This document shows, piece by piece, positions 1 through 64,000 of a stretch of 64,000 nt of DNA. Source of the DNA: Selenomonas ruminantium subsp. ruminantium ATCC 12561. Lineage in GTDB: Bacteria > Bacillota > Negativicutes > Selenomonadales > Selenomonadaceae. Position numbers and translations under genes: made by a program. The notes beneath the pieces were generated by a model. It was not told the DNA's origin and did not search any database. It worked only from the letters and a program-made list of their open reading frames with translations. Position 1 is the stretch's first letter. Each line of letters begins with the position of its first letter. The stretch covers positions 62,001-126,000 of the forward strand of contig NZ_AUJE01000002.1 of assembly GCF_000424065.1 (NCBI RefSeq). The letters are read 5' to 3'.

Positions 1-2
1 GC

Positions 3-1115
3 GCATGGATGGGGATGAATTTTGCTGATAATACACGTAATTTATTCCAATATCTGCATAATCATGGTCATGAATATGGATTTCATAAAGTGATTTGGGT
101 TACGCGAAAACAATCCATTTGTGATGAATTAACAAATATGGGATATGAGTGTTATATGATGTATGATATTCGGAGTATTTATTATCATATTAAAGCAGGA
201 TATCATATTAATTGCAATTGTAATTATAGTTCCGGTAAATATGCTGGTGATTTTATAGGGCATCTTTCCGCGGGGGCAAAAAAGTATAACCTGTGGCATG
301 GTATTCCATTAAAGGCTGGAAGTGATGTAAAGTTTCGCCGAAAAGATAATATTGTTAAAAAGATATACAATAAATTTTCATATAGCAAGTTTTTTAAATC
401 TCTGTTTACTCAAGGGCAATGGGATAAAGTTCTATATGCTTCATCTGGCAGGTTATGTACAGAAAGATGTTCTATATTCCATGGAAGAGAAAAATCAAGC
501 TATATAGAGTGTGGATTTCCAAGAAATCTGCCAGTACCTAAGATGACGTGTAAAGAGCAAATAATTTTGGATACGATAGAAAAATTTGACCATGTTATAA
601 TTTATTTGCCAACTTTTAGAGATAATGGTTCCTATGAGCACCCTTTGATGAATGATATGTTGAAGGATTATATAGTGGAAAATGATATATTGTGGATAGA
701 AAAGGAGCATTCGGCAGAGAAACATGATATTCCGAAGATAGAGGATATTCATTTTTGCTATTTGCCTAAGAGTTTTGATGTGAATGTGATTTTATCTTCA
801 ATAGAGTTGTTGATTACAGATTATTCATCTGTTTGTTATGATGCTTTCTATTGGAATAAACCTGTCCTATTTTATAGTCCTGACTTTGAAGAGTATAATA
901 ATAATGAACGTGGTTTCTTATGTGATTATTTATCAGTTGTTGATAAATTTTGTGCTTATGATAGTGATGGATTGCTTGTTAATATAAGAAGATATGTGGA
1001 AGATAATGGTTATAAGGATAAACTGGTAGAACATAGTATAGTGCAAAAAAATAAAGCGTATGATTTTGAGTTTAGCTATTATAGTATATGTGGAAAGTTA
1101 TTTTCAAATAAATGA
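3..1115 (+). CDS. CDP-glycerol glycerophosphotransferase-family protein (5' partial)
   Basis: A TagB/TagF-type transferase that moves a glycerol- or polyol-phosphate unit from a CDP-activated donor onto a surface glycan, acting at the cytoplasmic face of the membrane. Family motifs are visible: NLWHGIPLKAG in the first third and LLITDYSSVCYDAFYW near residue 270, the HGxPLK and TDYSS signatures of the Glyphos_transf domain. The reading frame is open to the left edge without a stop and the first residues already align with the middle of the usual N-terminal domain, so the true start lies outside the window; the ATG at 9 is probably internal. The AT-rich codon use matches the three genes that follow, which look like the donor-making enzymes. 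Confidence 0.8.
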   Translation, partial: AWMGMNFADNTRNLFQYLHNHGHEYGFHKVIWVTRKQSICDELTNMGYECYMMYDIRSIYYHIKAGYHINCNCNYSSGKYAGDFIGHLSAGAKKYNLWHGIPLKAGSDVKFRRKDNIVKKIYNKFSYSKFFKSLFTQGQWDKVLYASSGRLCTERCSIFHGREKSSYIECGFPRNLPVPKMTCKEQIILDTIEKFDHVIIYLPTFRDNGSYEHPLMNDMLKDYIVENDILWIEKEHSAEKHDIPKIEDIHFCYLPKSFDVNVILSSIELLITDYSSVCYDAFYWNKPVLFYSPDFEEYNNNERGFLCDYLSVVDKFCAYDSDGLLVNIRRYVEDNGYKDKLVEHSIVQKNKAYDFEFSYYSICGKLFSNK

Positions 1116-1142
1116 GTTTATTAAAAGCTTTGGTGATAGGTG

Positions 1143-2171
1143 ATGAATAATAACGTTATAAAAATAGGAATTGGGAGAATTTATGAGATTGAACGTACTC
1201 TCAAAGATTATGGAGTGTCTGGAAAAGTTTTATATATTGCTGGCCCATATGTTGATTCTCTTTATGGGAATGTAGTACGTCCACAAATAAAAGCTGTTGG
1301 AGAAATAAAAGAACAAGCGGTTGAATATAATACTATAACCTATGCTATGGAGGTGGCAGAGCGAGTTATTGCTACAGATATAGCATGTATAGTGGCTATG
1401 GGCGGCGGAAAAATATTGGATGTTGCCAAATATGCTGCGTTTATTTCTAAACGTCCGTTTCTCTCGATTCCTACAACTATGGCACATGATGGAATTGTGT
1501 CACCTATAGCAGTTCTTAAACGGCAGGATGGAAAACCTAAAAGTTTAGGTTGTACTATGCCATCGATGATGGTTATGGATACAGGGCTTATAGCAGATTG
1601 CCCGCTACATTTGATTCAAGCAGGGATAGGAGATACAATTTCTAACTATATGGCGCTTAAAGATTGGGATTTTGCTGTTGAACGTGGAAAAGATGAAATG
1701 AATGGATATGCCTATATGATGTCACGTACATCTTTAGACGCACTAATGAAGACACAGTTTGATAGTATATGCCCAGAGTTTTTAGAGGTTCTTGCAAATT
1801 CGTTGATATTATCAGGGATTGCTATGGACTATGCAGGAAGTAGTAGGCCGGTAAGTGGTTCGGAACATCTTTTTTCACATGCGTTAGACTATTACTGTGA
1901 TAAACAGAACTTGCATGGTTTTAATGTAGCTTTAGGAACTGTAGCGGTTTTGAAAATTATAGGCGAAGATCCTTCGTGGGTTATTTCTTATTTGAAGAAA
2001 TTTGATGTGGATATAAATCCGGTAAATATGGGAATAGATGAAGATACATTTATTTATTGTATGCAACATGCGACAGAAATGAGAAAAAATCGATATACTT
2101 ATTTGCATGAAGCAGATTTGAATGAAAAGAAACTTAGATTGGTTTATCGCGAGCTTGAGGAGGAGTTGTAA
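1143..2171 (+). CDS. Glycerol-phosphate dehydrogenase (AraM/G1PDH type, Gtp1-like)
   Basis: An NAD(P)-dependent dehydrogenase of the iron-alcohol-dehydrogenase/glycerol-1-phosphate dehydrogenase fold, cytoplasmic. The nucleotide-binding motif MGGGKILDVAKY and the metal-site stretch IPTTMAHDGIVSPIAV are clear, as are the later histidines in SGSEHLFSHALD and NLHGFNVALGT. Length (about 342 residues) is normal. A GTG at 1140 is an alternative start three bases upstream; the ATG at 1143 is better spaced from a weak ribosome site. Known family members interconvert dihydroxyacetone phosphate and glycerol-1-phosphate. The neighbours (cytidylyltransferase, HAD phosphatase) match the order of gtp1-gtp2-gtp3 in pneumococcal 23F-type capsule loci, so a role in making CDP-2-glycerol is inferred, not shown. 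Confidence 0.75.
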   Translation: MNNNVIKIGIGRIYEIERTLKDYGVSGKVLYIAGPYVDSLYGNVVRPQIKAVGEIKEQAVEYNTITYAMEVAERVIATDIACIVAMGGGKILDVAKYAAFISKRPFLSIPTTMAHDGIVSPIAVLKRQDGKPKSLGCTMPSMMVMDTGLIADCPLHLIQAGIGDTISNYMALKDWDFAVERGKDEMNGYAYMMSRTSLDALMKTQFDSICPEFLEVLANSLILSGIAMDYAGSSRPVSGSEHLFSHALDYYCDKQNLHGFNVALGTVAVLKIIGEDPSWVISYLKKFDVDINPVNMGIDEDTFIYCMQHATEMRKNRYTYLHEADLNEKKLRLVYRELEEEL

Positions 2172-2891
2172 ATGAAAGCACTTATTTTAGCAGCAGGATT
2201 AGGAACTAGATTGGCACCGATTACTGATAAATTACCAAAATCATTGGTTCCTGTTAACGGAAAACCAATATTGGTTAAGCAAATTGAGAATTTGCTTGAA
2301 AACAATGTAACAGATATAACCATAGTCTCTGGATATAAATCTGATATATTGAAAAAAAAGATTCATGATATTTGGCCGGAGATAAAGATAGTTGAATCTG
2401 TTGATTATGCCAATACTAACAATATGTACTCTGCTTATCTTGGAATAAAGAAAATGTTTCCTGATAATATATATGACTCGTTTTTGATGATGAATGCTGA
2501 TGTGTTTTATGATGCGTCAGTTATTGCAGCATTATTAAATGATTCTTCTTCGAATGCTATTGTAGTTGATATGGGGAGATATCTGGATGAATCTATGAAA
2601 GTAGTAGAAAATGATGGGAGAATCACATCTATATCTAAACAGATTAGTGAAAATGAGGCATTGGGTACGTCGATTGATGTTTATAAGTTATCTTCTGAAG
2701 GTGGGAAAAAATTATTTAATCATTGCGTGGATTATATAGAAAACAAAAAAGAACTAAAGCTTTGGAGTGAGGTGGCATTGAATGACACTTTAGAAGATGT
2801 TGAATTTCATGCTTGCCCTTTACAGGGGAGATGGCTGGAAATTGATAACCATGATGACTTAGCTGCTGCAGAGGAGCTGTTTGCTAAATGA
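2172..2891 (+). CDS. Nucleotidyltransferase, LicC/Gtp2-like (probable cytidylyltransferase)
   Basis: A 239-residue single-domain sugar/alcohol-phosphate nucleotidyltransferase. The N-terminal signature LAAGLGTRLAPITDKLPKSL binds the nucleotide, VNGKPILVKQIE follows, and NTNNMYSAYL is typical of the phosphocholine cytidylyltransferase (LicC) branch. It begins directly after the dehydrogenase stop behind a strong GAGGAGGAG ribosome site, so the two are translationally linked. Its likely product is a CDP-activated alcohol for the transferase at the left edge of the window. Whether the substrate is glycerol-2-phosphate, glycerol-1-phosphate or another polyol phosphate cannot be told from sequence alone. 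Confidence 0.75.
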   Translation: MKALILAAGLGTRLAPITDKLPKSLVPVNGKPILVKQIENLLENNVTDITIVSGYKSDILKKKIHDIWPEIKIVESVDYANTNNMYSAYLGIKKMFPDNIYDSFLMMNADVFYDASVIAALLNDSSSNAIVVDMGRYLDESMKVVENDGRITSISKQISENEALGTSIDVYKLSSEGGKKLFNHCVDYIENKKELKLWSEVALNDTLEDVEFHACPLQGRWLEIDNHDDLAAAEELFAK

Positions 2892-3703
2892 ATGATTGCT
2901 TTGGAGTAGATGCAACTGAATTGAAAAAGAAAAAGTTGTGGCTATTTGATATGGACGGAACTATTGGTGAAGAAGAGATTCTTTATTCTGGCAGTTTGAA
3001 GTTGCTGAACTGGATTGCGGATAATGGTGGAAGGTATGTTTTTATTACGAATAATTCATCAAAGTCTGTTGAAGATTATGTATTAAAGGTTAATAATTGG
3101 GGGATAAAAGCTGATAGGAATAATTTCTTTACATCAGCTCAGGCAACTATACTTTGGTTAAAAAAAAATATGCCGAATGCTAAGGTATATTGCCAAGGAA
3201 CTAGGAGTTTCTTGAATGAATTAGTAATGGAAAATATAGATATAACTACAGAAGTGGAGCCGGTAGATGTCGTTTTGGTTGGATTCGATATGGAACTTAC
3301 TACTAGTAAGGTGAGAAATACATGTGAGATATTGAGTACTCAAGATGTTATGTATATAGCTACTAATCCAGATTGGGCCTGTCCGGTCAAATTTGGATTT
3401 ATTCCTGATTGTGGAGCAATCTGTGAGATGATTAAGCGTGCTACAGGAAAATGGCCAATTTTTATAGGCAAGCCTGAAGCTACTATGGTTGATATTGTAA
3501 AAGATAAGTTAGGGTATGAAGTGAACGAAATATGTGTAGTTGGAGATAGATTGTATACAGATATTGCAACGGGGATGAATGCAGGGGTTAGCACGGTTTG
3601 CGTGTTAACCGGAGAAGCAAGTATTCATGAAATATTAGAGGGGAATATTAAACCTACCTATACATTTGCTAGTGTTATGGATATTTATAATTGTTGTTTA
3701 TAA
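2888..3703 (+). CDS. HAD-IIA (NagD-like) phosphatase, Gtp3-like
   Basis: Cytoplasmic HAD-superfamily hydrolase of 271 residues. Motif I is LFDMDGTIG (about residues 19-27), motif II FITNNSSKS, and the C-terminal motifs GKPEATMVD and VGDRLYTDIATG are those of subclass IIA (NagD/AraL). The start codon overlaps the stop of the nucleotidyltransferase (ATGA), which fits one operon. In the pneumococcal 23F set the third enzyme is of this kind and acts on glycerol or glycerol phosphate; that assignment here rests on gene order and family only. A hairpin terminator follows, so the AT-rich block of four genes probably ends here. Confidence 0.75.
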   Translation: MNDCFGVDATELKKKKLWLFDMDGTIGEEEILYSGSLKLLNWIADNGGRYVFITNNSSKSVEDYVLKVNNWGIKADRNNFFTSAQATILWLKKNMPNAKVYCQGTRSFLNELVMENIDITTEVEPVDVVLVGFDMELTTSKVRNTCEILSTQDVMYIATNPDWACPVKFGFIPDCGAICEMIKRATGKWPIFIGKPEATMVDIVKDKLGYEVNEICVVGDRLYTDIATGMNAGVSTVCVLTGEASIHEILEGNIKPTYTFASVMDIYNCCL

Positions 3704-3726
3704 ATTGACGGCTTATACCAATGAAA

Positions 3727-3765
3727 GCAGGCATGACTGTTAGCGTGGTCATGCCTGCACCTTTT
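3727..3765 (+). terminator. Rho-independent terminator after the glycerol-phosphate block
   Basis: A perfect 11-bp inverted repeat, GCAGGCATGAC and GTCATGCCTGC, with a 10-base loop lies 24 bases after the HAD gene stop. It is followed by a short ACCTTTT stretch. The U-tract is weak but the stem is strong. Confidence 0.7.
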
Positions 3766-4255
3766 AGATGGTCCTCTATAAAGTGATTTATCTAGTAATA
3801 TTTATCCTGAGTGGGTATTCTGCAATGCGTTTTGCAAGTTGTATTATATCGCTATAAATACTGGGGCGTTTAGTGTTTTTGCATAAGATTCTAGGTTAGT
3901 AAACATTTCCTGTGTTAATCTGTTAACATAGCAGTGTGTTTGTATGGCATCTTTTCTATCGCTGTAAATTTATCTTCGAAGCGCATGAGGTAATAGGGAA
4001 TGAATGGCCAAAGATTTCTTTGATGGCTGGGATTATGGTTGGAGGCAACTTTTGTAGTATGAACATGGTATGGTGTACATCATCATTGAAGCTAGTGCCT
4101 TGAGGAAGACTTTTATCACTTTTTATTTTCAAAAAATAACCTTATATCAATACTTATATTATACCTTAAAAAAGGGGGCAATAGAGTGGGAAAAACTAAA
4201 AGTACCCTATATCATTATTCAGTGAGCGTTTGATTGTTGGAGGTATAGTTTATAA
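3766..4255. other. 490-bp gap without an intact gene; possible decayed minus-strand gene
   Basis: No convincing intact gene on either strand. On the minus strand, short open stretches in different frames read like pieces of one protein, for example a fragment with YYLMRFEDKFTAIEKMP near 3920-3995 and another ending IAEYPLRINITR near 3790-3880, broken by stops and frame changes. This would fit a decayed gene, possibly a small toxin-like protein, but I do not recognise it. The last 20 bases hold a GGAGGT ribosome site for the next gene. Confidence 0.3.
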
Positions 4256-5656
4256 ATGAAAACAGTTATAATGGCCGGTGGCCGTGGTACAAGGATTGCT
4301 GATTACAGCAAGGCGCTTACCGGGAAGGTGCTGCCTAAGCCTATGATTCCTATTGATGGTGTGCCAGTATTGGAATGGGAAATCAATTCTTTGCGTGAGC
4401 AAGGTTTTACGCAGTTCATCATTACCGTATCCTATCTGGCTGAGGAAATCGTGGATTATTTTGGTGATGGTTCAGGCGTCAGCCCTGTTACGGGTAAGCC
4501 TTTTGGGGTGCAGATTGAATATTTTCATGAACAGGAACCACTGGGCAATGCGGGTGCTCTTTATAAGTTGCGGGATAAGCTGGTTGATGATGCAGATGGC
4601 AGTGAGGACTTTTTGCTTCTGAATGCGGATAGTATCTTTGATCTGAATTTTCAGCGTTTGGTGGCGTATCATCGTGCCAAGGGGGCTCGGGCGACTTTGT
4701 TCACGCATCCCAATTCGCATCCTTATGACAGCGGCCTGATTCTGGCGGCTGTTGATGGTGGTGTGGAAAAATGGCTGACCAAGGAAGATGTGCGTCCGGA
4801 ATATTATAAAAACCGCGTCAATGCAGGCGTGCATGTAATGAATGTGGCTGCATTGGATAAAGCTGCAGTAGTGTCTGGTATAGATGTGTCGCAGATAGGT
4901 AAGGTTCAGGCTGATAGCAAAATCTATAAGGTCGATTTGGACAGACAGATTTTGAAACCGCTTTGCGGCAGGAATGTAGCTGGCGGGTACAACGTATACT
5001 GCTACGATTCGCCGGAGTATGTCAAGGATATGGGCACACCCGAGCGTTTTGAAGCGGTGGCAAAGGATTTTAAGGCTGGAATTGTTCAGGCCAAGAATCT
5101 TTCGCACAAGCAAAAGGCCATATTTTTGGACAGAGACGGTACATTGAATAAATATGTAGGTTTCTTGCGTAAAACGGATGAATTGGAATTGTTGTCAGGA
5201 GTAGCAGAGGCTATTCGAAAAATCAATGCGTCAGGGTATTTGGCTATTGTTATCACCAATCAGCCGGTCGTAGCACGTGGTGAAGTAACTTTTGAAGGAT
5301 TAGAGGAAATTCATCGTAAGCTGGAAACGGACCTGGGCAAGGAAGGTGCTTATATCGATGCGTTGTATTACTGTCCGCATCATCCGGATAAGGGCTTTGC
5401 TGGTGAGGTGCCGGAACTGAAGATGGATTGCACCTGTCGTAAGCCGAAGCCCGGAATGATTCTGCAGGCGGCCAAAGATTTTAATATTGATTTGGCAGCT
5501 TCGTGGATGGTAGGTGACAGTGAAGCGGATATTGCGTGCGGGAAAAATGCAGGTGTGCATACTGCTTTGCTAAGTCGGGAAAAGACGGATGATTATGGGC
5601 AGGAGGTTACTGTCGATAATCTGCTGGATTTTGTGGAAGAACATATGGAGGCATAA
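4256..5656 (+). CDS. HddC-GmhB fusion: heptose-1-P nucleotidyltransferase / heptose-bisphosphate phosphatase
   Basis: Bifunctional 466-residue protein for nucleotide-activated manno-heptose, cytoplasmic. Residues 1-275 are a sugar-phosphate nucleotidyltransferase with MAGGRGTRI at 6-14, KPMIPIDG and LLNADSIFD. Residues 285-460 are a GmhB-type HAD phosphatase: DRDGT at 292-296 (catalytic aspartates), TNQ at 334, a zinc loop with C373, H375 and C392-x-C394, then K396 and GDSEAD at 420. The isomerase gmhA follows at once. Together they cover isomerase, phosphatase and nucleotidyltransferase steps; the kinase (HddA or HldE type) is not in the window. GDP-heptose is likelier than ADP-heptose from the HddC-like N-terminus. 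A truncated copy of this 5' end lies at 14540-14615. Confidence 0.85.
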   Translation: MKTVIMAGGRGTRIADYSKALTGKVLPKPMIPIDGVPVLEWEINSLREQGFTQFIITVSYLAEEIVDYFGDGSGVSPVTGKPFGVQIEYFHEQEPLGNAGALYKLRDKLVDDADGSEDFLLLNADSIFDLNFQRLVAYHRAKGARATLFTHPNSHPYDSGLILAAVDGGVEKWLTKEDVRPEYYKNRVNAGVHVMNVAALDKAAVVSGIDVSQIGKVQADSKIYKVDLDRQILKPLCGRNVAGGYNVYCYDSPEYVKDMGTPERFEAVAKDFKAGIVQAKNLSHKQKAIFLDRDGTLNKYVGFLRKTDELELLSGVAEAIRKINASGYLAIVITNQPVVARGEVTFEGLEEIHRKLETDLGKEGAYIDALYYCPHHPDKGFAGEVPELKMDCTCRKPKPGMILQAAKDFNIDLAASWMVGDSEADIACGKNAGVHTALLSREKTDDYGQEVTVDNLLDFVEEHMEA

Positions 5657-6319
5657 ATGAAAGATTATTCATTAACCAAAATTGAAGAACTGGTTGAGCG
5701 TTATCCGGAACTTCGCGTCAATAAGTCCGAAATCGTGAAAGCTGCAGAGTGCATCATAGATGCCTACAGAAATGGGAATAAGATTTTGTGCTGCGGCAAT
5801 GGCGGCAGTGCAGCAGACTCTCTGCATATCGTTGGTGAGTTGATGAAGGCGTTTGTTTGCAAGCGAAAAGTAAGTGCTGAATGGCAGGAGAAATTCTCAT
5901 CTTGCAAGGATAGTGATTACATCATCAGGAACCTGCAAATGGCTCTGCCGGCCATTTCCTTGGTCAGCGAGACGGGGCTTTTGACGGCTTATGCCAATGA
6001 TGTGGCACCGGATATGAATTTTGCCCAGCAGGTCTTTGGGCAGGGCAAGGAAGGTGATGTTCTGATTGCAATAAGCACTTCGGGAAATTCTGCGAATGTC
6101 ATTTATGCAGCCGAGGTGGCACAGGCAATGGGGATAAAGGTGATTGGTCTGACGGGGGAATCTGGCGGGGCACTTAAAGTTTTGGCAGATGTGCTGATCA
6201 ATGTGCCGCAAAAAGAAACGTTTAAAATTCAGGAAATGCATCTGCCTGTATATCATGCTATCTGTTTGGCGGTTGAGGCAGAATTTTATCCTGATGAGAT
6301 GGGGGATAAACGTATTTAA
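5657..6319 (+). CDS. gmhA: Phosphoheptose isomerase (SIS domain)
   Basis: Sedoheptulose-7-phosphate isomerase, first step of ADP/GDP-heptose synthesis for surface glycans. The SIS fold is marked by CGNGGSAADSLH near residue 46 and ISTSGNSANV near 137, with the conserved E and H of QEMHLPVYHAICL near 194-206. The protein has an insertion between these motifs (about residues 68-98, containing CKDSDYIIRN), which makes it longer (220 residues) than the roughly 190 usual for GmhA. It starts right at the end of the HddC-GmhB fusion behind TGGAGGC, so the two are co-translated. Confidence 0.85.
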   Translation: MKDYSLTKIEELVERYPELRVNKSEIVKAAECIIDAYRNGNKILCCGNGGSAADSLHIVGELMKAFVCKRKVSAEWQEKFSSCKDSDYIIRNLQMALPAISLVSETGLLTAYANDVAPDMNFAQQVFGQGKEGDVLIAISTSGNSANVIYAAEVAQAMGIKVIGLTGESGGALKVLADVLINVPQKETFKIQEMHLPVYHAICLAVEAEFYPDEMGDKRI

Positions 6320-6357
6320 TTGGTTAAACTATAGTAAGCAATTAGGAGTGTTTTCCA

Positions 6358-7230
6358 TTGATCAATAAAGGAATAATATTGGCAGGTGGTTCGGGAACTC
6401 GCTTATATCCATTAACGAAAGTGGTTTCCAAGCAATTGATGCCTGTCTATGACAAGCCAATGATTTATTATCCTTTGAGCACGTTGATGCTGGCGGGGAT
6501 AAAGGATATTTTGATTATTACCACGCCGCAGGATAACGAATCCTTTAAAAAATTACTGGGAGATGGCAGCCAGCTGGGAATCAGCATTTCCTATGCAATT
6601 CAGCCCAGTCCCGATGGCTTAGCGCAGGCGTTTATCATTGGTGAAGAATTTATCAATGGTGAAGGCTGTGCATTGGTGTTGGGTGATAATATTTACTACG
6701 GTTCAGATTTAGCACAGTCGGTACAGCGTGCTGCATCGATGGAAGACGGTGCAACAGTCTTTGCTTATTATGTGTCCGATCCGGAGCGTTATGGCGTAGT
6801 GGAGTTTGATGAACATGGCCACGCGTTGAGCTTGGAAGAAAAACCAGCACAGCCCAAGTCTAATTATGCGGTAACTGGTCTGTATTTCTACGACAAAGAT
6901 ATTGTAAACGTAGCGAAATCCATTAAACCTTCGGCTCGTGGTGAACTGGAAATCACGGATGTCAACAAGGTGTATTTGGAACGCGGCAAGCTGCAGGTGG
7001 AGAAGATGCGTCGTGGCTATGCGTGGCTGGATACCGGCACGCATGAATCCCTGCTCGATGCAGCCTCTTTTGTGCGGACGATTCAGGCACGGCAGGGACT
7101 GAAGATTGCTTGCCTTGAGGAAATTGCCTATCGTATGGGCTATATTGATGCAGCACAGGTGGAGCACTTGGCGCAGCCTTTGCTGAAGAATGAATATGGC
7201 AAATATCTTATCCGCATGATTCGGGAATAG
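6358..7230 (+). CDS. rfbA: Glucose-1-phosphate thymidylyltransferase
   Basis: Makes dTDP-glucose from glucose-1-phosphate and dTTP, the first step of dTDP-deoxysugar synthesis. The nucleotide site [20 protein letters not shown], the [10 protein letters not shown] motif and the late [14 protein letters not shown] are all as in RfbA/RmlA; the length of 290 residues is normal. Translation starts at a TTG preceded by TAGGAGTG, with no in-frame ATG nearby. It begins a three-gene dTDP-sugar block with rfbC and rfbB. Confidence 0.93.
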
Positions 7231-7248
7231 AGGGAGTTTTTGTTTGGC

Positions 7249-7824
7249 ATGAAGGTTATTAAGACAGATATCGAAGGTGTGCTGATTATCGAGACGGATG
7301 TATTTGGTGATCATCGCGGTTATTTTACGGAAACGTATAACAAACCGAAGTATGAAGCGTTGGGCATTACGAATGATTTTGTACAGGACAATATGAGTTT
7401 TTCCGCGCAGAAGGGGACTTTGCGCGGGCTTCACTGGCAGAATCCGCCCTATGCACAGGCGAAATTGGTTTCCTGCTCCAAGGGCAGGGTTATCGATGTG
7501 GCTGTGGATATCCGCAAGGGCAGTCCAACCTTTGGCAAGTGGGTTTCGGTGGAACTCAGTGCAGAAAATCATCGTCAGTTCCTGATTCCGCGTGGCTTTG
7601 CGCATGGATTCCTGACCTTGACGGATGATGTGGAGTTCCGCTATAAATGCGATAATGTCTACAACAAAGCATCAGAAGGCGGCATGCGTTATGATGCGCC
7701 GGAGGTAAATGTGGACTGGGGCTCTTTGCTGGCTGGCATTGAGCCGGTGCTCAGTGAGAAAGATACAACCGGGCCGACTTTGTCCGACAGTGATAATCAG
7801 TTTGTCTATAAGGAGAATTGTTAA
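7249..7824 (+). CDS. rfbC: dTDP-4-dehydrorhamnose 3,5-epimerase
   Basis: Cupin-fold RmlC: epimerises C3 and C5 of dTDP-4-keto-6-deoxyglucose. The catalytic histidine region LRGLHWQNPPYAQAKLV and DVAVDIRKGSPTFGKW are diagnostic, as is the FLIPRGFAHGFLTL stretch. I chose the ATG at 7249 because family proteins begin at the MKVIKT-like sequence; a TTG at 7240 lies closer to the AGGGAG ribosome site and is an alternative adding three residues. It sits between rfbA and rfbB in one transcription unit. Confidence 0.93.
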   Translation: MKVIKTDIEGVLIIETDVFGDHRGYFTETYNKPKYEALGITNDFVQDNMSFSAQKGTLRGLHWQNPPYAQAKLVSCSKGRVIDVAVDIRKGSPTFGKWVSVELSAENHRQFLIPRGFAHGFLTLTDDVEFRYKCDNVYNKASEGGMRYDAPEVNVDWGSLLAGIEPVLSEKDTTGPTLSDSDNQFVYKENC

Positions 7825-8844
7825 ATGAAAATCGTTGTAACTGGTGGTGCCGGTTTTATCGGCGGAAACTTCGTTTATCATATGCTGAAAAAACGTCCGG
7901 AAGATACGATTATCTGCCTGGATAAGCTGACCTATGCGGGTAATATGGAAACCATGGCTGAAGCCATGAAAAATGACCATTTTAAGTTTGTACGCGCAGA
8001 TATTGCTGACCGTAAGGCTGTGTACGAGTTGTTTGAAACGGAAAAGCCGGATGTTATCGTGAACTTTGCGGCAGAATCCCATGTAGACCGTTCGATTGAA
8101 AATCCGGAAATCTTCCTGCAGACCAATGTTATCGGCACGAGTGTGCTACTCGATGCCTGCCGCAAGTATGGGATTAAGCGGTATCATCAGGTGTCCACGG
8201 ATGAGGTTTATGGGGATTTGCCGCTGGACAGACCGGATTTGTTTTTCACGGAGACAACTAATCTGCATACGTCCAGCCCGTATTCGGCTTCCAAGGCTTC
8301 GGCAGATTTGCTGGTGATGGCTTACCATCGCACGTACAAAGTGCCGGTGACCATTTCTCGCTGCTCGAACAACTATGGACCCTTCCATTTTCCGGAGAAG
8401 CTGATTCCGTTGATGATTATCAATGCGCTTTCGGATAAGAAAATGCCGGTCTATGGTGACGGCCTCAATGTCCGTGACTGGCTCTATGTGGAAGACCACT
8501 GTGCGGCCATCAATCTTATTTTAGAGAAGGGCAAAGTCGGTGAGGTTTATAACATTGGCGGCCATAATGAGCGGGCTAATATTGATGTGGTTAAGACAAT
8601 CCTCAAACAGTTGGGCAAGAGTGAAGATTTGATTGAATACGTTGGTGACCGCAAGGGCCATGACCGCCGTTACGCCATTGATCCGACTAAGATTCATAAT
8701 GAACTGGGCTGGCTGCCGGAAACGAAATTCGAAGATGGCATAAAAGCCACGGTACAGTGGTATTTGGATAATCGCCAGTGGTGGGAAAATATCATCAGTG
8801 GTGATTATCAGGATTATTATGAGCGTATGTATGAAAAAAAATAA
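7825..8844 (+). CDS. rfbB: dTDP-glucose 4,6-dehydratase
   Basis: Extended short-chain dehydrogenase that converts dTDP-glucose to dTDP-4-keto-6-deoxyglucose, with NAD+ as internal cofactor. Visible are the GGAGFIGGNFV Rossmann motif, the catalytic STDEVYGDL segment, YSASKASADLL (YxxxK) and SNNYGPFHFPEKLIPL. At 339 residues it is full length. It abuts rfbC. No rfbD reductase follows; another SDR gene takes that place. Confidence 0.93.
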   Translation: MKIVVTGGAGFIGGNFVYHMLKKRPEDTIICLDKLTYAGNMETMAEAMKNDHFKFVRADIADRKAVYELFETEKPDVIVNFAAESHVDRSIENPEIFLQTNVIGTSVLLDACRKYGIKRYHQVSTDEVYGDLPLDRPDLFFTETTNLHTSSPYSASKASADLLVMAYHRTYKVPVTISRCSNNYGPFHFPEKLIPLMIINALSDKKMPVYGDGLNVRDWLYVEDHCAAINLILEKGKVGEVYNIGGHNERANIDVVKTILKQLGKSEDLIEYVGDRKGHDRRYAIDPTKIHNELGWLPETKFEDGIKATVQWYLDNRQWWENIISGDYQDYYERMYEKK

Positions 8845-8858
8845 AGAGGTATGTTATC

Positions 8859-9791
8859 GTGAAAGTTTTAGTGACAGGTGGGGCTGGCTTCATTGGTTCA
8901 CATTTAGTGCGTCTGCTATTGCTGAATAATCATAAAGTAACAGTCTTGGATAATGTGAGCACAGGAGCATGGGAACATTTGCCGCAAGGTAAGGATACTT
9001 GTACTTGTTGGGAAATGGACATTCGTGATAAGTTGGTTCGAGAAAAGATTGAGCAAGGTAGATTTGATGTTATAGTGCATTTGGCAGCCCAAACTATGGT
9101 AGATGTATCTATCAAAGATCCAGAATTTGATGCATCAGAAAATATCATGGGTACGGTAAATGTTTTGGAGGCGGCCCGTCATAGTGGCGTCAAGCGTGTA
9201 ATTTTCGCTTCTACAGCGGCTGCTTATGGTAATGTTTCAGAAGATAAGCTGCCTATTCAAGAGAGCGAAACGCTGGCGCCCATGTCATTCTATGGTCTAA
9301 CTAAGGTGACCGTGGAAAAATACCTGCAGCTTTATCATGATTTGTACGGTCTTGACTACGTAGCCTTGCGCTTTGCCAATGTCTATGGCGAGCGTCAAGG
9401 GGATACCGGTGAAGGTGGCGTTATCAGCATTTTTGCTAAGCGTATTGCCAATGGACAAGATATAACGATCTTTGGTGACGGTAAACAAACACGTGACTTC
9501 ATATATGCCGGGGATATTGCTAGTGGTATCATTGCAGCCATGACTACGGATAAGGCCAATACTGTTTATAATCTTAGTAATCAGACGGAAACCAGTCTGT
9601 TGGAACTTGTTGAGTTAATGTCTAAAGCTGCAGGGAAAGACGTAAAGCCTAAGTTTGCAGATCCAAGAGAAGGCGATATCAATCGCTCGATGTTATGTAA
9701 CGAGAATGCACGGCAGAATCTTGGTTGGAAGCCAGAGATGGATTTAGCTGATGGGCTAGCACGTACCGTGGCATATTTTAAGGATTGTTGA
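8859..9791 (+). CDS. NAD-dependent epimerase/dehydratase (GalE-like extended SDR)
   Basis: Extended SDR of 310 residues with NAD-binding GGAGFIGSHLVRLL, catalytic STAAAYGN and YGLTKVTVEKYL (YxxxK), and LRFANVYGERQG, the pattern of UDP-glucose/UDP-N-acetylglucosamine 4-epimerases. GTG start behind AAAGAGG. It is in the position where rfbD (dTDP-4-dehydrorhamnose reductase) often stands, but the motifs are closer to GalE than to RfbD. It could supply UDP-galactose-type precursors or act as a 4-keto reductase or epimerase on the dTDP-sugar; sequence alone does not decide. A strong terminator follows. Confidence 0.75.
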   Translation: MKVLVTGGAGFIGSHLVRLLLLNNHKVTVLDNVSTGAWEHLPQGKDTCTCWEMDIRDKLVREKIEQGRFDVIVHLAAQTMVDVSIKDPEFDASENIMGTVNVLEAARHSGVKRVIFASTAAAYGNVSEDKLPIQESETLAPMSFYGLTKVTVEKYLQLYHDLYGLDYVALRFANVYGERQGDTGEGGVISIFAKRIANGQDITIFGDGKQTRDFIYAGDIASGIIAAMTTDKANTVYNLSNQTETSLLELVELMSKAAGKDVKPKFADPREGDINRSMLCNENARQNLGWKPEMDLADGLARTVAYFKDC

Positions 9792-9799
9792 TAATAAAG

Positions 9800-9841
9800 A
9801 ATCTTTATCGTGAAAGATTTTCTACGATAAAGATTTTTCTT
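9800..9841 (+). terminator. Rho-independent terminator closing the sugar operon
   Basis: Perfect 12-bp inverted repeat AATCTTTATCGT / ACGATAAAGATT with a 12-base spacer, followed by TTTCTTTC, beginning nine bases after the epimerase stop. Confidence 0.8.
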
Positions 9842-9901
9842 TCGATGATAAAGACAGAATATACAGCCAAATAAAATAATTTAGATATGTAACAAATAAT
9901 A

Positions 9902-9930
9902 TTGACACCTCCAGCAATTTGGAATAAACT
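9902..9930 (+). promoter_or_regulatory. Possible sigma-70 promoter for the AT-rich accessory trio
   Basis: A consensus TTGACA at 9902 is followed after 17 bases by TAAACT, a partial -10 box. It points into the gene at 10097, leaving a leader of about 160 bases that contains no open gene. The -10 match is only moderate. Confidence 0.35.
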
Positions 9931-10096
9931 GCAAACGAGTATTGTGCAACATGCAGCTGCGCATGTATTTCGCTCCGTAGAACCAGGTCAATATCCTATT
10001 GAGAGCCACTCGTTATGCTGCACGGAGCCACTTATTGTCGTGGTACAATGAATATGTGGAATGGTTTATGGATTTCATTATATAGGGGGGGTTAAT

Positions 10097-10684
10097 TTGA
10101 GTAAAGAAAAATTCGAAAAAATAAATATCGAGGATATTTTAAGGGAAGATATATATGACATTGATTCTGCAGATTTTGGTTGGCAAAGAGATGTGGAATC
10201 TCATTCAATTATATCTTTTGGCTATATAATGTCATATAAAGAGGCTGGCGATACTCTGATTGAAAATCATGGAGCTGCAGATATAATGATGTTTGCTATA
10301 TTTTTTAGTTATAGACAATATCTCGAACTATTACTTAAAGAGGTATATCGAAAAAAAGTTAATTATGATAATGAATTGTTTTCTGAGTTTTTGCATCGTG
10401 TAGGTCATGACTTAGATAAAATTTGGAAAGAAACGAGTGATATTGTTAAAGAATATTTGAATGGATATAATTTTAAAGAAAAGAAGATAAATCGTTTTAT
10501 AGATTTTTTTGGTAAAATAATAGCAATTTTTGCAGAATTAGATCCGATGTCATTTAACTTTCGTTATCCAACTGATAAACAAGCTAATGATTCACTAAAT
10601 GTCATTTTACACATTAACTTTAAACATCTAAAAAGAGCGATAGAAGCAATAGACGATATAATGTATGGAGTATATGGACTTTAA
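10097..10684 (+). CDS. Unknown helical protein, HEPN-like pattern
   Basis: Not recognised with certainty. About 195 residues, AT-rich. I prefer the TTG at 10097, which follows a GGGGGGG ribosome site; an in-frame ATG at 10061 lacks one. The protein appears mostly alpha-helical. The pattern SYRQYLELLLKEVYRK followed by HRVGHDLDKIWKE resembles small HEPN-type or abortive-infection-type proteins, but I see no full Rx4-6H nuclease motif. The C-terminal part contains DPMSFNFRYPTDKQAN. It is followed by a YopX-like and a TIR-like gene with the same base composition, which suggests a transferred unit. Confidence 0.5.
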   Translation: MSKEKFEKINIEDILREDIYDIDSADFGWQRDVESHSIISFGYIMSYKEAGDTLIENHGAADIMMFAIFFSYRQYLELLLKEVYRKKVNYDNELFSEFLHRVGHDLDKIWKETSDIVKEYLNGYNFKEKKINRFIDFFGKIIAIFAELDPMSFNFRYPTDKQANDSLNVILHINFKHLKRAIEAIDDIMYGVYGL

Positions 10685-10701
10685 CATAATAAACGTAAGG
10701 C

Positions 10702-10742
10702 TCCCACTGGGGATCTTTTGTAGTTGTGCCACAAAAGTGGGG
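10702..10742. repeat. Hairpin between accessory genes
   Basis: Nested inverted repeat: outer CCCAC with GTGGG, inner CTTTTGT (10715-10721) with ACAAAAG (10731-10737). No U-tract follows directly, so a terminator is not certain; it could be a processed or regulatory structure between the first two genes of the trio. Confidence 0.35.
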
Positions 10743-10792
10743 GATGATGGTTATTATAAAAACTATAAGAGATGCATAATGGGAGGTTAACT

Positions 10793-11110
10793 ATGTCGAA
10801 ATTTAATTTTTATAGATATGATAATGAGAAGAAATGTGTAATAGCAACTAATGTACCACCAAATCCTGATGGATCAGATAAGGGAGAATACATGAAACCT
10901 ACAGGATTAAAGGATAAAAATAATAAAGATATATTAGATGGCGACAGTGTAAAAAACATACATAATGATACGATTGGAACTGTAATTGCTAATATAAAAA
11001 TTGAAGAACCACAAGGAGATGTTAAAATAAAAAATATTGTCATAGATGATAACAATAATGTAATAATTATTGACAAAGATAATTGTTCTTCATATGAAAA
11101 AAATAGTTGA
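10793..11110 (+). CDS. YopX-like small protein
   Basis: About 105 residues. The segment KPTGLKDKNNKDILDGDSVK is the hallmark of the YopX family, small proteins common in phages and mobile elements, of unknown biochemical role. The ATG at 10793 is preferred over 10772 because it has GGGAGG seven bases upstream. The first 30 residues (FNFYRYDNEKKC...) are not part of the motif. It lies between the HEPN-like and TIR-like genes on the same strand, and its presence supports a phage or mobile origin for this segment. Confidence 0.6.
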   Translation: MSKFNFYRYDNEKKCVIATNVPPNPDGSDKGEYMKPTGLKDKNNKDILDGDSVKNIHNDTIGTVIANIKIEEPQGDVKIKNIVIDDNNNVIIIDKDNCSSYEKNS

Positions 11111-11139
11111 TAGGTGAAGACATGTAAGAGGCTTTAGAT

Positions 11140-12030
11140 ATGATAAAAAATGATTTACGAAAGTTAAGAAAAGCACGCGAGTTAGTTAGTATTTGCCTAG
11201 AGAAAATTAGAGAACAGAAAAAGCATGGTATTGATACACATAAGTATGTTTACCAAGTAATAGTATCATATCGTAGTTTGTTTTATAATATTTTTTATGA
11301 AGATCGTTTTAGAATAGATTCACTTTTCACGTATATTTTTCCAATTGATAAGTTTGATAATTTTTCTAACGTATTAAAAATTATATCAACTGCAAATGGG
11401 TCATCTTCAAGTAATAATGGTATAATAATTTCTTCTTCGTTTGGATTACAAATACAAATTAATATCTTAGAAAAATTGCTTGAGGAAATAAGTACAATAC
11501 TAAAGGATGCTTTAAAACAAGAATCATATAAAATTTTTTATTCATGGCAGGGTGAATTATCTTTTAAAACAAATAGAAATCTTATAGAAAATGCATTGGA
11601 AAATTCTATAAAAGTATTAAGTAAAGAATATTGCTGTCCATTAATGCTTGATAAAGATACTAAAGGCAAAGCTGGGGCGCCAGAAATTACGAAAACTATA
11701 TGTGATAAAATTGACACCTGTATTGCGTTTGTTGCAGACATATCTTTCGTAGGAGTAGATGGTAAATCAGGTCGAAAATATCCAAACTCAAATGTAATGC
11801 TGGAATTGGGGTACGCGATTAATTCGGTAGGAGATGAAAATTTAATACTAGTATTTAATGTTGCCACAGGAAAAATAGAGGAATTACCATTTGATTTACG
11901 TGGAAAACGTATATTATGTTATGAATGTAATGAAGCAGATGATGATGATTTAAAGAAAAAAGTTAAAGTTGATTTAAAGAAGTCAATTCATGATGCATTA
12001 AAGTTAATATATAAAAATAATTTTATTTGA
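11140..12030 (+). CDS. TIR-like/nucleoside deoxyribosyltransferase-fold protein, candidate defence effector
   Basis: 296 residues. The first 125 or so are helical with no motif I recognise. From about residue 130 there is a compact alpha/beta domain with KIFYSWQGELSFKTNRNLIE, LDKDTKGKAGAPEITKTI, AFVADISFVG, NSNVMLELGYAI and ELPFDLRGKRILCY. This arrangement (a FYSWQ strand, a catalytic-type acidic residue in NVMLELGYA and a PFDLRGKR end) recalls TIR-like and nucleoside 2-deoxyribosyltransferase-like domains found in bacterial defence genes, some of which cleave NAD+ or nucleotides. Function is inferred from fold-type motifs only. AAGAGG precedes the ATG; the gene shares strand and base composition with its two upstream neighbours. 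Confidence 0.5.
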   Translation: MIKNDLRKLRKARELVSICLEKIREQKKHGIDTHKYVYQVIVSYRSLFYNIFYEDRFRIDSLFTYIFPIDKFDNFSNVLKIISTANGSSSSNNGIIISSSFGLQIQINILEKLLEEISTILKDALKQESYKIFYSWQGELSFKTNRNLIENALENSIKVLSKEYCCPLMLDKDTKGKAGAPEITKTICDKIDTCIAFVADISFVGVDGKSGRKYPNSNVMLELGYAINSVGDENLILVFNVATGKIEELPFDLRGKRILCYECNEADDDDLKKKVKVDLKKSIHDALKLIYKNNFI

Positions 12031-12112
12031 ATGTGAGAGAGAAATTTTTATTCGAATATAATCCTGTGATACAAAGGGGGAGAAATACTTATGTGAGATG
12101 AATGACATCTTA

Positions 12113-12536
12113 TCACTGACGCGCTCGTCTATATAATGTCGCTTTTGAAATTCCCAATTTTAAAGCAGCATCATCGGCAGTGATATCTCCAGATTTCCAT
12201 TGACTATATGTGACGTCCCAATCAGCTGTAATAGTTGCTTTGGGGCGACCATACTGTTTGCCGGCCTGCCTTGATGCCTCTATCCCTTGGCGTTGCTTTT
12301 CAAGTCGCTTTTTTGCTATCAGTGCATCGACACGCAACTCACAGTCAATTTGGTTGTTAATACGGAGCCGGCCTTCGTCAGATAAGCGGTTGTATTTATC
12401 AACTAATTCCTTTATATCTTCTGGCATATCCTTGTCTGGAGTATGGCCTAGCAAGTAATCAACCGAGACTTCATAAAGGTCCGCCAACTTAATCAGCATA
12501 GCAATATTCGGCTCGCGGGATTCTCTTTCGTAGTTA
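12113..12536 (-). pseudogene. Truncated XRE regulator with resolvase-type C-terminus, cut by an IS element
   Basis: The remaining sequence reads NYERESREPNIAML and ADLYEVSVDYLLG, the end of an XRE helix-turn-helix domain, then a linker and GIEASRQAGKQYGRPKATI plus DDAALKLGISKATLYRRARQ, which resembles the C-terminal helix-turn-helix of serine recombinases. The first helices of the XRE domain are missing exactly where the IS begins at 12537, and the sequence beyond the IS does not supply them. Any translation would start inside the IS end. The XRE plus resolvase-tail arrangement suggests a mobile-element regulator. Confidence 0.65.
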
Positions 12537-12551
12537 GGGCGTGTTGAAAAA
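12537..12551 (+). repeat. IS terminal inverted repeat, left
   Basis: GGGCGTGTTGAAAAA, exact complement of the right end at 13561-13575. Confidence 0.88.
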
Positions 12552-12670
12552 CTCAATAATCCAATATACATGTATTTCTAAAAACGAGAATCTTTTCTTT
12601 TTCCACAAAAAACATAGGTAACCTCCCCTATAATGAATTTGACGAAATATCCAGAAAAGGGGGATCACCT

Positions 12671-13554
12671 ATGTCAGATTCATTATATACAATCCATGAG
12701 TCATATGCAAGATACAGTTTAACTGATGAGGCATACGAGAAAATACGGGAATATTTGCCAAAAGAAAAAACAACTGGCAGACCTGGTATTGAACGCCTTT
12801 TTCTGGATGCATTGATTTTTATCGTGCGTGAGGGATGCAGCTGGCGAAGTATCCCCGCAGCATATGGAAAATGGAATTCCATTTACAAGAAATTCAGGTC
12901 GTGGGAATCTCAAAATATTTTCCAAAGAATTTATTTTTGTTTAATGGGATTATGTGACCCAAACGCAGATGGTCTTGTCCTTGTCGAGCAGATTTACTAT
13001 GCCATTTTCATAGACAGTACCTCGAACAAAGCCCATCAGCATGCTGCCGGCGCCCGTAAAGACGCACCTGAATCAGATGTAAAGCAACATATAGGCACAT
13101 CTCGTGGTGGACAAAACCCCAAAGTTCATGCATTGGTTAATGATGAATTGGAAATGGTGGCATTTGAGCTTACGGGTGGACAGGTTCATGATTCAAAAAT
13201 GGCAATTTCACTGTTAGAAGCAGCGAATATAGCTTCAATGCAGACATGGCATATGGAAACAAGAAAATACGTGAATACATTAAATCACTTGAAGCAGATA
13301 TGGCGTGCCCCAACAAGTCCAATGCCAAAATTATTTACAAATTTGACAAAGGACAATATAAAGGGCGTAACGTTGTGGAAAGATACTTTCAAAAGCTAAA
13401 ATGTTATCGCCGAAACGCAACACGCTACGATAAATTGGCTTGTGTTTACCGAGCCTTTATATACATTGCATCAATTTTGGTAAAAATAGGAAACCAGGCA
13501 AGAGGAAGCACTCTAAAGACAACATGCGCTACAGGTGTGCAAAAGTCTTTTTAA
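12671..13554 (+). pseudogene. IS5-family DDE transposase, frameshifted
   Basis: The N-terminal part (12671 to about 13235) has the IS427-type start with YLPKEKTTGRPGI and REGCSWRSIPAAYGKW, and the first catalytic aspartate in IFIDSTSNKAHQHAAGARK. The reading then has to move to the -1 frame near 13232-13238, between AANIAS and NADMAYGNKKIREYI, to recover the second aspartate and the late VVERYFQKLKCYRRNATRYDKL block with the catalytic glutamate. All three catalytic residues are present if frames are joined. Programmed frameshifting is known in this IS group but normally nearer the start and at an A-rich slippery site, which is not seen here, so a disabling mutation or a sequencing error is likelier. 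Confidence 0.75.
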
Positions 13555-13560
13555 GCAGAC

Positions 13561-13575
13561 TTTTTCAACACGCCC
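13561..13575 (-). repeat. IS terminal inverted repeat, right
   Basis: TTTTTCAACACGCCC, exact complement of the left end at 12537-12551. Confidence 0.88.
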
Positions 13576-13576
13576 T

Positions 13577-13789
13577 AAGCAAATGTATAAGACATACCTC
13601 AATCTGGCTACCAATACATATTTCTATTTTATTGAAAGTGAACATGAAACGGCGCATTATGGAATTGAGCGTCAAAAGTTCGGATTAATCAAAAGATACT
13701 GTTTTAGCATGAAAGTATTGGAAGATTTTGATGCAGAGTTTCATTTTTCTGATGAAGAGAATAAAATATGTTTATTCAGCATACTCTAA
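13577..13789 (+). pseudogene. C-terminal fragment of an unknown gene next to the IS
   Basis: Open frame of about 70 residues that begins inside the IS right end and runs to a stop at 13789. It contains NLATNTYFYFIESEHETAHYG and ends in SDEENKICLFSIL. It has no start codon of its own with a ribosome site and looks like the tail of a longer plus-strand gene whose front was lost when the IS-linked rearrangement happened. I do not recognise the family. Confidence 0.4.
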
Positions 13790-14215
13790 CTATGCTCGAA
13801 GGTGTCCGGTGGGGTTATCGCTAACTCCAAGATAAGATTTTAATGCTTCTTGGAATATATGTGAATAGTTAACTTTTTCACGACGAGCCAGCGTATCGAG
13901 CCAACGAGGTATGGTTACGGTTTTGCTGGTCGATTTGTTGGACATTTTTTCGCGGAAGGGCGGCATCCAAGCTTCAATCATAGCTAAAGAGTCACCAGCA
14001 TTTAGTTGCATTGAAGCAACGGATGAGGGACTAGGGATATCCTCGTTATCCTCTTCCATGCCGAAGATATGAAGTTGCAGTGCTTCTTTTGCATTGTTAA
14101 AAGCTTCCTCCATTGTTTGAGCATAGGGAAGGCAACCAGGGAGATCCGGAAAAGTAATAGAGATACCATCATCAGCGGAGTGGAAAATAGCAGGGAAAAT
14201 ATATAGGTCTTTCAT
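13790..14215 (-). CDS. hicB: HicB-type antitoxin
   Basis: 141 residues. The N-terminal partial RNase-H-like fold has the family pattern DGISITFPDLPGCLPYAQT followed by EEAFNNAKEALQLHI; the C-terminus (PRWLDTLARREKVNYSHIFQ) looks like a ribbon-helix-helix or helix-turn-helix DNA-binding part. HicB neutralises HicA and represses the operon. It lies 29 bases downstream of hicA on the same strand, in the usual toxin-first order. Confidence 0.88.
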   Translation of the reverse strand: MKDLYIFPAIFHSADDGISITFPDLPGCLPYAQTMEEAFNNAKEALQLHIFGMEEDNEDIPSPSSVASMQLNAGDSLAMIEAWMPPFREKMSNKSTSKTVTIPRWLDTLARREKVNYSHIFQEALKSYLGVSDNPTGHLRA

Positions 14216-14244
14216 ATCAAATCCTCCAGATAATCAATAAGGCA

Positions 14245-14442
14245 TCACGGGAAAGTGATGCCTGCCTGCTGTGAAATGCTTTTCAATGTTTCGTATGGTA
14301 TGTCTTTGCGAGGGTGAGTCACTGTAACGCGTCCTTTTTTTGAAGGATGCTTGAATTGGTGATGGTCGCCAACACAATTGACTTCATACCAGCCATCAGC
14401 TTTCAAGATTTTGAGCACTTCACGCGAAGAATAACTTTTCAT
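14245..14442 (-). CDS. hicA: HicA-type mRNA interferase toxin
   Basis: Small double-stranded-RNA-binding-like toxin that cleaves mRNA. The sequence starts MKSYSSREVLKILKADGW and holds the catalytic histidine in GDHHQFKHPSKKGRVTV, ending in ISQQAGI. The ATG at 14442 is preferred to upstream in-frame starts because GGAGG lies just before it and because HicA proteins begin at this point; the resulting 65 residues is the normal size. Confidence 0.9.
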   Translation of the reverse strand: MKSYSSREVLKILKADGWYEVNCVGDHHQFKHPSKKGRVTVTHPRKDIPYETLKSISQQAGITFP

Positions 14443-14461
14443 GAGCTTCCTCCGTGTTAAC

Positions 14462-14490
14462 ATAATAACACATATAATAATACGTGTCAA
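14462..14490 (-). promoter_or_regulatory. hicAB promoter with palindromic spacer
   Basis: On the minus strand TTGACA (14490-14485) and TATTAT (14467-14462) are separated by exactly 17 bases, close to consensus. The interval is itself a near palindrome (ACACGTAT ... ATATGTGT), a plausible operator for HicB autorepression. Confidence 0.75.
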
Positions 14491-14539
14491 CTTTTGGGGT
14501 ACTGGGTGATAGAAAGGATAGTAAGAGATATATTTTGAA

Positions 14540-14615
14540 ATGAAAACAGTTATAATGGCCGGTGGCCGAGGAACAAGGATTGCTGATTACAGCAGGGAGA
14601 TTACCGGAAGGTTCT
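14540..14615 (+). pseudogene. Orphan 5' fragment of an hddC-type nucleotidyltransferase
   Basis: About 76 bases align with the first bases of the gene at 4256: the first 29 are identical, and over the whole stretch I count roughly seven mismatches plus one missing base. It encodes MKTVIMAGGRGTRIADYS and then loses the family sequence. There is no rest of the gene. It is a relic of a second, slightly diverged copy. Confidence 0.8.
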
Positions 14616-14660
14616 GCATTCACTGGCTGCGTTTTCTGGTGGACAGTTTTTTGTATTGGT

Positions 14661-15950
14661 TTACATGTATTTTGTTTGTTTGCCCCGTCCGATGCGGGTA
14701 ATTCTTTTCTTCATTAGTAGAGTCTGTAATATTCTTGTGGCTGTGGACGTACTGGTGTTTAGGAGAGTCTCGATATCTTTGCGGGTAACGGCATGATGTT
14801 GTTTGATGTAGGCAAGTACCTTGTCTTCAGGTGAGAGGGGAGAATCGTTTACATAATCAGGGGCTTGCTCTAATCGGGGGAGTATAACCTTGAATACGTT
14901 GGGAGAAATCCGTAAATCTGGCTGAACAAGAGTGGCTTCGTAGGCATTTTGGATTTTCAAAAGTCCGGTGCCATACGCCTCGATAAGTTCCAACCGGTAA
15001 AAAATGTTGGCTAGTTTTGGATTGCGGCAAAGGGAGATCCCCAGCAAAATATCTTCCTTTTGTAATCCGGACACAAGTCCGCCGATAGACGTGAATTCAA
15101 TGCGGTTATTGTAAACGCTGACAAGGTTGCTGGCACTAAAGGCATAGTCACGGTGTACGATGCTGTTGAGTAGAGCCTCTCTAATGGCTTCTTCGGGATA
15201 TCTTTTACAGTCGCTGCGATATAGTCCCTGAAATTTGGCTGATGTTGGATTGTTAAGCTGTAAATAGGCGAAACAGTCTTCGAGTTGTGTTAATAGGGCC
15301 CCGGAAAATTCGCGGCGGTCCTGGAAGTTTTTTTGACCTGTGTCCTGGAATACGGCAGCTTTAATGGTAAAAGGACATTGGTCGGATAACAGGAGCCCAA
15401 GGTTTGTGTATACACCATCAGTTTGCATAATCCCCAAGGAAATCATTTGTTCTGAAGCAAATTTTAGATTTTTTTTGTGGAATATATCGGAAGTCTTTTT
15501 GAATGTCAGTTCTTGATTGAGGGAAATATTGTCTTCAAAAATGTCTCCGTCAGCATCTTTTATCATTTGTCGTATCTGCTCAGGTGATGCTTGTACAGAG
15601 GCGCTGCCTTGGCGAACATATACACCGGATGGTTTGAGTCCGTTTTTTATCAGGTAATATGGTTTGTTGGTGCCGCTGGAGATAAGAAGGTGTATAATGT
15701 CTTTATTTTCTTTTTGCTCAGCTTGAATAGAAACGAACATCATTGCGTCAGGATGAATAGAATCTCTAAGCATACTGGCTATACGAAGCATAATTTGGTC
15801 GCTGTCTGTTACGCCTGCGATGGAGCCGTCATCATTAACGCCAATATAAATCGAACCGCCTTGGGTATTGATGAAAGCGAGAACTTCTTTTGTTAGCCCG
15901 TTGGTAAGTTCACGTTTGTATTCCGTTTGCTCATTTTCTTTTGGCAGCAT
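14661..15950 (-). CDS. AlbA_2 / HATPase_c_4 transcriptional regulator
   Basis: About 429 residues. The N-terminal AlbA_2 (Schlafen-like) DNA-binding domain shows ENEQTEYKRELTNGLTKEV and FINTQGGSIYIGVNDDG. A RecG-related ATPase domain follows with ALLNSIVHRDYAFSASNLVSV and LIEAYGTGLLKI. The C-terminus (about residues 375-430) is a winged helix with HAVTRKDIETLLNTSTST. Proteins of this type act as DNA-binding regulators or in defence contexts. The ATG at 15950 is eight bases from AGAGG; a GTG at 15959 is an alternative. It lies at the right border of the accessory island. Confidence 0.75.
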   Translation of the reverse strand: MLPKENEQTEYKRELTNGLTKEVLAFINTQGGSIYIGVNDDGSIAGVTDSDQIMLRIASMLRDSIHPDAMMFVSIQAEQKENKDIIHLLISSGTNKPYYLIKNGLKPSGVYVRQGSASVQASPEQIRQMIKDADGDIFEDNISLNQELTFKKTSDIFHKKNLKFASEQMISLGIMQTDGVYTNLGLLLSDQCPFTIKAAVFQDTGQKNFQDRREFSGALLTQLEDCFAYLQLNNPTSAKFQGLYRSDCKRYPEEAIREALLNSIVHRDYAFSASNLVSVYNNRIEFTSIGGLVSGLQKEDILLGISLCRNPKLANIFYRLELIEAYGTGLLKIQNAYEATLVQPDLRISPNVFKVILPRLEQAPDYVNDSPLSPEDKVLAYIKQHHAVTRKDIETLLNTSTSTATRILQTLLMKKRITRIGRGKQTKYM

Positions 15951-16011
15951 ATCAATCACCTCTTTCTAATCAATATTATAATCATTCTATTCATTATCGT
16001 CAATAAAATAG

Positions 16012-16054
16012 AAAAAAGCATGAGGCTGCAATAGTTTGGCGCCTCATGCTTTTT
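16012..16054 (-). terminator. Terminator after the chemoreceptor gene
   Basis: Stem AGCATGAGGC / GCCTCATGCT extended by A and T runs on each side, loop of 14 bases. In the minus direction it follows the chemoreceptor stop by about 30 bases and ends in a T run; symmetry means it could work both ways. Confidence 0.85.
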
Positions 16055-16081
16055 ATTAGGATATATTTCCTGCCAAGGTGG

Positions 16082-18130
16082 TCAGATGCCCATCTCGATA
16101 TTGTGGATAATCGTGGTCAGTTTTTCCATTTCTGCACTGGTGCGTTCGTTGATGGCATCCAGTGCTTTGATGGACTGGGTCGATTTTTGGATATGGGTGA
16201 TACCTTCGTTGAGGTTTTTGTGCAGTTCCTTCATCTGCTTCGCGAAGTTGGCATCGAAATCGTTGATGCGTTCTTCAAAGTCCTTGTTATCGGCCAGAAT
16301 CTTGTTGATTTCGTTGACGTCATGGATAAGGGAACTGATAGCGTCATCGGAAACATGAACATTGGTCTGGGTGTTTTCAGCCAGCTTGCGTACTTCCTGA
16401 GCCACAACGGAGAAGCCGCGGCCTGCCTCGCCTGCGCGGGCGGCCTCGATAGCGGCGTTGAGGGACAGGAGGTTGGTCTGGGCGGCAATCTCGTTGATGA
16501 GCTTCATGACATCGTTGATTTTCTGGGTGCTCTGGGAGAGCATATCCAGTTTCGGGGTGATTTCCCGGTTGCGGTCAGTCAGCTGGTTAAAGAGGCCGTT
16601 CTGCTCGTCAATGCCGCTGGACAGCTGCTTGATGGCATTTTGAATCTGGTCGACATCCGTGGACATACGCATGATGGTCTTGACGATATCCGGCATTTTG
16701 GACTGATAGTCCTGGAACATATCAATAAGGTTGTCTTTTAGTCTTTCAGTGTGTTTTTGCCGCTCAATGATACGGTTGAAGAAGAACGCATGACAGTTGG
16801 AGTAAATATGGGCGAAGTTGTCGATGTAAGCATCGGAGAAGTGGGTTCCTTCAGGCACATGATAGAAGACGATGGCCGTCAGGGTTTCGTTTACATGCAG
16901 CCCGGAAATTTCGCCAAAGCTGGAAAAACCAGCTACGGGAATGTCTTTGAACTCGTCAATATGCGTGATTTCGTCCGGATAACCTAAACGGCGGAGAATG
17001 CAGTCGTTTAAGATTGCGCCGATGGGGTGGGGTTTGTTTTTGCTGAATTCGCGCAAATCCCGGGATAAGGTCTGTGACAGGGATACGCGCTTCATCAGGT
17101 GCAGGCGTTCGCCTGTGACCACATCGCAGAAGAAATTGATGCGGTTGTTGGCTTCATCGAAACCGGAAAGTGTACGAATGTAATCTTCACCATTTACATC
17201 GGTAGCAAAGGTATAACCCTGCATACAATCCTGTACTTCGCTTACGGTCTGTACATGGAAATAGTCTTTCAGGGCATCGATAATCGGAACTTCGCCTTTT
17301 GGCCCTTCAACGGTTTCGATATAGCGCAGGGCACTGTTGGCACTGCCGACAGTCACCGATTTATCTGTCCGTTCAACAGCCTGAGATTTCAGAATGCCAT
17401 AGCGGTATTCTTTGCTCAGGCGGCAGATAATGATGATGGCGTGATTTTCCAGGCAGGTATTGTCATCGTAGATATAGGTATGGGCAAAATCCAGATTGCC
17501 GGCGGAACTGCCGCCGATAAAGGGAATGGGGAATTGTCCGGAGGCGTACAAAGCCTGTGATACGAAGGTTTCACAGCTGGATACGCCATCGATATAAACC
17601 ATGGCAAAAGTATGGTTTACACTTAAACGGAAGGGCGGACGATGCTTGTCGATTTCCTTGCGAATAGCGTCTACGCGGTCGTTGACAGTCATGCTTACCG
17701 TGCCGCTGCGCAGGTCTTCATTGGGCAGCGGAATATGCATGGTAAAGGTTTGTTCAAGCATGCGCTTGGAGAAAGACTGCAATAATACTCTGCCACGACG
17801 TTCAGGTGCGTCACAGTACAGCGTATGACTGCCCTGTGGACGGCAAAGTTCACCGGAAGTCGTCATGAGCAGCAGCTTGGCAGAGGACGGAATTTCGGTC
17901 TTAATCAGGCGGGCAACTTCCGGGACATCCAAATCCGGGGAAACAAAGCCAATAATCATAGACGGGCCGCCAGCCACATCGACCAGTTCTTTCAGGCGCA
18001 GGGCGGTCAGTTCGCTTTTGGCCAGATATGCTGTCTTGATATCGGGAAGGTCAGTGGCTGCCGGAACAGCAGTGGGTGCAGCCGGCGCAGCTGCTTCGGC
18101 CCTTTTGGGCGTTTCGAATAGTTTGAACAT
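16082..18130 (-). CDS. Soluble methyl-accepting chemotaxis protein with FIST sensor domain
   Basis: 682 residues with no transmembrane segment, so a cytoplasmic receptor. After an Ala/Pro-rich N-terminus (about residues 10-28), FIST_N spans roughly 45-250 and FIST_C roughly 260-420 ([28 protein letters not shown]). The C-terminal part is an MCP signalling domain whose hairpin tip reads [20 protein letters not shown] followed by [23 protein letters not shown] domains are thought to bind small ligands such as amino acids. It would signal through CheA/CheW to flagella; no che genes are in the window. It stands alone between two terminator- or promoter-like elements. Confidence 0.9.
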
Positions 18131-18198
18131 GTATAAACACCTCTCAAATTTAATCAGTATCCCATATCCATAAATCCATTTGTTTGTTCTATTCGTGT

Positions 18199-18228
18199 TT
18201 TATAGCGAAATTCCTTCTTTATACTCAA
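18199..18228 (-). promoter_or_regulatory. Possible promoter for the chemoreceptor gene
   Basis: On the minus strand TTGAGT and TATAAA are 18 bases apart, about 70 bases before the ATG. The -35 box overlaps the mutY stop codon. No sigma-28-type sequence is obvious. Confidence 0.4.
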
Positions 18229-19322
18229 TATATTTCGGATAAATAATAATGGAATGCTGAAGGCAAGCTGTATTTTTCAGTTAATTCGGCTGGTGTAACC
18301 CAGGTAAAGGGCAGAGTATTTTCCTGCAGGAGATGGTCAGAAGGTGGTGTGAGTTCTATCCGCCAGCCGGAAAGATGCCATTCGATATGGGAAAAGACAT
18401 GTTTGGCTGTCGGCAGTTTTTGTATATGCTTAACCGACAGACCCTGCGTTTGCAGCCATTCGTTTACGGCTGTTTTGTCAAGTTTTCCCTCGATGTTGGG
18501 AAATTCCCAAAGGCCTGCCAAAAGTCCTTTTGGTGGGCGTTTATGCAGGGCCACGGTATCTCCCTGCATCAGCAGGAGAATTGTGCGGTTTTCGCGGCGG
18601 CGTTTTTGTGGAGAGCTTTTGCGGGGCAGTTCCTGCTCCAGTCCCTCGGCATGGGCAAGGCAGATTTTTTCCAAGGGACAGCAGGGACAATGGGGCGTGC
18701 CTTTAGGCAGGCAGATGGTGGCGCCTAAATCCATAAAGGCCTGATTGAGGTCTCCGGCGGTTTCGCCTTGTGGGTAATGGGGGAGAAGGGCCTGTTCCAT
18801 ACTGTTTTTGGTCGCGGGCAAGGCGATGTCAGCAGTAGAGGCAAGGGCGCGGGAGATTACCCGCAGTACATTGCCGTCAACGGCAGGCCAGGGCTGGCCA
18901 AAGGCGATGGAGCCGATGGCGCTGGCGGTATAGCGACCGATGCCGGGGAGAGCCAGCAAGGCTTTGAAATCCTGCGGAATTTTGCCGTTATGTTCCTGAC
19001 AAATAATCGTGGCGGCTTTTTTGAGGTTGCGTGCGCGTGAGTAATAGCCCAGTCCTTGCCAGAGTTTCATAAGGGCATCATCATCGCAGGCAGCAAGTGA
19101 CGCGATATCCGGCAGGGCGGCGAGGAAGCGTTCGTAATAGGGAATCACGGCGCTGGCTCGGGTCTGCTGCAGCATGATTTCCGACAGCCAGGTGTGATAA
19201 GGCGTGGGGGACTTTCGCCAGGGAAGTTCCCGCAGGTCAGACTGGCTGCGGTACCAGCCGGGAAGTTTTTGCAGTATCTCCGGGATAAGTTCAGTATGCG
19301 GAAGCGTAATCGTCTGTGGCAA
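18225..19322 (-). CDS. mutY: A/G-specific adenine glycosylase
   Basis: DNA repair enzyme removing adenine opposite 8-oxoguanine. The catalytic glutamate is in WLSEIMLQQTRA, the helix-hairpin-helix is LPGIGRYTASAIGSIAFG and the catalytic aspartate lies in PAVDGNVLRVI. A [4Fe-4S] cluster is formed by C-x6-C-x2-C-x5-C in CLPKGTPHCPCCPLEKIC. The C-terminal 120 residues are the NUDIX-like 8-oxoG recognition domain. 365 residues is normal length. Confidence 0.93.
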   Translation of the reverse strand: MPQTITLPHTELIPEILQKLPGWYRSQSDLRELPWRKSPTPYHTWLSEIMLQQTRASAVIPYYERFLAALPDIASLAACDDDALMKLWQGLGYYSRARNLKKAATIICQEHNGKIPQDFKALLALPGIGRYTASAIGSIAFGQPWPAVDGNVLRVISRALASTADIALPATKNSMEQALLPHYPQGETAGDLNQAFMDLGATICLPKGTPHCPCCPLEKICLAHAEGLEQELPRKSSPQKRRRENRTILLLMQGDTVALHKRPPKGLLAGLWEFPNIEGKLDKTAVNEWLQTQGLSVKHIQKLPTAKHVFSHIEWHLSGWRIELTPPSDHLLQENTLPFTWVTPAELTEKYSLPSAFHYYLSEIY

Positions 19323-19685
19323 GATAATGTCCTTTCTGCGTCAATAACAATCTTTTTCCTAGTGGGGCTAATTGTATCATGCGCGCTGTAAACCTTGCAA
19401 GCTAGTGTCATGTATATAATTTTCAAAAAAAAGTAACAAGAAAAACTTTTTAATTCTCTGTGAAAGACAAATGTATAATATAATCGTCATGTAAAACTGC
19501 TTGTGTATGTTTATGGTGGAAGAAAATCTCGAAAATACACAAATAAGATTAAAAAAGTTACATAATGGTGTTGACAAAAATATCTATTCGCGCAATAATG
19601 TATACATATTTACAACTTTACATATTGAATGGACAGCTTAAACGTGTTATGATGTTTTTGTGTGAAAAACAAGGGGGATTGCAGG
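19323..19685. other. Intergenic region between mutY and ilvN
   Basis: About 360 AT-rich bases between divergent genes. Apart from the ilvN promoter at 19571 I see no open gene and no T-box or obvious leader peptide rich in Leu/Ile/Val codons. A TATAAT-like box also occurs near 19472 but without a good partner. Confidence 0.5.
19571..19599 (+). promoter_or_regulatory. Promoter of the ilv-leu operon
   Basis: Consensus TTGACA at 19571, 17 bases, then AATAAT at 19594. The leader to the ilvN start is about 80 bases and includes the AAGGGGG ribosome site. Confidence 0.65.
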
Positions 19686-20216
19686 ATGAAACATGTCTTG
19701 TCTGTGTTTGTGGAAAATCAGACTGGTGTGCTGGTCCGGGTTGTAAGTATGTTTTCCAGACGCGAATTCAATATCGACAGTCTCGCAGTTGGCGTGACGG
19801 AGAAAGAAGGGTATTCCCGCATCACGGTTGTTGTACACGGCGATGAAAATCTCATTGAGCAGATGATTAAACAGCTGGAGAAAATGCCGGTGGTGCAAGC
19901 CGTACAGCGTTTGGATGAGAAAAATGCAGTCTGCCGGGGGATGACGCTGATCAAGGTCAGGGCAAATGACACGAATCGTCTGGATGTTCTGAAGATGGCG
20001 GAACTTTTCCGCGCCCATGTCGTGGATGTGGACAGTTCCATGGTTATCTTCGAGCTGACAGGCAGTGATGACAAGGTGACGGCGTTCTTGAATCTCATCA
20101 AGCCGTATGGTATCGCCGAGGTCATTCGCACTGGTCTTATCGCGCTGGAACGCGGTGAGCATACTATTTATGAACATTGTGAGGAGAGAGAGTATTATGG
20201 CAAAAACTTATTATGA
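19686..20216 (+). CDS. ilvN: Acetolactate synthase small (regulatory) subunit
   Basis: Regulatory subunit of acetolactate synthase, conferring valine feedback control on IlvB. The N-terminal ACT domain is clear: [34 protein letters not shown] and [12 protein letters not shown]. At 176 residues it is of the long (IlvH-type) class. I chose the ATG at 19686 because family proteins start MKH/MKR here; a GTG 24 bases upstream is in frame but lies before the ribosome site. It overlaps ilvC by 20 bases, and its catalytic partner ilvB is the last gene of the operon rather than its direct neighbour. Confidence 0.9.
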
Positions 20217-21213
20217 TCAGGATGCAAATTGGGAAGTTCTTAATGGCAAGAAAGTGGCAATCATTGGTTATGGCAGCCAGGGCCATGCACATGCTCTGAA
20301 CCTCAAAGAGAGTGGCGTTGATGTTGTGGTCGGGCTCTATGAAGGTTCCAAGTCCAAGAAAGTTGCTGAAGAACATGGCCTGACGGTTAAAAATGTTGCT
20401 GATGCAGTAAAAGAAGCAGATATCACGATGGTTCTGATTCCGGATGAGAAGCAGTCCGATGTCTATAAAAATGAGATTGCGCCGAACCTGAAGGATGGCA
20501 GTGCTCTCGCTTTTGCACATGGCTTTAATATTCACTACCAGCAGATTGTTCCGCCCGCTAATGTGGACGTGTTCATGGTGGCTCCGAAAGGCCCCGGTCA
20601 TCTCGTTCGCCGTACGTATACGGAAGGTTCCGGTGTTCCGGCTGTATTCGCTGTTTATCAGGATGCTTCCGGCAAGTGCTTTGACCTCGCTCTGGCCTAT
20701 GCCAAAGGTCTTGGCGCTACGCGTTCCGGTGTTCTGCAGACGACCTTCCGCGATGAAACGGAAGAAGACCTGTTCGGTGAACAGGCTGTTCTTTGCGGCG
20801 GCGTTTGCCAGCTGATGCAGACGGGCTTCGAAGTGCTCGTTGAAGCCGGTTATCCGCCCGAAATGGCTTACTTTGAATGCTTCCATGAGATGAAACTCAT
20901 CGTTGACCTCTGCTATGAAGGTGGTTTCACGAAGATGCGCAAGTCCATCTCCGATACGGCTGAATATGGCGACTACATGGTAGGCCCGCGTATCATCACG
21001 GAAGAAACCAAGAAGGAAATGAAGAAAGTCCTGAAAGAAATCCAGGATGGTACCTTTGCCCGCAACTGGCTGCTTGAAAACCGTGCAGCTGGCCGTGCAA
21101 ACTTCATGGCTCAGCGCCGTCTGCATGCTGAACATCAGATTGAGAAGGTCGGCAAGGATCTCCGTAATATGATGCCGTGGCTCAAGGGCGCTGATGATTT
21201 GGCTAAAGACTAA
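20197..21213 (+). CDS. ilvC: Ketol-acid reductoisomerase
   Basis: Isomerises and reduces acetolactate or acetohydroxybutyrate with [24 protein letters not shown] is the nucleotide site, with [14 protein letters not shown] as the cofactor-specificity loop; the knotted C-terminal domain shows [26 protein letters not shown] and the metal ligands therein. 338 residues is class I size. The true start is the ATG at 20197 behind GAGGAGAGAG, inside the end of ilvN, so the two are translationally coupled. Confidence 0.95.
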
Positions 21214-21279
21214 TATGAAACTCCTGAAAAGCAGGAATATATCCATTTAAGTCGAATGTTTTAATTAAACAGTTGTGAG

Positions 21280-21316
21280 AAGCCTTCCCCTTCCACCTAA
21301 CGGGAAGGCTTTTCTT
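21280..21316 (+). terminator. Terminator or attenuator between ilvC and leuC
   Basis: AAGCCTTCCC / GGGAAGGCTT, 10-bp stem with 12-base loop, then TTCTTG. It lies 67 bases after ilvC and 24 before leuC. It may reduce expression of leuCDB-ilvB relative to ilvNC. Confidence 0.75.
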
Positions 21317-21339
21317 GTAGAAAACGGGAGAGTGAGAGC

Positions 21340-22602
21340 ATGGGTATGACGATGAGCGAGAAGATTCTCGCCAAACATGCAGGGCTGGAACGCGTGGAAG
21401 CGGGCCAGCTTGTGACCTGTAAACTGGATATGGTGCTGGCCAACGATATTACGGCGCCGCCGTCCATCAAAATCTTTGAAAGCATTGGCCGTCCGGTCTT
21501 TGACAATGAAAAAATCGCCTTGGTGCCCGACCATTTTCAGCCGGCCAAGGATATCAAGTCCGCAGAATTGGCGAAAATCGTGCGGGATTTTGCGGTCAAG
21601 CATAAGATTGTGCATTACTTCGAGCAGGGGCGTGTGGGCATTGAGCACGTTATCCTGCCGGAACAGGGGATTGTGGCACCGGGCATGTTGACCATTGGCG
21701 CGGATTCCCATACCTGCACCTATGGTGCAGTCAACGGCTTTGCCACGGGCGTAGGTTCCACGGATTTGGGGGCGGCCATGGCTACGGGCGAAGCCTGGTT
21801 CAAGGTGCCGCAGGCCATTAAGGTCGAACTTACAGGCTCGAAGCCTGCCGGTATCAGCGGCAAGGATGTTATCCTGACGCTGATTGGCCAAATCGGCGTG
21901 GATGGAGCGCTGTATAAATCGCTGGAATTTGCCGGCGAGGGTGTGAAGTCGCTGACCATGACGGACAGGCTCACGATTTCCAATATGGCGATTGAAGCCG
22001 GCGGCAAGGCAGGCATCTTCCCCTATGATGAAATCACGGCTGCATACGTCAAAGACCGCGTAAAGAAGCCGTTTGAACCAGTGGCCGCTGATGATGATGC
22101 GGTTTATTGTCAGGTTGTGGAGATTAATCTTTCGGAGTTGAAGCCGGTTGTGGCGTTCCCGCATCTGCCGGGCAATACCAAGCGGGTTGAGGATATCAAA
22201 GAACCGATTGCCATTCAGCAGGTAATTATCGGTTCCTGCACCAATGGCCGTCTGGAAGATTTGCAGATTGCCGCTGAAGTGTTCAAGGGGCATAAAGTCG
22301 CTGATGGTGTGCGCTGCATTGTGATTCCCGGCAGTCCGGCGGTGTATAAAGAAGCCATGAAGCTGGGCTATATTGACACCTTTATTGATGCGGACTGTGC
22401 GGTGTCCACGCCGACCTGCGGGCCGTGCTTAGGCGGTTATATGGGCATTATGGCGGCAGGCGAGAAATGCGTTTCCACGACCAACCGCAATTTCCGTGGC
22501 CGCATGGGGCATGTGGATAGTGAAGTTTACTTAGCTGGCCCTCATGTGGCGGCGGCAAGTGCAATCCTGGGCAGAATTGCCACGGCAGAGGAGGTTCAGT
22601 GA
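21340..22602 (+). CDS. leuC: 3-isopropylmalate dehydratase large subunit
   Basis: Aconitase-family subunit carrying a [4Fe-4S] cluster; with LeuD it converts 2- to 3-isopropylmalate. Seen are [20 protein letters not shown], the cysteine motifs [13 protein letters not shown] and [14 protein letters not shown], and [10 protein letters not shown]. At 420 residues it is the shorter HacA/archaeal-type form common in Firmicutes. The ATG at 21340 has GGGAG nine bases upstream. No leuA is present in this operon. Confidence 0.93.
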
Positions 22603-22603
22603 T

Positions 22604-23092
22604 ATGAAGTTAGAAGGAAAAGTTTGGCGTTATGGGGATAATATCGATACGGACGTCATTATCCCCGCAAGATACTTGAATACTTTTGATCCCAAGGAAC
22701 TGGCCAGCCACTGCATGGTGGATATTGATGAGAGTTTTGCCGGTAATGTGCAGGAAGGCGATATCATGGTGGGCGGCCGCAACTTTGGCTGTGGTTCCTC
22801 CCGTGAGCATGCACCGGTAGCCATCAAGGCTTCGGGGATTCCCGTGGTCATTGCGGCCAGCTTTGCGCGGATTTTCTATCGCAATGGCATCAATATCGGC
22901 CTGCCTTTGCTCGAAATCGGTGATGATGTGGAAAAAATCCATGCCGATGATAAGTTGCAGGTGGATGTGACGACGGGCGAAATCAAGAATCTCACCACGG
23001 GTGATGTGTTCCATGCGCATCCCCTGCCGGGCTTTGTGCAGGAGATTGCCGAAGCAGGCGGTTTGATTGAATATATCAAAAAGAAAGGGTAA
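22604..23092 (+). CDS. leuD: 3-isopropylmalate dehydratase small subunit
   Basis: Swivel-domain partner of LeuC, 162 residues. The family pattern [16 protein letters not shown] is at the N-terminus and [15 protein letters not shown] marks the substrate-binding loop. The start at 22604 comes directly after the leuC stop; the longer frame upstream belongs to leuC sequence in another frame. Confidence 0.93.
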
Positions 23093-23104
23093 GTGTGGTT
23101 ACTT

Positions 23105-24172
23105 ATGGCATATAATATTACGGTTATTCCCGGTGACGGCATTGGCAAGGAAATCACCGACAGCGCTGTGGAAGTGCTGAAAGCTGCGGATAAGAAATTC
23201 GGTTTGGGACTTAACTTTGCTTACCATGATGCCGGCGGAACGGCTTATGATAAATTCGGCACCCCTCTGCCGCAGGAAACCATTGATGCCTGCAAGGCGT
23301 CAGACGGCGTGTTGTTCGGCGCTGTGGGCGGCGATAAATGGGATAAGGTAGACCCGGCCAAGCGTCCGGAAAAGGCTATTTTGGGGCTGCGCAAGGAATT
23401 GGGGCTTTATGCCAATCTGCGTCCGGTCAAGGTAGCTGATGCACTTATTGAATATTCGCCGTTAAAACCGGAACTCGTGCGCGGAGCTGACCTCGTTATC
23501 GTCCGCGAACTTATCGGCGGCATTTACTTTGGCGAAAAATGCGAATCCGAACAGCATAATGGCGTGGAACGGGCCTGGGATTTGGAAAACTATTCCGTAC
23601 CCGAAGTGGAGCGCATTGCCAAACTCGCCTTTGAGACGGCCAAACTGCGCCGTGGCAAGGTGACGTCTGTTGACAAGTCAAATGTGCTGGCTACTTCCCG
23701 CCTTTGGCGTAGAACTGTGGAAAAAGTAGCCAAGGCTTATCCGGACGTGGAGTGCAATAATCTCTATGTGGATAACTGCGCTATGCAGATTGCCGTAAAG
23801 CCGACACAGTTTGATGTTATCGTGACGGGCAACCTCTTTGGCGATATTCTTTCCGATGAAGCGGCTGTGGTTGGTGGTTCCATCGGTATGCTGCCGTCTG
23901 CTTCCATTGGCGAATGTACGAGCCTCTATGAGCCGATTCATGGCAGTGCGCCGGATATTGCGGGCAAGGGCATTGCCAATCCGATTGGCACGATTCTGTC
24001 GGCGGCTATGCTGCTCAGGTATTCCTTGCATGAGGAAGCCGCAGCCGATGCCATTGAAGCGGCTGTGGACAAGGCGCTTGCCGAAGGTTATCGCACACCG
24101 GATTTGTGGAAGGACGGCTTTACCAAGGTCAATACCAGTGAAATGACCAAAATCATCAGCGAGAGGGTGTAA
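23105..24172 (+). CDS. leuB: 3-isopropylmalate dehydrogenase
   Basis: NAD-dependent oxidative decarboxylase of the leucine branch. ITVIPGDGIGKEI at the N-terminus, the arginine-containing LRKELGLYANLRPVK, IVRELIGGIYFGEK and the metal-site NLFGDILSDEAAVVGGSIG are diagnostic; GSAPDIAGKGIANPIGT binds NAD. About 355 residues. The ATG at 23105 is preferred by family alignment, though a GTG at 23093 sits closer to the AGAAAGGG ribosome site. Confidence 0.94.
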   Translation: MAYNITVIPGDGIGKEITDSAVEVLKAADKKFGLGLNFAYHDAGGTAYDKFGTPLPQETIDACKASDGVLFGAVGGDKWDKVDPAKRPEKAILGLRKELGLYANLRPVKVADALIEYSPLKPELVRGADLVIVRELIGGIYFGEKCESEQHNGVERAWDLENYSVPEVERIAKLAFETAKLRRGKVTSVDKSNVLATSRLWRRTVEKVAKAYPDVECNNLYVDNCAMQIAVKPTQFDVIVTGNLFGDILSDEAAVVGGSIGMLPSASIGECTSLYEPIHGSAPDIAGKGIANPIGTILSAAMLLRYSLHEEAAADAIEAAVDKALAEGYRTPDLWKDGFTKVNTSEMTKIISERV

Positions 24173-24174
24173 TT

Positions 24175-25839
24175 ATGAACGGAGCACAGGCAGTCGTAGC
24201 ATGTTTAAAAGAACAGGGCGTCGATACGGTGTTTGGCTATCCCGGGGGGATGATACTGCCTTTATACGACGCTTTATATGATAGCAAGGAGATAAAGCAG
24301 GTTCTCGTGACCCACGAGCAAAATGCCGCCCACGCCGCTGACGGCTATGCCCGTGCTTCGGGAAAAGTTGGCGTCTGTATCGCAACTTCCGGCCCGGGAG
24401 CCACGAACCTCGTGACAGGTTTGGCTACGGCCTTTATGGATTCCATTCCGGTGGTGGCCATTACCGGACAGGTGGACACGGCGCTATTGGGCCGCGATGC
24501 CTTTCAGGAAACGGATATCCTCGATGTGACCATGCCGATTACCAAGCACAACTACAAGGTAAAAGACGCTAAGATTTTGGTGGACACGATTAGAGAGGCC
24601 TTTGCCTTGGCGAAAAAAGGCCGCCCCGGCCCGGTGCTTGTGGATGTGCCGCGTGATTTGTTCTTTGAGGAGGTTGCTTGGCAAGAGGCCGTAGAAGAAA
24701 CGAAAAAAGCGGGCAAGCCGGATGCGGATTTTCTGATTTGTGCCGCGGAAGCTGCCCATGAAATCGTCAAGGCGCAGAAACCGGTGGTCATTGTCGGCGG
24801 TGGTGTCATTTCGGCAGGAGCAACGGCTGAAGTTACGGCCTTTGTGGAAAAATATCATCTACCGGTGGCCCATACCCTGATGGGCCTGGGGGCTATCCCT
24901 AGAGAACACCCGCAGTCCCTGGGCTTTGCCGGTATGCATGGCGAAAAAGCCGCCAATCATGCTGTGGCGGCGGCAGATTTAATCATTGCCATTGGCAGCC
25001 GCTTTGGTGACCGTCAGACGGGCAATGTCAAGAAGTACACGCAGGATACGAAATTTATCCATATCGATATTGACCCTGCTGAGATTGACAAGAATATCGG
25101 CAACAGCCTGGGGCTGGCTGGCGATATGAAGGTTATTTTGAGCTTGCTGATGAAGCAGGAGACCACGGGGAATCTGGACGAATGGTGGCAGCAGATTCAG
25201 GGCTGGCAGGAGACTTATGATTATGACTACCATGTGAATCGGCTGACAGTTCCCTGGGCTTTGCATCAGGTGGCGAAAAACACCAAGGGCAAGCCTTATG
25301 CCTTTGCGACGGATGTGGGTCAGCATCAGATGTGGGCGGCTCTGCATCTGCGCATTGAAGAACCGCGCACCTGGCTGACTTCGGGCGGACTGGGCACGAT
25401 GGGCTTTGGCCTGCCGGCGGCGATGGGGGCGCAGATGTATTACGGTGACAGTCGGCGCGTCATCCATGTGGCTGGTGATGGCGGCATCAAGATGACGGGC
25501 AATGAGTTCTATACAATCGCCCGCCTGCAGCTGCCGGTGATTTCCCTGATTGTCAACAATACCAGCCTGGGCATGATTCGCCAGCTGCAGAAGGTCATGT
25601 ATCAGGAACGCTATATTGCCTGCGAGTTTGACTATCAGATGGATTATGCCGCCTATGCGGGCAGTTTTGGTATCAAGGCCGAAACGGTTTCCACGCAGGA
25701 GGAATTTGCCGAAGCACTGAAGCGGGCGTTGGAGGATAAAGACCATCCACGGGTTATTGTCCTCAATGTATGGCGCAGCTTTGTGGAGCCCATGATTAAA
25801 GGCGGGGCGCGCATTGATGAATTCGTCGAGTTTAAGTAA
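24175..25839 (+). CDS. ilvB: Acetolactate synthase large (catalytic) subunit
   Basis: Thiamine-diphosphate enzyme making acetolactate or acetohydroxybutyrate. The catalytic glutamate is in [22 protein letters not shown]-domain FGDRQTG and the ThDP motif [12 protein letters not shown] with [10 protein letters not shown] are present. 554 residues is normal. It starts two bases after leuB behind GAGAGGG and is the final gene of the operon, well separated from its regulatory subunit ilvN at the front. Confidence 0.92.
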
Positions 25840-25900
25840 TCTTGCGATGGCCCGGCAAATGGTATATACTTGTGGTAAGCAATACAGTTGCATATAAGCA

Positions 25901-25927
25901 AAGGGGCTGAAAAGCCCCTTTCTTTTT
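25901..25927 (+). terminator. Terminator of the ilv-leu operon
   Basis: AAGGGGCT GAAA AGCCCCTT followed by TCTTTTT: an 8-bp GC-rich stem with a tetraloop and a T run. Confidence 0.92.
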
Positions 25928-25964
25928 GCAGGATAACCATTGACGTGTAGGAAAGGGCAAGGTT

Positions 25965-28793
25965 ATGGAACAGTTTATCAAAATCAAGGGGGCAAGAGCC
26001 CATAACTTAAAGAATATCAATGTGGACATTCCGCGGGATAAATTGGTCGTGGTTACGGGCCTGTCGGGGTCAGGGAAATCCTCGCTGGCCTTTGATACGG
26101 TCTATGCCGAGGGCCAGCGGCGTTATGTGGAGTCGCTGTCCTCCTATGCCCGGCAGTTCCTGGGGCAGATGGACAAACCGGATGTGGATAATATCGACGG
26201 TCTGTCGCCGGCAATTTCCATTGACCAGAAGACCACGAGTCATAATCCGCGCTCCACGGTGGGCACGGTTACGGAAATCTATGACTATCTGCGTCTGCTC
26301 TTTGCGCGGGCGGGGCGTCCACACTGTCCCAAGTGCGGTAAGCCTATTACCCAGCAGACAGTTGACCAGATGGTGGACCAGATAAAGGAACTGCCCGAGC
26401 GCACGAAGCTGCTCATCATGGCACAGGTCGTGCGGGGTAAGAAGGGCGAGCACCGCAAGATTCTCGACCATATCCGCCATGAAGGCTATGTGCGGGTACG
26501 CATTGATGGGGAAATCTTCGACATCAACGACGATATCAATCTGGAGAAGAACAAGAAACATACCATCGAAGTCGTGATTGACCGTCTGGTGGTGCGCGAA
26601 GGCATGGACCAGCGGCTCGCCGATTCTTTGGAAACCGCGCTTAAACTCGGCGAAGGTGTGGTCTATGTGCAGGTAGTGGACGGTGAACTTTTGATGTTCA
26701 GCGAAAATTTCGCCTGCGTGGACTGTGGCATCAGTCTGCCGGAAATCACGCCGCGCATGTTTTCCTTCAATAATCCATATGGTGCCTGTCCTGTGTGTAT
26801 GGGGCTCGGCAGCCATATGGAATTTGACGAGGAACTCGTGATTCCTGACCCGAAGCTGTCGGTGGGCGGTGGCGTCTTTGCACCCTTGTCGAAGAACGTC
26901 CATTCCTATGCCATGTGTGCTATGGGAGCCGTGCTCAAGGATTATGGCTATGACCTCGATACGCCCTGGAAGGATATGGACAAAAAGACGCAGAAGGTAC
27001 TGCTCTATGGTTCGGCAGATGAAAAATTCCGCTTCCATTACACCAATATGTTTGGCGAAAACAAGGAATACAATGTGGAATTTGAGGGTGTTATGCCGCT
27101 GCTTGCCCGCCGTTACCGCGAAACGGATTCGGACGAAATGCGGGAGTCCTATGAGAATTACATGACCGAGATTCCCTGCTCGGCCTGTCATGGGGCACGC
27201 TTAAAGCCGGAAACGTTGTCGGTTCTGGTCGGCGGCAAGAATATCCATGAAGTGACGGATATGAACATCCGGGAGGCAGAGAGCTTTTTCCAGAATTTGG
27301 AATTGACACCGCGGGAAGCCAAGATTGCCAAGCAGATTTTGAAGGAAATCCATGCGCGGCTGAATTTCCTCTTAAATGTCGGATTGGATTATCTGACGCT
27401 GTCGCGGGCGGCAGGTACGCTGTCCGGCGGAGAGGCGCAGCGCATTCGTTTGGCTACGCAGATCGGCTCCGGCTTGCAGGGCGTGCTCTATGTACTCGAT
27501 GAGCCTAGTATCGGCCTGCATCAGCGGGACAACAACCGCCTGCTCGAAACCCTTAAAAATCTGCGGGATTTGGGCAATACCCTGCTTGTGGTCGAACATG
27601 ATGAAGACACGATGTATGCTGCTGACCATATCATTGATATCGGTCCGGGCGCCGGTGAGCATGGTGGTCAGGTGGTAGCGCAGGGAACGGCGCAGGAAAT
27701 CATGCAGGTGCCGGAATCGGTGACGGGGCAGTACCTTTCCCGCAAGAAGTTTATTCCCGTGCCCTCCCGCCGCCGTCCGGGCAATGGCAAATGTCTGGAA
27801 GTCGTGGGGGCTGCGGAAAACAATCTCAAGGATATCAACGTGAAGTTCCCGTTGGGCACGCTGACGCTCGTAACGGGCGTGTCCGGCTCGGGCAAGAGTA
27901 CATTGGTCAATGAGATTCTCTACAAGGGCATTGCCTCACGGCTCTATCATGCCAAGGGCAAGCCGGGCAAACATAAGAAAATCAAGGGCTTGGAGCATAT
28001 CGACAAGATTATCGATATCGACCAGCAGCCCATTGGCCGCACGCCACGTTCCAATCCGGCTACATATACCGGCGTTTTTGATGCGATTCGGGAGTTGTTC
28101 AGTCAGACTAGTGAGTCCAAGGTGCGCGGATACAAGGCCGGGCGGTTCAGCTTCAATGTTAAGGGCGGGCGCTGTGAAGCCTGCAAGGGTGATGGCATTT
28201 TGAAGATTGAAATGCACTTCCTGCCGGATGTTTATGTGCCCTGCGAGGTCTGCAAGGGAGCGCGGTACAATCGCGAAACGCTTGAAGTCCGCTATAAGGG
28301 CAAGACCATTGCTGATGTGCTCGATATGACGATTGATGAAGCGGTGGTGTTCTTTGCCAATGTGCCGAAGATTGCCCGCAAATTGCAGGTCATTCAGGAT
28401 GTGGGCTTAGGTTATATCAAGCTAGGACAGCCGGCGACTACGTTATCCGGCGGTGAGGCGCAGCGTGTAAAATTGGCTACGGAACTTTCCCGCCGCAGTA
28501 CGGGTAAGACGCTTTATATTTTGGACGAACCGACTACAGGCCTGCATTCAGCGGATATTCATAAGCTGTTGGGGATTTTGCAGCGGCTGGTCGATGGCGG
28601 CGATACGGTCGTGGTCATTGAACATAACCTCGATGTGATTAAGACGGCTGACCATATTATCGACTTGGGGCCGGAAGGCGGCGATAAGGGTGGTACCATT
28701 GTGGCCTCTGGCAGACCTGAAGATATTGTGAAGGTTTCGGCTTCTTATACTGGGAAGTTCTTGAAGCCGCTGTTGGAAGAAAAGAACGAATAA
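25965..28793 (+). CDS. uvrA: Excinuclease ABC subunit A
   Basis: Damage-recognition ATPase of nucleotide excision repair, 942 residues. Two ABC ATPase modules are seen: Walker [21 protein letters not shown] near residue 32 and [15 protein letters not shown] near 640, with [16 protein letters not shown] and [16 protein letters not shown] signatures. Zinc-binding pairs [28 protein letters not shown] and [10 protein letters not shown] are in place. It is a lone gene; its usual partner uvrB is not in the window. Confidence 0.96.
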
Positions 28794-28834
28794 TAATACG
28801 CACGATGGTGTTCGTGGTGATTGGCGCGCGGCCT

Positions 28835-29013
28835 GGGCCTTGCCTGCCATTCGCTATGGTGCTTAGCTAAAAACGATTTTTGCCTATCAATTAGGTATCT
28901 GTAAAAATCAAAACTCGCTTTGCTCAGACAGTAGATTTTTACAGATAATATTGCGGTGGGCAGAAATCGTTTTTTTTACGCTAAGCGCCATACGCTGCTG
29001 ACAGGCAAGGCCC
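28835..29013. repeat. Very long imperfect hairpin (about 180 nt)
   Basis: Four nested complementary blocks: GGGCCTTGCCTG (28835-28846) with CAGGCAAGGCCC (29002-29013); TATGGTGCTTAGC with GCTAAGCGCCATA; AAACGATTTTTGCC with GGGCAGAAATCGTTT; TATCTGTAAAAATC with GATTTTTACAGATA. The loop holds CGCTTTGCTCAGACAG, related to the core of the hairpin array at 39.9-40.5 kb. It lies between uvrA and the next gene; no ORF uses it. Confidence 0.75.
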
Positions 29014-29188
29014 CGGTCGCGCTTAATGCCATCGCTGGCACTTATGGAATGCGTTTTATAAACGACTTCTGCGAATAGTGGCTAAAAGTACGTTGTCGAT
29101 GTTTATGGAAAAGCTGGATTTAAGTTTCGCTGTGTTTATCCGATATATGGATAAAAGGGGATTTGTCGATTCTAAGGAGGGACGGACA

Positions 29189-30034
29189 ATGCGGATTGTG
29201 CAGAAGCTTACGCGCAGTGAGTTGGATGCTTATGTCAAACAGCCAACGGCGAAGAAACTTAGGGATAAGGTGATGAAGGACGGCGTTTATATTCCTGAAG
29301 GGGATAAGGAGGCGGCGGCGGTTTATGTGGATTCACGGCAGAAAGAATTGGCGGCGGGCAAGGCAGAGGGGCAGGATAGTGTGGAGATTTCTGCTGATGG
29401 CTATGCCTTGAAGGCACAGGAACAGGAGACGGAGAAGGATGCGTCTTTTTCGTATACGCGTATTGGGGATTCCAACCGGTATCGCTTGCAGTTTGACAAC
29501 ACGGCGATGATTAGCCGGGCGGTGAAACAGGGCTATGTGGAGATTGAGGGGCAGCGGGTGGATTTGTCGGATGAGGTCAAAAAGCAATTGCTCGCTGCCG
29601 GGAAGGAAATCGACGGTGTAAGAAAGCAGATTTCTACGCATAACTTCTTGTTGCATGAAGCGGCTTATGCACAGCAGAGCCGGGATGCCATGCAGGAGGA
29701 AGGGGAGAAGATGTCCCGGGTGATGATGACGGTCAGCCGTATTATGCATGGGCGGAAGGTTTCACCGGCGGACGAAAAGGAACTCATGGAGTTCAATAAA
29801 GATCTGTACGCCATGGCGAAAAATGCAGCGGCGTTGGAGCGACACCGTCACAAGCATGATGCGGAAGACGACAAGATTTCTGCGGAAAATGAGCGGGCCA
29901 GAGAGCGGGCAGCGGAGCCGAAGGACTACAGTGTTGAGGAGACGCCTATGCCCAATATGACCACGGAAATGACCGTGGACTTGGAAGGGGAAATGCCGCA
30001 GATAGAGGATGTGGGAGCCGTGTTGCGGGATTGA
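29189..30034 (+). CDS. Conserved-looking protein of unknown function
   Basis: 281 residues, unrecognised. The ATG at 29189 follows a strong AAGGAGGG ribosome site; the frame is open 111 bases further upstream but that part looks unlike the rest. The protein is hydrophilic and charged, with no signal peptide or membrane segment. Residues about 100-190 read as a mixed region with SYTRIGDSNRYRLQFDNT, followed by a helical, Lys/Glu-rich part (KQLLAAGKEIDGVRKQIS; EKELMEFNKDLYAMAKNAA) and an acidic C-terminus with NMTTEMTVDLEGEMPQIE. It stands alone before the pyrimidine operon promoter. Confidence 0.6.
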   Translation: MRIVQKLTRSELDAYVKQPTAKKLRDKVMKDGVYIPEGDKEAAAVYVDSRQKELAAGKAEGQDSVEISADGYALKAQEQETEKDASFSYTRIGDSNRYRLQFDNTAMISRAVKQGYVEIEGQRVDLSDEVKKQLLAAGKEIDGVRKQISTHNFLLHEAAYAQQSRDAMQEEGEKMSRVMMTVSRIMHGRKVSPADEKELMEFNKDLYAMAKNAAALERHRHKHDAEDDKISAENERARERAAEPKDYSVEETPMPNMTTEMTVDLEGEMPQIEDVGAVLRD

Positions 30035-30045
30035 AAAATTAATCC

Positions 30046-30074
30046 TTGCTTTTTCAGGATGTCCGCGCTATAAT
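30046..30074 (+). promoter_or_regulatory. Promoter of a short leader transcript upstream of the pyr operon
   Basis: TTGCTT, 17 bases, TATAAT: a near-consensus sigma-70 promoter 12 bases after the preceding gene. Transcription would start near 30081 and meet the terminator at 30207-30247. Confidence 0.7.
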
Positions 30075-30080
30075 TACATA

Positions 30081-30247
30081 CAAAGCAGACGAGAGCTGCT
30101 CAAGGACAAATGAATACATTGCCTTTTTAAGATGCGTACTGCGATGCGCATAAGGGGAGCCTGACATAAATATAGCTATAAGTATAACTATAACTGGAAG
30201 TAAAGCGGGAGCTTTCTTATGCATACGCATAAGGAGCTCCCTTTTTT
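30081..30247 (+). ncRNA. Candidate leader or small RNA ahead of pyrB, with terminator
   Basis: Between a good promoter and a good terminator there are about 165 bases with only tiny reading frames (for example one of six codons from 30110). A segment GCATAAGGGGAGC at 30148-30160 nearly repeats the 3' arm of the terminator (GCATAAGGAGC at 30227), so it could pair with the terminator's 5' arm instead and act as an antiterminator. No PyrR-binding-loop sequence was recognised. It may be an attenuator for the pyr genes or an independent small RNA. Confidence 0.45.
30207..30247 (+). terminator. Terminator/attenuator upstream of pyrB
   Basis: GGGAGCT...TTATGC, loop ATAC, GCATAA...AGCTCCC followed by TTTTTT. 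It is about 100 bases before pyrB and ends the leader transcript. Confidence 0.88.
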
Positions 30248-30289
30248 GTGCTTTATGCAGGCATATTTTCAAAGACAATGGATTTCTCC

Positions 30290-30319
30290 TTGAAAGTTTA
30301 TGCAAACTTAATGTATAAT
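30290..30319 (+). promoter_or_regulatory. Second promoter directly upstream of pyrB
   Basis: TTGAAA, 18 bases, TATAAT, located after the leader terminator and 33 bases before the pyrB start. It would allow pyr transcription independent of the leader. Confidence 0.6.
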
Positions 30320-30351
30320 TATTAATGTCAACCTGTTAAGGAGTGAATGAC

Positions 30352-31299
30352 TTGGAGAAAAACAAATTGTCCCTGCGGGGAAAGAATGTTCTGGGCCTGG
30401 AAGATTTCAGCCCGGAAGAGATTCGCTTGGTGCTTGATACTGCCAAGGAAATGAAGAACATTATTCATCGGGACATCAAGAAGGTTCCGACCCTGCGCGG
30501 CAAATCCATTGTCACCCTGTTTTATGAACCAAGTACCCGTACCCGTACTTCCTTTGAACTGGCGGGCAAATACCTCGGCGCAGATGTGGTAAACATCACG
30601 GCTGGTTCGAGCAGTATCGTCAAGGGCGAAAGCCTCAGAGATACGCTCTACACCATCGAGGCTATGGGCGTAGATGCCATCGTTATGCGCCATAAGGCGG
30701 AAGGTGCGGCAGAATACGCATCGCGGGTGGTAAGTCCCGTAATCCTGAACGCCGGTGACGGCGCACACGCACATCCTTCGCAGGGCCTGTTGAACCTCTT
30801 TACCATCGAGGAACATAAAGGCCATCTTGAAGGGCTGAAGGTCGCCATTATCGGTGATGTGCTCCACAGCCGTGTAGCCCGCTCCGATATCTACGGCATG
30901 CGCAAGATGGGCATGGAAGTGCATATCGCCGGCCCCAAGACCTTGCTGCCGCGTTTCCTCTATGAAGAACCGGGCATTGTGGTGCATGAGCGCATTGAAG
31001 ATGCTATCGCCAACGCTGATGTAATCGAAGTGCTGCGCATTCAGCTCGAACGTATGAAGGGCGGCCTGTTCCCGACAACCCGCGAATATGCACGGATTTT
31101 CGGTCTCAACGATACGCGTCTGAAGCTGGCCAAGGATGATGTGCTGATTCTGCATCCGGGCCCCATGAATAAGGGCTGGGAAATCTCGCCCTTCACGGCT
31201 TACGGCAAGAATTCGGCCATTCAGGAAGAAGTACAGAATGGCGTAGCGGTGCGCATGGCGCTCTTTACCTTGGTGCTGACGGGAGGAAAACAGGCATGA
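30352..31299 (+). CDS. pyrB: Aspartate carbamoyltransferase catalytic subunit
   Basis: Forms carbamoyl aspartate, the first committed step of pyrimidine synthesis. The carbamoyl-phosphate site FYEPSTRTRTSFELAGKYLG and the GDGAHAHPSQGLLNLF and HPGPMNKGWEI stretches are typical. I start at the TTG at 30352, eight bases after AAGGAG; the GTG at 30343 lies on top of that ribosome site. About 315 residues. No pyrI regulatory subunit follows; the gene overlaps pyrC by four bases. Confidence 0.93.
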   Translation: MEKNKLSLRGKNVLGLEDFSPEEIRLVLDTAKEMKNIIHRDIKKVPTLRGKSIVTLFYEPSTRTRTSFELAGKYLGADVVNITAGSSSIVKGESLRDTLYTIEAMGVDAIVMRHKAEGAAEYASRVVSPVILNAGDGAHAHPSQGLLNLFTIEEHKGHLEGLKVAIIGDVLHSRVARSDIYGMRKMGMEVHIAGPKTLLPRFLYEEPGIVVHERIEDAIANADVIEVLRIQLERMKGGLFPTTREYARIFGLNDTRLKLAKDDVLILHPGPMNKGWEISPFTAYGKNSAIQEEVQNGVAVRMALFTLVLTGGKQA

Positions 31300-32585
31300 A
31301 AATTTTGCTCAAAGGCGGACGCGTAATCAATCCGGAAAATAAATTCGATGCAGTGGCAGATGTGCTCGTAGAAGACGGCAAGATTGTAAAAATCGGTGCA
31401 GGAATTGAAGATAAAGCTGACGAAATTTATAACGTTGCGGGCAAAGTGGTAACGCCGGGACTTATTGATCTGCATGTACACCTGCGGGAACCGGGCCAGG
31501 AAGCCAAAGAGGATTTTGCCTCCGGCTCCAAGGCGGCAGCTGCGGGCGGTTTTACGACCATCTGCACCATGCCCAACACCAAACCGGTGGTGGATTCGGC
31601 AGCGCTCGTGCGCAGCCTGAAGATGCGGGCACAGGAAGCCGCCTGCGTCAATGTGGAAATCATCGGTGCGGTAACGAAAAATCAGGAGGGCAAGGAACTG
31701 GCTGAAGTCGGCGATATGATTGAAGCTGGAGCCGTAGCCTTCTCTGACGATGGTCATTTTGACGCCAATGCCAAGGTCATGCTGAATGCCTTTGACTATC
31801 TGCATACCTTTGATAAAGTCATCATCAACCATGAGGAAGAAACAACGCTCGTCGAGGAAGGTGTGATGAACGAAGGTCATCGCAGTGCGATGCTCGGTCT
31901 TAAAGGCCGCCCGTCTGTTGCGGAGGATATCGCCGTAGCCCGCGATGTGCTGCTGGCTGAATATGCTGGCGCCCGCGTCCATGTGGCCCATATCAGCACG
32001 GCCCGTTCCGTGGATATCGTACGCCAGGCCAAGAAGCGCGGTGTAAGGGTGACGGCAGAAGCCACGCCGCAGCATCTGACCATGACGGAAGACTGTGTCA
32101 ATCTCTTTGATACCTCCACGAAAATCAATCCGCCCCTGCGGGCAGCAAAGGATTGTGAGGCAATCCTCGAAGGGTTGAAAGACGGCACCATTGATGCCAT
32201 CGTCACCGACCACAGCCCGCATGCGCAGGAAGAAAAGGATAGGGAGTACATCTACGCGCCAAGCGGTTTCCCGGGCCTTGAAACGTCTCTGGGCATTATG
32301 CTGACGGATTTGTATCATGAGCAGAAACTGGACCTGCCCCTGATTATCTCCAAGATGAGCTATGAACCGGCGAGGGTTTTTGGTCTTGAAGCAGGCAAGC
32401 TCAGCGAAGGTGCGCAGGCTGATATCACGGTTATCGACCCGGAACTGGAGTGGACGGTTGACGAAAAAGAATTCTATACCAAGGGCAGCCATAGCCCGTT
32501 TGTGGGCCGTAAGCTCAAGGGCAAGGCGGTGCTGACCATGGTTAAAGGTAAAGTAGTTATGCAGGATGGTAAAATCTTGGACTAA
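31296..32585 (+). CDS. pyrC: Dihydroorotase
   Basis: Zinc amidohydrolase closing carbamoyl aspartate to dihydroorotate. The metal motif DLHVHLREPGQEAKEDF (HxH), later TMPNTKPVVDS, the histidines in INHEEE and HVAHIST, and the aspartate of IVTDHSPH are present. 429 residues, class I bacterial type. The start overlaps the pyrB stop (ATGA). Confidence 0.95.
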   Translation: MKILLKGGRVINPENKFDAVADVLVEDGKIVKIGAGIEDKADEIYNVAGKVVTPGLIDLHVHLREPGQEAKEDFASGSKAAAAGGFTTICTMPNTKPVVDSAALVRSLKMRAQEAACVNVEIIGAVTKNQEGKELAEVGDMIEAGAVAFSDDGHFDANAKVMLNAFDYLHTFDKVIINHEEETTLVEEGVMNEGHRSAMLGLKGRPSVAEDIAVARDVLLAEYAGARVHVAHISTARSVDIVRQAKKRGVRVTAEATPQHLTMTEDCVNLFDTSTKINPPLRAAKDCEAILEGLKDGTIDAIVTDHSPHAQEEKDREYIYAPSGFPGLETSLGIMLTDLYHEQKLDLPLIISKMSYEPARVFGLEAGKLSEGAQADITVIDPELEWTVDEKEFYTKGSHSPFVGRKLKGKAVLTMVKGKVVMQDGKILD

Positions 32586-32605
32586 CAGATTAATGAGGTG
32601 TTTTC

Positions 32606-33676
32606 ATGAAGGGTAAATTAATCCTCGAAGACGGCAGCGTTTTTACGGGGCAGTTATTAAATGACAGCCGGGCGACCGGCGAAGTGGTGTTCAACACCAG
32701 CATGACGGGGTATCAGGAAAGTCTTACGGACCCCAGCTATTGCCGCCAGATTTTGACGCTGACCTATCCTATGGTAGGCAATTACGGGATTGCCGATATC
32801 TTTATGCAGTCCCGCAAGGCTTTTGTGGGCGGCTTTGTCATCGGCGAACTTTGTGAGCTGGGCAGCAACTGGCATTATGAGGAAAGTCTGGCGGAGTTTT
32901 TGACCCGTCAGAATATCCCTTGCCTGTATGATGTAGATACCCGCGCCGTGACCCGCAAAATCCGCAATGCCGGTACCATGAAGGGGATTATCGTACCCGC
33001 AGATGCCGAGCAGGCAGAAATCGACAAGCTTATGGCGGTGCCCATCAAAAAAGAGGTGGTTATGGAAGTAACCACGAAGGAAGCTTACACGATGGAAGCC
33101 GAGAACGAAGATGCACCGCTGGTTGTGGCCATGGACTTCGGCGTTAAGCAGAACATCCTGACTTCTCTGCACAATATCGGCTGCAAGTTGCAGGTCGTGC
33201 CGGCCGATACCAAGGCTGAGGATATCCTCGCGATGAATCCGGACGGGATTTTCCTCTCCAACGGCCCCGGCGACCCTGCCGATGTGCCGGAAATCGTCGA
33301 AGAAATCAAAAAGCTGATTGGCAAAAAGCCCATCTTTGGTATCTGCCTTGGCCATCAGCTGATTGCCCGCGCTTTGGGGGCTAAGACCTACAAGCTCAAA
33401 TTCGGCCACCGCGGCTCGAATCAGCCGGTCAAAGACCTGCGCACGGGCAAGGTGCAGATTTCCTCGCAGAATCACGGCTTTGCGGTCGAGGAGGAATCCC
33501 TCAAAGACTTGCCGCTGGAAGTAACCCATATCAATGTCAACGATGGTACGGTGGAAGGTATGCGCCATAAGGAGCTGCCGCTGTTCTCCGTGCAGTATCA
33601 TCCGGAAGCCTCGCCGGGCCCGGACGACAACCTCTATCTGTTTGACGAATTTTGGACCATGTTGAAGGGAGAATAA
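32606..33676 (+). CDS. carA: Carbamoyl-phosphate synthase small (glutaminase) subunit
   Basis: Hydrolyses glutamine and passes ammonia to CarB. The N-terminal domain starts [15 protein letters not shown] and includes [17 protein letters not shown]; the class I glutaminase has the nucleophile cysteine in [15 protein letters not shown] and the His/Glu pair in [11 protein letters not shown]. 356 residues. GAGGTG precedes the ATG. Confidence 0.95.
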
Positions 33677-33677
33677 G

Positions 33678-36600
33678 ATGCCAAAGAAGGAAAATCTCAA
33701 AAAAGTAATGGTTATTGGCTCTGGCCCCATCATCATCGGTCAGGCAGCCGAATTTGACTATGCCGGTTCCCAGGCCTGCCGCGCCCTCAAAGAAGAAGGA
33801 CTCGAAGTAGTGCTGGTAAACTCCAATCCGGCAACCATCATGACGGATACGCATATTGCTGACCGCGTGTATATCGAGCCGCTGACGCCGGAATTTTTGG
33901 CCGAAATCATCGCTAAGGAAAAGCCAGACGGTTTACTGGCAACCCTGGGCGGTCAGGCAGGACTCAATCTTGCCGTACAGCTCGCAGAGCGCGGTGTACT
34001 TAAGGAACACGGCGTAGAACTCTTGGGAACGCCGCTGTCGGCCATCAAGCAGGCCGAAGACCGGGAACTCTTTAAGGAAACCATGGAAAAACTCGGTGAA
34101 CCCATCCCGGAAAGTACCATTGTGGAAGATGTGCCCAGTGCTGTGGAATTTGCGAACGGCATTGGCTATCCGGTTATCGTGCGCCCGGCTTACACCATGG
34201 GCGGCACGGGCGGCGGCATTGCCGAGAATGAAGAAGAACTCATTGATATCGTCATCAAGGGCCTGAATTACTCCCTGATTGGCCAGGTGCTCATCGAGCG
34301 CAGCGTGGCCGGCTGGAAGGAAATCGAATACGAAGTCATGCGTGATGGCAACGACAACTGCATCACCGTCTGCAATATGGAAAACTTCGACCCCGTGGGC
34401 GTGCATACCGGTGACTCCATCGTTGTCGCACCGTCGCAGACGCTGACTGACCATGAGTATCAGATGCTTAGAAGTGCTTCCCTGCGCATTATCCGCGAAC
34501 TCGGCATCGAAGGCGGCTGCAACGCGCAGTATGCCCTCGACCCCAACAGCAACCGCTACTATGTTATCGAAGTAAATCCTCGTGTAAGCCGTTCCTCGGC
34601 GCTGGCGTCCAAGGCAACGGGTTATCCGATTGCCAAGGTTTCGGCCAAGATTGCCATCGGCTATACGCTTGATGAAATCACCAATGCGGTAACGCAGAAG
34701 ACCAAGGCCTGCTTTGAGCCGTCGCTTGACTACTGCGTCGTGAAATTCCCGCGCTGGCCCTTTGACAAGTTCGTCTATGCGGATAAGACGCTGGGCACGC
34801 AGATGAAAGCCACGGGCGAGGTCATGAGCATTGACCGCCACTTTGAAGGCGCTATCCTCAAGGCTGTGCGCTCGTTGGAAATCGGCGTACACCGCTTGTC
34901 CATGCCGAAAATGGCCGCCTGGGATGATGCAAGAGTCAAGAAGAACCTCAACCGCATCAACGACGAGCGTATCTTCGTGATTGCCGAAGCCCTGCGCCGC
35001 GGCATTGCCACGGTGGATGAGATTCACGCCATCACGAAAGTGGACAAATGGTTTATCAATAAAATCAACAACATCGCGCAGGTGGAAAATCAGCTGGGCA
35101 GCGAACCGTTGACGCCGAGCCTGATGCTGGCGGCGAAGAATGTGGGCCTGGCCGATGTATCTATCGCCGAAATCACCGGCAAGAGCATGGATGAAATCCG
35201 CACCACGCGCAAGAGCATGGGCGTAATGCCCTGCTACAAGATGGTTGATACCTGTGCGGCCGAATTTGAAGCTGCAACGCCGTACTATTACTCCACCTTC
35301 CGCGCGGAGCAGGATGAAGTTGCGGTGTCGGATAAGCGCAAGGTCATCGTGCTGGGCTCCGGGCCTATCCGCATCGGTCAGGGTGTGGAATTTGACTACT
35401 GCTCGGTACATTCCGTATGGGCGCTTAAGGAAATGGGCATTGAAGCCATCATCATCAACAACAATCCGGAAACCGTATCCACGGACTTTGATATCTCCGA
35501 CCGACTGTATTTTGAACCGCTGACCACGGAAGATGTGCTCAACATCATCGACAAGGAAAAGCCGGAAGGCGTTATCGTCCAGTTCGGCGGGCAGACGGCC
35601 ATCAATCTGGCCGCATCCCTGCAGAAGGCCGGTGTCAAGGTGTTCGGTACTTCCGTAGATGACATCGATAGAGCCGAAGACCGTGAGCGCTTCGATGAAG
35701 TGCTGACCCAGACGCAGATTCCCCGTCCGCAGGGTATCAGCGTGACGAACCTCGAAGATGCCATCAGCGGGGCTGAGCGTATCGGCTATCCGGTTATGGT
35801 GCGTCCGTCCTATGTATTAGGCGGCCGGGCAATGGAAATCGTCTACAATGAAGCGGAACTGCGTGACTACATGAGCCGCGCCGTAAAGGTGACGCCAGAC
35901 CATCCGGTACTGGTTGACCGCTATATGCAGGGCACGGAAGTGGAAGTTGACGCCATTTCCGACGGCATGGATGTGCTGATTCCGGGCATCATGGAACATG
36001 TGGAACGCGCTGGCGTACACTCCGGCGACAGTATCGCCGTATACCCGCCGCGCACCCTGTCCTCCAAGGTGCTGTACACCATTATCGACTACACCAAGCG
36101 GCTGGCGGTGGCGCTCCATGTCAAGGGCCTTTTGAATATCCAGTTCGTAGTCGTCAATGACGAGGTTTTCATCATCGAAGTCAATCCGCGTTCCAGCCGT
36201 ACGGTTCCCTTCCTCTCGAAGGTTACGGATGTGAAGATGGTCAATCTGGCCACCCGCATTGCACTGGGCGCATCACTTAAAGAAGTCAGCGAACGCACAG
36301 GTCTGGTACCGCCCAAACCCTATGTGGCGGTGAAAGCGCCGGTGTTCTCCTTCGCCAAGATGACGGATGTGGATATCGCCCTCGGCCCCGAAATGAAATC
36401 CACGGGTGAGGTCATGGGCATTGACTATCACTATGCCCGTGCCCTCTACAAGGCCATTGTCGGCTCCGGCATCAACGTGCCGACCAAGGGTTGTGTGCTC
36501 TTTACGGTAGCCGATAAGGATAAGGAAGAAATGAAGCAGCTGGCCAAGGCCTTTGCGGATTTGGACTTCCAGATTGCCGCGACAGAAGGTACGGCCAAGG

Positions 36601-36905
36601 CCATCAAGTCCATGGGCATTGATGTGGAAGTTGTGGGCAAGGTTCACGAACGCAGCTCCGATATCATCGAAAAAATCAAGACGGGCAAGATTCATATGGT
36701 CATCAATACCCTGACCCAGGGCAAGCACTCACTGAAGGACGGTTTCAAAATCCGCCGCGCTACGGTGGAACATGGCATTGCCTGCTTGACCTCGCTGGAT
36801 ACGGCTTGGGAAGTTATGCGGGTGCTCTCCTTTATGCGCGAACGTCGTCTGGTCTATTCGCTGGCCATTCAGGACTATGTGGGAGGCGGTGACGACCTTG
36901 CCTAA
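33678..36905 (+). CDS. carB: Carbamoyl-phosphate synthase large subunit
   Basis: 1075-residue synthetase with two homologous halves, each an ATP-grasp unit. Each half begins with a GSGPIxIGQ motif ([19 protein letters not shown] and [19 protein letters not shown]). Nucleotide sites [13 protein letters not shown] and [14 protein letters not shown] are seen, and the C-terminal about 140 residues form the MGS-like allosteric domain ([17 protein letters not shown]). One base separates it from carA. It serves both pyrimidine and arginine synthesis unless a second copy exists. Confidence 0.96.
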
Positions 36906-37665
36906 GGTGGCTGTTGATGGCGAAATCATTGCCCAGCATGAACTGGCAAAAGATGTATGGCGCATGGAAGTAGAAGCAAGAGAAATTGCGCGGGAAGCAG
37001 AGCCGGGACAATTTGTCCAGCTGCAGATTCCCGGGGGCGCTTTTACCCTGCGCCGCCCTGTGGGGATTGCCGAAGTCAGCCTGCAAAAAGGCACGGTGGC
37101 ATTTATCTATCGGGTAGTGGGCAAGGGCACTAAAGCCCTCTCACAGCTTACGGCAGGCACGGTTATCAATGTGCTGGGGCCGCTCGGCCACGGCTTTAGC
37201 TGTAAGGCTAAACGCCCCCTTTTGGTGGGGGGCGGCATGGGCCTGTCCCCGTTGCTCTTTTATGCCGAACATGCAAAGGGCAAGGCTGATGTATTGATGG
37301 GCGGCCGCTGCGAGCGGGAGCTTTTCTGGCAGGAAATCTATAAGCCCCATGTGCAGGACGTTTTCTGTACCACCGATGATGGTTCCTGTGGAACCAAGGG
37401 CTTTACCACAACCCTGTTGCCGGAACTGCTGCAGAAGGGCGATTATGATTTGGTCATCGCCTGCGGCCCGGAAATCATGATGAAAGGCATTGCGAGAATC
37501 GCCCATGAATATAACATTCCCTGTCAGGTATCACTCGAAAAACGCATGGGCTGTGGCCTGGGTGCCTGCCTGTCCTGCTCGATTGATACGACCAGCGGTG
37601 AGCGCAAGAAAGTCTGCAAGGATGGCCCGGTATTCTGGGCAGAGGAGGTGTTTGACCTCGCATGA
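36898..37665 (+). CDS. pyrK: Dihydroorotate dehydrogenase electron-transfer subunit
   Basis: FAD and [2Fe-2S] subunit that passes electrons from class 1B PyrD to NAD+. The FAD domain has [12 protein letters not shown], the NAD domain [19 protein letters not shown], and the cluster cysteines are in [15 protein letters not shown] with the last in [11 protein letters not shown] choose the TTG at 36898, 11 bases after GGGAGG; it overlaps carB by eight bases. An ATG at 36877 lies before the ribosome site. Pairing with pyrD is characteristic of Firmicutes-type operons. Confidence 0.92.
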
Positions 37666-38591
37666 GCAGAGCAATCAATATGGCAGATAAACGCCTGCAT
37701 ACGAATCTTGCGGGCATCTACATGAATACGCCGGTGCTGACCGCTTCGGGAACCTTTGGCTTCGGCGAGGAGTTTGCCGAATTCGTTGACCTTTCAAGGC
37801 TTGGCGGCGTCATGGTCAAGGGCACGACCTTAAAGCCACGGCGTGGCAATGAGGGTGTGCGTATTACAGAAACGCCGATGGGCATGCTCAACTGCATTGG
37901 CCTCGAAAATCCCGGCGTGGAGGTTTTCCTGCAGGAAACTCTGCCGCGGCTCGCGAATTACAATATGAATGTAATCGTGAATATCTCAGGCAGTACCGTG
38001 GAAGAATATGGCATCCTGGCCGAAATGCTCGATGTGCCCAGCGTTGCAGCTATTGAACTCAATGTCTCCTGTCCCAATGTCAAGGAGGGGGGCATTGTGT
38101 TCGGCACTGACCCCAAAGCTGCCGCAGCGGTGGTCAAAGAGGCCAAGGCCCATACGAAGAAGCCGGTTATCTTGAAGCTGTCGCCCAATGTGACGGATAT
38201 TGTCACGATGGCTAAAGCGGTGGAAGATGCGGGGGCAGATATCATCTCCTTGATTAACACCCTAATGGGCATGGAAATCAATATCCATACGCAGAAGCCG
38301 ACCCTCGGCAATGTCACGGGCGGCCTGTCCGGCCCCTGCGTGAAGCCGGTGGCCCTGCGCATGGTCTATCAGGCAGCCAAGGCCGTAAATGTACCGCTTA
38401 TCGGTATGGGCGGCATCAGCTGTGCGGAAGATGCCATTGAATTCCTGCTCGCCGGAGCCAGCGCTGTAGCAGTGGGCACAGCGAATTTCAATGACCCAAC
38501 GGTGACCATGAAAATCTGCGATGGCATCAATGATTATCTGGCACAGCGCCATTTGGAATCGGTACAGGATATTATCGGTGCAGCACTTTAA
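37662..38591 (+). CDS. pyrD: Dihydroorotate dehydrogenase, class 1B catalytic subunit
   Basis: FMN enzyme oxidising dihydroorotate, working with PyrK. The catalytic cysteine is in [38 protein letters not shown] and [20 protein letters not shown] are family motifs. 309 residues. Overlaps pyrK by four bases. An internal ATG at 37680 has no ribosome site. Confidence 0.95.
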
Positions 38592-38624
38592 TTAAAATTT
38601 TACAGTATACAGGAGGGCCAGGTT

Positions 38625-39341
38625 ATGGCAGATGAACGCTTGATAGCAGCACTTGACGTCCACACGATGGAAGATGTGGAACGGCTGGTAACGACATTAG
38701 GAGACAGTGTGTCCTATTATAAGGTGGGCATGGAGCTCTTTTACAGTGTGGGCGCTCAGGTAGTAACCTGGCTCAGGGAGCAGGGAAAAGATGTTTTCCT
38801 TGACCTCAAACTTCACGATATTCCCAATACGGCGGCGGGAGGCATCTGCTCGCTGATGCGCCTGGGCGCGACCATGCTTAATGTGCATGCCAGCGGCGGC
38901 TATACCATGATGAAGACTACGGCAGAGCGCATGCACGCCGAAGCGGAGAAAATGGGCATTGCCTGCCCAAAACTCATTGCTGTTACGGTTCTGACCAGTA
39001 TCAATCAGGAGGACTGGGAGGGCATGGGGCAGGCTTTGCAGATTAAGAGTGCCGTGGTGCGCCTGGCAAGGCTGGCCAAGAAGGCCGGGCTGGACGGTGT
39101 CGTGGCATCCGCACAGGAAGCGGCGCTGATTCGCGAGGCCTGCGGTAATGATTTTCTGATTGTCACCCCGGGCATCCGTCCGGCGGGCAGCGATGTCAAC
39201 GACCAAAGCCGCGTGGCAACGCCTGCCAACGCCTTGACCGATGGTTCCACCCATTTGGTTGTAGGCCGTCCGATTTATGCCGCTGCCGACCCCAAAGCCG
39301 CTGCCGAAAAGATTATTAACGAAATGGAGAAAGTAAGATAA
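38625..39341 (+). CDS. pyrF: Orotidine-5'-phosphate decarboxylase
   Basis: Converts OMP to UMP. The catalytic Lys/Asp network is in DVFLDLKLHDIPNTA, substrate-binding LIAALDVHTMED at the start and VTPGIRPAGSDVNDQ late. 238 residues, group I. AGGAGGGCC lies upstream of the ATG. Confidence 0.95.
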   Translation: MADERLIAALDVHTMEDVERLVTTLGDSVSYYKVGMELFYSVGAQVVTWLREQGKDVFLDLKLHDIPNTAAGGICSLMRLGATMLNVHASGGYTMMKTTAERMHAEAEKMGIACPKLIAVTVLTSINQEDWEGMGQALQIKSAVVRLARLAKKAGLDGVVASAQEAALIREACGNDFLIVTPGIRPAGSDVNDQSRVATPANALTDGSTHLVVGRPIYAAADPKAAAEKIINEMEKVR

Positions 39342-39342
39342 G

Positions 39343-39918
39343 ATGACTGAACAGGAAGTAAAAGAATTACTGATTGAAACCGGTGCGATTATGGATGGCC
39401 ATTTTCTGCTGACCTCCGGCCTGCACAGCCCACATTATGTGGAAAAGTTCAACGTGCTCCAGCAGCCGAAGTACACGGAAAAACTCTGTCAGGCCATGGC
39501 TGAAAAGTTCAAGGATGCCCATATCGAAACCGTAGTCGGCCCGGTGACCGGCGGCATCCTGCTGGCGCATGAAACCGGCAAGGCTTTGGGCACTCGCGCC
39601 ATCTTCACCGAACGCGTGGATGGCAAGATGACCTTCCGCCGCGGCTTTACCCTGCATGAAGGCGAACGCTGCCTGATTGTGGAAGACATCGTGACGACCG
39701 GCGGCTCCATCAAGGAAGTCATCGAAGTGGTCAAGGCCCATGGCGGTATCCCCGTAGCGGTAAGCATGCTCGTAGACCGCAGCGGCGGTAAGGCCAATTT
39801 CGGTGATGTTCCCTGCACGGCGCTCCTGCATATGGATGTGGAAACCTACAAGCCGGAGGAATGCCCTCTGTGCAAACAGGGTGTGCCGATGACTAAAAGG
39901 GGCAGCACGGGCAAGTAA
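39343..39918 (+). CDS. pyrE: Orotate phosphoribosyltransferase
   Basis: Adds the PRPP ribose phosphate to orotate. The PRPP motif is CLIVEDIVTTGGSIKEVI; GPVTGGILLAHETGKALG and FRRGFTLHEGERC are typical of the longer Firmicutes-type enzyme. 191 residues. One base after pyrF; it completes the de novo UMP pathway in this operon. The C-terminus contains CPLCKQG, a short cysteine pair often seen in this group. Confidence 0.94.
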   Translation: MTEQEVKELLIETGAIMDGHFLLTSGLHSPHYVEKFNVLQQPKYTEKLCQAMAEKFKDAHIETVVGPVTGGILLAHETGKALGTRAIFTERVDGKMTFRRGFTLHEGERCLIVEDIVTTGGSIKEVIEVVKAHGGIPVAVSMLVDRSGGKANFGDVPCTALLHMDVETYKPEECPLCKQGVPMTKRGSTGK

Positions 39919-39947
39919 AACACGTATCATATTGAGGTGTAAAGGCG

Positions 39948-40027
39948 CCCGTGGGGGCTGGTAATATTTTCCTTCGCCATAGACAGGCTTGTCAAAAGCT
40001 GCGGAAAACATTACCAGCCCCCACGGG
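39948..40027. repeat. Hairpin array, copy 1
   Basis: Perfect 18-bp arms CCCGTGGGGGCTGGTAAT (39948-39965) and ATTACCAGCCCCCACGGG (40010-40027), then an inner TTTTCC / GGAAAA pair around the conserved core TTCGCCATAGACAGGCTTGT. First of five; starts 30 bases after pyrE and may also end its transcript. Confidence 0.9.
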
Positions 40028-40059
40028 CTTACTGCGTATTACAATGAAGTGCAAAAGAC

Positions 40060-40139
40060 GCGTGGCGACTGGTAATACCTTTCCTTCGCCATAGACAAGC
40101 TTGTCAAAAGCTGCGGAAAGGCATCACCAGTCACCGCGC
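40060..40139. repeat. Hairpin array, copy 2
   Basis: Arms GCGTGGCGACTGGTAAT and ATCACCAGTCACCGCGC pair with a few mismatches. The core is the same as copy 1 but has AGACAAGCTTGTC, which contains a perfect palindrome GACAAGCTTGTC. Confidence 0.88.
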
Positions 40140-40172
40140 TTAGTGCGTATATTACAATGCGGTGCTAAGGCG

Positions 40173-40249
40173 CCCGATGGCTGATAATACTTTTCCTCTG
40201 CTTAGACAGGCTTGTCAAACGCGACGGAAAAGCATTATCAGCCACCGGG
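40173..40249. repeat. Hairpin array, copy 3
   Basis: Arms CCCGATGGCTGATAAT and ATTATCAGCCACCGGG with one mismatch. Core variant CTCTGCTTAGACAGGCTTGT, flanked by CTTTTCC and GGAAAAG. Confidence 0.88.
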
Positions 40250-40296
40250 CTTACTGTGTTATTTGGTTGTCAGTTAACATCATAATGCAAAGACGT

Positions 40297-40374
40297 CTGT
40301 GGGAACTGGTAATATTTTCCTTCGCCATAGACAAGCTTGTCCAAAGCTACGGAAAACATCACCAGTTTCCACAG
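40297..40374. repeat. Hairpin array, copy 4
   Basis: Arms CTGTGGGAACTGGTAAT and ATCACCAGTTTCCACAG; two positions do not form Watson-Crick pairs. Core as in copy 2, with GACAAGCTTGTC. Confidence 0.88.
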
Positions 40375-40436
40375 GCTTACGGCGTATATCCATTGTATGG
40401 GGGTGCAGCGAAGTGTTAAGTTCAGGCTGGCAGTGA

Positions 40437-40519
40437 GGAGGGAGGGGGCGGGGATGGCTTTCGGCAGCGTTTGGCAAGCCTGTCTAAGCAGCCGAAAGTT
40501 ATCCCCGCCCCCTCCCTCC
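40437..40519. repeat. Hairpin array, copy 5 (inverted)
   Basis: Perfect 19-bp arms GGAGGGAGGGGGCGGGGAT and ATCCCCGCCCCCTCCCTCC. The core is in the opposite orientation: TTTGGCAAGCCTGTCTAAGC is the complement of the copy 3 type core. A CGTCTTTTT follows, so it could terminate transcription before pncB. Confidence 0.88.
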
Positions 40520-40561
40520 GTCTTTTTATGTGTGATGTTGTAGGAGTAATGCGGATTTTTT

Positions 40562-40590
40562 TTGATTACCGGATATCAAAATGATATAAT
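40562..40590 (+). promoter_or_regulatory. Promoter of pncB
   Basis: TTGATT, 17 bases, TATAAT, about 50 bases before the pncB start codon and just after the hairpin array. Confidence 0.7.
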
Positions 40591-40643
40591 ATAATAGTAT
40601 GATTTTTTAGACCGCGGTTTTGCCGCATACTGGAGGTGTCCTT

Positions 40644-42101
40644 TTGACACAGTTTGATAAACGCAATATAACGATGATGATGGACTTCTATGAAATGACC
40701 ATGGCTAATGGTTATTTTCAGGACCATGATAAAGATGTACAGGTAGCTTTTGACGTATTTTACCGCGCCAACCCGGATAAGGGTGGCTTTGCCATTTTCG
40801 CAGGGTTAGAGCAGGTCATTGAATACGTGGAAAATATGGAATTCTCCAAGGAAGATGTGGATTATTTCCGCCAGCAGAAGATGTTTTCGGAAGAATTCCT
40901 GCAGTATTTGGAAAACTTCCATTTTAGCGGGGATATTTATGCCATGCCCGAAGGCACGATTATGTATCCGAATGAGCCCTGCATTACGGTGGTGGCCCCG
41001 CTAATTGATGCCCAGCTGGTGGAGACGGCGATTTTGGCACAGGTCAACCACCAGTCCTTGATTGCGACCAAGGCGCGCCGTATAGTCAAGGCCGCTAATG
41101 GCCGGGCGGTGTCGGACTTCGGTGCCCGCCGTGCGCATAATATGGATGCAGCAACTTATGGTGCCCGTGCAGCTTATATCGGCGGTGTAGTCGGCACGGC
41201 AACCGTATCTGCCGGTCAGATGTTCAACATTCCCATCTCCGGCACGATGGCGCATAGCTGGGTGATGTTCTACGGTGATGAATTCACGGCGTTCAAAAAA
41301 TATGCGGAAACCTATCCGGATGCTACGGTTCTGCTGGTGGACACTTATGATGTCATTCACTCCGGCATTCCTAACGCCATCCGCGTGGCGCATGAAATCT
41401 TAGAACCGATGGGCAAGCGCCTGCGCGGCATCCGCATTGATTCCGGCGACCTGGCCTATCTTTCCAAGAAAGTGCGCAAGATGCTTGATGCGGCAGGGCT
41501 TGAGGACTGTATGATTGTGGTATCCAACAGCCTCGATGAGTTCACGGTGGCATCGCTTTTAAGTCAGGGGGCCTGCATTGACAGCTTCGGCATCGGTGAG
41601 CGCCTGATTACGGCTAAATCCGAGCCGGTGTTCGGTGCGGTTTATAAACTGGCTGCTGTCGGGGAAAATGGCGAATTTGCGCCGCGCATCAAGGTATCGG
41701 AAAACGTGGAGAAAATCACCAATCCGGGGCTCAAGGATTTGTACCGCGTCTATGATGCCGATGGCAAGGCTGTGGCCGATATGCTCGCCATTTGCGGCGA
41801 GCCGGTGGATATGAGCCAGCCCTTCCGTTATGTTGACCCGCAGAAACCGTGGAAGAACCGCACCTTTGAAAACTGCACGCTGAAGAATCTGCGCAAGCTC
41901 TATGTGCGTCAGGGCAAGCGGGTAGAAGATATGCCGACTTTGGATGAAATCCGCAATTATGTAAAGGCGCAGCTCGACAATGAAATCTGGGAAGAAGAAC
42001 AGCGCTTTGAAAATCCGCACCGTCATTATTTGGATATGACGCCGGATTATTATGAGCTGAAGATGGAACTCTTGTCCAAAACCCGTGAGGAGCATGCGTG
42101 A
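40644..42101 (+). CDS. pncB: Nicotinate phosphoribosyltransferase
   Basis: NAD salvage enzyme joining nicotinate to PRPP. N-terminal TMMMDFYEMTMANGYF, the phosphorylated-histidine region FPISGTMAHSWVMFYGDE-like (here GTMAHSWVMFYG) and RIDSGDLAYLSKKVR mark the family; C-terminal extension typical of the 480-residue type. Translation starts at the TTG at 40644, about six bases after GGAGGTG; the frame is open upstream but that lies before the ribosome site. Confidence 0.92.
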   Translation: MTQFDKRNITMMMDFYEMTMANGYFQDHDKDVQVAFDVFYRANPDKGGFAIFAGLEQVIEYVENMEFSKEDVDYFRQQKMFSEEFLQYLENFHFSGDIYAMPEGTIMYPNEPCITVVAPLIDAQLVETAILAQVNHQSLIATKARRIVKAANGRAVSDFGARRAHNMDAATYGARAAYIGGVVGTATVSAGQMFNIPISGTMAHSWVMFYGDEFTAFKKYAETYPDATVLLVDTYDVIHSGIPNAIRVAHEILEPMGKRLRGIRIDSGDLAYLSKKVRKMLDAAGLEDCMIVVSNSLDEFTVASLLSQGACIDSFGIGERLITAKSEPVFGAVYKLAAVGENGEFAPRIKVSENVEKITNPGLKDLYRVYDADGKAVADMLAICGEPVDMSQPFRYVDPQKPWKNRTFENCTLKNLRKLYVRQGKRVEDMPTLDEIRNYVKAQLDNEIWEEEQRFENPHRHYLDMTPDYYELKMELLSKTREEHA

Positions 42102-42949
42102 TGATTACCGGAAAAACGCAGAATTTAGGGGTTATCGGCTGGCCTATCGCGCATTCGCTGTCGCCCGTTATCCAAAATGCGGCGATTAAAGAGGCGGGAG
42201 TGGATTACAACTATACTGCCCTGCCCGTGGCGCCGGAAAATCTGGCGGCGGCAGTGGCGGGGCTGAAAGCCCTGAATTACCGCGGCTGGAATGTGACCAT
42301 TCCCCATAAAGCAGCCATTATGCCGCTGTTGGATGAAGTGGATAAAGCAGCTGAGATTATCGGTGCGGTCAATACCGTAGTCAACGATGATGGCAGGTTG
42401 ACAGGCTATAATACTGATTATTTAGGCTTTATGGGCGCGCTGAACAGCCGTAAGATTGAGCTTGCCGGCAAGACGGCGGTTTTGTTGGGAGCTGGCGGCG
42501 CAGCACGCGCCGTTATCTGGGGGCTCTTGCAGGCAGGAACTGCCGAAGTGGTGCTCGCCGTGCGCAATCCGGCGAAGGCACAGCCCTTGGCAGAAGAATT
42601 TTCACCTTATGGTAAGGTAACGGTATGCCATTGGACAGAGGATTTATGCGCAGAACAATTGAAAAAATGCAGCCTGCTGGTCAATACCACACCGCTGGGC
42701 ATGACGCCGAAGGTGGAGGCTTGTCCGCCGGTTGACTGGTCAACGGTCAATCCGGCAGCGTTTGTCTATGATATCATCTATACGCCAGCGGAAACCCGTT
42801 TCCTGCGGGAAGCGCGTGAGCATGGCCATGCGGTGGTGAACGGCGAGGAAATGCTGGCCGGGCAGGGGGCGGAAGCCCTGAAGCTTTGGACAGGCATACA
42901 GCCGGATTTAGGCTGCATGCAAAAGGCATTGCGTCAGGCATTAGCTTAA
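42101..42949 (+). CDS. aroE: Shikimate dehydrogenase
   Basis: NADPH-dependent reductase of the shikimate pathway. Substrate motif IGWPIAHSLSPVIQNAA, catalytic lysine in NVTIPHKAAIMP, cofactor loop LLGAGGAARAVIWGLL and the C-terminal EMLAGQGAEALKLWTG. 282 residues. ATG at 42101 overlaps the pncB stop by one base and is eight bases after GTGAGGAG, so it is coupled to pncB although the pathways differ. Confidence 0.94.
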   Translation: MITGKTQNLGVIGWPIAHSLSPVIQNAAIKEAGVDYNYTALPVAPENLAAAVAGLKALNYRGWNVTIPHKAAIMPLLDEVDKAAEIIGAVNTVVNDDGRLTGYNTDYLGFMGALNSRKIELAGKTAVLLGAGGAARAVIWGLLQAGTAEVVLAVRNPAKAQPLAEEFSPYGKVTVCHWTEDLCAEQLKKCSLLVNTTPLGMTPKVEACPPVDWSTVNPAAFVYDIIYTPAETRFLREAREHGHAVVNGEEMLAGQGAEALKLWTGIQPDLGCMQKALRQALA

Positions 42950-42962
42950 AGATAATAAATTT

Positions 42963-42999
42963 GCCTCGACAGGATTTTTAGCTGTCGAGGCGAATTTTA
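42963..42999 (+). terminator. Terminator after aroE
   Basis: GCCTCGACA / TGTCGAGGC, 9-bp stem with 11-base loop, followed by GAATTTTATTT. Confidence 0.85.
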
Positions 43000-43036
43000 T
43001 TTATATAGATGTGTGGTGAGAAGAGGAGGCGTGACG

Positions 43037-43420
43037 ATGTCGGAAAAAATGTCTTATCTTGAACATGCTGCTGTGACGGTGGCGGATATCGAATGGAGCC
43101 AAAAATTCTTTGCTGAGGTTTTGGGCATGACGGAAACCCGCCGCAAGGAAAAAGATGGCAAATTGCAGCAGCTTTGGTTAAAAGGCGGCCTGCAGCTGGT
43201 GGCTGCGCCCGATAACCCCGCTGCTGGTCGGGGCCATCACTTAGGAATCGTGGTGCAGGATTTTGCCGCTGCCTTGCAGGAAATGCTTGCCTATGAGGGC
43301 GTTCATGCTATGGAAGGCAAGCCGGAAAAATGGGTGCAGTTGCCGGATGGCCTGGTGCTCGAACTCTTTCAGGAAAAGCCGGGCGCTATTGAAAAGGTGC
43401 TGGCGGTGGATGTGAAGTGA
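43037..43420 (+). CDS. VOC-family (glyoxalase-fold) protein
   Basis: 127 residues with the beta-alpha-beta-beta-beta repeats of vicinal-oxygen-chelate proteins: SYLEHAAVTVADIEWSQKFF at the start and HHLGIVVQDFAAALQEM in the second half. The metal ligands H (LEHAAV), H (GHHLGI) and E (LVLELFQE) are in the right places. The substrate is unknown. ATG at 43037 behind GAGGAGG. The stop overlaps the start of the phosphatase gene, so the two are likely expressed together. Confidence 0.75.
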   Translation: MSEKMSYLEHAAVTVADIEWSQKFFAEVLGMTETRRKEKDGKLQQLWLKGGLQLVAAPDNPAAGRGHHLGIVVQDFAAALQEMLAYEGVHAMEGKPEKWVQLPDGLVLELFQEKPGAIEKVLAVDVK

Positions 43421-45606
43421 TGAAGTGGTCTATTCGCGGACGCATGATGTTGCTATCCTTTGCCGGTGTCTTTGCTGTTTTGCTGGCCGTAGGCATCGTT
43501 GCTCTTTATGGCCTTTATGCTGCGCAAAGCAGTATGCGGGAACAGGAAGAAAGACTGAGTTCCTATATGACCGAATCCATGGAAGGCTATGCTGAAAAAC
43601 ACGCCAAAGATCGGCTCAGGGAAGTGGCGCAAAGCAAGGCCCTGCACTTGGACAGGGAACTCTATATGGTGGGGGAAGATGTGGGCTTTATGTCCGATAC
43701 ACTCTCCCGCATCTTAAAAAATAAGGAGAATTATCGTCCACGCACCTTGCCAAATACGCGTGATGTGCCGGATATTGTTTCTGGACAGCCCTATATTCAC
43801 TATAGCCCTGATTTTCATGATGGAAATGGTGAACTGCAGGCAGAAATTGCGCTGGCAGCAAATTTTGCTGATGGTCTGGAATCCATCAGCAAATCCTATG
43901 AAGGGTACCGTACGTCGTTCTTTGCTGGTTCAAAAAATGGCTATCTTATCTGTTTGGATTTGATTCCTCCGGATGCCGGAACGAATAGCATTTATCCATC
44001 GGAAGAAGTGCGGGAGGATTTTGTTTCGCATTATGATCCGCGGAAGCGTTACTGGTATGAAGCGGGGCAAAAGGCCAATAAGCCGGTTTTTACCGATGTG
44101 TCCAGGGGGGCAGATGGACATGTTTCCCTGAGCTGTGCAATGCCGTATTATGATGCAGACGGTTTTGCCGGTGTTGTGGGAATAAGCTACAGTGCAGAGG
44201 ATATTTACCAGTCAATTTTAAGTACTGCAGTAGGCGAAAAATCCACAACCTTTGTTTTGGACAATATGGGAAATGTGATGTTTTCATCGGAAAAAGATGG
44301 TTTTTTGGCTGTAAGACCAGACGCGCAAGATTTGCGTAATGTAAATAATCCGTCCATTGCTGAAGCTGCCCGCCGTATGGCTGCCGGGGAAAATGGTGTT
44401 ATGTCCGTGGATTATGAGGGGGATATCTATTATTTGGCCTTCGCACCGATGAAATCAACCGGCTGGAGTTTGGGAACGGTTATCGAAGATGATGAAATAT
44501 TGGATCCGGTAGCTGAAGTGGGAGCTGCTGTGGGGGAGAAAATGGGCTATTTCCAAAATGTCATGGAATGGGCCTTTTATGATTTATTCCTGCGGGCAGG
44601 GCTCATTTTGATTCCGATCCTGCTGCTTGTTTTTTATGGCAGCGGCAGGATGGCCAGTCGTATGTCCAAGCCGATTCGCCGATTAGCGGATGGTGCCAAA
44701 GAGATTTCGGCAGGTAATTTTGACAAGAAACTGGATATACATACTGGTGACGAAGTCGAGTATTTGGCGGTATGTTTCAATGACATGACCATGGCGCTGA
44801 AGGAGTATACGGAGAATCTGGCTAATGCTGCAGCCGAACGGGAACGCGTTCGCACAGAACTATCCGTAGCAGCACGGATTCAGGAAGATATGCTGCCCAA
44901 TCTTTTCCCGGCTTTTCCTGAGCATAAGGAATTTGCTATTTATGCGACAATGGATGCGGCGATGAATGTAGGCGGCGACTTTTACGATTTTTATCTGCTC
45001 GATGAAAATCATCTGGTCATTACGATTGCGGATGTGTCCGGCAAAGGTGTGCCGGCGGCGCTCTTTATGGCAAAATCCCAATCTGTACTAAAAAACAGTA
45101 TTTTGCGCGGAAAGACGCAGGACAGATTATCAGCAGCTATCGAAAATGCCAATCGGCAGCTTTGCCGCAATAATGATTCTGCTATGTTCGTGACAGCTCT
45201 CGTCGGTATATTGGATATGCAAAGTGGACATTTTACCTATGTCAGCGGTGGACATTGTCCGCCACTGTTGGGAAGAAATGACCATTATGAATTCCTGCCC
45301 ATAAAGAAATGCAGCATGCTGGGCGTGATGGAATTGCCCTATACCCAGCAAAGTGTTGACCTTCTGCCGGGGGATACGCTCTATCTCTATACCGATGGTG
45401 TTTCCGAGGCGATGGACGAACAGGGCAGACAGTTTACCGAAAGACAGATTAAGGAAAAGCTGAATGGGCTGCCCCATATGTCCATCGAAGATATTTTGGC
45501 CCAAATGCGGGAATTTGTTCGGCAGCATGCTGGCACAGCGCCGCAATCGGACGATATCACCATGCTGGGCCTTAGATACTATGGCTGTGCAGGCAGAAAA
45601 GAATAG
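43420..45606 (+). CDS. Membrane sensor with PP2C/SpoIIE (RsbU-type) phosphatase
   Basis: About 728 residues: transmembrane helix at roughly 10-32, extracytoplasmic dCache-like sensor to about 390 (HYDPRKRYWYEAGQKANKPV and STGWSLGTVI are typical Cache segments), second membrane helix near 393-412 (LILIPILLLVFYG), HAMP with SKPIRRLADGAKEISAGNFD, coiled linker, then a PP2C-type serine phosphatase with MNVGGDFYDFYLLDE, DVSGKGVPAALFMAK and SDDITMLGLRY. Such proteins dephosphorylate anti-anti-sigma factors. No anti-sigma partner lies nearby. Confidence 0.88.
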   Translation: MKWSIRGRMMLLSFAGVFAVLLAVGIVALYGLYAAQSSMREQEERLSSYMTESMEGYAEKHAKDRLREVAQSKALHLDRELYMVGEDVGFMSDTLSRILKNKENYRPRTLPNTRDVPDIVSGQPYIHYSPDFHDGNGELQAEIALAANFADGLESISKSYEGYRTSFFAGSKNGYLICLDLIPPDAGTNSIYPSEEVREDFVSHYDPRKRYWYEAGQKANKPVFTDVSRGADGHVSLSCAMPYYDADGFAGVVGISYSAEDIYQSILSTAVGEKSTTFVLDNMGNVMFSSEKDGFLAVRPDAQDLRNVNNPSIAEAARRMAAGENGVMSVDYEGDIYYLAFAPMKSTGWSLGTVIEDDEILDPVAEVGAAVGEKMGYFQNVMEWAFYDLFLRAGLILIPILLLVFYGSGRMASRMSKPIRRLADGAKEISAGNFDKKLDIHTGDEVEYLAVCFNDMTMALKEYTENLANAAAERERVRTELSVAARIQEDMLPNLFPAFPEHKEFAIYATMDAAMNVGGDFYDFYLLDENHLVITIADVSGKGVPAALFMAKSQSVLKNSILRGKTQDRLSAAIENANRQLCRNNDSAMFVTALVGILDMQSGHFTYVSGGHCPPLLGRNDHYEFLPIKKCSMLGVMELPYTQQSVDLLPGDTLYLYTDGVSEAMDEQGRQFTERQIKEKLNGLPHMSIEDILAQMREFVRQHAGTAPQSDDITMLGLRYYGCAGRKE

Positions 45607-45611
45607 TCGCT

Positions 45612-46076
45612 TTATTGGTTTTCTGTTTTTGTCTTGTCTGGCGGTGGAACGAGCAGCAGAAAACAGGCGAGAATATCATCGACCTGTGAGGACTTGGCTA
45701 CGCCGGTTTTGCACCAAAAGGCAAAGTGTTCGCAGTTGTTGAGCAGCAGGTCATAGCCCTGCTCCCCCAACTTGCTGCGGGCACGGGCTATGGTTTCCTG
45801 TGGAGAAAAAGGCGTTATTTCGTCATCGAATACCCGCTTGATAATCCAGTCAAAAAGATTGTTTTTGGCGGATGGGCCGATACCATTCAGAACATATAAC
45901 GTATCACTGTCGGACATAAACTCTGCCAGTGTAGTTTCGGTGATAATCCCGTCGCAAAGCAGGGGATTGCGTTCCTTGTAATAATGAATCACCTGCTGAT
46001 TTCCGGCATATATGCCAAAATGGCGATATCCTCTGCGTTTGACGTAGACGATATCGCCTTTATTTGCCATCGTCAT
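45612..46076 (-). CDS. LRAT-like (NlpC/P60-related) domain protein
   Basis: 154 residues. The pattern GDIVYVKRRGYRHFGIYAG supplies the conserved histidine and LLLNNCEHFAFWCKTG the nucleophile cysteine of the lecithin-retinol-acyltransferase-like branch of papain-fold enzymes. No signal peptide is seen; the C-terminus has a hydrophobic ILACFLLLVPP stretch that could bind membrane. Such proteins are acyltransferases or thiol hydrolases; the substrate is unknown. Start chosen eight bases after AAGGAG. Convergent with the phosphatase gene, separated by five bases. Confidence 0.75.
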   Translation of the reverse strand: MTMANKGDIVYVKRRGYRHFGIYAGNQQVIHYYKERNPLLCDGIITETTLAEFMSDSDTLYVLNGIGPSAKNNLFDWIIKRVFDDEITPFSPQETIARARSKLGEQGYDLLLNNCEHFAFWCKTGVAKSSQVDDILACFLLLVPPPDKTKTENQ

Positions 46077-46248
46077 AAAGACCGCTCCTTATTCATATAT
46101 TTGTATCTACTATTCGTGGAATACAGGGGATATTCCTTGTACAAACAGTAAAAAAACAGCTTTTTGTAAGGGGGAGGCTTACAGAAGACAGAAAGCCCTG
46201 TAAAATGCTCAAACGTGCTTATAGAGACATGATTGGAGGAGTTTTATT

Positions 46249-47106
46249 TTGCATTTTTCGACAATATATCCTGATTTTTATGCGGATTTTTGCTGTAAGG
46301 CCGACAAATGTCAGCATACCTGCTGTGCCGGCTGGGAAATTGATATTGACCCGTCAACAGCGGCCAAATATCAGCAGCTTGAAGGCGCGTTAGGCGGGAA
46401 AATCCGGCAGAATATCGTTGAAGTCGATGGTATCTGGCAATTTCGTCTGGGTGAGGGCGATCGCTGTCCGTTCCTGCGTGAGGATGGTTTATGTGAACTT
46501 ATCCGTACGGCCGATGAATCCATACTTTGTGACATTTGTACGAATCATCCGCGTTTTTTCGTGACTTTAGGCGATTATGAGTTGGCTGGGGTGGGGCTTA
46601 GCTGTGAAAAAAGCTGCGAGTTATTATTAGCGGATACAGCGTCGTTAGGCTTTCAGTTGGAAAATGGCGAGAAAATGTCGCTCAACGAACTATTGCAGCG
46701 ACTATCGTTGCCGGCAGATGACGAGGATTTATGCTACCAGGCAGGTCTTACGCCTGATGATGCAGCTTTTGTGCTCGACTGCCTGCAAAAGACGGAGCCG
46801 ATTGATGCAGAGTGGACGGCACAACTGGCGCGGCTGCGTTCCGAACAGTTTGCGATTGGTGTTGAGGTCCCGCAGGTTTTTGACCGCATCTATCAATACA
46901 TTCTTTATCGTGCACTGGAGCATGTGCCGCAGTATGGCTGGGGAACGGTGCTTTCCTATGCTCAGTTGAATGCCGATTTTATCTATTTGACGTATTGTTT
47001 TACCGGGCAGCTGGGTGAGTCCATACGTCGCTGGTCGGAGCAGATTGAGTACAGCACGGAGAATGTCCAAATTCTTTTGGAAGCACTTTCTGCTGGAGGA
47101 GCGTAA
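46249..47106 (+). CDS. fliB: FliB-family flagellin lysine-N-methylase
   Basis: 285 residues, cysteine-rich N-terminus: ADFCCKADKCQHTCCAGWEI, then DRCPFLREDGLCEL and ESILCDICTNHPRFF, the metal-cluster pattern of FliB. FliB methylates surface lysines of flagellin. It is shorter than the roughly 400-residue enterobacterial form. TTG start at 46249, eight bases after TTGGAGGA. No other flagellar gene is in the window; the chemoreceptor at 16 kb fits a motile cell. Confidence 0.75.
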   Translation: MHFSTIYPDFYADFCCKADKCQHTCCAGWEIDIDPSTAAKYQQLEGALGGKIRQNIVEVDGIWQFRLGEGDRCPFLREDGLCELIRTADESILCDICTNHPRFFVTLGDYELAGVGLSCEKSCELLLADTASLGFQLENGEKMSLNELLQRLSLPADDEDLCYQAGLTPDDAAFVLDCLQKTEPIDAEWTAQLARLRSEQFAIGVEVPQVFDRIYQYILYRALEHVPQYGWGTVLSYAQLNADFIYLTYCFTGQLGESIRRWSEQIEYSTENVQILLEALSAGGA

Positions 47107-47185
47107 TTTATTCGAAAAAAGCAGGTAAAAGCCGGTATCATAGCGAATACAATTAACGGTATTTTTACGAATAGAAAGGCGTGGT

Positions 47186-48862
47186 ATGGTGAAATCGTTC
47201 AAGAAAAAACTGTTGATTGGTGCATTGTCGGCTATGGTCTGCTGTAGTTTTGCCTATGAGGCAGAGGCGGCGAGCCGTGCGGAAATCAGCCAGATTGCCG
47301 TGAATCAGAAGGGGAGTAACTTTCAGTATTGGAATAAGGATGCTGCCTCCTATCAGGTGCTTACGAATTATGTGAAGGACATTACGGATAAGAGCAGTAA
47401 AAATTATATTCCCGAGAAAGACCGCGTAGCGGTGTTTGATATGGATGGTACGATTCTCTGTGAGACGGCACCCTATTATCTGTCGCAAATGTTGATTGTT
47501 GACCGTACACTTCATGATAAGACGTTTACCCCACAGGCAGATGATGAAAAGTTCGCGCGGCAGCTTGAGACGTGGCTCAAGGACAAGTCTGCTGTCAGCA
47601 AGCCGGGCAGCAGTACCCCGCATTTTGCTTCGGTCTTTAATGGGATGACGGCACCGGAATTTAATGCCTATGTGAAAAACTTTATGGGCAAGCCGGTGGA
47701 AGGATTAAGCAATATGGCCTGGGGCGAGGCCTTTTATCTGCCGATGGTCGAGGTCATCAAATACTTGCAGGCCAATAAGTTTGCGGTATATGTTGTCTCC
47801 GGCTCCGAACGTCAGCTCGTGCGCCAGCTTGTTTCGGATATGCTCGCGATTCCGGAAGGAAATATCATTGGCACGGATATGGAAATTTTGGCGGCCCATC
47901 AGGGGGATACCGATGGGCTAAAATACATGTATCGTCATGATGATTATTTGGTGCGCGGCGGCTTCCAACACAAAAACCTGCAGATGAATAAGGTGACAGC
48001 TATTGCTCGGGAAATTGGCAAGCAGCCGGTGTTGGCCTTTGGCAATTCCAAAGATGATGCCAGTATGTTAAATTATGCCATCAGCGGGAATAAATACAAA
48101 AGCGCTGCCTTCTTTGTTCTCTGTGATGACCAGACGCGGGAACTCGGTGATTTGGATAAGGCTGAAAAATGCCGGCAGCTTGCCGCGCAAAACGGCTGGA
48201 ACACCATTTCCATGCGGGATGATTTCAAGACGATATATGGAGAGGACATAAAGCGTACGGCAGCACCGTCCTCTGCGAAAAAAGAGCTGGCAGCCAAGGA
48301 TAAGTCGGTAGATTATATGGTTTTCGTCAACAAAACCCATAAGCTGCCGGATGATTATGAGGCAAAACTGCCGTTGATAACGGTAAAGAATTCGTTTGGC
48401 AAGGAGTTCCAGATTGAGCCGGAAACGTATCGGCATTTTGAGCAGCTGCGCACGGCGCTGAAACAGAAGGGGATTCAGGTTGAACTCGATTCAGTATATC
48501 GGAGCGTAGCCCGCCAAAAGGAAATCGTGGCCGAATTTACCCAAAAGTATGGGGCCGATTATGTAAAGCAGTATGTAGCGGTTCCAGGTTATTCCGAGCA
48601 CCATACGGGACTGGCTGTGGATATCTGTTTGGTCGTGGATGGAAAGATTATTGATGATAACGATGAAATGATAGCGCAGAAGGAAATTTTTGCGCAGATA
48701 CATCCATTGCTGGCGGACTATGGTTTCATCCTGCGTTATCCGCAGGGAAAAGAAAACCTCACAGGATATAGTTACGAGCCTTGGCATTTCCGCTATGTTG
48801 GCCAGGAGACAGCGAAAAAAATCAGCGGTGCAGGCTTGGTCATGGAAGAATATATGAAGTAA
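47186..48862 (+). CDS. Exported HAD phosphatase fused to VanY-type D,D-carboxypeptidase
   Basis: 558 residues. Signal peptide at 1-29 (KKKLLIGALSAMVCCSFAYEAEA). Residues about 75-330 form a HAD-type phosphatase: AVFDMDGTI with D85/D87, VVSGSERQLVRQL and LAFGNSKDDASML. From about 405 a VanY peptidase: S470-x-H472-x-x-G475-x-A477-x-D479 in the GYSEHHTGLAVDI stretch and E531-P-W-H534, the zinc and catalytic residues. It would act in the periplasm on peptidoglycan stem peptides while also hydrolysing a phosphate ester. This two-enzyme fusion is unusual to me. Confidence 0.85.
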   Translation: MVKSFKKKLLIGALSAMVCCSFAYEAEAASRAEISQIAVNQKGSNFQYWNKDAASYQVLTNYVKDITDKSSKNYIPEKDRVAVFDMDGTILCETAPYYLSQMLIVDRTLHDKTFTPQADDEKFARQLETWLKDKSAVSKPGSSTPHFASVFNGMTAPEFNAYVKNFMGKPVEGLSNMAWGEAFYLPMVEVIKYLQANKFAVYVVSGSERQLVRQLVSDMLAIPEGNIIGTDMEILAAHQGDTDGLKYMYRHDDYLVRGGFQHKNLQMNKVTAIAREIGKQPVLAFGNSKDDASMLNYAISGNKYKSAAFFVLCDDQTRELGDLDKAEKCRQLAAQNGWNTISMRDDFKTIYGEDIKRTAAPSSAKKELAAKDKSVDYMVFVNKTHKLPDDYEAKLPLITVKNSFGKEFQIEPETYRHFEQLRTALKQKGIQVELDSVYRSVARQKEIVAEFTQKYGADYVKQYVAVPGYSEHHTGLAVDICLVVDGKIIDDNDEMIAQKEIFAQIHPLLADYGFILRYPQGKENLTGYSYEPWHFRYVGQETAKKISGAGLVMEEYMK

Positions 48863-48871
48863 ATATTTTAT

Positions 48872-48917
48872 AGCAAAAGGACAGCTGGTTCGTTTCCGAT
48901 ACAGCTGTCTTTTTGCT
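48872..48917 (+). terminator. Terminator after the HAD-VanY gene
   Basis: AGCAAAAGGACAGCTG / CAGCTGTCTTTTTGCT: a 16-bp stem with one mismatched pair and a 14-base loop, its descending arm carrying TTTTT. Confidence 0.85.
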
Positions 48918-48942
48918 TGGGTTATGCTTATGTAGATGGGGA

Positions 48943-49500
48943 TTATGCTTTGCAAATGCTGTCTATCCAATTAAAGAGTTCCGGCAGGTCGTAGTCACCG
49001 GCATGGCCGCGGTTCCATGGCGAGTAGAAATTTACATCTACGCCGCTGTTTTGCAGTTTCAGTGCCAGAATGGCCGGAATCGCCAGTGCCGTATCACGGT
49101 CGATGGCACCATGGCGAATGCGGAAGTGTTTGGCTGTCACAGCCTTGCCGTTGCCGATGAAATTCATGGGATTCATGAGTTTTATGGTTTCGCTGTCGGC
49201 CATTTCGCCTGTTTTGCTTTCGTACTGCTTAGAGATAGCCGAAAAATGCTTGGGCGTATTGTTTTCGGTGCCAAACTCGTCATTTTCCGCTGAACTTAAA
49301 TTCAGCTTGTCAAAGGCAGGGGCAGCTTTCATGCGGGTGGCTACGGCAGGGTAGGCGTCCAAATCCACATCTACGACTTTGCCGTTTTTCACCTTTACCC
49401 AACTGGCAGAGGAAACATCAAGGCCACGGCTCAGTGCATCCTGTGCCGATTGCATATACTTGCCTTTGATGTAATCGCTGGAGGCAAAATATCGTCCCGT
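48943..49500 (-). pseudogene. Truncated alpha/beta-hydrolase (tannase/esterase-like), C-terminal part
   Basis: The intact C-terminal about 180 residues read like a tannase- or feruloyl-esterase-type hydrolase: MNPMNFIGNGKAVTAKHFRI, RHGAIDRDTALAIPAILALK and WNRGHAGDYDLPELFNWI hold the catalytic acid and histidine regions. Upstream of about 49500 the minus-strand frame stays open but runs into sequence that codes for LysR on the other strand, so the N-terminal half with the nucleophile serine and any signal peptide is gone. Confidence 0.7.
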
Positions 49501-50316
49501 CTGTTTATATCCCAGTCGTCTCTTTCCAAGCACATCAGTCAGTTGGAAAAAGAAGTAGGGGTACCGCTTTTTGACCGTACCGGGCGGACGCTGCATATTA
49601 CCACGGCGGGGATGGACTTTGCTGAATTTGCCAGGGAAACCGTAAGTAACGCAGACGCTGTCCTGCGGCGCCTGCACGATAAAACACCTTATACGGCGAC
49701 CTTGAATATAGGAACGATTCCTGTACTTTCGCAGTATGGGCTGCATACAAAGCTATTGACTTTTCAAGAAAAAAATCCCCATATCCAGCTCAACCTTGTT
49801 GAGGATAGGGGAGAGGAAATCCTGCGTATGCTCGATGGTGAATTGGTGGAATTAGCTGTGTTGCGTGCGAGCAGTCTGCCGGATGACCGCTATAAAACAT
49901 TAACGCTGGGCACAGATAAGCTGGTGCTGGTTTGCAGCAGGACACATCCCTTGGCTGCATCAGCAGAAGTCCATCTCAAGGACTTTCAGCAGGAGGACTT
50001 TATCCTGCTGGATATGGGGCAAAACTTCGCGGATTCGGTCTATCATGCTTGCGCGCGTGAAGGTTTTGCACCGCATATTCGGCAAAGATTTACCCGAATG
50101 GAAACCATCCTGGGTTATGTGGCTGCCGGCGCTGGTGTATCGCTGCTGATGGAAAAGGAATTGACGGCGTTTAACCTGCAAAATATTGAAGTCAAAAAAT
50201 TATCGCCGGCCATTTCCGGCAGCATTGCGCTGGTATTTCCGCATGGGCGTCATTTGTCACCGGCGGCTGCTGCTTTGCGGAGCTTTTTAGAAAATTTCAC
50301 AGGGAAAAACAGGTAA
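49501..50316 (+). pseudogene. LysR-family regulator lacking its first N-terminal residues
   Basis: From LFISQSSLSKHISQLEKEVG onward the protein is a normal LysR: the recognition helix, TGRTLHITTAGMDFAEFAR, and an effector domain to residue about 270. The first 25 or so residues, which begin the helix-turn-helix, are missing; the frame upstream instead encodes sequence from the esterase gene's complement. The divergent promoter region between the two genes is lost too. A start at a TTG (49450) could give a protein with a substitute N-terminus, but normal DNA binding is doubtful. Confidence 0.7.
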
Positions 50317-50369
50317 TTTAGAGAATAGTATCATGGTGAGAAATTATCTGTGAGAAAGGACTGATGTTC

Positions 50370-51155
50370 ATGAACAAAAAAATACGTGTTTTCTTGTGTT
50401 GGGCTGTGCTGATGTTGCTGACTATTGGAACGGTTTTTGCAGGGCATTTGGAAGATATTGCCGCCAGAGGTACTATCCGTATTGGGACAACAGGTGATTA
50501 CATTCCGATGTCTTATCTGAATCCCCAGACAGGCGCATACGAGGGCATTGATGCCGAGTTATCGCAGCTGATTGCCGACTCTCTGGGCGTGAAAATCGAG
50601 TATGTGCCCACGAGTTGGCCAACCCTTACCGCAGATACGCTGGCCGGAAAATTTGATATCGCCCTGTGTGGTATCTCCAGAAACTATGCAAGAGCTAAGA
50701 CCATGGCCATGTCGGATGCCTATGGTGAAGGTGTTTTCGGCAAAACCATTCTGTGCCGGAAAAGCGACGCCAAGAAATATCAAAGCCTTGCTGATATTGA
50801 CAAGCCGGAGGTGCGTGTCATGATTAATCCCGGCGGCACCAATGAAAAATTCGCCCATGCAAATCTTAAAAAGGCAAAACTGATTGTTCATCAGGAAAAT
50901 GCCGATATTCCCCGGCAGGTGGCGGAGGGCAATGCTGACATCATGATAACGGAAACCGTGGAGGCCGCCCGTTATATTGAATTGAATGATAAACTCGCGG
51001 CTCCGCTGATGAAAGCACCGTTCACCCGTCATTCCTGCGGTATACTCATGCAAAAAGGCGACCAGGAGTTTTTGAACTACATCAACTTTGTTTTGGCAGA
51101 ACTGAAAATGGACGGAACCCTGGCAAAGCTGGAGAAGAAATACCTATATAAGTAA
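50370..51155 (+). CDS. PheC-like periplasmic cyclohexadienyl/arogenate dehydratase (SBP_bac_3 fold)
   Basis: 261 residues with a signal peptide (IRVFLCWAVLMLLTIGTVFA). The body has the solute-binding fold: GTIRIGTTGDYIPMSYLNP, EYVPTSWPTLTADTLAGKFD and MINPGGTNEKFAHANLKKAK. These match the cyclohexadienyl dehydratase PheC more closely than amino-acid-binding proteins, and the acidic segment MITETVEAARYI keeps the glutamate region used in catalysis. It would make phenylalanine (or phenylpyruvate) in the periplasm. No ABC transporter genes are nearby, which also argues against a transport role. ATG at 50370 is nine bases from AAAGGA; 50364 is an alternative. Confidence 0.65.
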   Translation: MNKKIRVFLCWAVLMLLTIGTVFAGHLEDIAARGTIRIGTTGDYIPMSYLNPQTGAYEGIDAELSQLIADSLGVKIEYVPTSWPTLTADTLAGKFDIALCGISRNYARAKTMAMSDAYGEGVFGKTILCRKSDAKKYQSLADIDKPEVRVMINPGGTNEKFAHANLKKAKLIVHQENADIPRQVAEGNADIMITETVEAARYIELNDKLAAPLMKAPFTRHSCGILMQKGDQEFLNYINFVLAELKMDGTLAKLEKKYLYK

Positions 51156-51606
51156 GAAGCTGGAGAGATACTGTATGGAATTTTAGGGATTTATCCGGCG
51201 TAAACAGGTAAAAGCGTTGCGAGGTATTTTATGCCTATTTTCAGGACTGGGAAAATTTAACGCCACCATCGGGAAAGTTTTGGGGAGGAGAATCCGCTTG
51301 CCAAAAAGAAATATACTAGGACAAAAGTTGTTTTGGTTCTTGACAATGGCTTTTCAAAGCGAGAAAGAATAAAAACCAATATGCCCCCTACTATTCTCAA
51401 GGGGGCTTCGGAATTATTGCCGACAGAGGCCAATATGTACCTTTAAAAAGAACTCCTCCACTTTCTGTTTTGTTAAGCGGACAGCCGAGAAGCCAGCAAC
51501 TACAAGGACGTATGCTGATTTTTGTCTGACCTTGGGCAAAAAGGGCGTACAGTTCCAGATTGTGCGTCGGAGAGTGACCGAACGGCACCTCAAGGAGGTT
51601 TTCATC
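51156..51606. other. 450-bp gap with a terminator-like hairpin
   Basis: No open gene with a start and ribosome site until 51607. A GC-rich hairpin GCCCCC / GGGGGC at 51383-51406 with 12-base loop is followed by TTCGG, so it is only a weak terminator. A TTGACA at about 51340 has no good -10. The end carries AAGGAGG for the next gene. Confidence 0.45.
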
Positions 51607-53187
51607 ATGTCTTTTTGGGATATGCTACCGATTTCGAAGGAAATCCGTAAAAAGGAAGAACGTGTTAAGCAGTTGATGGATGATATTGATGCTTTAAGAA
51701 AAGGCTTTATCGAAATGCAACTGCAATACAAGGAAATAAAGGACGAGTATCAGCGACTTGACGACGGGTACGATGATTACGTTTCGAGAATAGAAACACA
51801 AAAGCAGCTCCTAAGGAAAGAAAAACAGGCATTAAAGGACAAACTTCAAAGAGATTGTGACGACCTGAAAAAGCAACGAGAGGAATTAAGGGTCAGCTAT
51901 AATACCGAACTTGAACAGAAGCAGGAAAAGCTCAGACAAGAGTGTGCCGACCTTATAAAGAAGAAGGATTACCTAGCTGACAACTATGCTGTTGAACTCG
52001 AAGAAACCCGGCAGAGAATAGAAAAAGAGCTGGAAAACGAGCACTGGGAACTTAAAGCAAGGATTGCGAGGGATAAAGAAGAAGTCATTGAATGGGACGA
52101 CAGGGTGCTGTTGCAGTCATTTGCTTTGTATAAGCCAAAATATCCCATGAGTTATTCACTGGAATATGAGGACTTGCTAAATGCTGTCAGAGAACGGCAA
52201 AAACAAATGATTAGAAATGACGCAGCCTGCATTTGCAGCACTACTTGGACTATCAACAACAGTAGGACAGCAGGTGATAAACTGATAAGGGATACGAAGA
52301 AGTTGCTGCTAAGGTCTTTCAACTTAGAGTGTGATGATATTGTTGGCAAGGTCAGTTACAGCAACCACGAAAGCTGTTTGAAACGCATGGAGAAATCATA
52401 CGAAACCATCAACAAATTGGGGAAAGTACACGCCATATACATAAACAGCGATTATTTGCAGTTAAAACGGGAAGAGATGTATCTGGCTTTGGAATATGCA
52501 CAAAAGAAAAAAGAAGAACGTGACCGCCAACGGGAGCTACGTGCCGAGGAACGGGAGAACCTTAGGATAAAGAAAGAGCTGGAGGCCGAGCGGGATAAGG
52601 TAAGGAAAGAGAAAAGCCATTACGAGAACGCACTGGAAGCTGCCAGACAACAAATCCGTGATATGGCAGAAGAGGAAAAGCAGGAACTCCTCGAAAGGAT
52701 TAGGGAGCTGGAGAATCACTTGCAGGAAGTAAACGACCACTTGAAAGATGTCGATTATCGGGAGGCGAATCAACGAGCCGGGTACGTTTATATCATCAGC
52801 AATATTGGCTCTTTCGGCGACGATGTATATAAAATCGGAATGACCAGACGACTCGACCCCATGGAACGAATCAATGAGCTTGGAAGTGCGTCCGTCCCGT
52901 TCAACTTTGATGTTCATGCGATGATATTCACCGATGACGCCCCAAAACTTGAAGCAGCATTGCACAGGGCGTTTGAAGACAAGAAGGTAAACATGGTGAA
53001 CACCCGCAGGGAATTCTTTAGGTGCTCCTTGGAAGAAATTAAGAAAGTTGTAAAAGAGAACTACGATGGCACGGCGGAATTCTATGAGACCGCCGACGCG
53101 GAGCAGTACAGGGAAAGTCTTCGTATGAGAGAGCAGATAAAAAACGAGATGGATAATATTGAATCAGACAATTTATGGCGGAGGTGA
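51607..53187 (+). CDS. Coiled-coil DUF4041 protein with C-terminal T5orf172 (GIY-YIG-like) domain
   Basis: 526 residues. A long coiled coil (about 10-175, for example KQLLRKEKQALKDKLQRDCD) leads into a DUF4041-like region (about 190-310, with LKRMEKSYETINKLGKVH), a second coiled coil to about 385, then a T5orf172 domain: AGYVYIISNIGSFGDDVYKI and GMTRRLDPMERINELG with EAALHRAFEDKKVN. T5orf172 is related to GIY-YIG nucleases and occurs in phage and mobile proteins. Function unknown. The ATG has AAGGAGG upstream. Codon use (AGG, CGA, GAC-rich) differs from nearby core genes. Two exported proteins follow within a few bases. Confidence 0.75.
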   Translation: MSFWDMLPISKEIRKKEERVKQLMDDIDALRKGFIEMQLQYKEIKDEYQRLDDGYDDYVSRIETQKQLLRKEKQALKDKLQRDCDDLKKQREELRVSYNTELEQKQEKLRQECADLIKKKDYLADNYAVELEETRQRIEKELENEHWELKARIARDKEEVIEWDDRVLLQSFALYKPKYPMSYSLEYEDLLNAVRERQKQMIRNDAACICSTTWTINNSRTAGDKLIRDTKKLLLRSFNLECDDIVGKVSYSNHESCLKRMEKSYETINKLGKVHAIYINSDYLQLKREEMYLALEYAQKKKEERDRQRELRAEERENLRIKKELEAERDKVRKEKSHYENALEAARQQIRDMAEEEKQELLERIRELENHLQEVNDHLKDVDYREANQRAGYVYIISNIGSFGDDVYKIGMTRRLDPMERINELGSASVPFNFDVHAMIFTDDAPKLEAALHRAFEDKKVNMVNTRREFFRCSLEEIKKVVKENYDGTAEFYETADAEQYRESLRMREQIKNEMDNIESDNLWRR

Positions 53188-53193
53188 ATCGAA

Positions 53194-54087
53194 ATGATAA
53201 GACGAATAGCCCTGCTGTGGGGACTGGCTTTTGTTCTGATGGTTCAGTCCATAGTATATGCAGTCCCCCATAACTGGCAATGGATTGAGTCCGATGATGA
53301 ATTTGGTTACTTTGTTGACATGGCAAATATCACCAAAACCACGAACTTCAATGGTAAAGTACGGGAGGCAGAACTATGGCTTAAAATGAAATATACCGCC
53401 AAAAGTGCAAAGGCCGTTCTCGAAGATTTTGACCACAGTTATATCAACGCAGATTTATTGGCAGACGACGGGGCGGGAATATTTAAGATAAAGCTGGACT
53501 TTCTACGGGGCTCGGTTCATGTGCTAAGCTCGTCCTTTCTGGATAAGAGCGGGAATGTCCTAGTAACCGACACGGACGCCTTCTATCAGTATGTCGATGT
53601 ACAGAGTTTTTATCGCCCTGTATTTACTTATGTGGAGAATCATTTGGCAGGGACTAACAGCTACTCCATATATAAAGACAAGAAAGCTAGACCGTGCGTT
53701 AATGCCAAAAACGTTGACGGCAATAAGGAATATACCGTTGTTAATCTTTGGCGGGCACATTATCTGAATAATGACGAAAGCAAAGCCGTAGTCCCTGTTT
53801 CGGTGTACACCTATGACGCCAACATGGAAAATGTGAGAACGTATTGCACGGATTGGTGCTATGACTTCAAAAACAATACTTATAATATTACAGCCGTAAT
53901 ACAAAGGAATAGCAATGATGAATGGGCTTATTACGATTTGGCAGATAACGGAGAAGTGTCCAAACCAACAGCCATTGTCCCGGATACGATAGGTGAGGCG
54001 ATAAAGAAACAGCTAATGAGCTTTGCCACGGGCCATAAGAAATTATTGCACCGATTGGACGGTGACGGATTAACGGTTGAGAGGTGA
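53194..54087 (+). CDS. Exported protein of unknown function (surface-adhesin-E-like N-terminal pattern)
   Basis: 297 residues with an N-terminal signal peptide (IALLWGLAFVLMVQSIVYA, cleavage near AVP). After it, WQWIESDDEFGYFVDMANIT and AELWLKMKYT resemble the repeated strand pattern of surface-adhesin-E-type domains, in which a two-part module of an exposed strand and a WxK strand is common. The C-terminal third has the same kind of pattern again (EWAYYDLADN, PDTIGEAI). It follows the DUF4041 gene by six bases and precedes a similar exported protein; transmembrane anchors are absent, so it is probably periplasmic or surface attached. Confidence 0.55.
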   Translation: MIRRIALLWGLAFVLMVQSIVYAVPHNWQWIESDDEFGYFVDMANITKTTNFNGKVREAELWLKMKYTAKSAKAVLEDFDHSYINADLLADDGAGIFKIKLDFLRGSVHVLSSSFLDKSGNVLVTDTDAFYQYVDVQSFYRPVFTYVENHLAGTNSYSIYKDKKARPCVNAKNVDGNKEYTVVNLWRAHYLNNDESKAVVPVSVYTYDANMENVRTYCTDWCYDFKNNTYNITAVIQRNSNDEWAYYDLADNGEVSKPTAIVPDTIGEAIKKQLMSFATGHKKLLHRLDGDGLTVER

Positions 54088-54093
54088 TTTGTT

Positions 54094-54798
54094 GTGAGGA
54101 AAGTTATTCATATGGGGCTTATTCTAGGGATTATACTGTCTGGATTGGCTTTTATGAATGGTATTATCGAGGCGGGAGGAACCCGATGGCACGTTATTCT
54201 GACGAGAGGGCAGGATACGGTAGCCGTTGATACGGAAACCATTGAATACGACAAGGGCGCTAATACTTTATCGTACTGGACGCAAACAAGGAGTCTGACA
54301 AGAGCAGGCACGTATATGGAAACACGGGATTTCTATGTATTGAACTTTAAGGATAGGACAACTACGCTAAAAAGGGTACTTACCTATATAGGGGATAAAG
54401 TAGAGGATACCGATGGTAAAGGGCAGGACGTAGTAAGCCCTGTATTACCGGACTCGATTGAAAATTTCGTTGTTGAGTATGCCCATAGAATCATGAATAC
54501 CCCAAAAGTATTCCCAACGCCTGTCGGTCAGTGGAACTGGGTGTTATCTACGGATAAGTACACGTGTACGATAAGCCCTGACGCTTTTGTAGATGACTCT
54601 GGCTACTACAATGTGTATATTCGAAAATCCTATTTAAGCGGCTTACAGAATTATGCCTTATACCGCTTTGATTTTTCAAACGACAGGATTATAGAAAAAG
54701 ATTTCCTTGGTAACGTAAGCTATAAGGATATTATTCCAGAGTCCATTGACGAAAAGATTTATAAAGCAGCGTATGAACTTTATGTGAAAAAGCAATAA
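54094..54798 (+). CDS. Second exported protein of the same kind
   Basis: 234 residues. GTG start behind GAGAGGTG. Hydrophobic N-terminal segment (IHMGLILGIILSGLAFMNGI) suggests a signal peptide. The mature part has VAVDTETIEYDKGANTLSYW and motifs PDSIENFV and PESIDEKIYKAAYEL that echo PDTIGEAI in the preceding gene, so the two probably share a domain type. No function is known to me. It closes the three-gene unit that begins at 51607. Confidence 0.55.
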   Translation: MRKVIHMGLILGIILSGLAFMNGIIEAGGTRWHVILTRGQDTVAVDTETIEYDKGANTLSYWTQTRSLTRAGTYMETRDFYVLNFKDRTTTLKRVLTYIGDKVEDTDGKGQDVVSPVLPDSIENFVVEYAHRIMNTPKVFPTPVGQWNWVLSTDKYTCTISPDAFVDDSGYYNVYIRKSYLSGLQNYALYRFDFSNDRIIEKDFLGNVSYKDIIPESIDEKIYKAAYELYVKKQ

Positions 54799-54992
54799 AA
54801 AGAGGGTAACGCCGTTATTGAAGTTGGCTTCTTTTGATATGGGAAAGACTCCCAGAGCGTCGGTCTTGAGCCGAATTTCTGATGTCTTTTTTGTTCGCCC
54901 GCCTTAACTTAACGGCATTCAGTCAAGGGCGGTGTGCGATTTTGGTCGCTTAGTTCTTAACTTAATGACAGTGGGCTGTAAGGCTGCCTTTT

Positions 54993-55835
54993 TTATTGTC
55001 CGTTATTACCTAAAAAATAACGTTTTATTACTTCTAAAACGCCGTTATGGTCATTGTCGCTTACGACCACATCGCAGATTTCTTTGATGGAGTCAGCAGC
55101 ATTTCCCATAGCGGCAGCCAGCCCGGCTGTTTGCAGGATTTCCAAATCATTCGGCGCATCGCCAACGGCAACGGTCGCGGCAAGGGGGATATTCAGCAGT
55201 TGACATAGTTCTTTCAGCCCGCTGGCTTTGGTGATGCCTTCGGGGGAAGCTTCCAGTCCCGTTCGTTCTGCCAGTACAAGGTTCATACCAAGACCGGCAA
55301 GGCGTTTGCGGCTGCGTTCACGCGAGGCCGTAGTGCGATGATAAAGGTTAATTTTGAGAATTTCACCAGCGTGTTCCTGTATGTAATGTGCTAAATCTTT
55401 CGGCCTGTCGCAGATACGTTCGTACATATCCTGATAGACGGCCATGGAAAAATCGTCCATGTGCAAAATATCTTGTTCGCGGGCTGCGGAAGCATTTATG
55501 GTAAGTATGTGTACCATAGCATCTTCTTCGCAGGCTGTTGCGAGTAACTTTTGACACTGTTCTACGGATAGCGCATGCGTGGTCAAGGGCTGTTCTTTGT
55601 AAAAATCATAAATCAAGCCGCCGCTTACCAATAGTCCATAGTGCATACCCTTAAAGGCATCACGGTAGTCGGCAAGTTCCGCCAGACCGCGGCCTGTACC
55701 AACGACAACCTCAATCCCTTGTTCCATCAGCTGCTGAATAGCCGCAGTTGTTTCAGGGGGAATCTGTTTGGCCGAAGTAAGCAGAGTTCCGTCCATATCG
55801 AGGGACAGCAGGCGGTAGTTATTTTCTTTAGACAT
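54993..55835 (-). CDS. Cof-type HAD-IIB hydrolase
   Basis: 280 residues of the Cof/YidA type. Motif I is LLSLDMDGTLLTSAK, the cap is of class IIB, and the C-terminus has VGDAPNDLEILQTAGLAAAMGNA with the metal-binding GD..ND. These are broad sugar-phosphate or FMN phosphatases in the cytoplasm. The ATG at 55835 is taken by family alignment. It is single, on the minus strand, next to plus-strand accessory genes. Confidence 0.9.
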   Translation of the reverse strand: MSKENNYRLLSLDMDGTLLTSAKQIPPETTAAIQQLMEQGIEVVVGTGRGLAELADYRDAFKGMHYGLLVSGGLIYDFYKEQPLTTHALSVEQCQKLLATACEEDAMVHILTINASAAREQDILHMDDFSMAVYQDMYERICDRPKDLAHYIQEHAGEILKINLYHRTTASRERSRKRLAGLGMNLVLAERTGLEASPEGITKASGLKELCQLLNIPLAATVAVGDAPNDLEILQTAGLAAAMGNAADSIKEICDVVVSDNDHNGVLEVIKRYFLGNNGQ

Positions 55836-55918
55836 AATCGTTCATCTCCGTAAAGTCACATAATGGCTAAATTATAATCCATTTATGTACGTTTTACCAT
55901 AGGTGAAAAATTCTCATT

Positions 55919-55941
55919 AAGCGCCAAGTGCGCTTTTTTTT
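55919..55941 (+). terminator. Orphan hairpin with T run
   Basis: AAGCGC / GCGCTT with a five-base loop followed by TTTTTTT. It points rightward although no plus-strand gene ends nearby; it may be a relic or the end of an unseen short RNA. Confidence 0.5.
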
Positions 55942-56045
55942 ATACATGTTTGGACACTTACGGCAGTCCTGTCTAAGCAAAGTCATTTCGTCTATGCTAT
56001 CATGTGAGGCATAGAGAAGTGAACGAGCGAAAGGGGATTGGCGTT

Positions 56046-56906
56046 ATGCAAAATGTTCAGCCTGAAATCCGTATCCATGTATTCCATACCGGCTGTGTAT
56101 GTGTGTCGCCCGGCCTGCCGTTTAAGGATGCAGAAAAAAATCCCAATCCGGTGCAGCTTACGTTATTGTCGTCTTATGGGCGTAAACAGCGCTTATGGCT
56201 GCCGGTTTCCGCCTATTTGATTGAACATCCACAAGGGAAAATCCTCGTGGATACGGGCTGGCATCGGGAAATCAGTCCTAAAGGGGAATACAGCCGCTGG
56301 GCGCAGATTCGTCATTTGGGGCTGGCGCATTATCTGCTGAATCAGGGTGTTTTGCCCTTGGGCGAATCGCTGGTCGAACAGTTAGCACGCAGAAATATCC
56401 AGCCCAAGGATATTGACTATGTACTGCTTACGCATTTGCATTCCGACCATGCCAGCGGCTTGCGGCAGTTGAAAGAGGCCAAACACATTCTCGTGAGTGA
56501 GGAGGAATGGCAGGATACGAAAGCACATGCGGAACGCTATGTGACCAGCATGTGGAAAGGCGTCAACATGGAAACGTTTGCATTTAAAGAAACAGGCCAG
56601 GGGCCAGTGGGCCGCAGTTTTGACCTGTTTGGCGATGGCAGTGTGGAAATGATTCAGATTCCCGGCCATACCAGCGGTTTGGCGGCGGTGAAAATCTCGC
56701 ATGGCGGCAAATTTGTCCTGCTATTTGCCGATGGCGGCTATGCAGAAAAATCCTGGAAGGAAATGATTCCGCGGGGAACCGCTCTTGATGCCCCGCAGGC
56801 TTATCGTTCGCTGCAATGGATTCATGATATGAGTCAAAAAGAGGAATGTCTGGAATCTTTGGCGAATCATAATATGGATGTAATTCCTCACGAAATTGTT
56901 TTGTAA
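56046..56906 (+). CDS. Metallo-beta-lactamase-fold hydrolase (AHL-lactonase-like)
   Basis: 286 residues. The zinc motif is H130-L-H132-S-D134-H135 in LLTHLHSDHASGL; further ligands are in IQIPGHTSGLAAV and LLFADGGYAE. The N-terminal AYLIEHPQGKILVDTGWH is typical of the N-acyl homoserine lactonase/AttM-like branch, but the same branch holds many hydrolases with other substrates. ATG at 56046 behind AAAGGGG; the frame is open 42 bases upstream without a ribosome site. No signal peptide, so cytoplasmic. Confidence 0.75.
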   Translation: MQNVQPEIRIHVFHTGCVCVSPGLPFKDAEKNPNPVQLTLLSSYGRKQRLWLPVSAYLIEHPQGKILVDTGWHREISPKGEYSRWAQIRHLGLAHYLLNQGVLPLGESLVEQLARRNIQPKDIDYVLLTHLHSDHASGLRQLKEAKHILVSEEEWQDTKAHAERYVTSMWKGVNMETFAFKETGQGPVGRSFDLFGDGSVEMIQIPGHTSGLAAVKISHGGKFVLLFADGGYAEKSWKEMIPRGTALDAPQAYRSLQWIHDMSQKEECLESLANHNMDVIPHEIVL

Positions 56907-57052
56907 GGGACGGTAAAGGCCTGGCGAGTCCCAATGAAGCGCTGATTTTGGAAATGGTCGCCGCCGAAGCCATTGCAGGATATACGTTTTGGCTGTCACA
57001 TCCTTACGAAACCAATGAGGACGAACCGTTAAGTAGTCGAAAATATCGATAA
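56903..57052 (+). pseudogene. Short remnant of an unknown gene
   Basis: An open stretch overlapping the lactonase stop codes for RDGKGLASPNEALILEMV, AAEAIAGYTFWLSHPYET and ends SSRKYR before a stop. It has no start with a ribosome site, and codon choice looks like coding sequence. It seems to be the tail of a gene whose front was lost. I do not recognise the family. Confidence 0.35.
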
Positions 57053-57092
57053 ATATGTATATAAGTGGACAAATATCTTATATAATATGCTT

Positions 57093-57325
57093 AACGGGCT
57101 GTTTCAAGCTCTAGTGACCGTGTTCGGCGAAAGCTGTTTGCGGGATGAACTAAGTTATCGGGATAAGTTAAAGACTCACCTGCGGATGTAAACCATCAGT
57201 CCGCTGCTCTGAGAGTGCCAACCAAGAAACACCGCTAATGTCCTGCGGGGATAACAGGGAAACACATGAGCTTCCTGACGACATGGGCAAGAAGGAAAAT
57301 TCTCCTGTAAAGGAAGGTGGCAGAG
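57093..57325 (+). ncRNA. Probable omega RNA (HEARO-type) of the IscB system
   Basis: About 230 bases of structured, non-coding sequence end at the iscB ribosome site and start codon. IscB proteins are known to be guided by an upstream RNA of about this size (the HEARO/omega RNA), with the guide at the 5' end and scaffold running to the gene. A TATAAT box at 57081-57086 could serve as its -10. Segments such as GCTGTTTGCGGGATGAAC, CCTGCGGATGTAAACC and TCCTGCGGGGATAACAGGG look able to form helices. Exact ends and the guide segment (inferred near 57093-57108) are not determined. Confidence 0.6.
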
Positions 57326-58570
57326 ATGCCCATAATTAAGAAATATGCGTTCGTTCTGGACGCAGAAGGGAAACGACTTGACCCCACTATCGAGCAGAAT
57401 GCCTGGCGGCTTGTCCGTCAGCATAAAGCTCGGCTGGTATCGAAGTTCCCGATGGTAATTCAACTAAATAAAGTCGTGGACAACCCAAATAACGATGAAA
57501 TACGCTGTGGCATTGACGATGGTGCGAATCATGTTGGGCTTGCGTTGGTTCAAAAGTGTTTGACCAAAAACAAGGTTGTATTCAAGGGAACTATCGAGCA
57601 ACGCAAGGTCGTCAAGCATTTGCTGACCGTTCGCCGTGGCTACCGCAGGTATCATAGATACCATAAGCAGTACCGCCCTGCAAGGTTCTTCAATCGTGCG
57701 TCTTCACGAAGAAGCGGCAGATTGATGCCGTCGATAATTCAGCGAAAACAAGCGACGCTTCGCGTAATCGACAGGCTCCGGCAATGGATTCGCATTGACG
57801 GCTACTGGTTGGAAGAGGTGAAAATTGACATTCGGGCTTTGACGGACGGATACAAGCCTTACCGTTGGCAGTATCAGAGGTCAAACCGTCTGGACAACAA
57901 TCTGCGTCTTGCAGCCATCTATCGTGACGGCTGCAAGTGCATGGAATGCGGCAAAGTCAAAACTCGTTTTGAGGTACATCACATTACTCCGCGAGAGGCT
58001 GGCGGTGCAGATACCATTAGCAATCTGATAACACTTTGCCCCAACTGTCATGCTAGAACATTTAGCAGGGAATCACAGTTTGCAGATAGGTACTACGCTT
58101 TGATTGGATCCGCAGGTCATGTCGAAGGGCTTGATGATGCCCAGCGTGTTATGCAGGGCAAGCATTGGTTCAAGAAACAGTTGCAGTTACGAGGTTCGTT
58201 GGTTTTGACAACTGGTGGTGATACCGCCAATAAACGTGAAGATTGGAATATTTCCAAGACGCATACCAATGACGCGGTTTGTATAACCGATTTGAAGCCT
58301 GAAAATATAGGCGTTGGGGAATGGAGCATTAAGCCTATGCGTCGAAAAAGCAAAGCTGGCGTTGATGAGGTTTGCGGTTTCCGTCATCGGGATTATGTGA
58401 CCTACACTTATCGCAATGGCGAAACTCATACGGGTTATGTTACAGCGATGTATCCTGACAAAAATCAGTTAAACTTCCAATCACCCACAAAGCATTGCAA
58501 ACGGGTTAATGCTCTGAAAACAAGGCTTTTGTGGAGATTTAATAAGATTTACTGGCTCAAATGTGCTTAG
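57326..58570 (+). CDS. iscB: IscB-type RNA-guided HNH/RuvC nuclease
   Basis: 414 residues. Split RuvC: motif [15 protein letters not shown] (D64), motif [13 protein letters not shown] (E163 or E164), motif [13 protein letters not shown] (H313, D316). An arginine-rich bridge helix, [20 protein letters not shown] (103-122), follows motif I. The HNH domain has C205-x2-C208, EVHHITP (H218/H219) and CPNCH (238-242). The N-terminus [14 protein letters not shown] replaces the usual PLMP tetrapeptide by RLDP. ATG at 57326 is eight bases after AGGAAGG. No tnpA transposase is adjacent. Such proteins, found on IS200/IS605-like elements, are ancestors of Cas9 and cut DNA matching the omega RNA guide. Confidence 0.85.
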
Positions 58571-58631
58571 AGATGCATATTTGAGTATATTTGACCATAT
58601 TTGACCGTATTTTTAAAAGGGAGGCAAAGGC

Positions 58632-59552
58632 ATGAAATTTTGTATCTTTGGTGCCGGGGGCACCGGCGGCGTGCTGGCAGCGTATTTGGCTATGGCCGGA
58701 AATGAGGTAACGGTGATTGCCCGCGGAGCGCATTTGGCAGCTATACAGGAAAAGGGGCTTACCCTGCGAACCAATCATCGGGGTACGGAGCAGATAAAGA
58801 AGGTAAAGGCCTGCACAGCGGAAGAGTATGCGGATATGCCCGATGTATTGCTGGTCTGTGTAAAATACTATAATATTGACGATGCCATTGCCTTTGCTCA
58901 GGAAAAGATGAATGCAGAGGTACTCATCGTACCGGTGCTTAACGTGTTCGGCACGGGCGGCGTGATGCAGGAGAAACTGCCGGAACTCACCTGTCTGGAT
59001 GGCTGTATCTATGTGATGGGCGAAATTGCCTCGCCGGGTGTTATCTATCAGTCGGATAAGATGCTGCGGGTAATTTTTGGCTATCGTCCGCAGCAGGAGG
59101 TTCGCTTGCGGGAGAAAGCGCAGGAACTGGAAACGGTCATGCAAAAGGCGGAAATCCGCGCGCATTTCAGTGATAACATCATCCGTGATGCCCTGCAAAA
59201 ATTTGCCTTTGTTTCGCCTGCGGCAGCGGCGGGAGCATATTTTAACGCCACGAGCGAAAAGTTTCAGGTGGACGGCCAGGAGCGTGAACTGTTCATTGGT
59301 TTGATTAAGGAAGTGGAAGCCTTGGGCCAAGCCATGGGCATTACGTTTACCGTAAATCTGGTGGAAACGGGGCTGAACATCATGGACGCGCTCAAGGCTG
59401 GCTCTACGATGTCCATGCAGCGGGATATTCAGCGGGGCGGCAATTCGGAATTTGCCGGACTGGTGAATCGTGTAGTGGAGTTGGGAACGGAATATCATGT
59501 AGCTGTGCCTTTGTATCAGCAGGTTGCGGACTGGGGTGCGAAAAATTTGTAA
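58632..59552 (+). CDS. Ketopantoate reductase-family (ApbA/PanE) protein
   Basis: 306 residues. N-terminal CIFGAGGTGGVLAAYLAMAG is the NADPH site; the catalytic-lysine helix near IRDALQKFAFVSPAAAAGAY and the late GSTMSMQRDIQRGGNSEF match 2-dehydropantoate 2-reductases. Several paralogues of this fold reduce other 2-keto acids, and no other pantothenate gene is nearby, so the symbol panE is not assigned. AGGGAGGC precedes the ATG. Confidence 0.8.
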   Translation: MKFCIFGAGGTGGVLAAYLAMAGNEVTVIARGAHLAAIQEKGLTLRTNHRGTEQIKKVKACTAEEYADMPDVLLVCVKYYNIDDAIAFAQEKMNAEVLIVPVLNVFGTGGVMQEKLPELTCLDGCIYVMGEIASPGVIYQSDKMLRVIFGYRPQQEVRLREKAQELETVMQKAEIRAHFSDNIIRDALQKFAFVSPAAAAGAYFNATSEKFQVDGQERELFIGLIKEVEALGQAMGITFTVNLVETGLNIMDALKAGSTMSMQRDIQRGGNSEFAGLVNRVVELGTEYHVAVPLYQQVADWGAKNL

Positions 59553-59560
59553 AAGGGTCA

Positions 59561-59595
59561 AAATTCGTCACGAAAAAGCGTGGCGAATTTTTTTA
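59561..59595 (+). terminator. Terminator after the reductase gene
   Basis: AAATTCGTCACG / CGTGGCGAATTT with a six-base loop, then TTTT; one mismatched pair in the stem. Confidence 0.85.
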
Positions 59596-59604
59596 GGGAT
59601 TATA

Positions 59605-59633
59605 TTGACATTGCGTCATTTTATAGCTATAAT
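59605..59633 (+). promoter_or_regulatory. Consensus promoter of the TetR gene, probable operator
   Basis: TTGACA, exactly 17 bases, TATAAT. The -35 region also forms the short palindrome TGACATTGCGTCA, and GATGTCA recurs downstream, which may be a TetR operator for self-control. Confidence 0.8.
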
Positions 59634-59691
59634 GCAATTAACATAAGTTACACGATGTCATTTTTGAAAAATAAATTGCAGGAGGCTGTTT

Positions 59692-60318
59692 ATGCCAAAG
59701 GTTTCAGAAGAAGTGCTGCTCGCGCGGCGGGAAGAGATTATTGATGCTTGTGCCAAGCTCTATGAGACGATGAATTTTAAGGATATCACGCTCAAAGAGA
59801 TTGGCAAGGTGACGACCTTTAACCGCACGGCCATTTACAACTATTTCAATACGAAGGAAGAAATTTTTCTCGCCCTGATGCAGCGGGAGTATGATTTGTG
59901 GGTAGCTGATCTGGAAGAGCTGCTGTCTGCACATGAGTCGTTAAGCCATGATGAATTGGCAGATGCCCTGTCCCGTTCCTTGGAAAAGCGGTCAAGGCTG
60001 TTGAAGCTTCTCTCCATGAATCATTTTGATATGGAAGGGAACAGCCGCTATGAGAATCTGGTGGAGTTCAAGCGTTCGTATGGCAAGTCCATGCAGGCGG
60101 TGCGTCATTGTCTGGACAAGTTTTGCCCGGAAATGAATGAAGTGGCCAAGCAGAGCTTTATCTATGCGTATTTCCCGTTTATCTATGGGATTTATCCCTA
60201 TGCCGTGGTGACGGAGGAGCAGAAAAAAGCGATGGCCGAAGCGGGTGTTGATTATAAGTATCTGTCCATCTATGAGATTTCCTATAATTGTCTGCGGAAG
60301 CTGTTAGGCGTGAATTAA
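59692..60318 (+). CDS. TetR/AcrR-family transcriptional regulator
   Basis: 208 residues. The N-terminal helix-turn-helix is ACAKLYETMNFKDITLKEIG and FNRTAIYNYFNTKEEIFLAL; the rest is the helical ligand-binding domain. It is the first gene after a consensus promoter with a palindrome and precedes an amidohydrolase and redox genes, so it probably represses its own operon. The effector is unknown. Confidence 0.9.
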   Translation: MPKVSEEVLLARREEIIDACAKLYETMNFKDITLKEIGKVTTFNRTAIYNYFNTKEEIFLALMQREYDLWVADLEELLSAHESLSHDELADALSRSLEKRSRLLKLLSMNHFDMEGNSRYENLVEFKRSYGKSMQAVRHCLDKFCPEMNEVAKQSFIYAYFPFIYGIYPYAVVTEEQKKAMAEAGVDYKYLSIYEISYNCLRKLLGVN

Positions 60319-60329
60319 GGAGGGATACC

Positions 60330-61391
60330 TTGAAACGGCGTGATTTTCTCAAAGCAGGTATTGGCGGGGCGTTTGCCCTTTGGGGGCTGGGGGCTATGCA
60401 GGAAAAGACGGCAATGGCAGCCGGCAGGGAAGCGCTCCCTGCCGGGCGCAAGATTGATGTGCATGCCCATGCAATTCTGCCGAGCTTTGTGCAGGGGCTT
60501 ACAAAGCTCGGCATTGATGCGGCGGCTGAGGAGGGTTATCCTTTGCCCGCCTGGTCGGAAGAAGCGCATTTGGCGTTTATGCAGCAGGCCCGGATTGATT
60601 ATACGGTGCTGTCGCCGGCAACACCGCATATCTATAACGGAGATGAAAAGCTGTCCTGTGAGGTAGCGCGGGAAATCAATGAGGAAACAGCCGCCCTTTG
60701 CCGCAAGTATCCGGATAAATTTGGCTTTGTGGCAGCCCTTCCCTTTCCGAGCAGCGAGGGCAGTATTGCAGAGATAAGGTATGCGATGGATAAGCTGGGG
60801 GCTTTGGGCGTGAAAGTTCCGAGCAATGCCGGAGGTATTTATCTGGGCGATGCACGCTGGGAAGCGGTCTTTGCAGAACTAAACCGCCGTCAGGCGCTGA
60901 TTATCCTGCACCCCAGTCCGGCAAGGGAACTTCCGCATAAAGGGACGGTGACGGGGCAGGTCATGGCGTTGTTTGAATATCCTGCCGATACCACGCGAGC
61001 CGTTGTCAACCTGCTCGCCAGTGGCATGCTGGAGCGTTATCCTAAGGTTCGTCTGGTCGTGCCGCACTGCGGTTCCTTCCTGCCTTATATGAAACAGCGG
61101 GCCAAGGCGATGTTTGCCATGCTGGCAGGCATGCAGATGATGAAGCCGGTGGATATGGAAGCGGGCATGAAGCAGCTTTATTATGATTTGGCTGGTGACC
61201 CCATGCCGGAGGCGATGGATATGCTGCTGAAGATTACCGATGAAGGTCATTTGCTCTATGGCAGTGACTTCCCCTATGTTCCGGCGAAAGCCTTGCTGGG
61301 CAAGAAGGCCGCTTTGGATAATGAATTGGCAAACAGGCAATGGCTGGCGAAAATATATTGCCAAAATTCGCAAGAGTTAATCTTTTCGTGA
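60330..61391 (+). CDS. Exported (Tat) amidohydrolase, ACMSD-like
   Basis: 353 residues. The N-terminus KRRDFLKAGIGGAFALWGLG is a twin-arginine signal. The body is a metal-dependent TIM-barrel hydrolase: KIDVHAHAILPSF (HxH), later LIILHPSP, VVPHCGSFLPYM and YGSDFPYVPAKAL, as in the aminocarboxymuconate-semialdehyde decarboxylase-like branch of amidohydrolases. TTG start at 60330, five bases after AAGGAGGG; upstream open frame overlaps the TetR gene. Substrate unknown; with the flavodoxin-type neighbours it may serve in the detoxification of an aromatic or quinone-like compound (inference). Confidence 0.8.
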   Translation: MKRRDFLKAGIGGAFALWGLGAMQEKTAMAAGREALPAGRKIDVHAHAILPSFVQGLTKLGIDAAAEEGYPLPAWSEEAHLAFMQQARIDYTVLSPATPHIYNGDEKLSCEVAREINEETAALCRKYPDKFGFVAALPFPSSEGSIAEIRYAMDKLGALGVKVPSNAGGIYLGDARWEAVFAELNRRQALIILHPSPARELPHKGTVTGQVMALFEYPADTTRAVVNLLASGMLERYPKVRLVVPHCGSFLPYMKQRAKAMFAMLAGMQMMKPVDMEAGMKQLYYDLAGDPMPEAMDMLLKITDEGHLLYGSDFPYVPAKALLGKKAALDNELANRQWLAKIYCQNSQELIFS

Positions 61392-61419
61392 TAATGCGTA
61401 TGTGTAAGGAGAGAAGACG

Positions 61420-61968
61420 ATGAAGGTTTTAGTTATTCATGGCAGCATGAGAAAAAATGGCAACACGGGAATCCTGGCGGACGAATTTATCCGCGGCGCG
61501 CAGGAAGCCGGGCATGAGACGGAGAAAGTAGAACTGCGGGATAAAACCTTTGGTGACTGCTATGGCTGCCGTGCCTGCCATAATAATGGCGGCACTTGTG
61601 TGCAGAAGGACGATATGGCTGAAGTGCTCGAAAAGCTAAAGGCTGCGGATGTTATCGTATTGGCATCCCCGCTCTATTACTTTACCTGGACGGGGCTCAT
61701 GAAGCGGTTTCTGGACCGTACCTATCCCTTGCTGCCAATTCTGAAAGACAAGGATTTTTATCTGCTTACCTTGGGCGGCGTGCCGGATAAGAAATTTATG
61801 GCCAATATTCTTTCGGATTTTAATATGTATGTGGGCTGTTTCAAGGAATTCAATCAGGTGGGCGTACGCAATGCAGGTGCCATTATCGGTACTTCGGCTT
61901 TGGCACCCGGTGCCATTCGTGAATCGGCAGCGATGCAGGAAGCCTATGAGACGGGCAAGAATTTGTAA
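61420..61968 (+). CDS. Flavodoxin-fold NAD(P)H-dependent FMN oxidoreductase
   Basis: 182 residues. FMN-binding start LVIHGSMRKNGNTGILADEF, then a cysteine pair in GCRACHNNGGTCVQKDDM and LASPLYYFTWTGLMKRFLDR. This is the iron-sulfur-flavoprotein/NADPH-dependent-reductase-like branch of flavodoxin-fold proteins. No signal peptide. Start at the ATG after AAGGAGAG; in line with the TetR-led operon. Confidence 0.8.
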   Translation: MKVLVIHGSMRKNGNTGILADEFIRGAQEAGHETEKVELRDKTFGDCYGCRACHNNGGTCVQKDDMAEVLEKLKAADVIVLASPLYYFTWTGLMKRFLDRTYPLLPILKDKDFYLLTLGGVPDKKFMANILSDFNMYVGCFKEFNQVGVRNAGAIIGTSALAPGAIRESAAMQEAYETGKNL

Positions 61969-61980
61969 GGGGGAAGAAAA

Positions 61981-62283
61981 ATGTTCATCATCAATCAGGT
62001 GTTAAAGGCAGACAAGATTCCGGCAGGTAAGGGCGAGGAGCTCTTTAAGCAACATATTGCCTGGTTTACCAAACATTTTGAGCAGGGCGATTTCCTGCTG
62101 GTGGGGCCGTATACCGACAAAGAGATGGCCGGGATTATGATTAGCGGCGCCGAAACGCGTGAAGCCGTGGACGAAATCCTGCGGGAAGATGTGTATTACG
62201 CAGGCGGCATGGCCGATTATGAAGTGCGTTCCTTTAAGGCCGCGATGATTTCGCCGTCCCTGGCTGACTGTGCAGGCAAATAA
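61981..62283 (+). CDS. YciI-family protein
   Basis: 100 residues with the ferredoxin-like dimeric fold of YciI: the histidine in LFKQHIAWFTKHFEQGDFL and the glycine-rich LLVGPYTDKEMAGIMI are the usual features. YciI-like proteins are thought to be small enzymes or binding partners for aromatic compounds. AAGGGGG before the ATG; 12 bases after the preceding gene. Confidence 0.8.
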   Translation: MFIINQVLKADKIPAGKGEELFKQHIAWFTKHFEQGDFLLVGPYTDKEMAGIMISGAETREAVDEILREDVYYAGGMADYEVRSFKAAMISPSLADCAGK

Positions 62284-62311
62284 GCAGCGGCATTGAGGAA
62301 AGGAAATCCTT

Positions 62312-62995
62312 ATGAACAGACGGGAATTTATACAGCTTGCCGGCACAGGTGCTATGACCTTGTTTCTTTCCGGCTGTGGTCTGGGCGCGCTGACTGGCGA
62401 AAAGAGCAGTAAGGAAGCAAAGGAATTTGTACCGGGAAGTGTTTCGGGAGGAAAGAACATGAAGATTGTGGTGATTACCAGCAGCCCCCATCCGCAAAAT
62501 GAGTCCACCTCGATTTATTTGGCAGACCGGTTCACCGAAGGGGCGAAAAGCGCCGGGCATGAAGTCTTTACCTTTGATGCGGCGCATGAGGAAACGCATC
62601 CTTGTCAGGGCTGTGACAAATGCGGCATGGATGGCCCATGCGTGTTCAAGGATGCCATCGAAAATACCCTGATGCCCAAGATGCTGGCGGCTGACCTTAT
62701 CGTGCTTACCACGCCGCTGTATTACTTTGGTATGTCGGCCCAGTTAAAGATAATCGTGGATAGGTTTTATTCGCGGACGGAAAAACTGCATGGCAAGAAA
62801 TCCATTATAATGGCTACGGCCTATAACAGTGCGGATTGGACGATGGAAGCACTGGCCAATCATTATGAAACGTTGGTGCGCTATATGGAATGGCAGGATG
62901 TCGGGCAGGTTTGGGCGACAGGCTGCGGCGCCCGCAGTCTGGTCGAAAAGTCATCCTTTGCCGATATGGCGTATAAAATAGGCGCCAATTTGTAA
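62312..62995 (+). CDS. Exported flavodoxin-fold oxidoreductase with Tat-like lipoprotein signal
   Basis: 227 residues. The N-terminus NRREFIQLAGTGAMTLFLSG has a twin-arginine-like motif and ends at a cysteine in LSGC, a lipobox. The mature protein has FMN-binding VVITSSPHPQNESTSIYLAD, cysteines in CQGCDKCGMDGPC and the LTTPLYYFGMSAQLKIIVDR segment, homologous to the cytoplasmic protein two genes upstream. It is likely exported folded with FMN and anchored to the cell envelope. Confidence 0.8.
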   Translation: MNRREFIQLAGTGAMTLFLSGCGLGALTGEKSSKEAKEFVPGSVSGGKNMKIVVITSSPHPQNESTSIYLADRFTEGAKSAGHEVFTFDAAHEETHPCQGCDKCGMDGPCVFKDAIENTLMPKMLAADLIVLTTPLYYFGMSAQLKIIVDRFYSRTEKLHGKKSIIMATAYNSADWTMEALANHYETLVRYMEWQDVGQVWATGCGARSLVEKSSFADMAYKIGANL

Positions 62996-63005
62996 GAGAA
63001 AATAC

Positions 63006-63036
63006 TTGACTTGAAGTTTACTACAAGTGTTAGAGT
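63006..63036 (+). promoter_or_regulatory. MerR-type promoter with 19-bp spacer and operator
   Basis: TTGACT (63006) and TAGAGT (63031) are 19 bases apart, longer than the normal 17. Between them lies an interrupted palindrome ACTTG...CAAGT. Long spacer and palindrome are the mark of promoters activated by MerR-family regulators (NmlR/AdhR-like). No merR gene is in the window. Confidence 0.6.
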
Positions 63037-63074
63037 GAACATAGATGAAATTGGTGATGAAAGGGGATAACATT

Positions 63075-63704
63075 ATGCGAAAACTATGGATTGCCTGTTT
63101 GGGCGTGTTGATGATTTTAGGTCTGGTGGGCTGTGGTACAGAGTCGGGCAAGACGGCAGAAAAGGCCGCACCGGCACCTGTGCAGACTACGGCACAGGCA
63201 GACAGCAAGGCACCTGCGGCTAAAGGCAAGATTCTCGTGGCGTATTTCTCGGCCACGGGCAATACCCGCACGCTTGCAGAGAATGCGGCTAAGGCTTTGA
63301 ATGCGGACCTCTACGAAATTCGTCCGGAAGTTCCTTATAGCAAAGAGGACTTGAACTATAATGACGAAAGCACTCGCGCTACAGTGGAACAGAAGAACGA
63401 CAGCGCCCGCCCGAAACTGGCGGATAAGAATGCACCGATTGCGGACTATGATACCATCGTACTGGCATATCCCATCTGGTGGGGACAGGCGCCGCGCATC
63501 ATGGATACCTTCGTGGAAAGCTATGATTTCACGGGCAAGAAAATGACTGCCATCTGCACCTCCGGCGGCAGCGATATCGGCACGAGTGCTGACTATCTGC
63601 AGAAGCTGACCAAGGGCAAGGCTGAATGGAAGGCCGGCAAGCTGTTCTCTCCGCAGGCCAAAGCCGAAGACATCAAAAGTTGGTTTAATGGTCTGGGCTT
63701 ATGA
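63075..63704 (+). CDS. Lipoprotein flavodoxin
   Basis: 209 residues. Lipoprotein signal LWIACLGVLMILGLVGC, an Ala/Pro-rich linker, then a flavodoxin: ILVAYFSATGNTRTLAENAA binds FMN phosphate, and IVLAYPIWWGQAPRIMDTF and TAICTSGGSDIGTS follow. ATG at 63075 behind AAAGGGG; an upstream ATG at 63045 is in frame without a good ribosome site. Its own MerR-type promoter separates it from the preceding operon; its stop overlaps the start of the next gene. Confidence 0.85.
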   Translation: MRKLWIACLGVLMILGLVGCGTESGKTAEKAAPAPVQTTAQADSKAPAAKGKILVAYFSATGNTRTLAENAAKALNADLYEIRPEVPYSKEDLNYNDESTRATVEQKNDSARPKLADKNAPIADYDTIVLAYPIWWGQAPRIMDTFVESYDFTGKKMTAICTSGGSDIGTSADYLQKLTKGKAEWKAGKLFSPQAKAEDIKSWFNGLGL

Positions 63705-64000
63705 ATAAGTTCAAAATAAATTTTCGCATGACAGTGACGGCACTTTTGCCGTTGCTGTTTTTGCCCATTATGTGCTTCCATTATGTGCCCAAGGTACTGC
63801 ATGAGGTGCTGGGGATTTTATGGTGGCTGTTGGTGCTCATACATATCGGTCAGAATCGGCAATGGTTCGCTTCACTTAAACGCGGGCGCTGGTCAATTTT
63901 TCGCCTTATCGGTACCGTAATTGATATTTTACTGTTGGTGGTGCTGCTGGTAATGGTGGGCGCAGGTTCCGGCATTTCCAATCATCTGTTCAAGGAAATC
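63701..64000 (+). CDS. DUF4405-like membrane protein (3' partial)
   Basis: The first 100 residues only; the gene runs off the window. The start overlaps the flavodoxin stop (ATGA). At least two or three membrane helices: TALLPLLFLPIMCFHYVP, LGILWWLLVLIHIGQ and TVIDILLLVVLLVMVGAG. The histidine in VLIHIGQNRQW and the general plan recall DUF4405 or cytochrome-b-like membrane proteins, which fits pairing with an exported flavodoxin. Confidence 0.6.
   Translation, partial: MNKFKINFRMTVTALLPLLFLPIMCFHYVPKVLHEVLGILWWLLVLIHIGQNRQWFASLKRGRWSIFRLIGTVIDILLLVVLLVMVGAGSGISNHLFKEI

What the first reader, a model, noticed from the sequence alone, without database searches (positions are those of the whole stretch)
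57061..58570. IscB RNA-guided nuclease with upstream omega RNA, no transposase, altered PLMP motif
The protein has all three RuvC motifs, an arginine-rich bridge helix and an HNH domain, and is preceded by about 230 structured non-coding bases, the known layout of IscB with its HEARO/omega RNA. No tnpA is adjacent and the PLMP tetrapeptide is replaced by RLDP. At 414 residues it is small. Whether it is active and what it targets are open questions.
Basis: partly seen in the sequence, partly recalled or inferred. Interest (0 to 1): 0.75.

Follow-up and report, generated by a model that had tools for sequence, protein, structure and literature searches.

The report
RNA-guided element in ribosome-binding sites
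A small relative of the Cas9 ancestor, together with its guide RNA, sits in a short mobile DNA element whose relatives in bacteria and phages are found right at the ribosome-binding site in front of genes, so that the gene beside it can still be read.

Summary
The finding is real. A complete IscB (414 aa, catalytic residues kept) follows a structured omegaRNA; no transposase is adjacent. The closest solved relative is HfmIscB (63% identity). RLDP is ordinary: the clade has xLxP there.

The new part is the anatomy. IscB and omegaRNA form a mobile element of about 1.6 kb (57019-58620); relatives with the same ends lie at other sites. The omegaRNA scaffold, with strong covariation, starts at the element's left end, so the guide must be host leader sequence. 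The right end abuts the Shine-Dalgarno and start codon of the next gene (here PanE/ApbA-like). Empty alleles of three other copies (one Selenomonas site, two phage sites) place the insertion inside an existing Shine-Dalgarno, with a 3-4 base overlap. An IscB-less mini-copy in the same genome sits before rpmB.

Best reading: an RNA-guided homing-type element whose target-adjacent motif is predicted to be the Shine-Dalgarno core (GGRR). How it reaches new sites is unknown; 4 of 11 carrier genomes showed no Y1 transposase. Activity is untested, this copy's own empty site was not found, and other IscB clades were not examined at junction level. I found no such report in the open-access library searched.

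The parts
56999..57018 (+). predicted guide: last 20 nt of host sequence before the element (true length unknown)
   Evidence: Scaffold helix 1 starts one base inside the left end; flanks differ between copies. Inferred, no RNA data.
57019..57020 (+). left-end GG core of the element (GGACGAAC...)
   Evidence: Start of sequence shared with L004-L007 and L018
57019..57325 (+). omegaRNA scaffold
   Evidence: Covariation over 17 sequences
57020..57029 (+). 5' strand of helix 1 (guide-adaptor stem), pairing with 57094-57103
   Evidence: Helix 1 (columns 2-11 with 99-108): 8 pairs, 5 with changes on both sides
57094..57103 (+). 3' strand of helix 1
57068..57302 (+). sub-threshold HEARO (RF02033) match, 21.9 bits
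57326..58570 (+). iscB (414 aa; GTG at 57317 would give 417 aa)
58571..58620 (+). right end of the element, finishing TTTTTAAAA|GG
   Evidence: Shared with L004-L007 to about 58602 and by sequence beyond
58619..58624 (+). Shine-Dalgarno GGGAGG of the downstream gene, overlapping the right-end GG core
   Evidence: spacing to ATG; relatives of the gene in other genomes
58632..59552 (+). downstream gene, PanE/ApbA family
56004..56906 (+). upstream gene, metallo-beta-lactamase fold (neighbour, not part of the element)

Best explanation
A mobile OMEGA element made only of an omegaRNA and an IscB, sitting in the Shine-Dalgarno of a host gene, in the sense of the gene. SHOWN by sequence: common ends at different sites; an omegaRNA scaffold that begins at the left end; a GG/AGG core at both ends; empty alleles of three other copies with a Shine-Dalgarno at the junction; a start codon a few bases downstream at most sites read; a mini-copy without iscB in the same genome. 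INFERRED: a host promoter transcribes leader, omegaRNA and iscB, so that the last 16-20 nt of the leader become the guide; the ribonucleoprotein cuts an unoccupied copy of the same locus, using the Shine-Dalgarno core just 3' of the guide match (GGRR) as target-adjacent motif; repair from the occupied copy restores or spreads the element; the occupied site is spared because the guide match is there followed by GGAC of the left end; the downstream gene keeps a Shine-Dalgarno, so even sites before essential genes are tolerated. The jump to a new site, which writes a new guide, needs an activity that I could not identify.
For: Mobile unit with common ends and different flanks; left-end pattern with 0-1 mismatch 8 times in G010, 4 times in G186, twice in the window's genome; two 98.5% identical copies in G362. 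Empty alleles: L007's site intact in the window's own genome, phage JDF86 against phiSA_BS1, phage Golestan101 against three relatives. Right ends: 28 of 34 have ATG with an ORF of 60 or more codons 5-14 nt on, against 506 of 6493 AGG sites. Scaffold begins at the left end. Downstream genes include rpmB, secG, hemC and polA. Catalytic residues invariant; close homologue solved as HfmIscB.
Against: No cleavage, RNA or transposition data. No empty allele for this copy. Most right ends were picked by eye. A lenient blind rule counted from the iscB stop did not separate the clade (24 of 30) from other IscB (7 of 11); the stricter one that did (28 of 47 against 1 of 11) was chosen afterwards. The hairpin-ended lineage shows only GG, not GGRR, so the motif may be shorter there. 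The Shine-Dalgarno location could be partly survivorship. Two viral loci (L209, L210) do not fit, nor does L013.
Confidence: 0.6

Rival explanations
1. Ordinary non-autonomous IS200/IS605-type element: a Y1 transposase acting in trans moves it into NAGG sites, and IscB only prevents its loss. The Shine-Dalgarno bias is the target motif plus purifying selection against insertions elsewhere.
For: The window's genome has 10 Y1_Tnp matches and 7 of 11 carrier genomes have some. One lineage has right-end hairpins like those of IS200/IS605 (likeness from general knowledge). For TnpB the motif equals the transposase's insertion site (PMC11870625, passages).
Against: No Y1_Tnp match in 4 of 11 carrier genomes, among them the single-contig G362 with two near-identical copies (two of the four are 86-88% complete). 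The 5 resident IS605-type left junctions aligned here begin after TTAT and look unlike this one. A three- or four-base target alone should often fall outside Shine-Dalgarno sequences.
Confidence: 0.27
2. Serine-recombinase (IS607-like) element: crossing over at a GG core explains the shared GG at both ends; IscB is a passenger that guards the site.
For: The overlap of filled and empty sites contains GG in all three empty-site cases. That IS607 uses a GG core is recalled, from no call.
Against: No recombinase in the element. I did not search the genomes for one. A GG core alone does not explain the Shine-Dalgarno location.
Confidence: 0.07
3. A dead or domesticated IscB, a relic without mobility or nuclease function.
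For: Single iscB copy in this genome; remnants with deleted interior exist in G186 (L149, L150).
Against: Intact ORF and catalytic residues, covarying RNA, near-identical elements at different sites and a mini-copy in the same genome.
Confidence: 0.05

Closest known systems
HfmIscB (PDB 9k2z)
   Same: 62.7% identity over 405 residues, same length of match and domain order; PLAP at the PLMP position
   Different: Studied as an isolated complex; its chain has Ala at the first HNH His (seen in the alignment; a deliberate mutation is my inference). I could not read its paper or its target motif (0 papers).
HEARO RNA / other IscB (OgeuIscB, KraIscB and relatives)
   Same: RNA-guided RuvC-HNH nuclease with an omegaRNA upstream; TnpA rarely near (PMC9755519 section 9)
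   Different: RNA falls below the Rfam HEARO gathering score here and in 20 of 20 relatives tested. Published IscB motifs seen: NTAAA/ATAAA-like for OrufIscB (PMC13180657, passages), against predicted GGRR here.
TnpB and IS200/IS605 retention or gene drive
   Same: Guide read from the flank, cutting of the unoccupied site (PMC11870625, passages)
   Different: No transposase in the element; Shine-Dalgarno landing site
Phage homing endonucleases (general knowledge)
   Same: Intergenic presence/absence between close phages; altered target beside the element in L041
   Different: Specificity would come from an RNA guide taken from the flank and so could change with each new site

Membership tests
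IscB (guided_IscB, NF040563) | Match to the family model over its curated cut-off | tested here: met
   265.9 bits against 175
IscB (guided_IscB, NF040563) | RuvC-I/II/III and HNH catalytic residues, arginine-rich bridge helix (RRXRR) | tested here: met
   Invariant columns in A1; RRXRR 146.6 bits and HNH 53 bits
IscB (guided_IscB, NF040563) | N-terminal PLMP domain | tested here: met
   Region aligns with HfmIscB and OgeuIscB-type chains; the tetrapeptide itself is RLDP, xLxP in the clade
IscB (guided_IscB, NF040563) | Upstream structured omegaRNA with a 5' guide | tested here: met
   Structure by covariation; the guide itself is inferred
IscB (guided_IscB, NF040563) | RNA-guided DNA cleavage with a target-adjacent motif | not testable with these tools
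   Needs an assay; GGRR predicted
HEARO RNA (RF02033) | Match at the gathering score | tested here: not met
   21.9 against 83 bits; 0 of 20 relatives; some phage records are annotated HEARO by their depositors
IS200/IS605 element | Y1 TnpA in the element | tested here: not met
   No such ORF in the element
IS200/IS605 element | Mobilised in trans by a Y1 TnpA | tested here: inconclusive
   Y1_Tnp in 7 of 11 carrier genomes, none in 4; in the window's genome 10 matches, the 5 aligned with different left junctions
Homing endonuclease element | Presence/absence at the same site between close relatives | tested here: met
   Three phage sites and one Selenomonas site
Homing endonuclease element | Nuclease-dependent conversion of the empty allele | not testable with these tools
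   Needs a cross

The most novel reading that the evidence does not exclude
IscB itself, with no transposase, is the engine of spread. In this clade the omegaRNA-IscB element is a self-reprogramming RNA-guided homing element: its motif is the Shine-Dalgarno core, so nearly every gene start is a potential safe landing site, and each landing in a leader gives it a transcribed guide. Mini-elements without IscB ride on it in trans, and phages carry it between hosts and sites.
Probability: 0.25. Interest if true: 0.87.

Novelty: new variant of a known kind. Interest (0 to 1): 0.66.

Why it matters
A nuclease family ancestral to Cas9 appears tied to one of the commonest signals at bacterial gene starts. 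If the predicted motif holds, this would explain how such an element can sit before essential genes without killing them and how it finds a promoter for its guide. It would offer a 414-residue nuclease with a GG-containing motif, and a directly testable case of RNA-guided homing in phages, with natural empty and filled alleles.

Tried and rejected
Single-sequence folding of the leader gave no signal (z +0.81); covariation did. Rfam at gathering threshold missed the RNA. The plasmid collection had no relative at E 1e-30. The window's predicted guide plus GG (18 nt) and the mini-copy's (16 nt) match one and two viral contigs; the matching stretches lack any resemblance around them, and matches this short are about what chance gives in so large a collection (my estimate), so they are not counted as targets. 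A domesticated, immobile IscB was rejected because relatives with the same ends lie at different sites. The resident IS605-type transposase was set aside as an obvious partner because its left junction differs.

Against the reading: the lenient blind test of the Shine-Dalgarno rule, counted from the iscB stop, did not discriminate (24 of 30 clade, 7 of 11 other IscB). The first baseline for right ends (4075 of 18232, 22%) was lenient; a stricter one (506 of 6493, 7.8%) was made afterwards. Right ends were chosen by eye except where homology or an empty site fixes them. Rows dropped before counts: L032 and L025 as duplicate sites, L018 (right end missing), L041/L042 (ends diverged), and L153 (no right end given). 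In one search, L008, L013 and L035 were left out of the 31 sites. Left-end pattern hits with 2 mismatches were dropped as chance-like, because the reversed control pattern gave hits at similar low numbers.

Full report
CHECK. The ORF at 57326-58570 is a full IscB: guided_IscB 265.9 bits against a cut-off of 175, RRXRR and HNH domains, and 254 of 405 aligned residues (62.7%) identical to HfmIscB in PDB 9k2z. The RuvC and HNH catalytic positions are invariant in 18 clade members. The PLMP position is xLxP across the clade, so RLDP is not a defect. HEARO is matched weakly here (21.9 bits, gathering 83) and in none of 20 related loci at gathering score, although some phage records carry a HEARO annotation.

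RNA. In an alignment of 17 leaders, two of them from copies without iscB, 45 pairs are predicted and 28 have compensatory changes. 98.4% of cells pair; the covariation score is 0.523 against 0.175 in shuffles, and sliding the partners brings it to 0.088 or less. The first helix begins one base inside the element's left end. The scaffold therefore starts where the element starts, and a 5' guide must come from the host flank. The IsrB paper describes a guide-adaptor region that also matters for the transposon (PMC9581776, passages).

MOBILE UNIT. The window's copy and five relatives in Selenomonas/Mitsuokella share sequence from 57016-57019. Four of the five share it to about 58602; the fifth (L018) is cut by its contig. 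The flanks are not shared. Read at its own right end, the element spans 57019-58620. A left-end pattern searched in 189 genomes of the family gave, counting 0 or 1 mismatch, 8 hits in G010 (several at contig ends), 4 in G186, 2 in the window's genome and 1 each in G005, G012, G013 and G061. The second hit in the window's genome is a mini-element with both ends and the full omegaRNA but no iscB; G010 has one like it. In single-contig genome G362 two copies are 98.5% identical over 1366 bases at different sites. Prevalence is low: 8 of 189 family genomes at E 1e-40 and 5 of 398 in a phylum sample at E 1e-60.

PHAGES. Relatives are encoded in 9 of 50,697 phage records, all of Staphylococcus phages, and in viral contigs (10 loci, 27, overlapping), two of them on contigs over 200 kb. 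Of 56 phage records that match the region around L041's element, 7 hold at least 80% of it; of the rows I saw, the others there cover 56% with the element missing.

INSERTION SITE. Real empty alleles show the junction. For L007's element the window's own genome carries the empty site, ATACTGGGGAGGAAATCTTCATG, matched over all 340 bases at 99%; three more relatives read (L099, L100, L103) are empty too. For phage JDF86, phiSA_BS1 has CCTATAAAGGAGAAAAGACTATTATG, a clean 1545-base difference. For phage Golestan101, three relatives have AGACAGTAAGGGGATACTTGTAAATATG; the gene after it differs between filled and empty phages. In each, the element lies inside the Shine-Dalgarno, and 3-4 bases (GGA, AGGA, AAGG) are shared by both junctions. 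For L005 a diverged sister genome gives a weaker empty site. A fourth phage case, L041, differs: the element lies at the start of a resolvase gene.

COUNTS. Reading right ends, partly by eye, 30 of 34 have a start codon with an ORF of 40 or more codons 3-16 nt on. With ATG only, 60 codons and 5-14 nt, it is 28 of 34 against 506 of 6493 AGG sites. Of 31 sites tabulated, the 21 with non-hairpin right ends read GGRR after the left flank and the 10 with hairpin right ends read GG only; three of the 31 are real empty sites, the rest reconstructions from the two flanks or from the right flank alone. In 17 further viral loci 14 met a lenient blind rule, against 30 of 81 other ORFs in the same loci (p 0.0002). 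For one of the 14 (L192) the start that met the rule lies inside the element, while a GTG after GGAGGGAGG is visible. Of the three misses, L198 shows AGGAGG and ATG but a short ORF; L209 and L210 do not fit. The lenient rule gave 24 of 30 for the clade and 7 of 11 for other IscB, so it does not discriminate. A stricter rule chosen afterwards gave 28 of 47 against 1 of 11 (p 0.003), and 34 of 286 other ORFs. I therefore claim the Shine-Dalgarno location for this clade on exact junctions and leave open whether other IscB clades share it. From memory, HEARO elements were described as integrating before ATGA or GTGA; this was not checked.

WHICH GENES. Downstream genes include rpmB (mini-copy in the window's genome), rpmH (beside a remnant), secG, hemC, nadB, mtaB, a DNA polymerase I and a TolC-family gene (the last two below the whole-protein cut-off, both searched as 400-residue pieces). 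Several are expected to be essential (general knowledge). The window's own copy precedes a PanE/ApbA-family gene. Of eight other genomes tried for this gene, four show GGAGG before its start (L085, L086, L090, L091), L088 shows AAGGGGGA, L087 no clear motif, and two were misaligned.

MECHANISM. Sense insertion at the Shine-Dalgarno would put the left end in a transcribed leader, giving the RNA a host-derived guide, while the host gene keeps a Shine-Dalgarno at normal spacing. The predicted GGRR separates empty (GGAG, GGGA, GGGG) from occupied (GGAC) sites in the non-hairpin lineage. A natural hint of cleavage in vivo: in phage MRSA13 (L041) part of the target is duplicated to the right of the element, and that copy carries TCG where the left copy has AGT, synonymous serine codons, inside the predicted guide match. 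All of this is inference; no activity was measured.

MOBILITY. The element holds no transposase. Y1_Tnp was found in 7 of 11 carrier genomes and not in 4 (G013, G172, G186, G362; G013 and G186 are 86-88% complete). The window's genome has 10 matches, but the 5 left junctions aligned start TTAT|CCAAAA, unlike this one. Golestan101 has a CDS annotated transposase 1.4 kb downstream of iscB, outside the element. I did not search for serine recombinases. Either a helper not recognised here moves the element, or spread is mostly by IscB-driven homing; I put the bolder version at 0.25.

PHYLOGENY. 33 clade proteins lie on one side of a branch (support 83/75) from 10 other IscB-like rows; long branches among the latter make the deep order unsure.

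LITERATURE. Searches of the open-access library for IscB with Shine-Dalgarno (7 papers, of which the IsrB paper concerns the gene's own Shine-Dalgarno), with ribosome binding site and transposon (0), with homing endonuclease and phage (5, listing only) and for HfmIscB (0) showed no report of this. Most subscription papers are missing from that library, so prior description cannot be excluded.

Noticed in passing
L140 (window's own genome, G000:C23, minus strand): IscB-less mini-element of about 430 bp with omegaRNA 93.7% identical to the window's, before rpmB; a possible trans-acting second guide for this IscB.
   Followed up: partly
L149 and L150 (G186): Left-end remnants whose interior is deleted, now fused to the Shine-Dalgarno of rpmH (L149) and of another gene (L150).
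   Followed up: partly
L041/L042 4190-4350 against L045: Element at the start of a RusA-like resolvase gene; part of the target is repeated on the right with TCG for AGT (synonymous), and a new Shine-Dalgarno and start codon are present.
   Followed up: partly
L039 4298-5035 against L043, L046, L047: Beside the element the downstream PhoH-type gene is a different version from that of phages with the empty site; perhaps co-conversion of flanks.
   Followed up: no
L008 / L025 upstream of iscB: Left end of the omegaRNA is missing; the rest is joined to what looks like coding sequence.
   Followed up: no
window 56907-57018: Left flank reads as an open frame without a family match (39 residues tried) and was found in no other genome of the genus; perhaps a gene remnant.
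   Followed up: partly
window 51532-53187: Long coiled-coil protein whose C-terminus looks like a T5orf172/GIY-YIG-type domain (by eye only).
   Followed up: no
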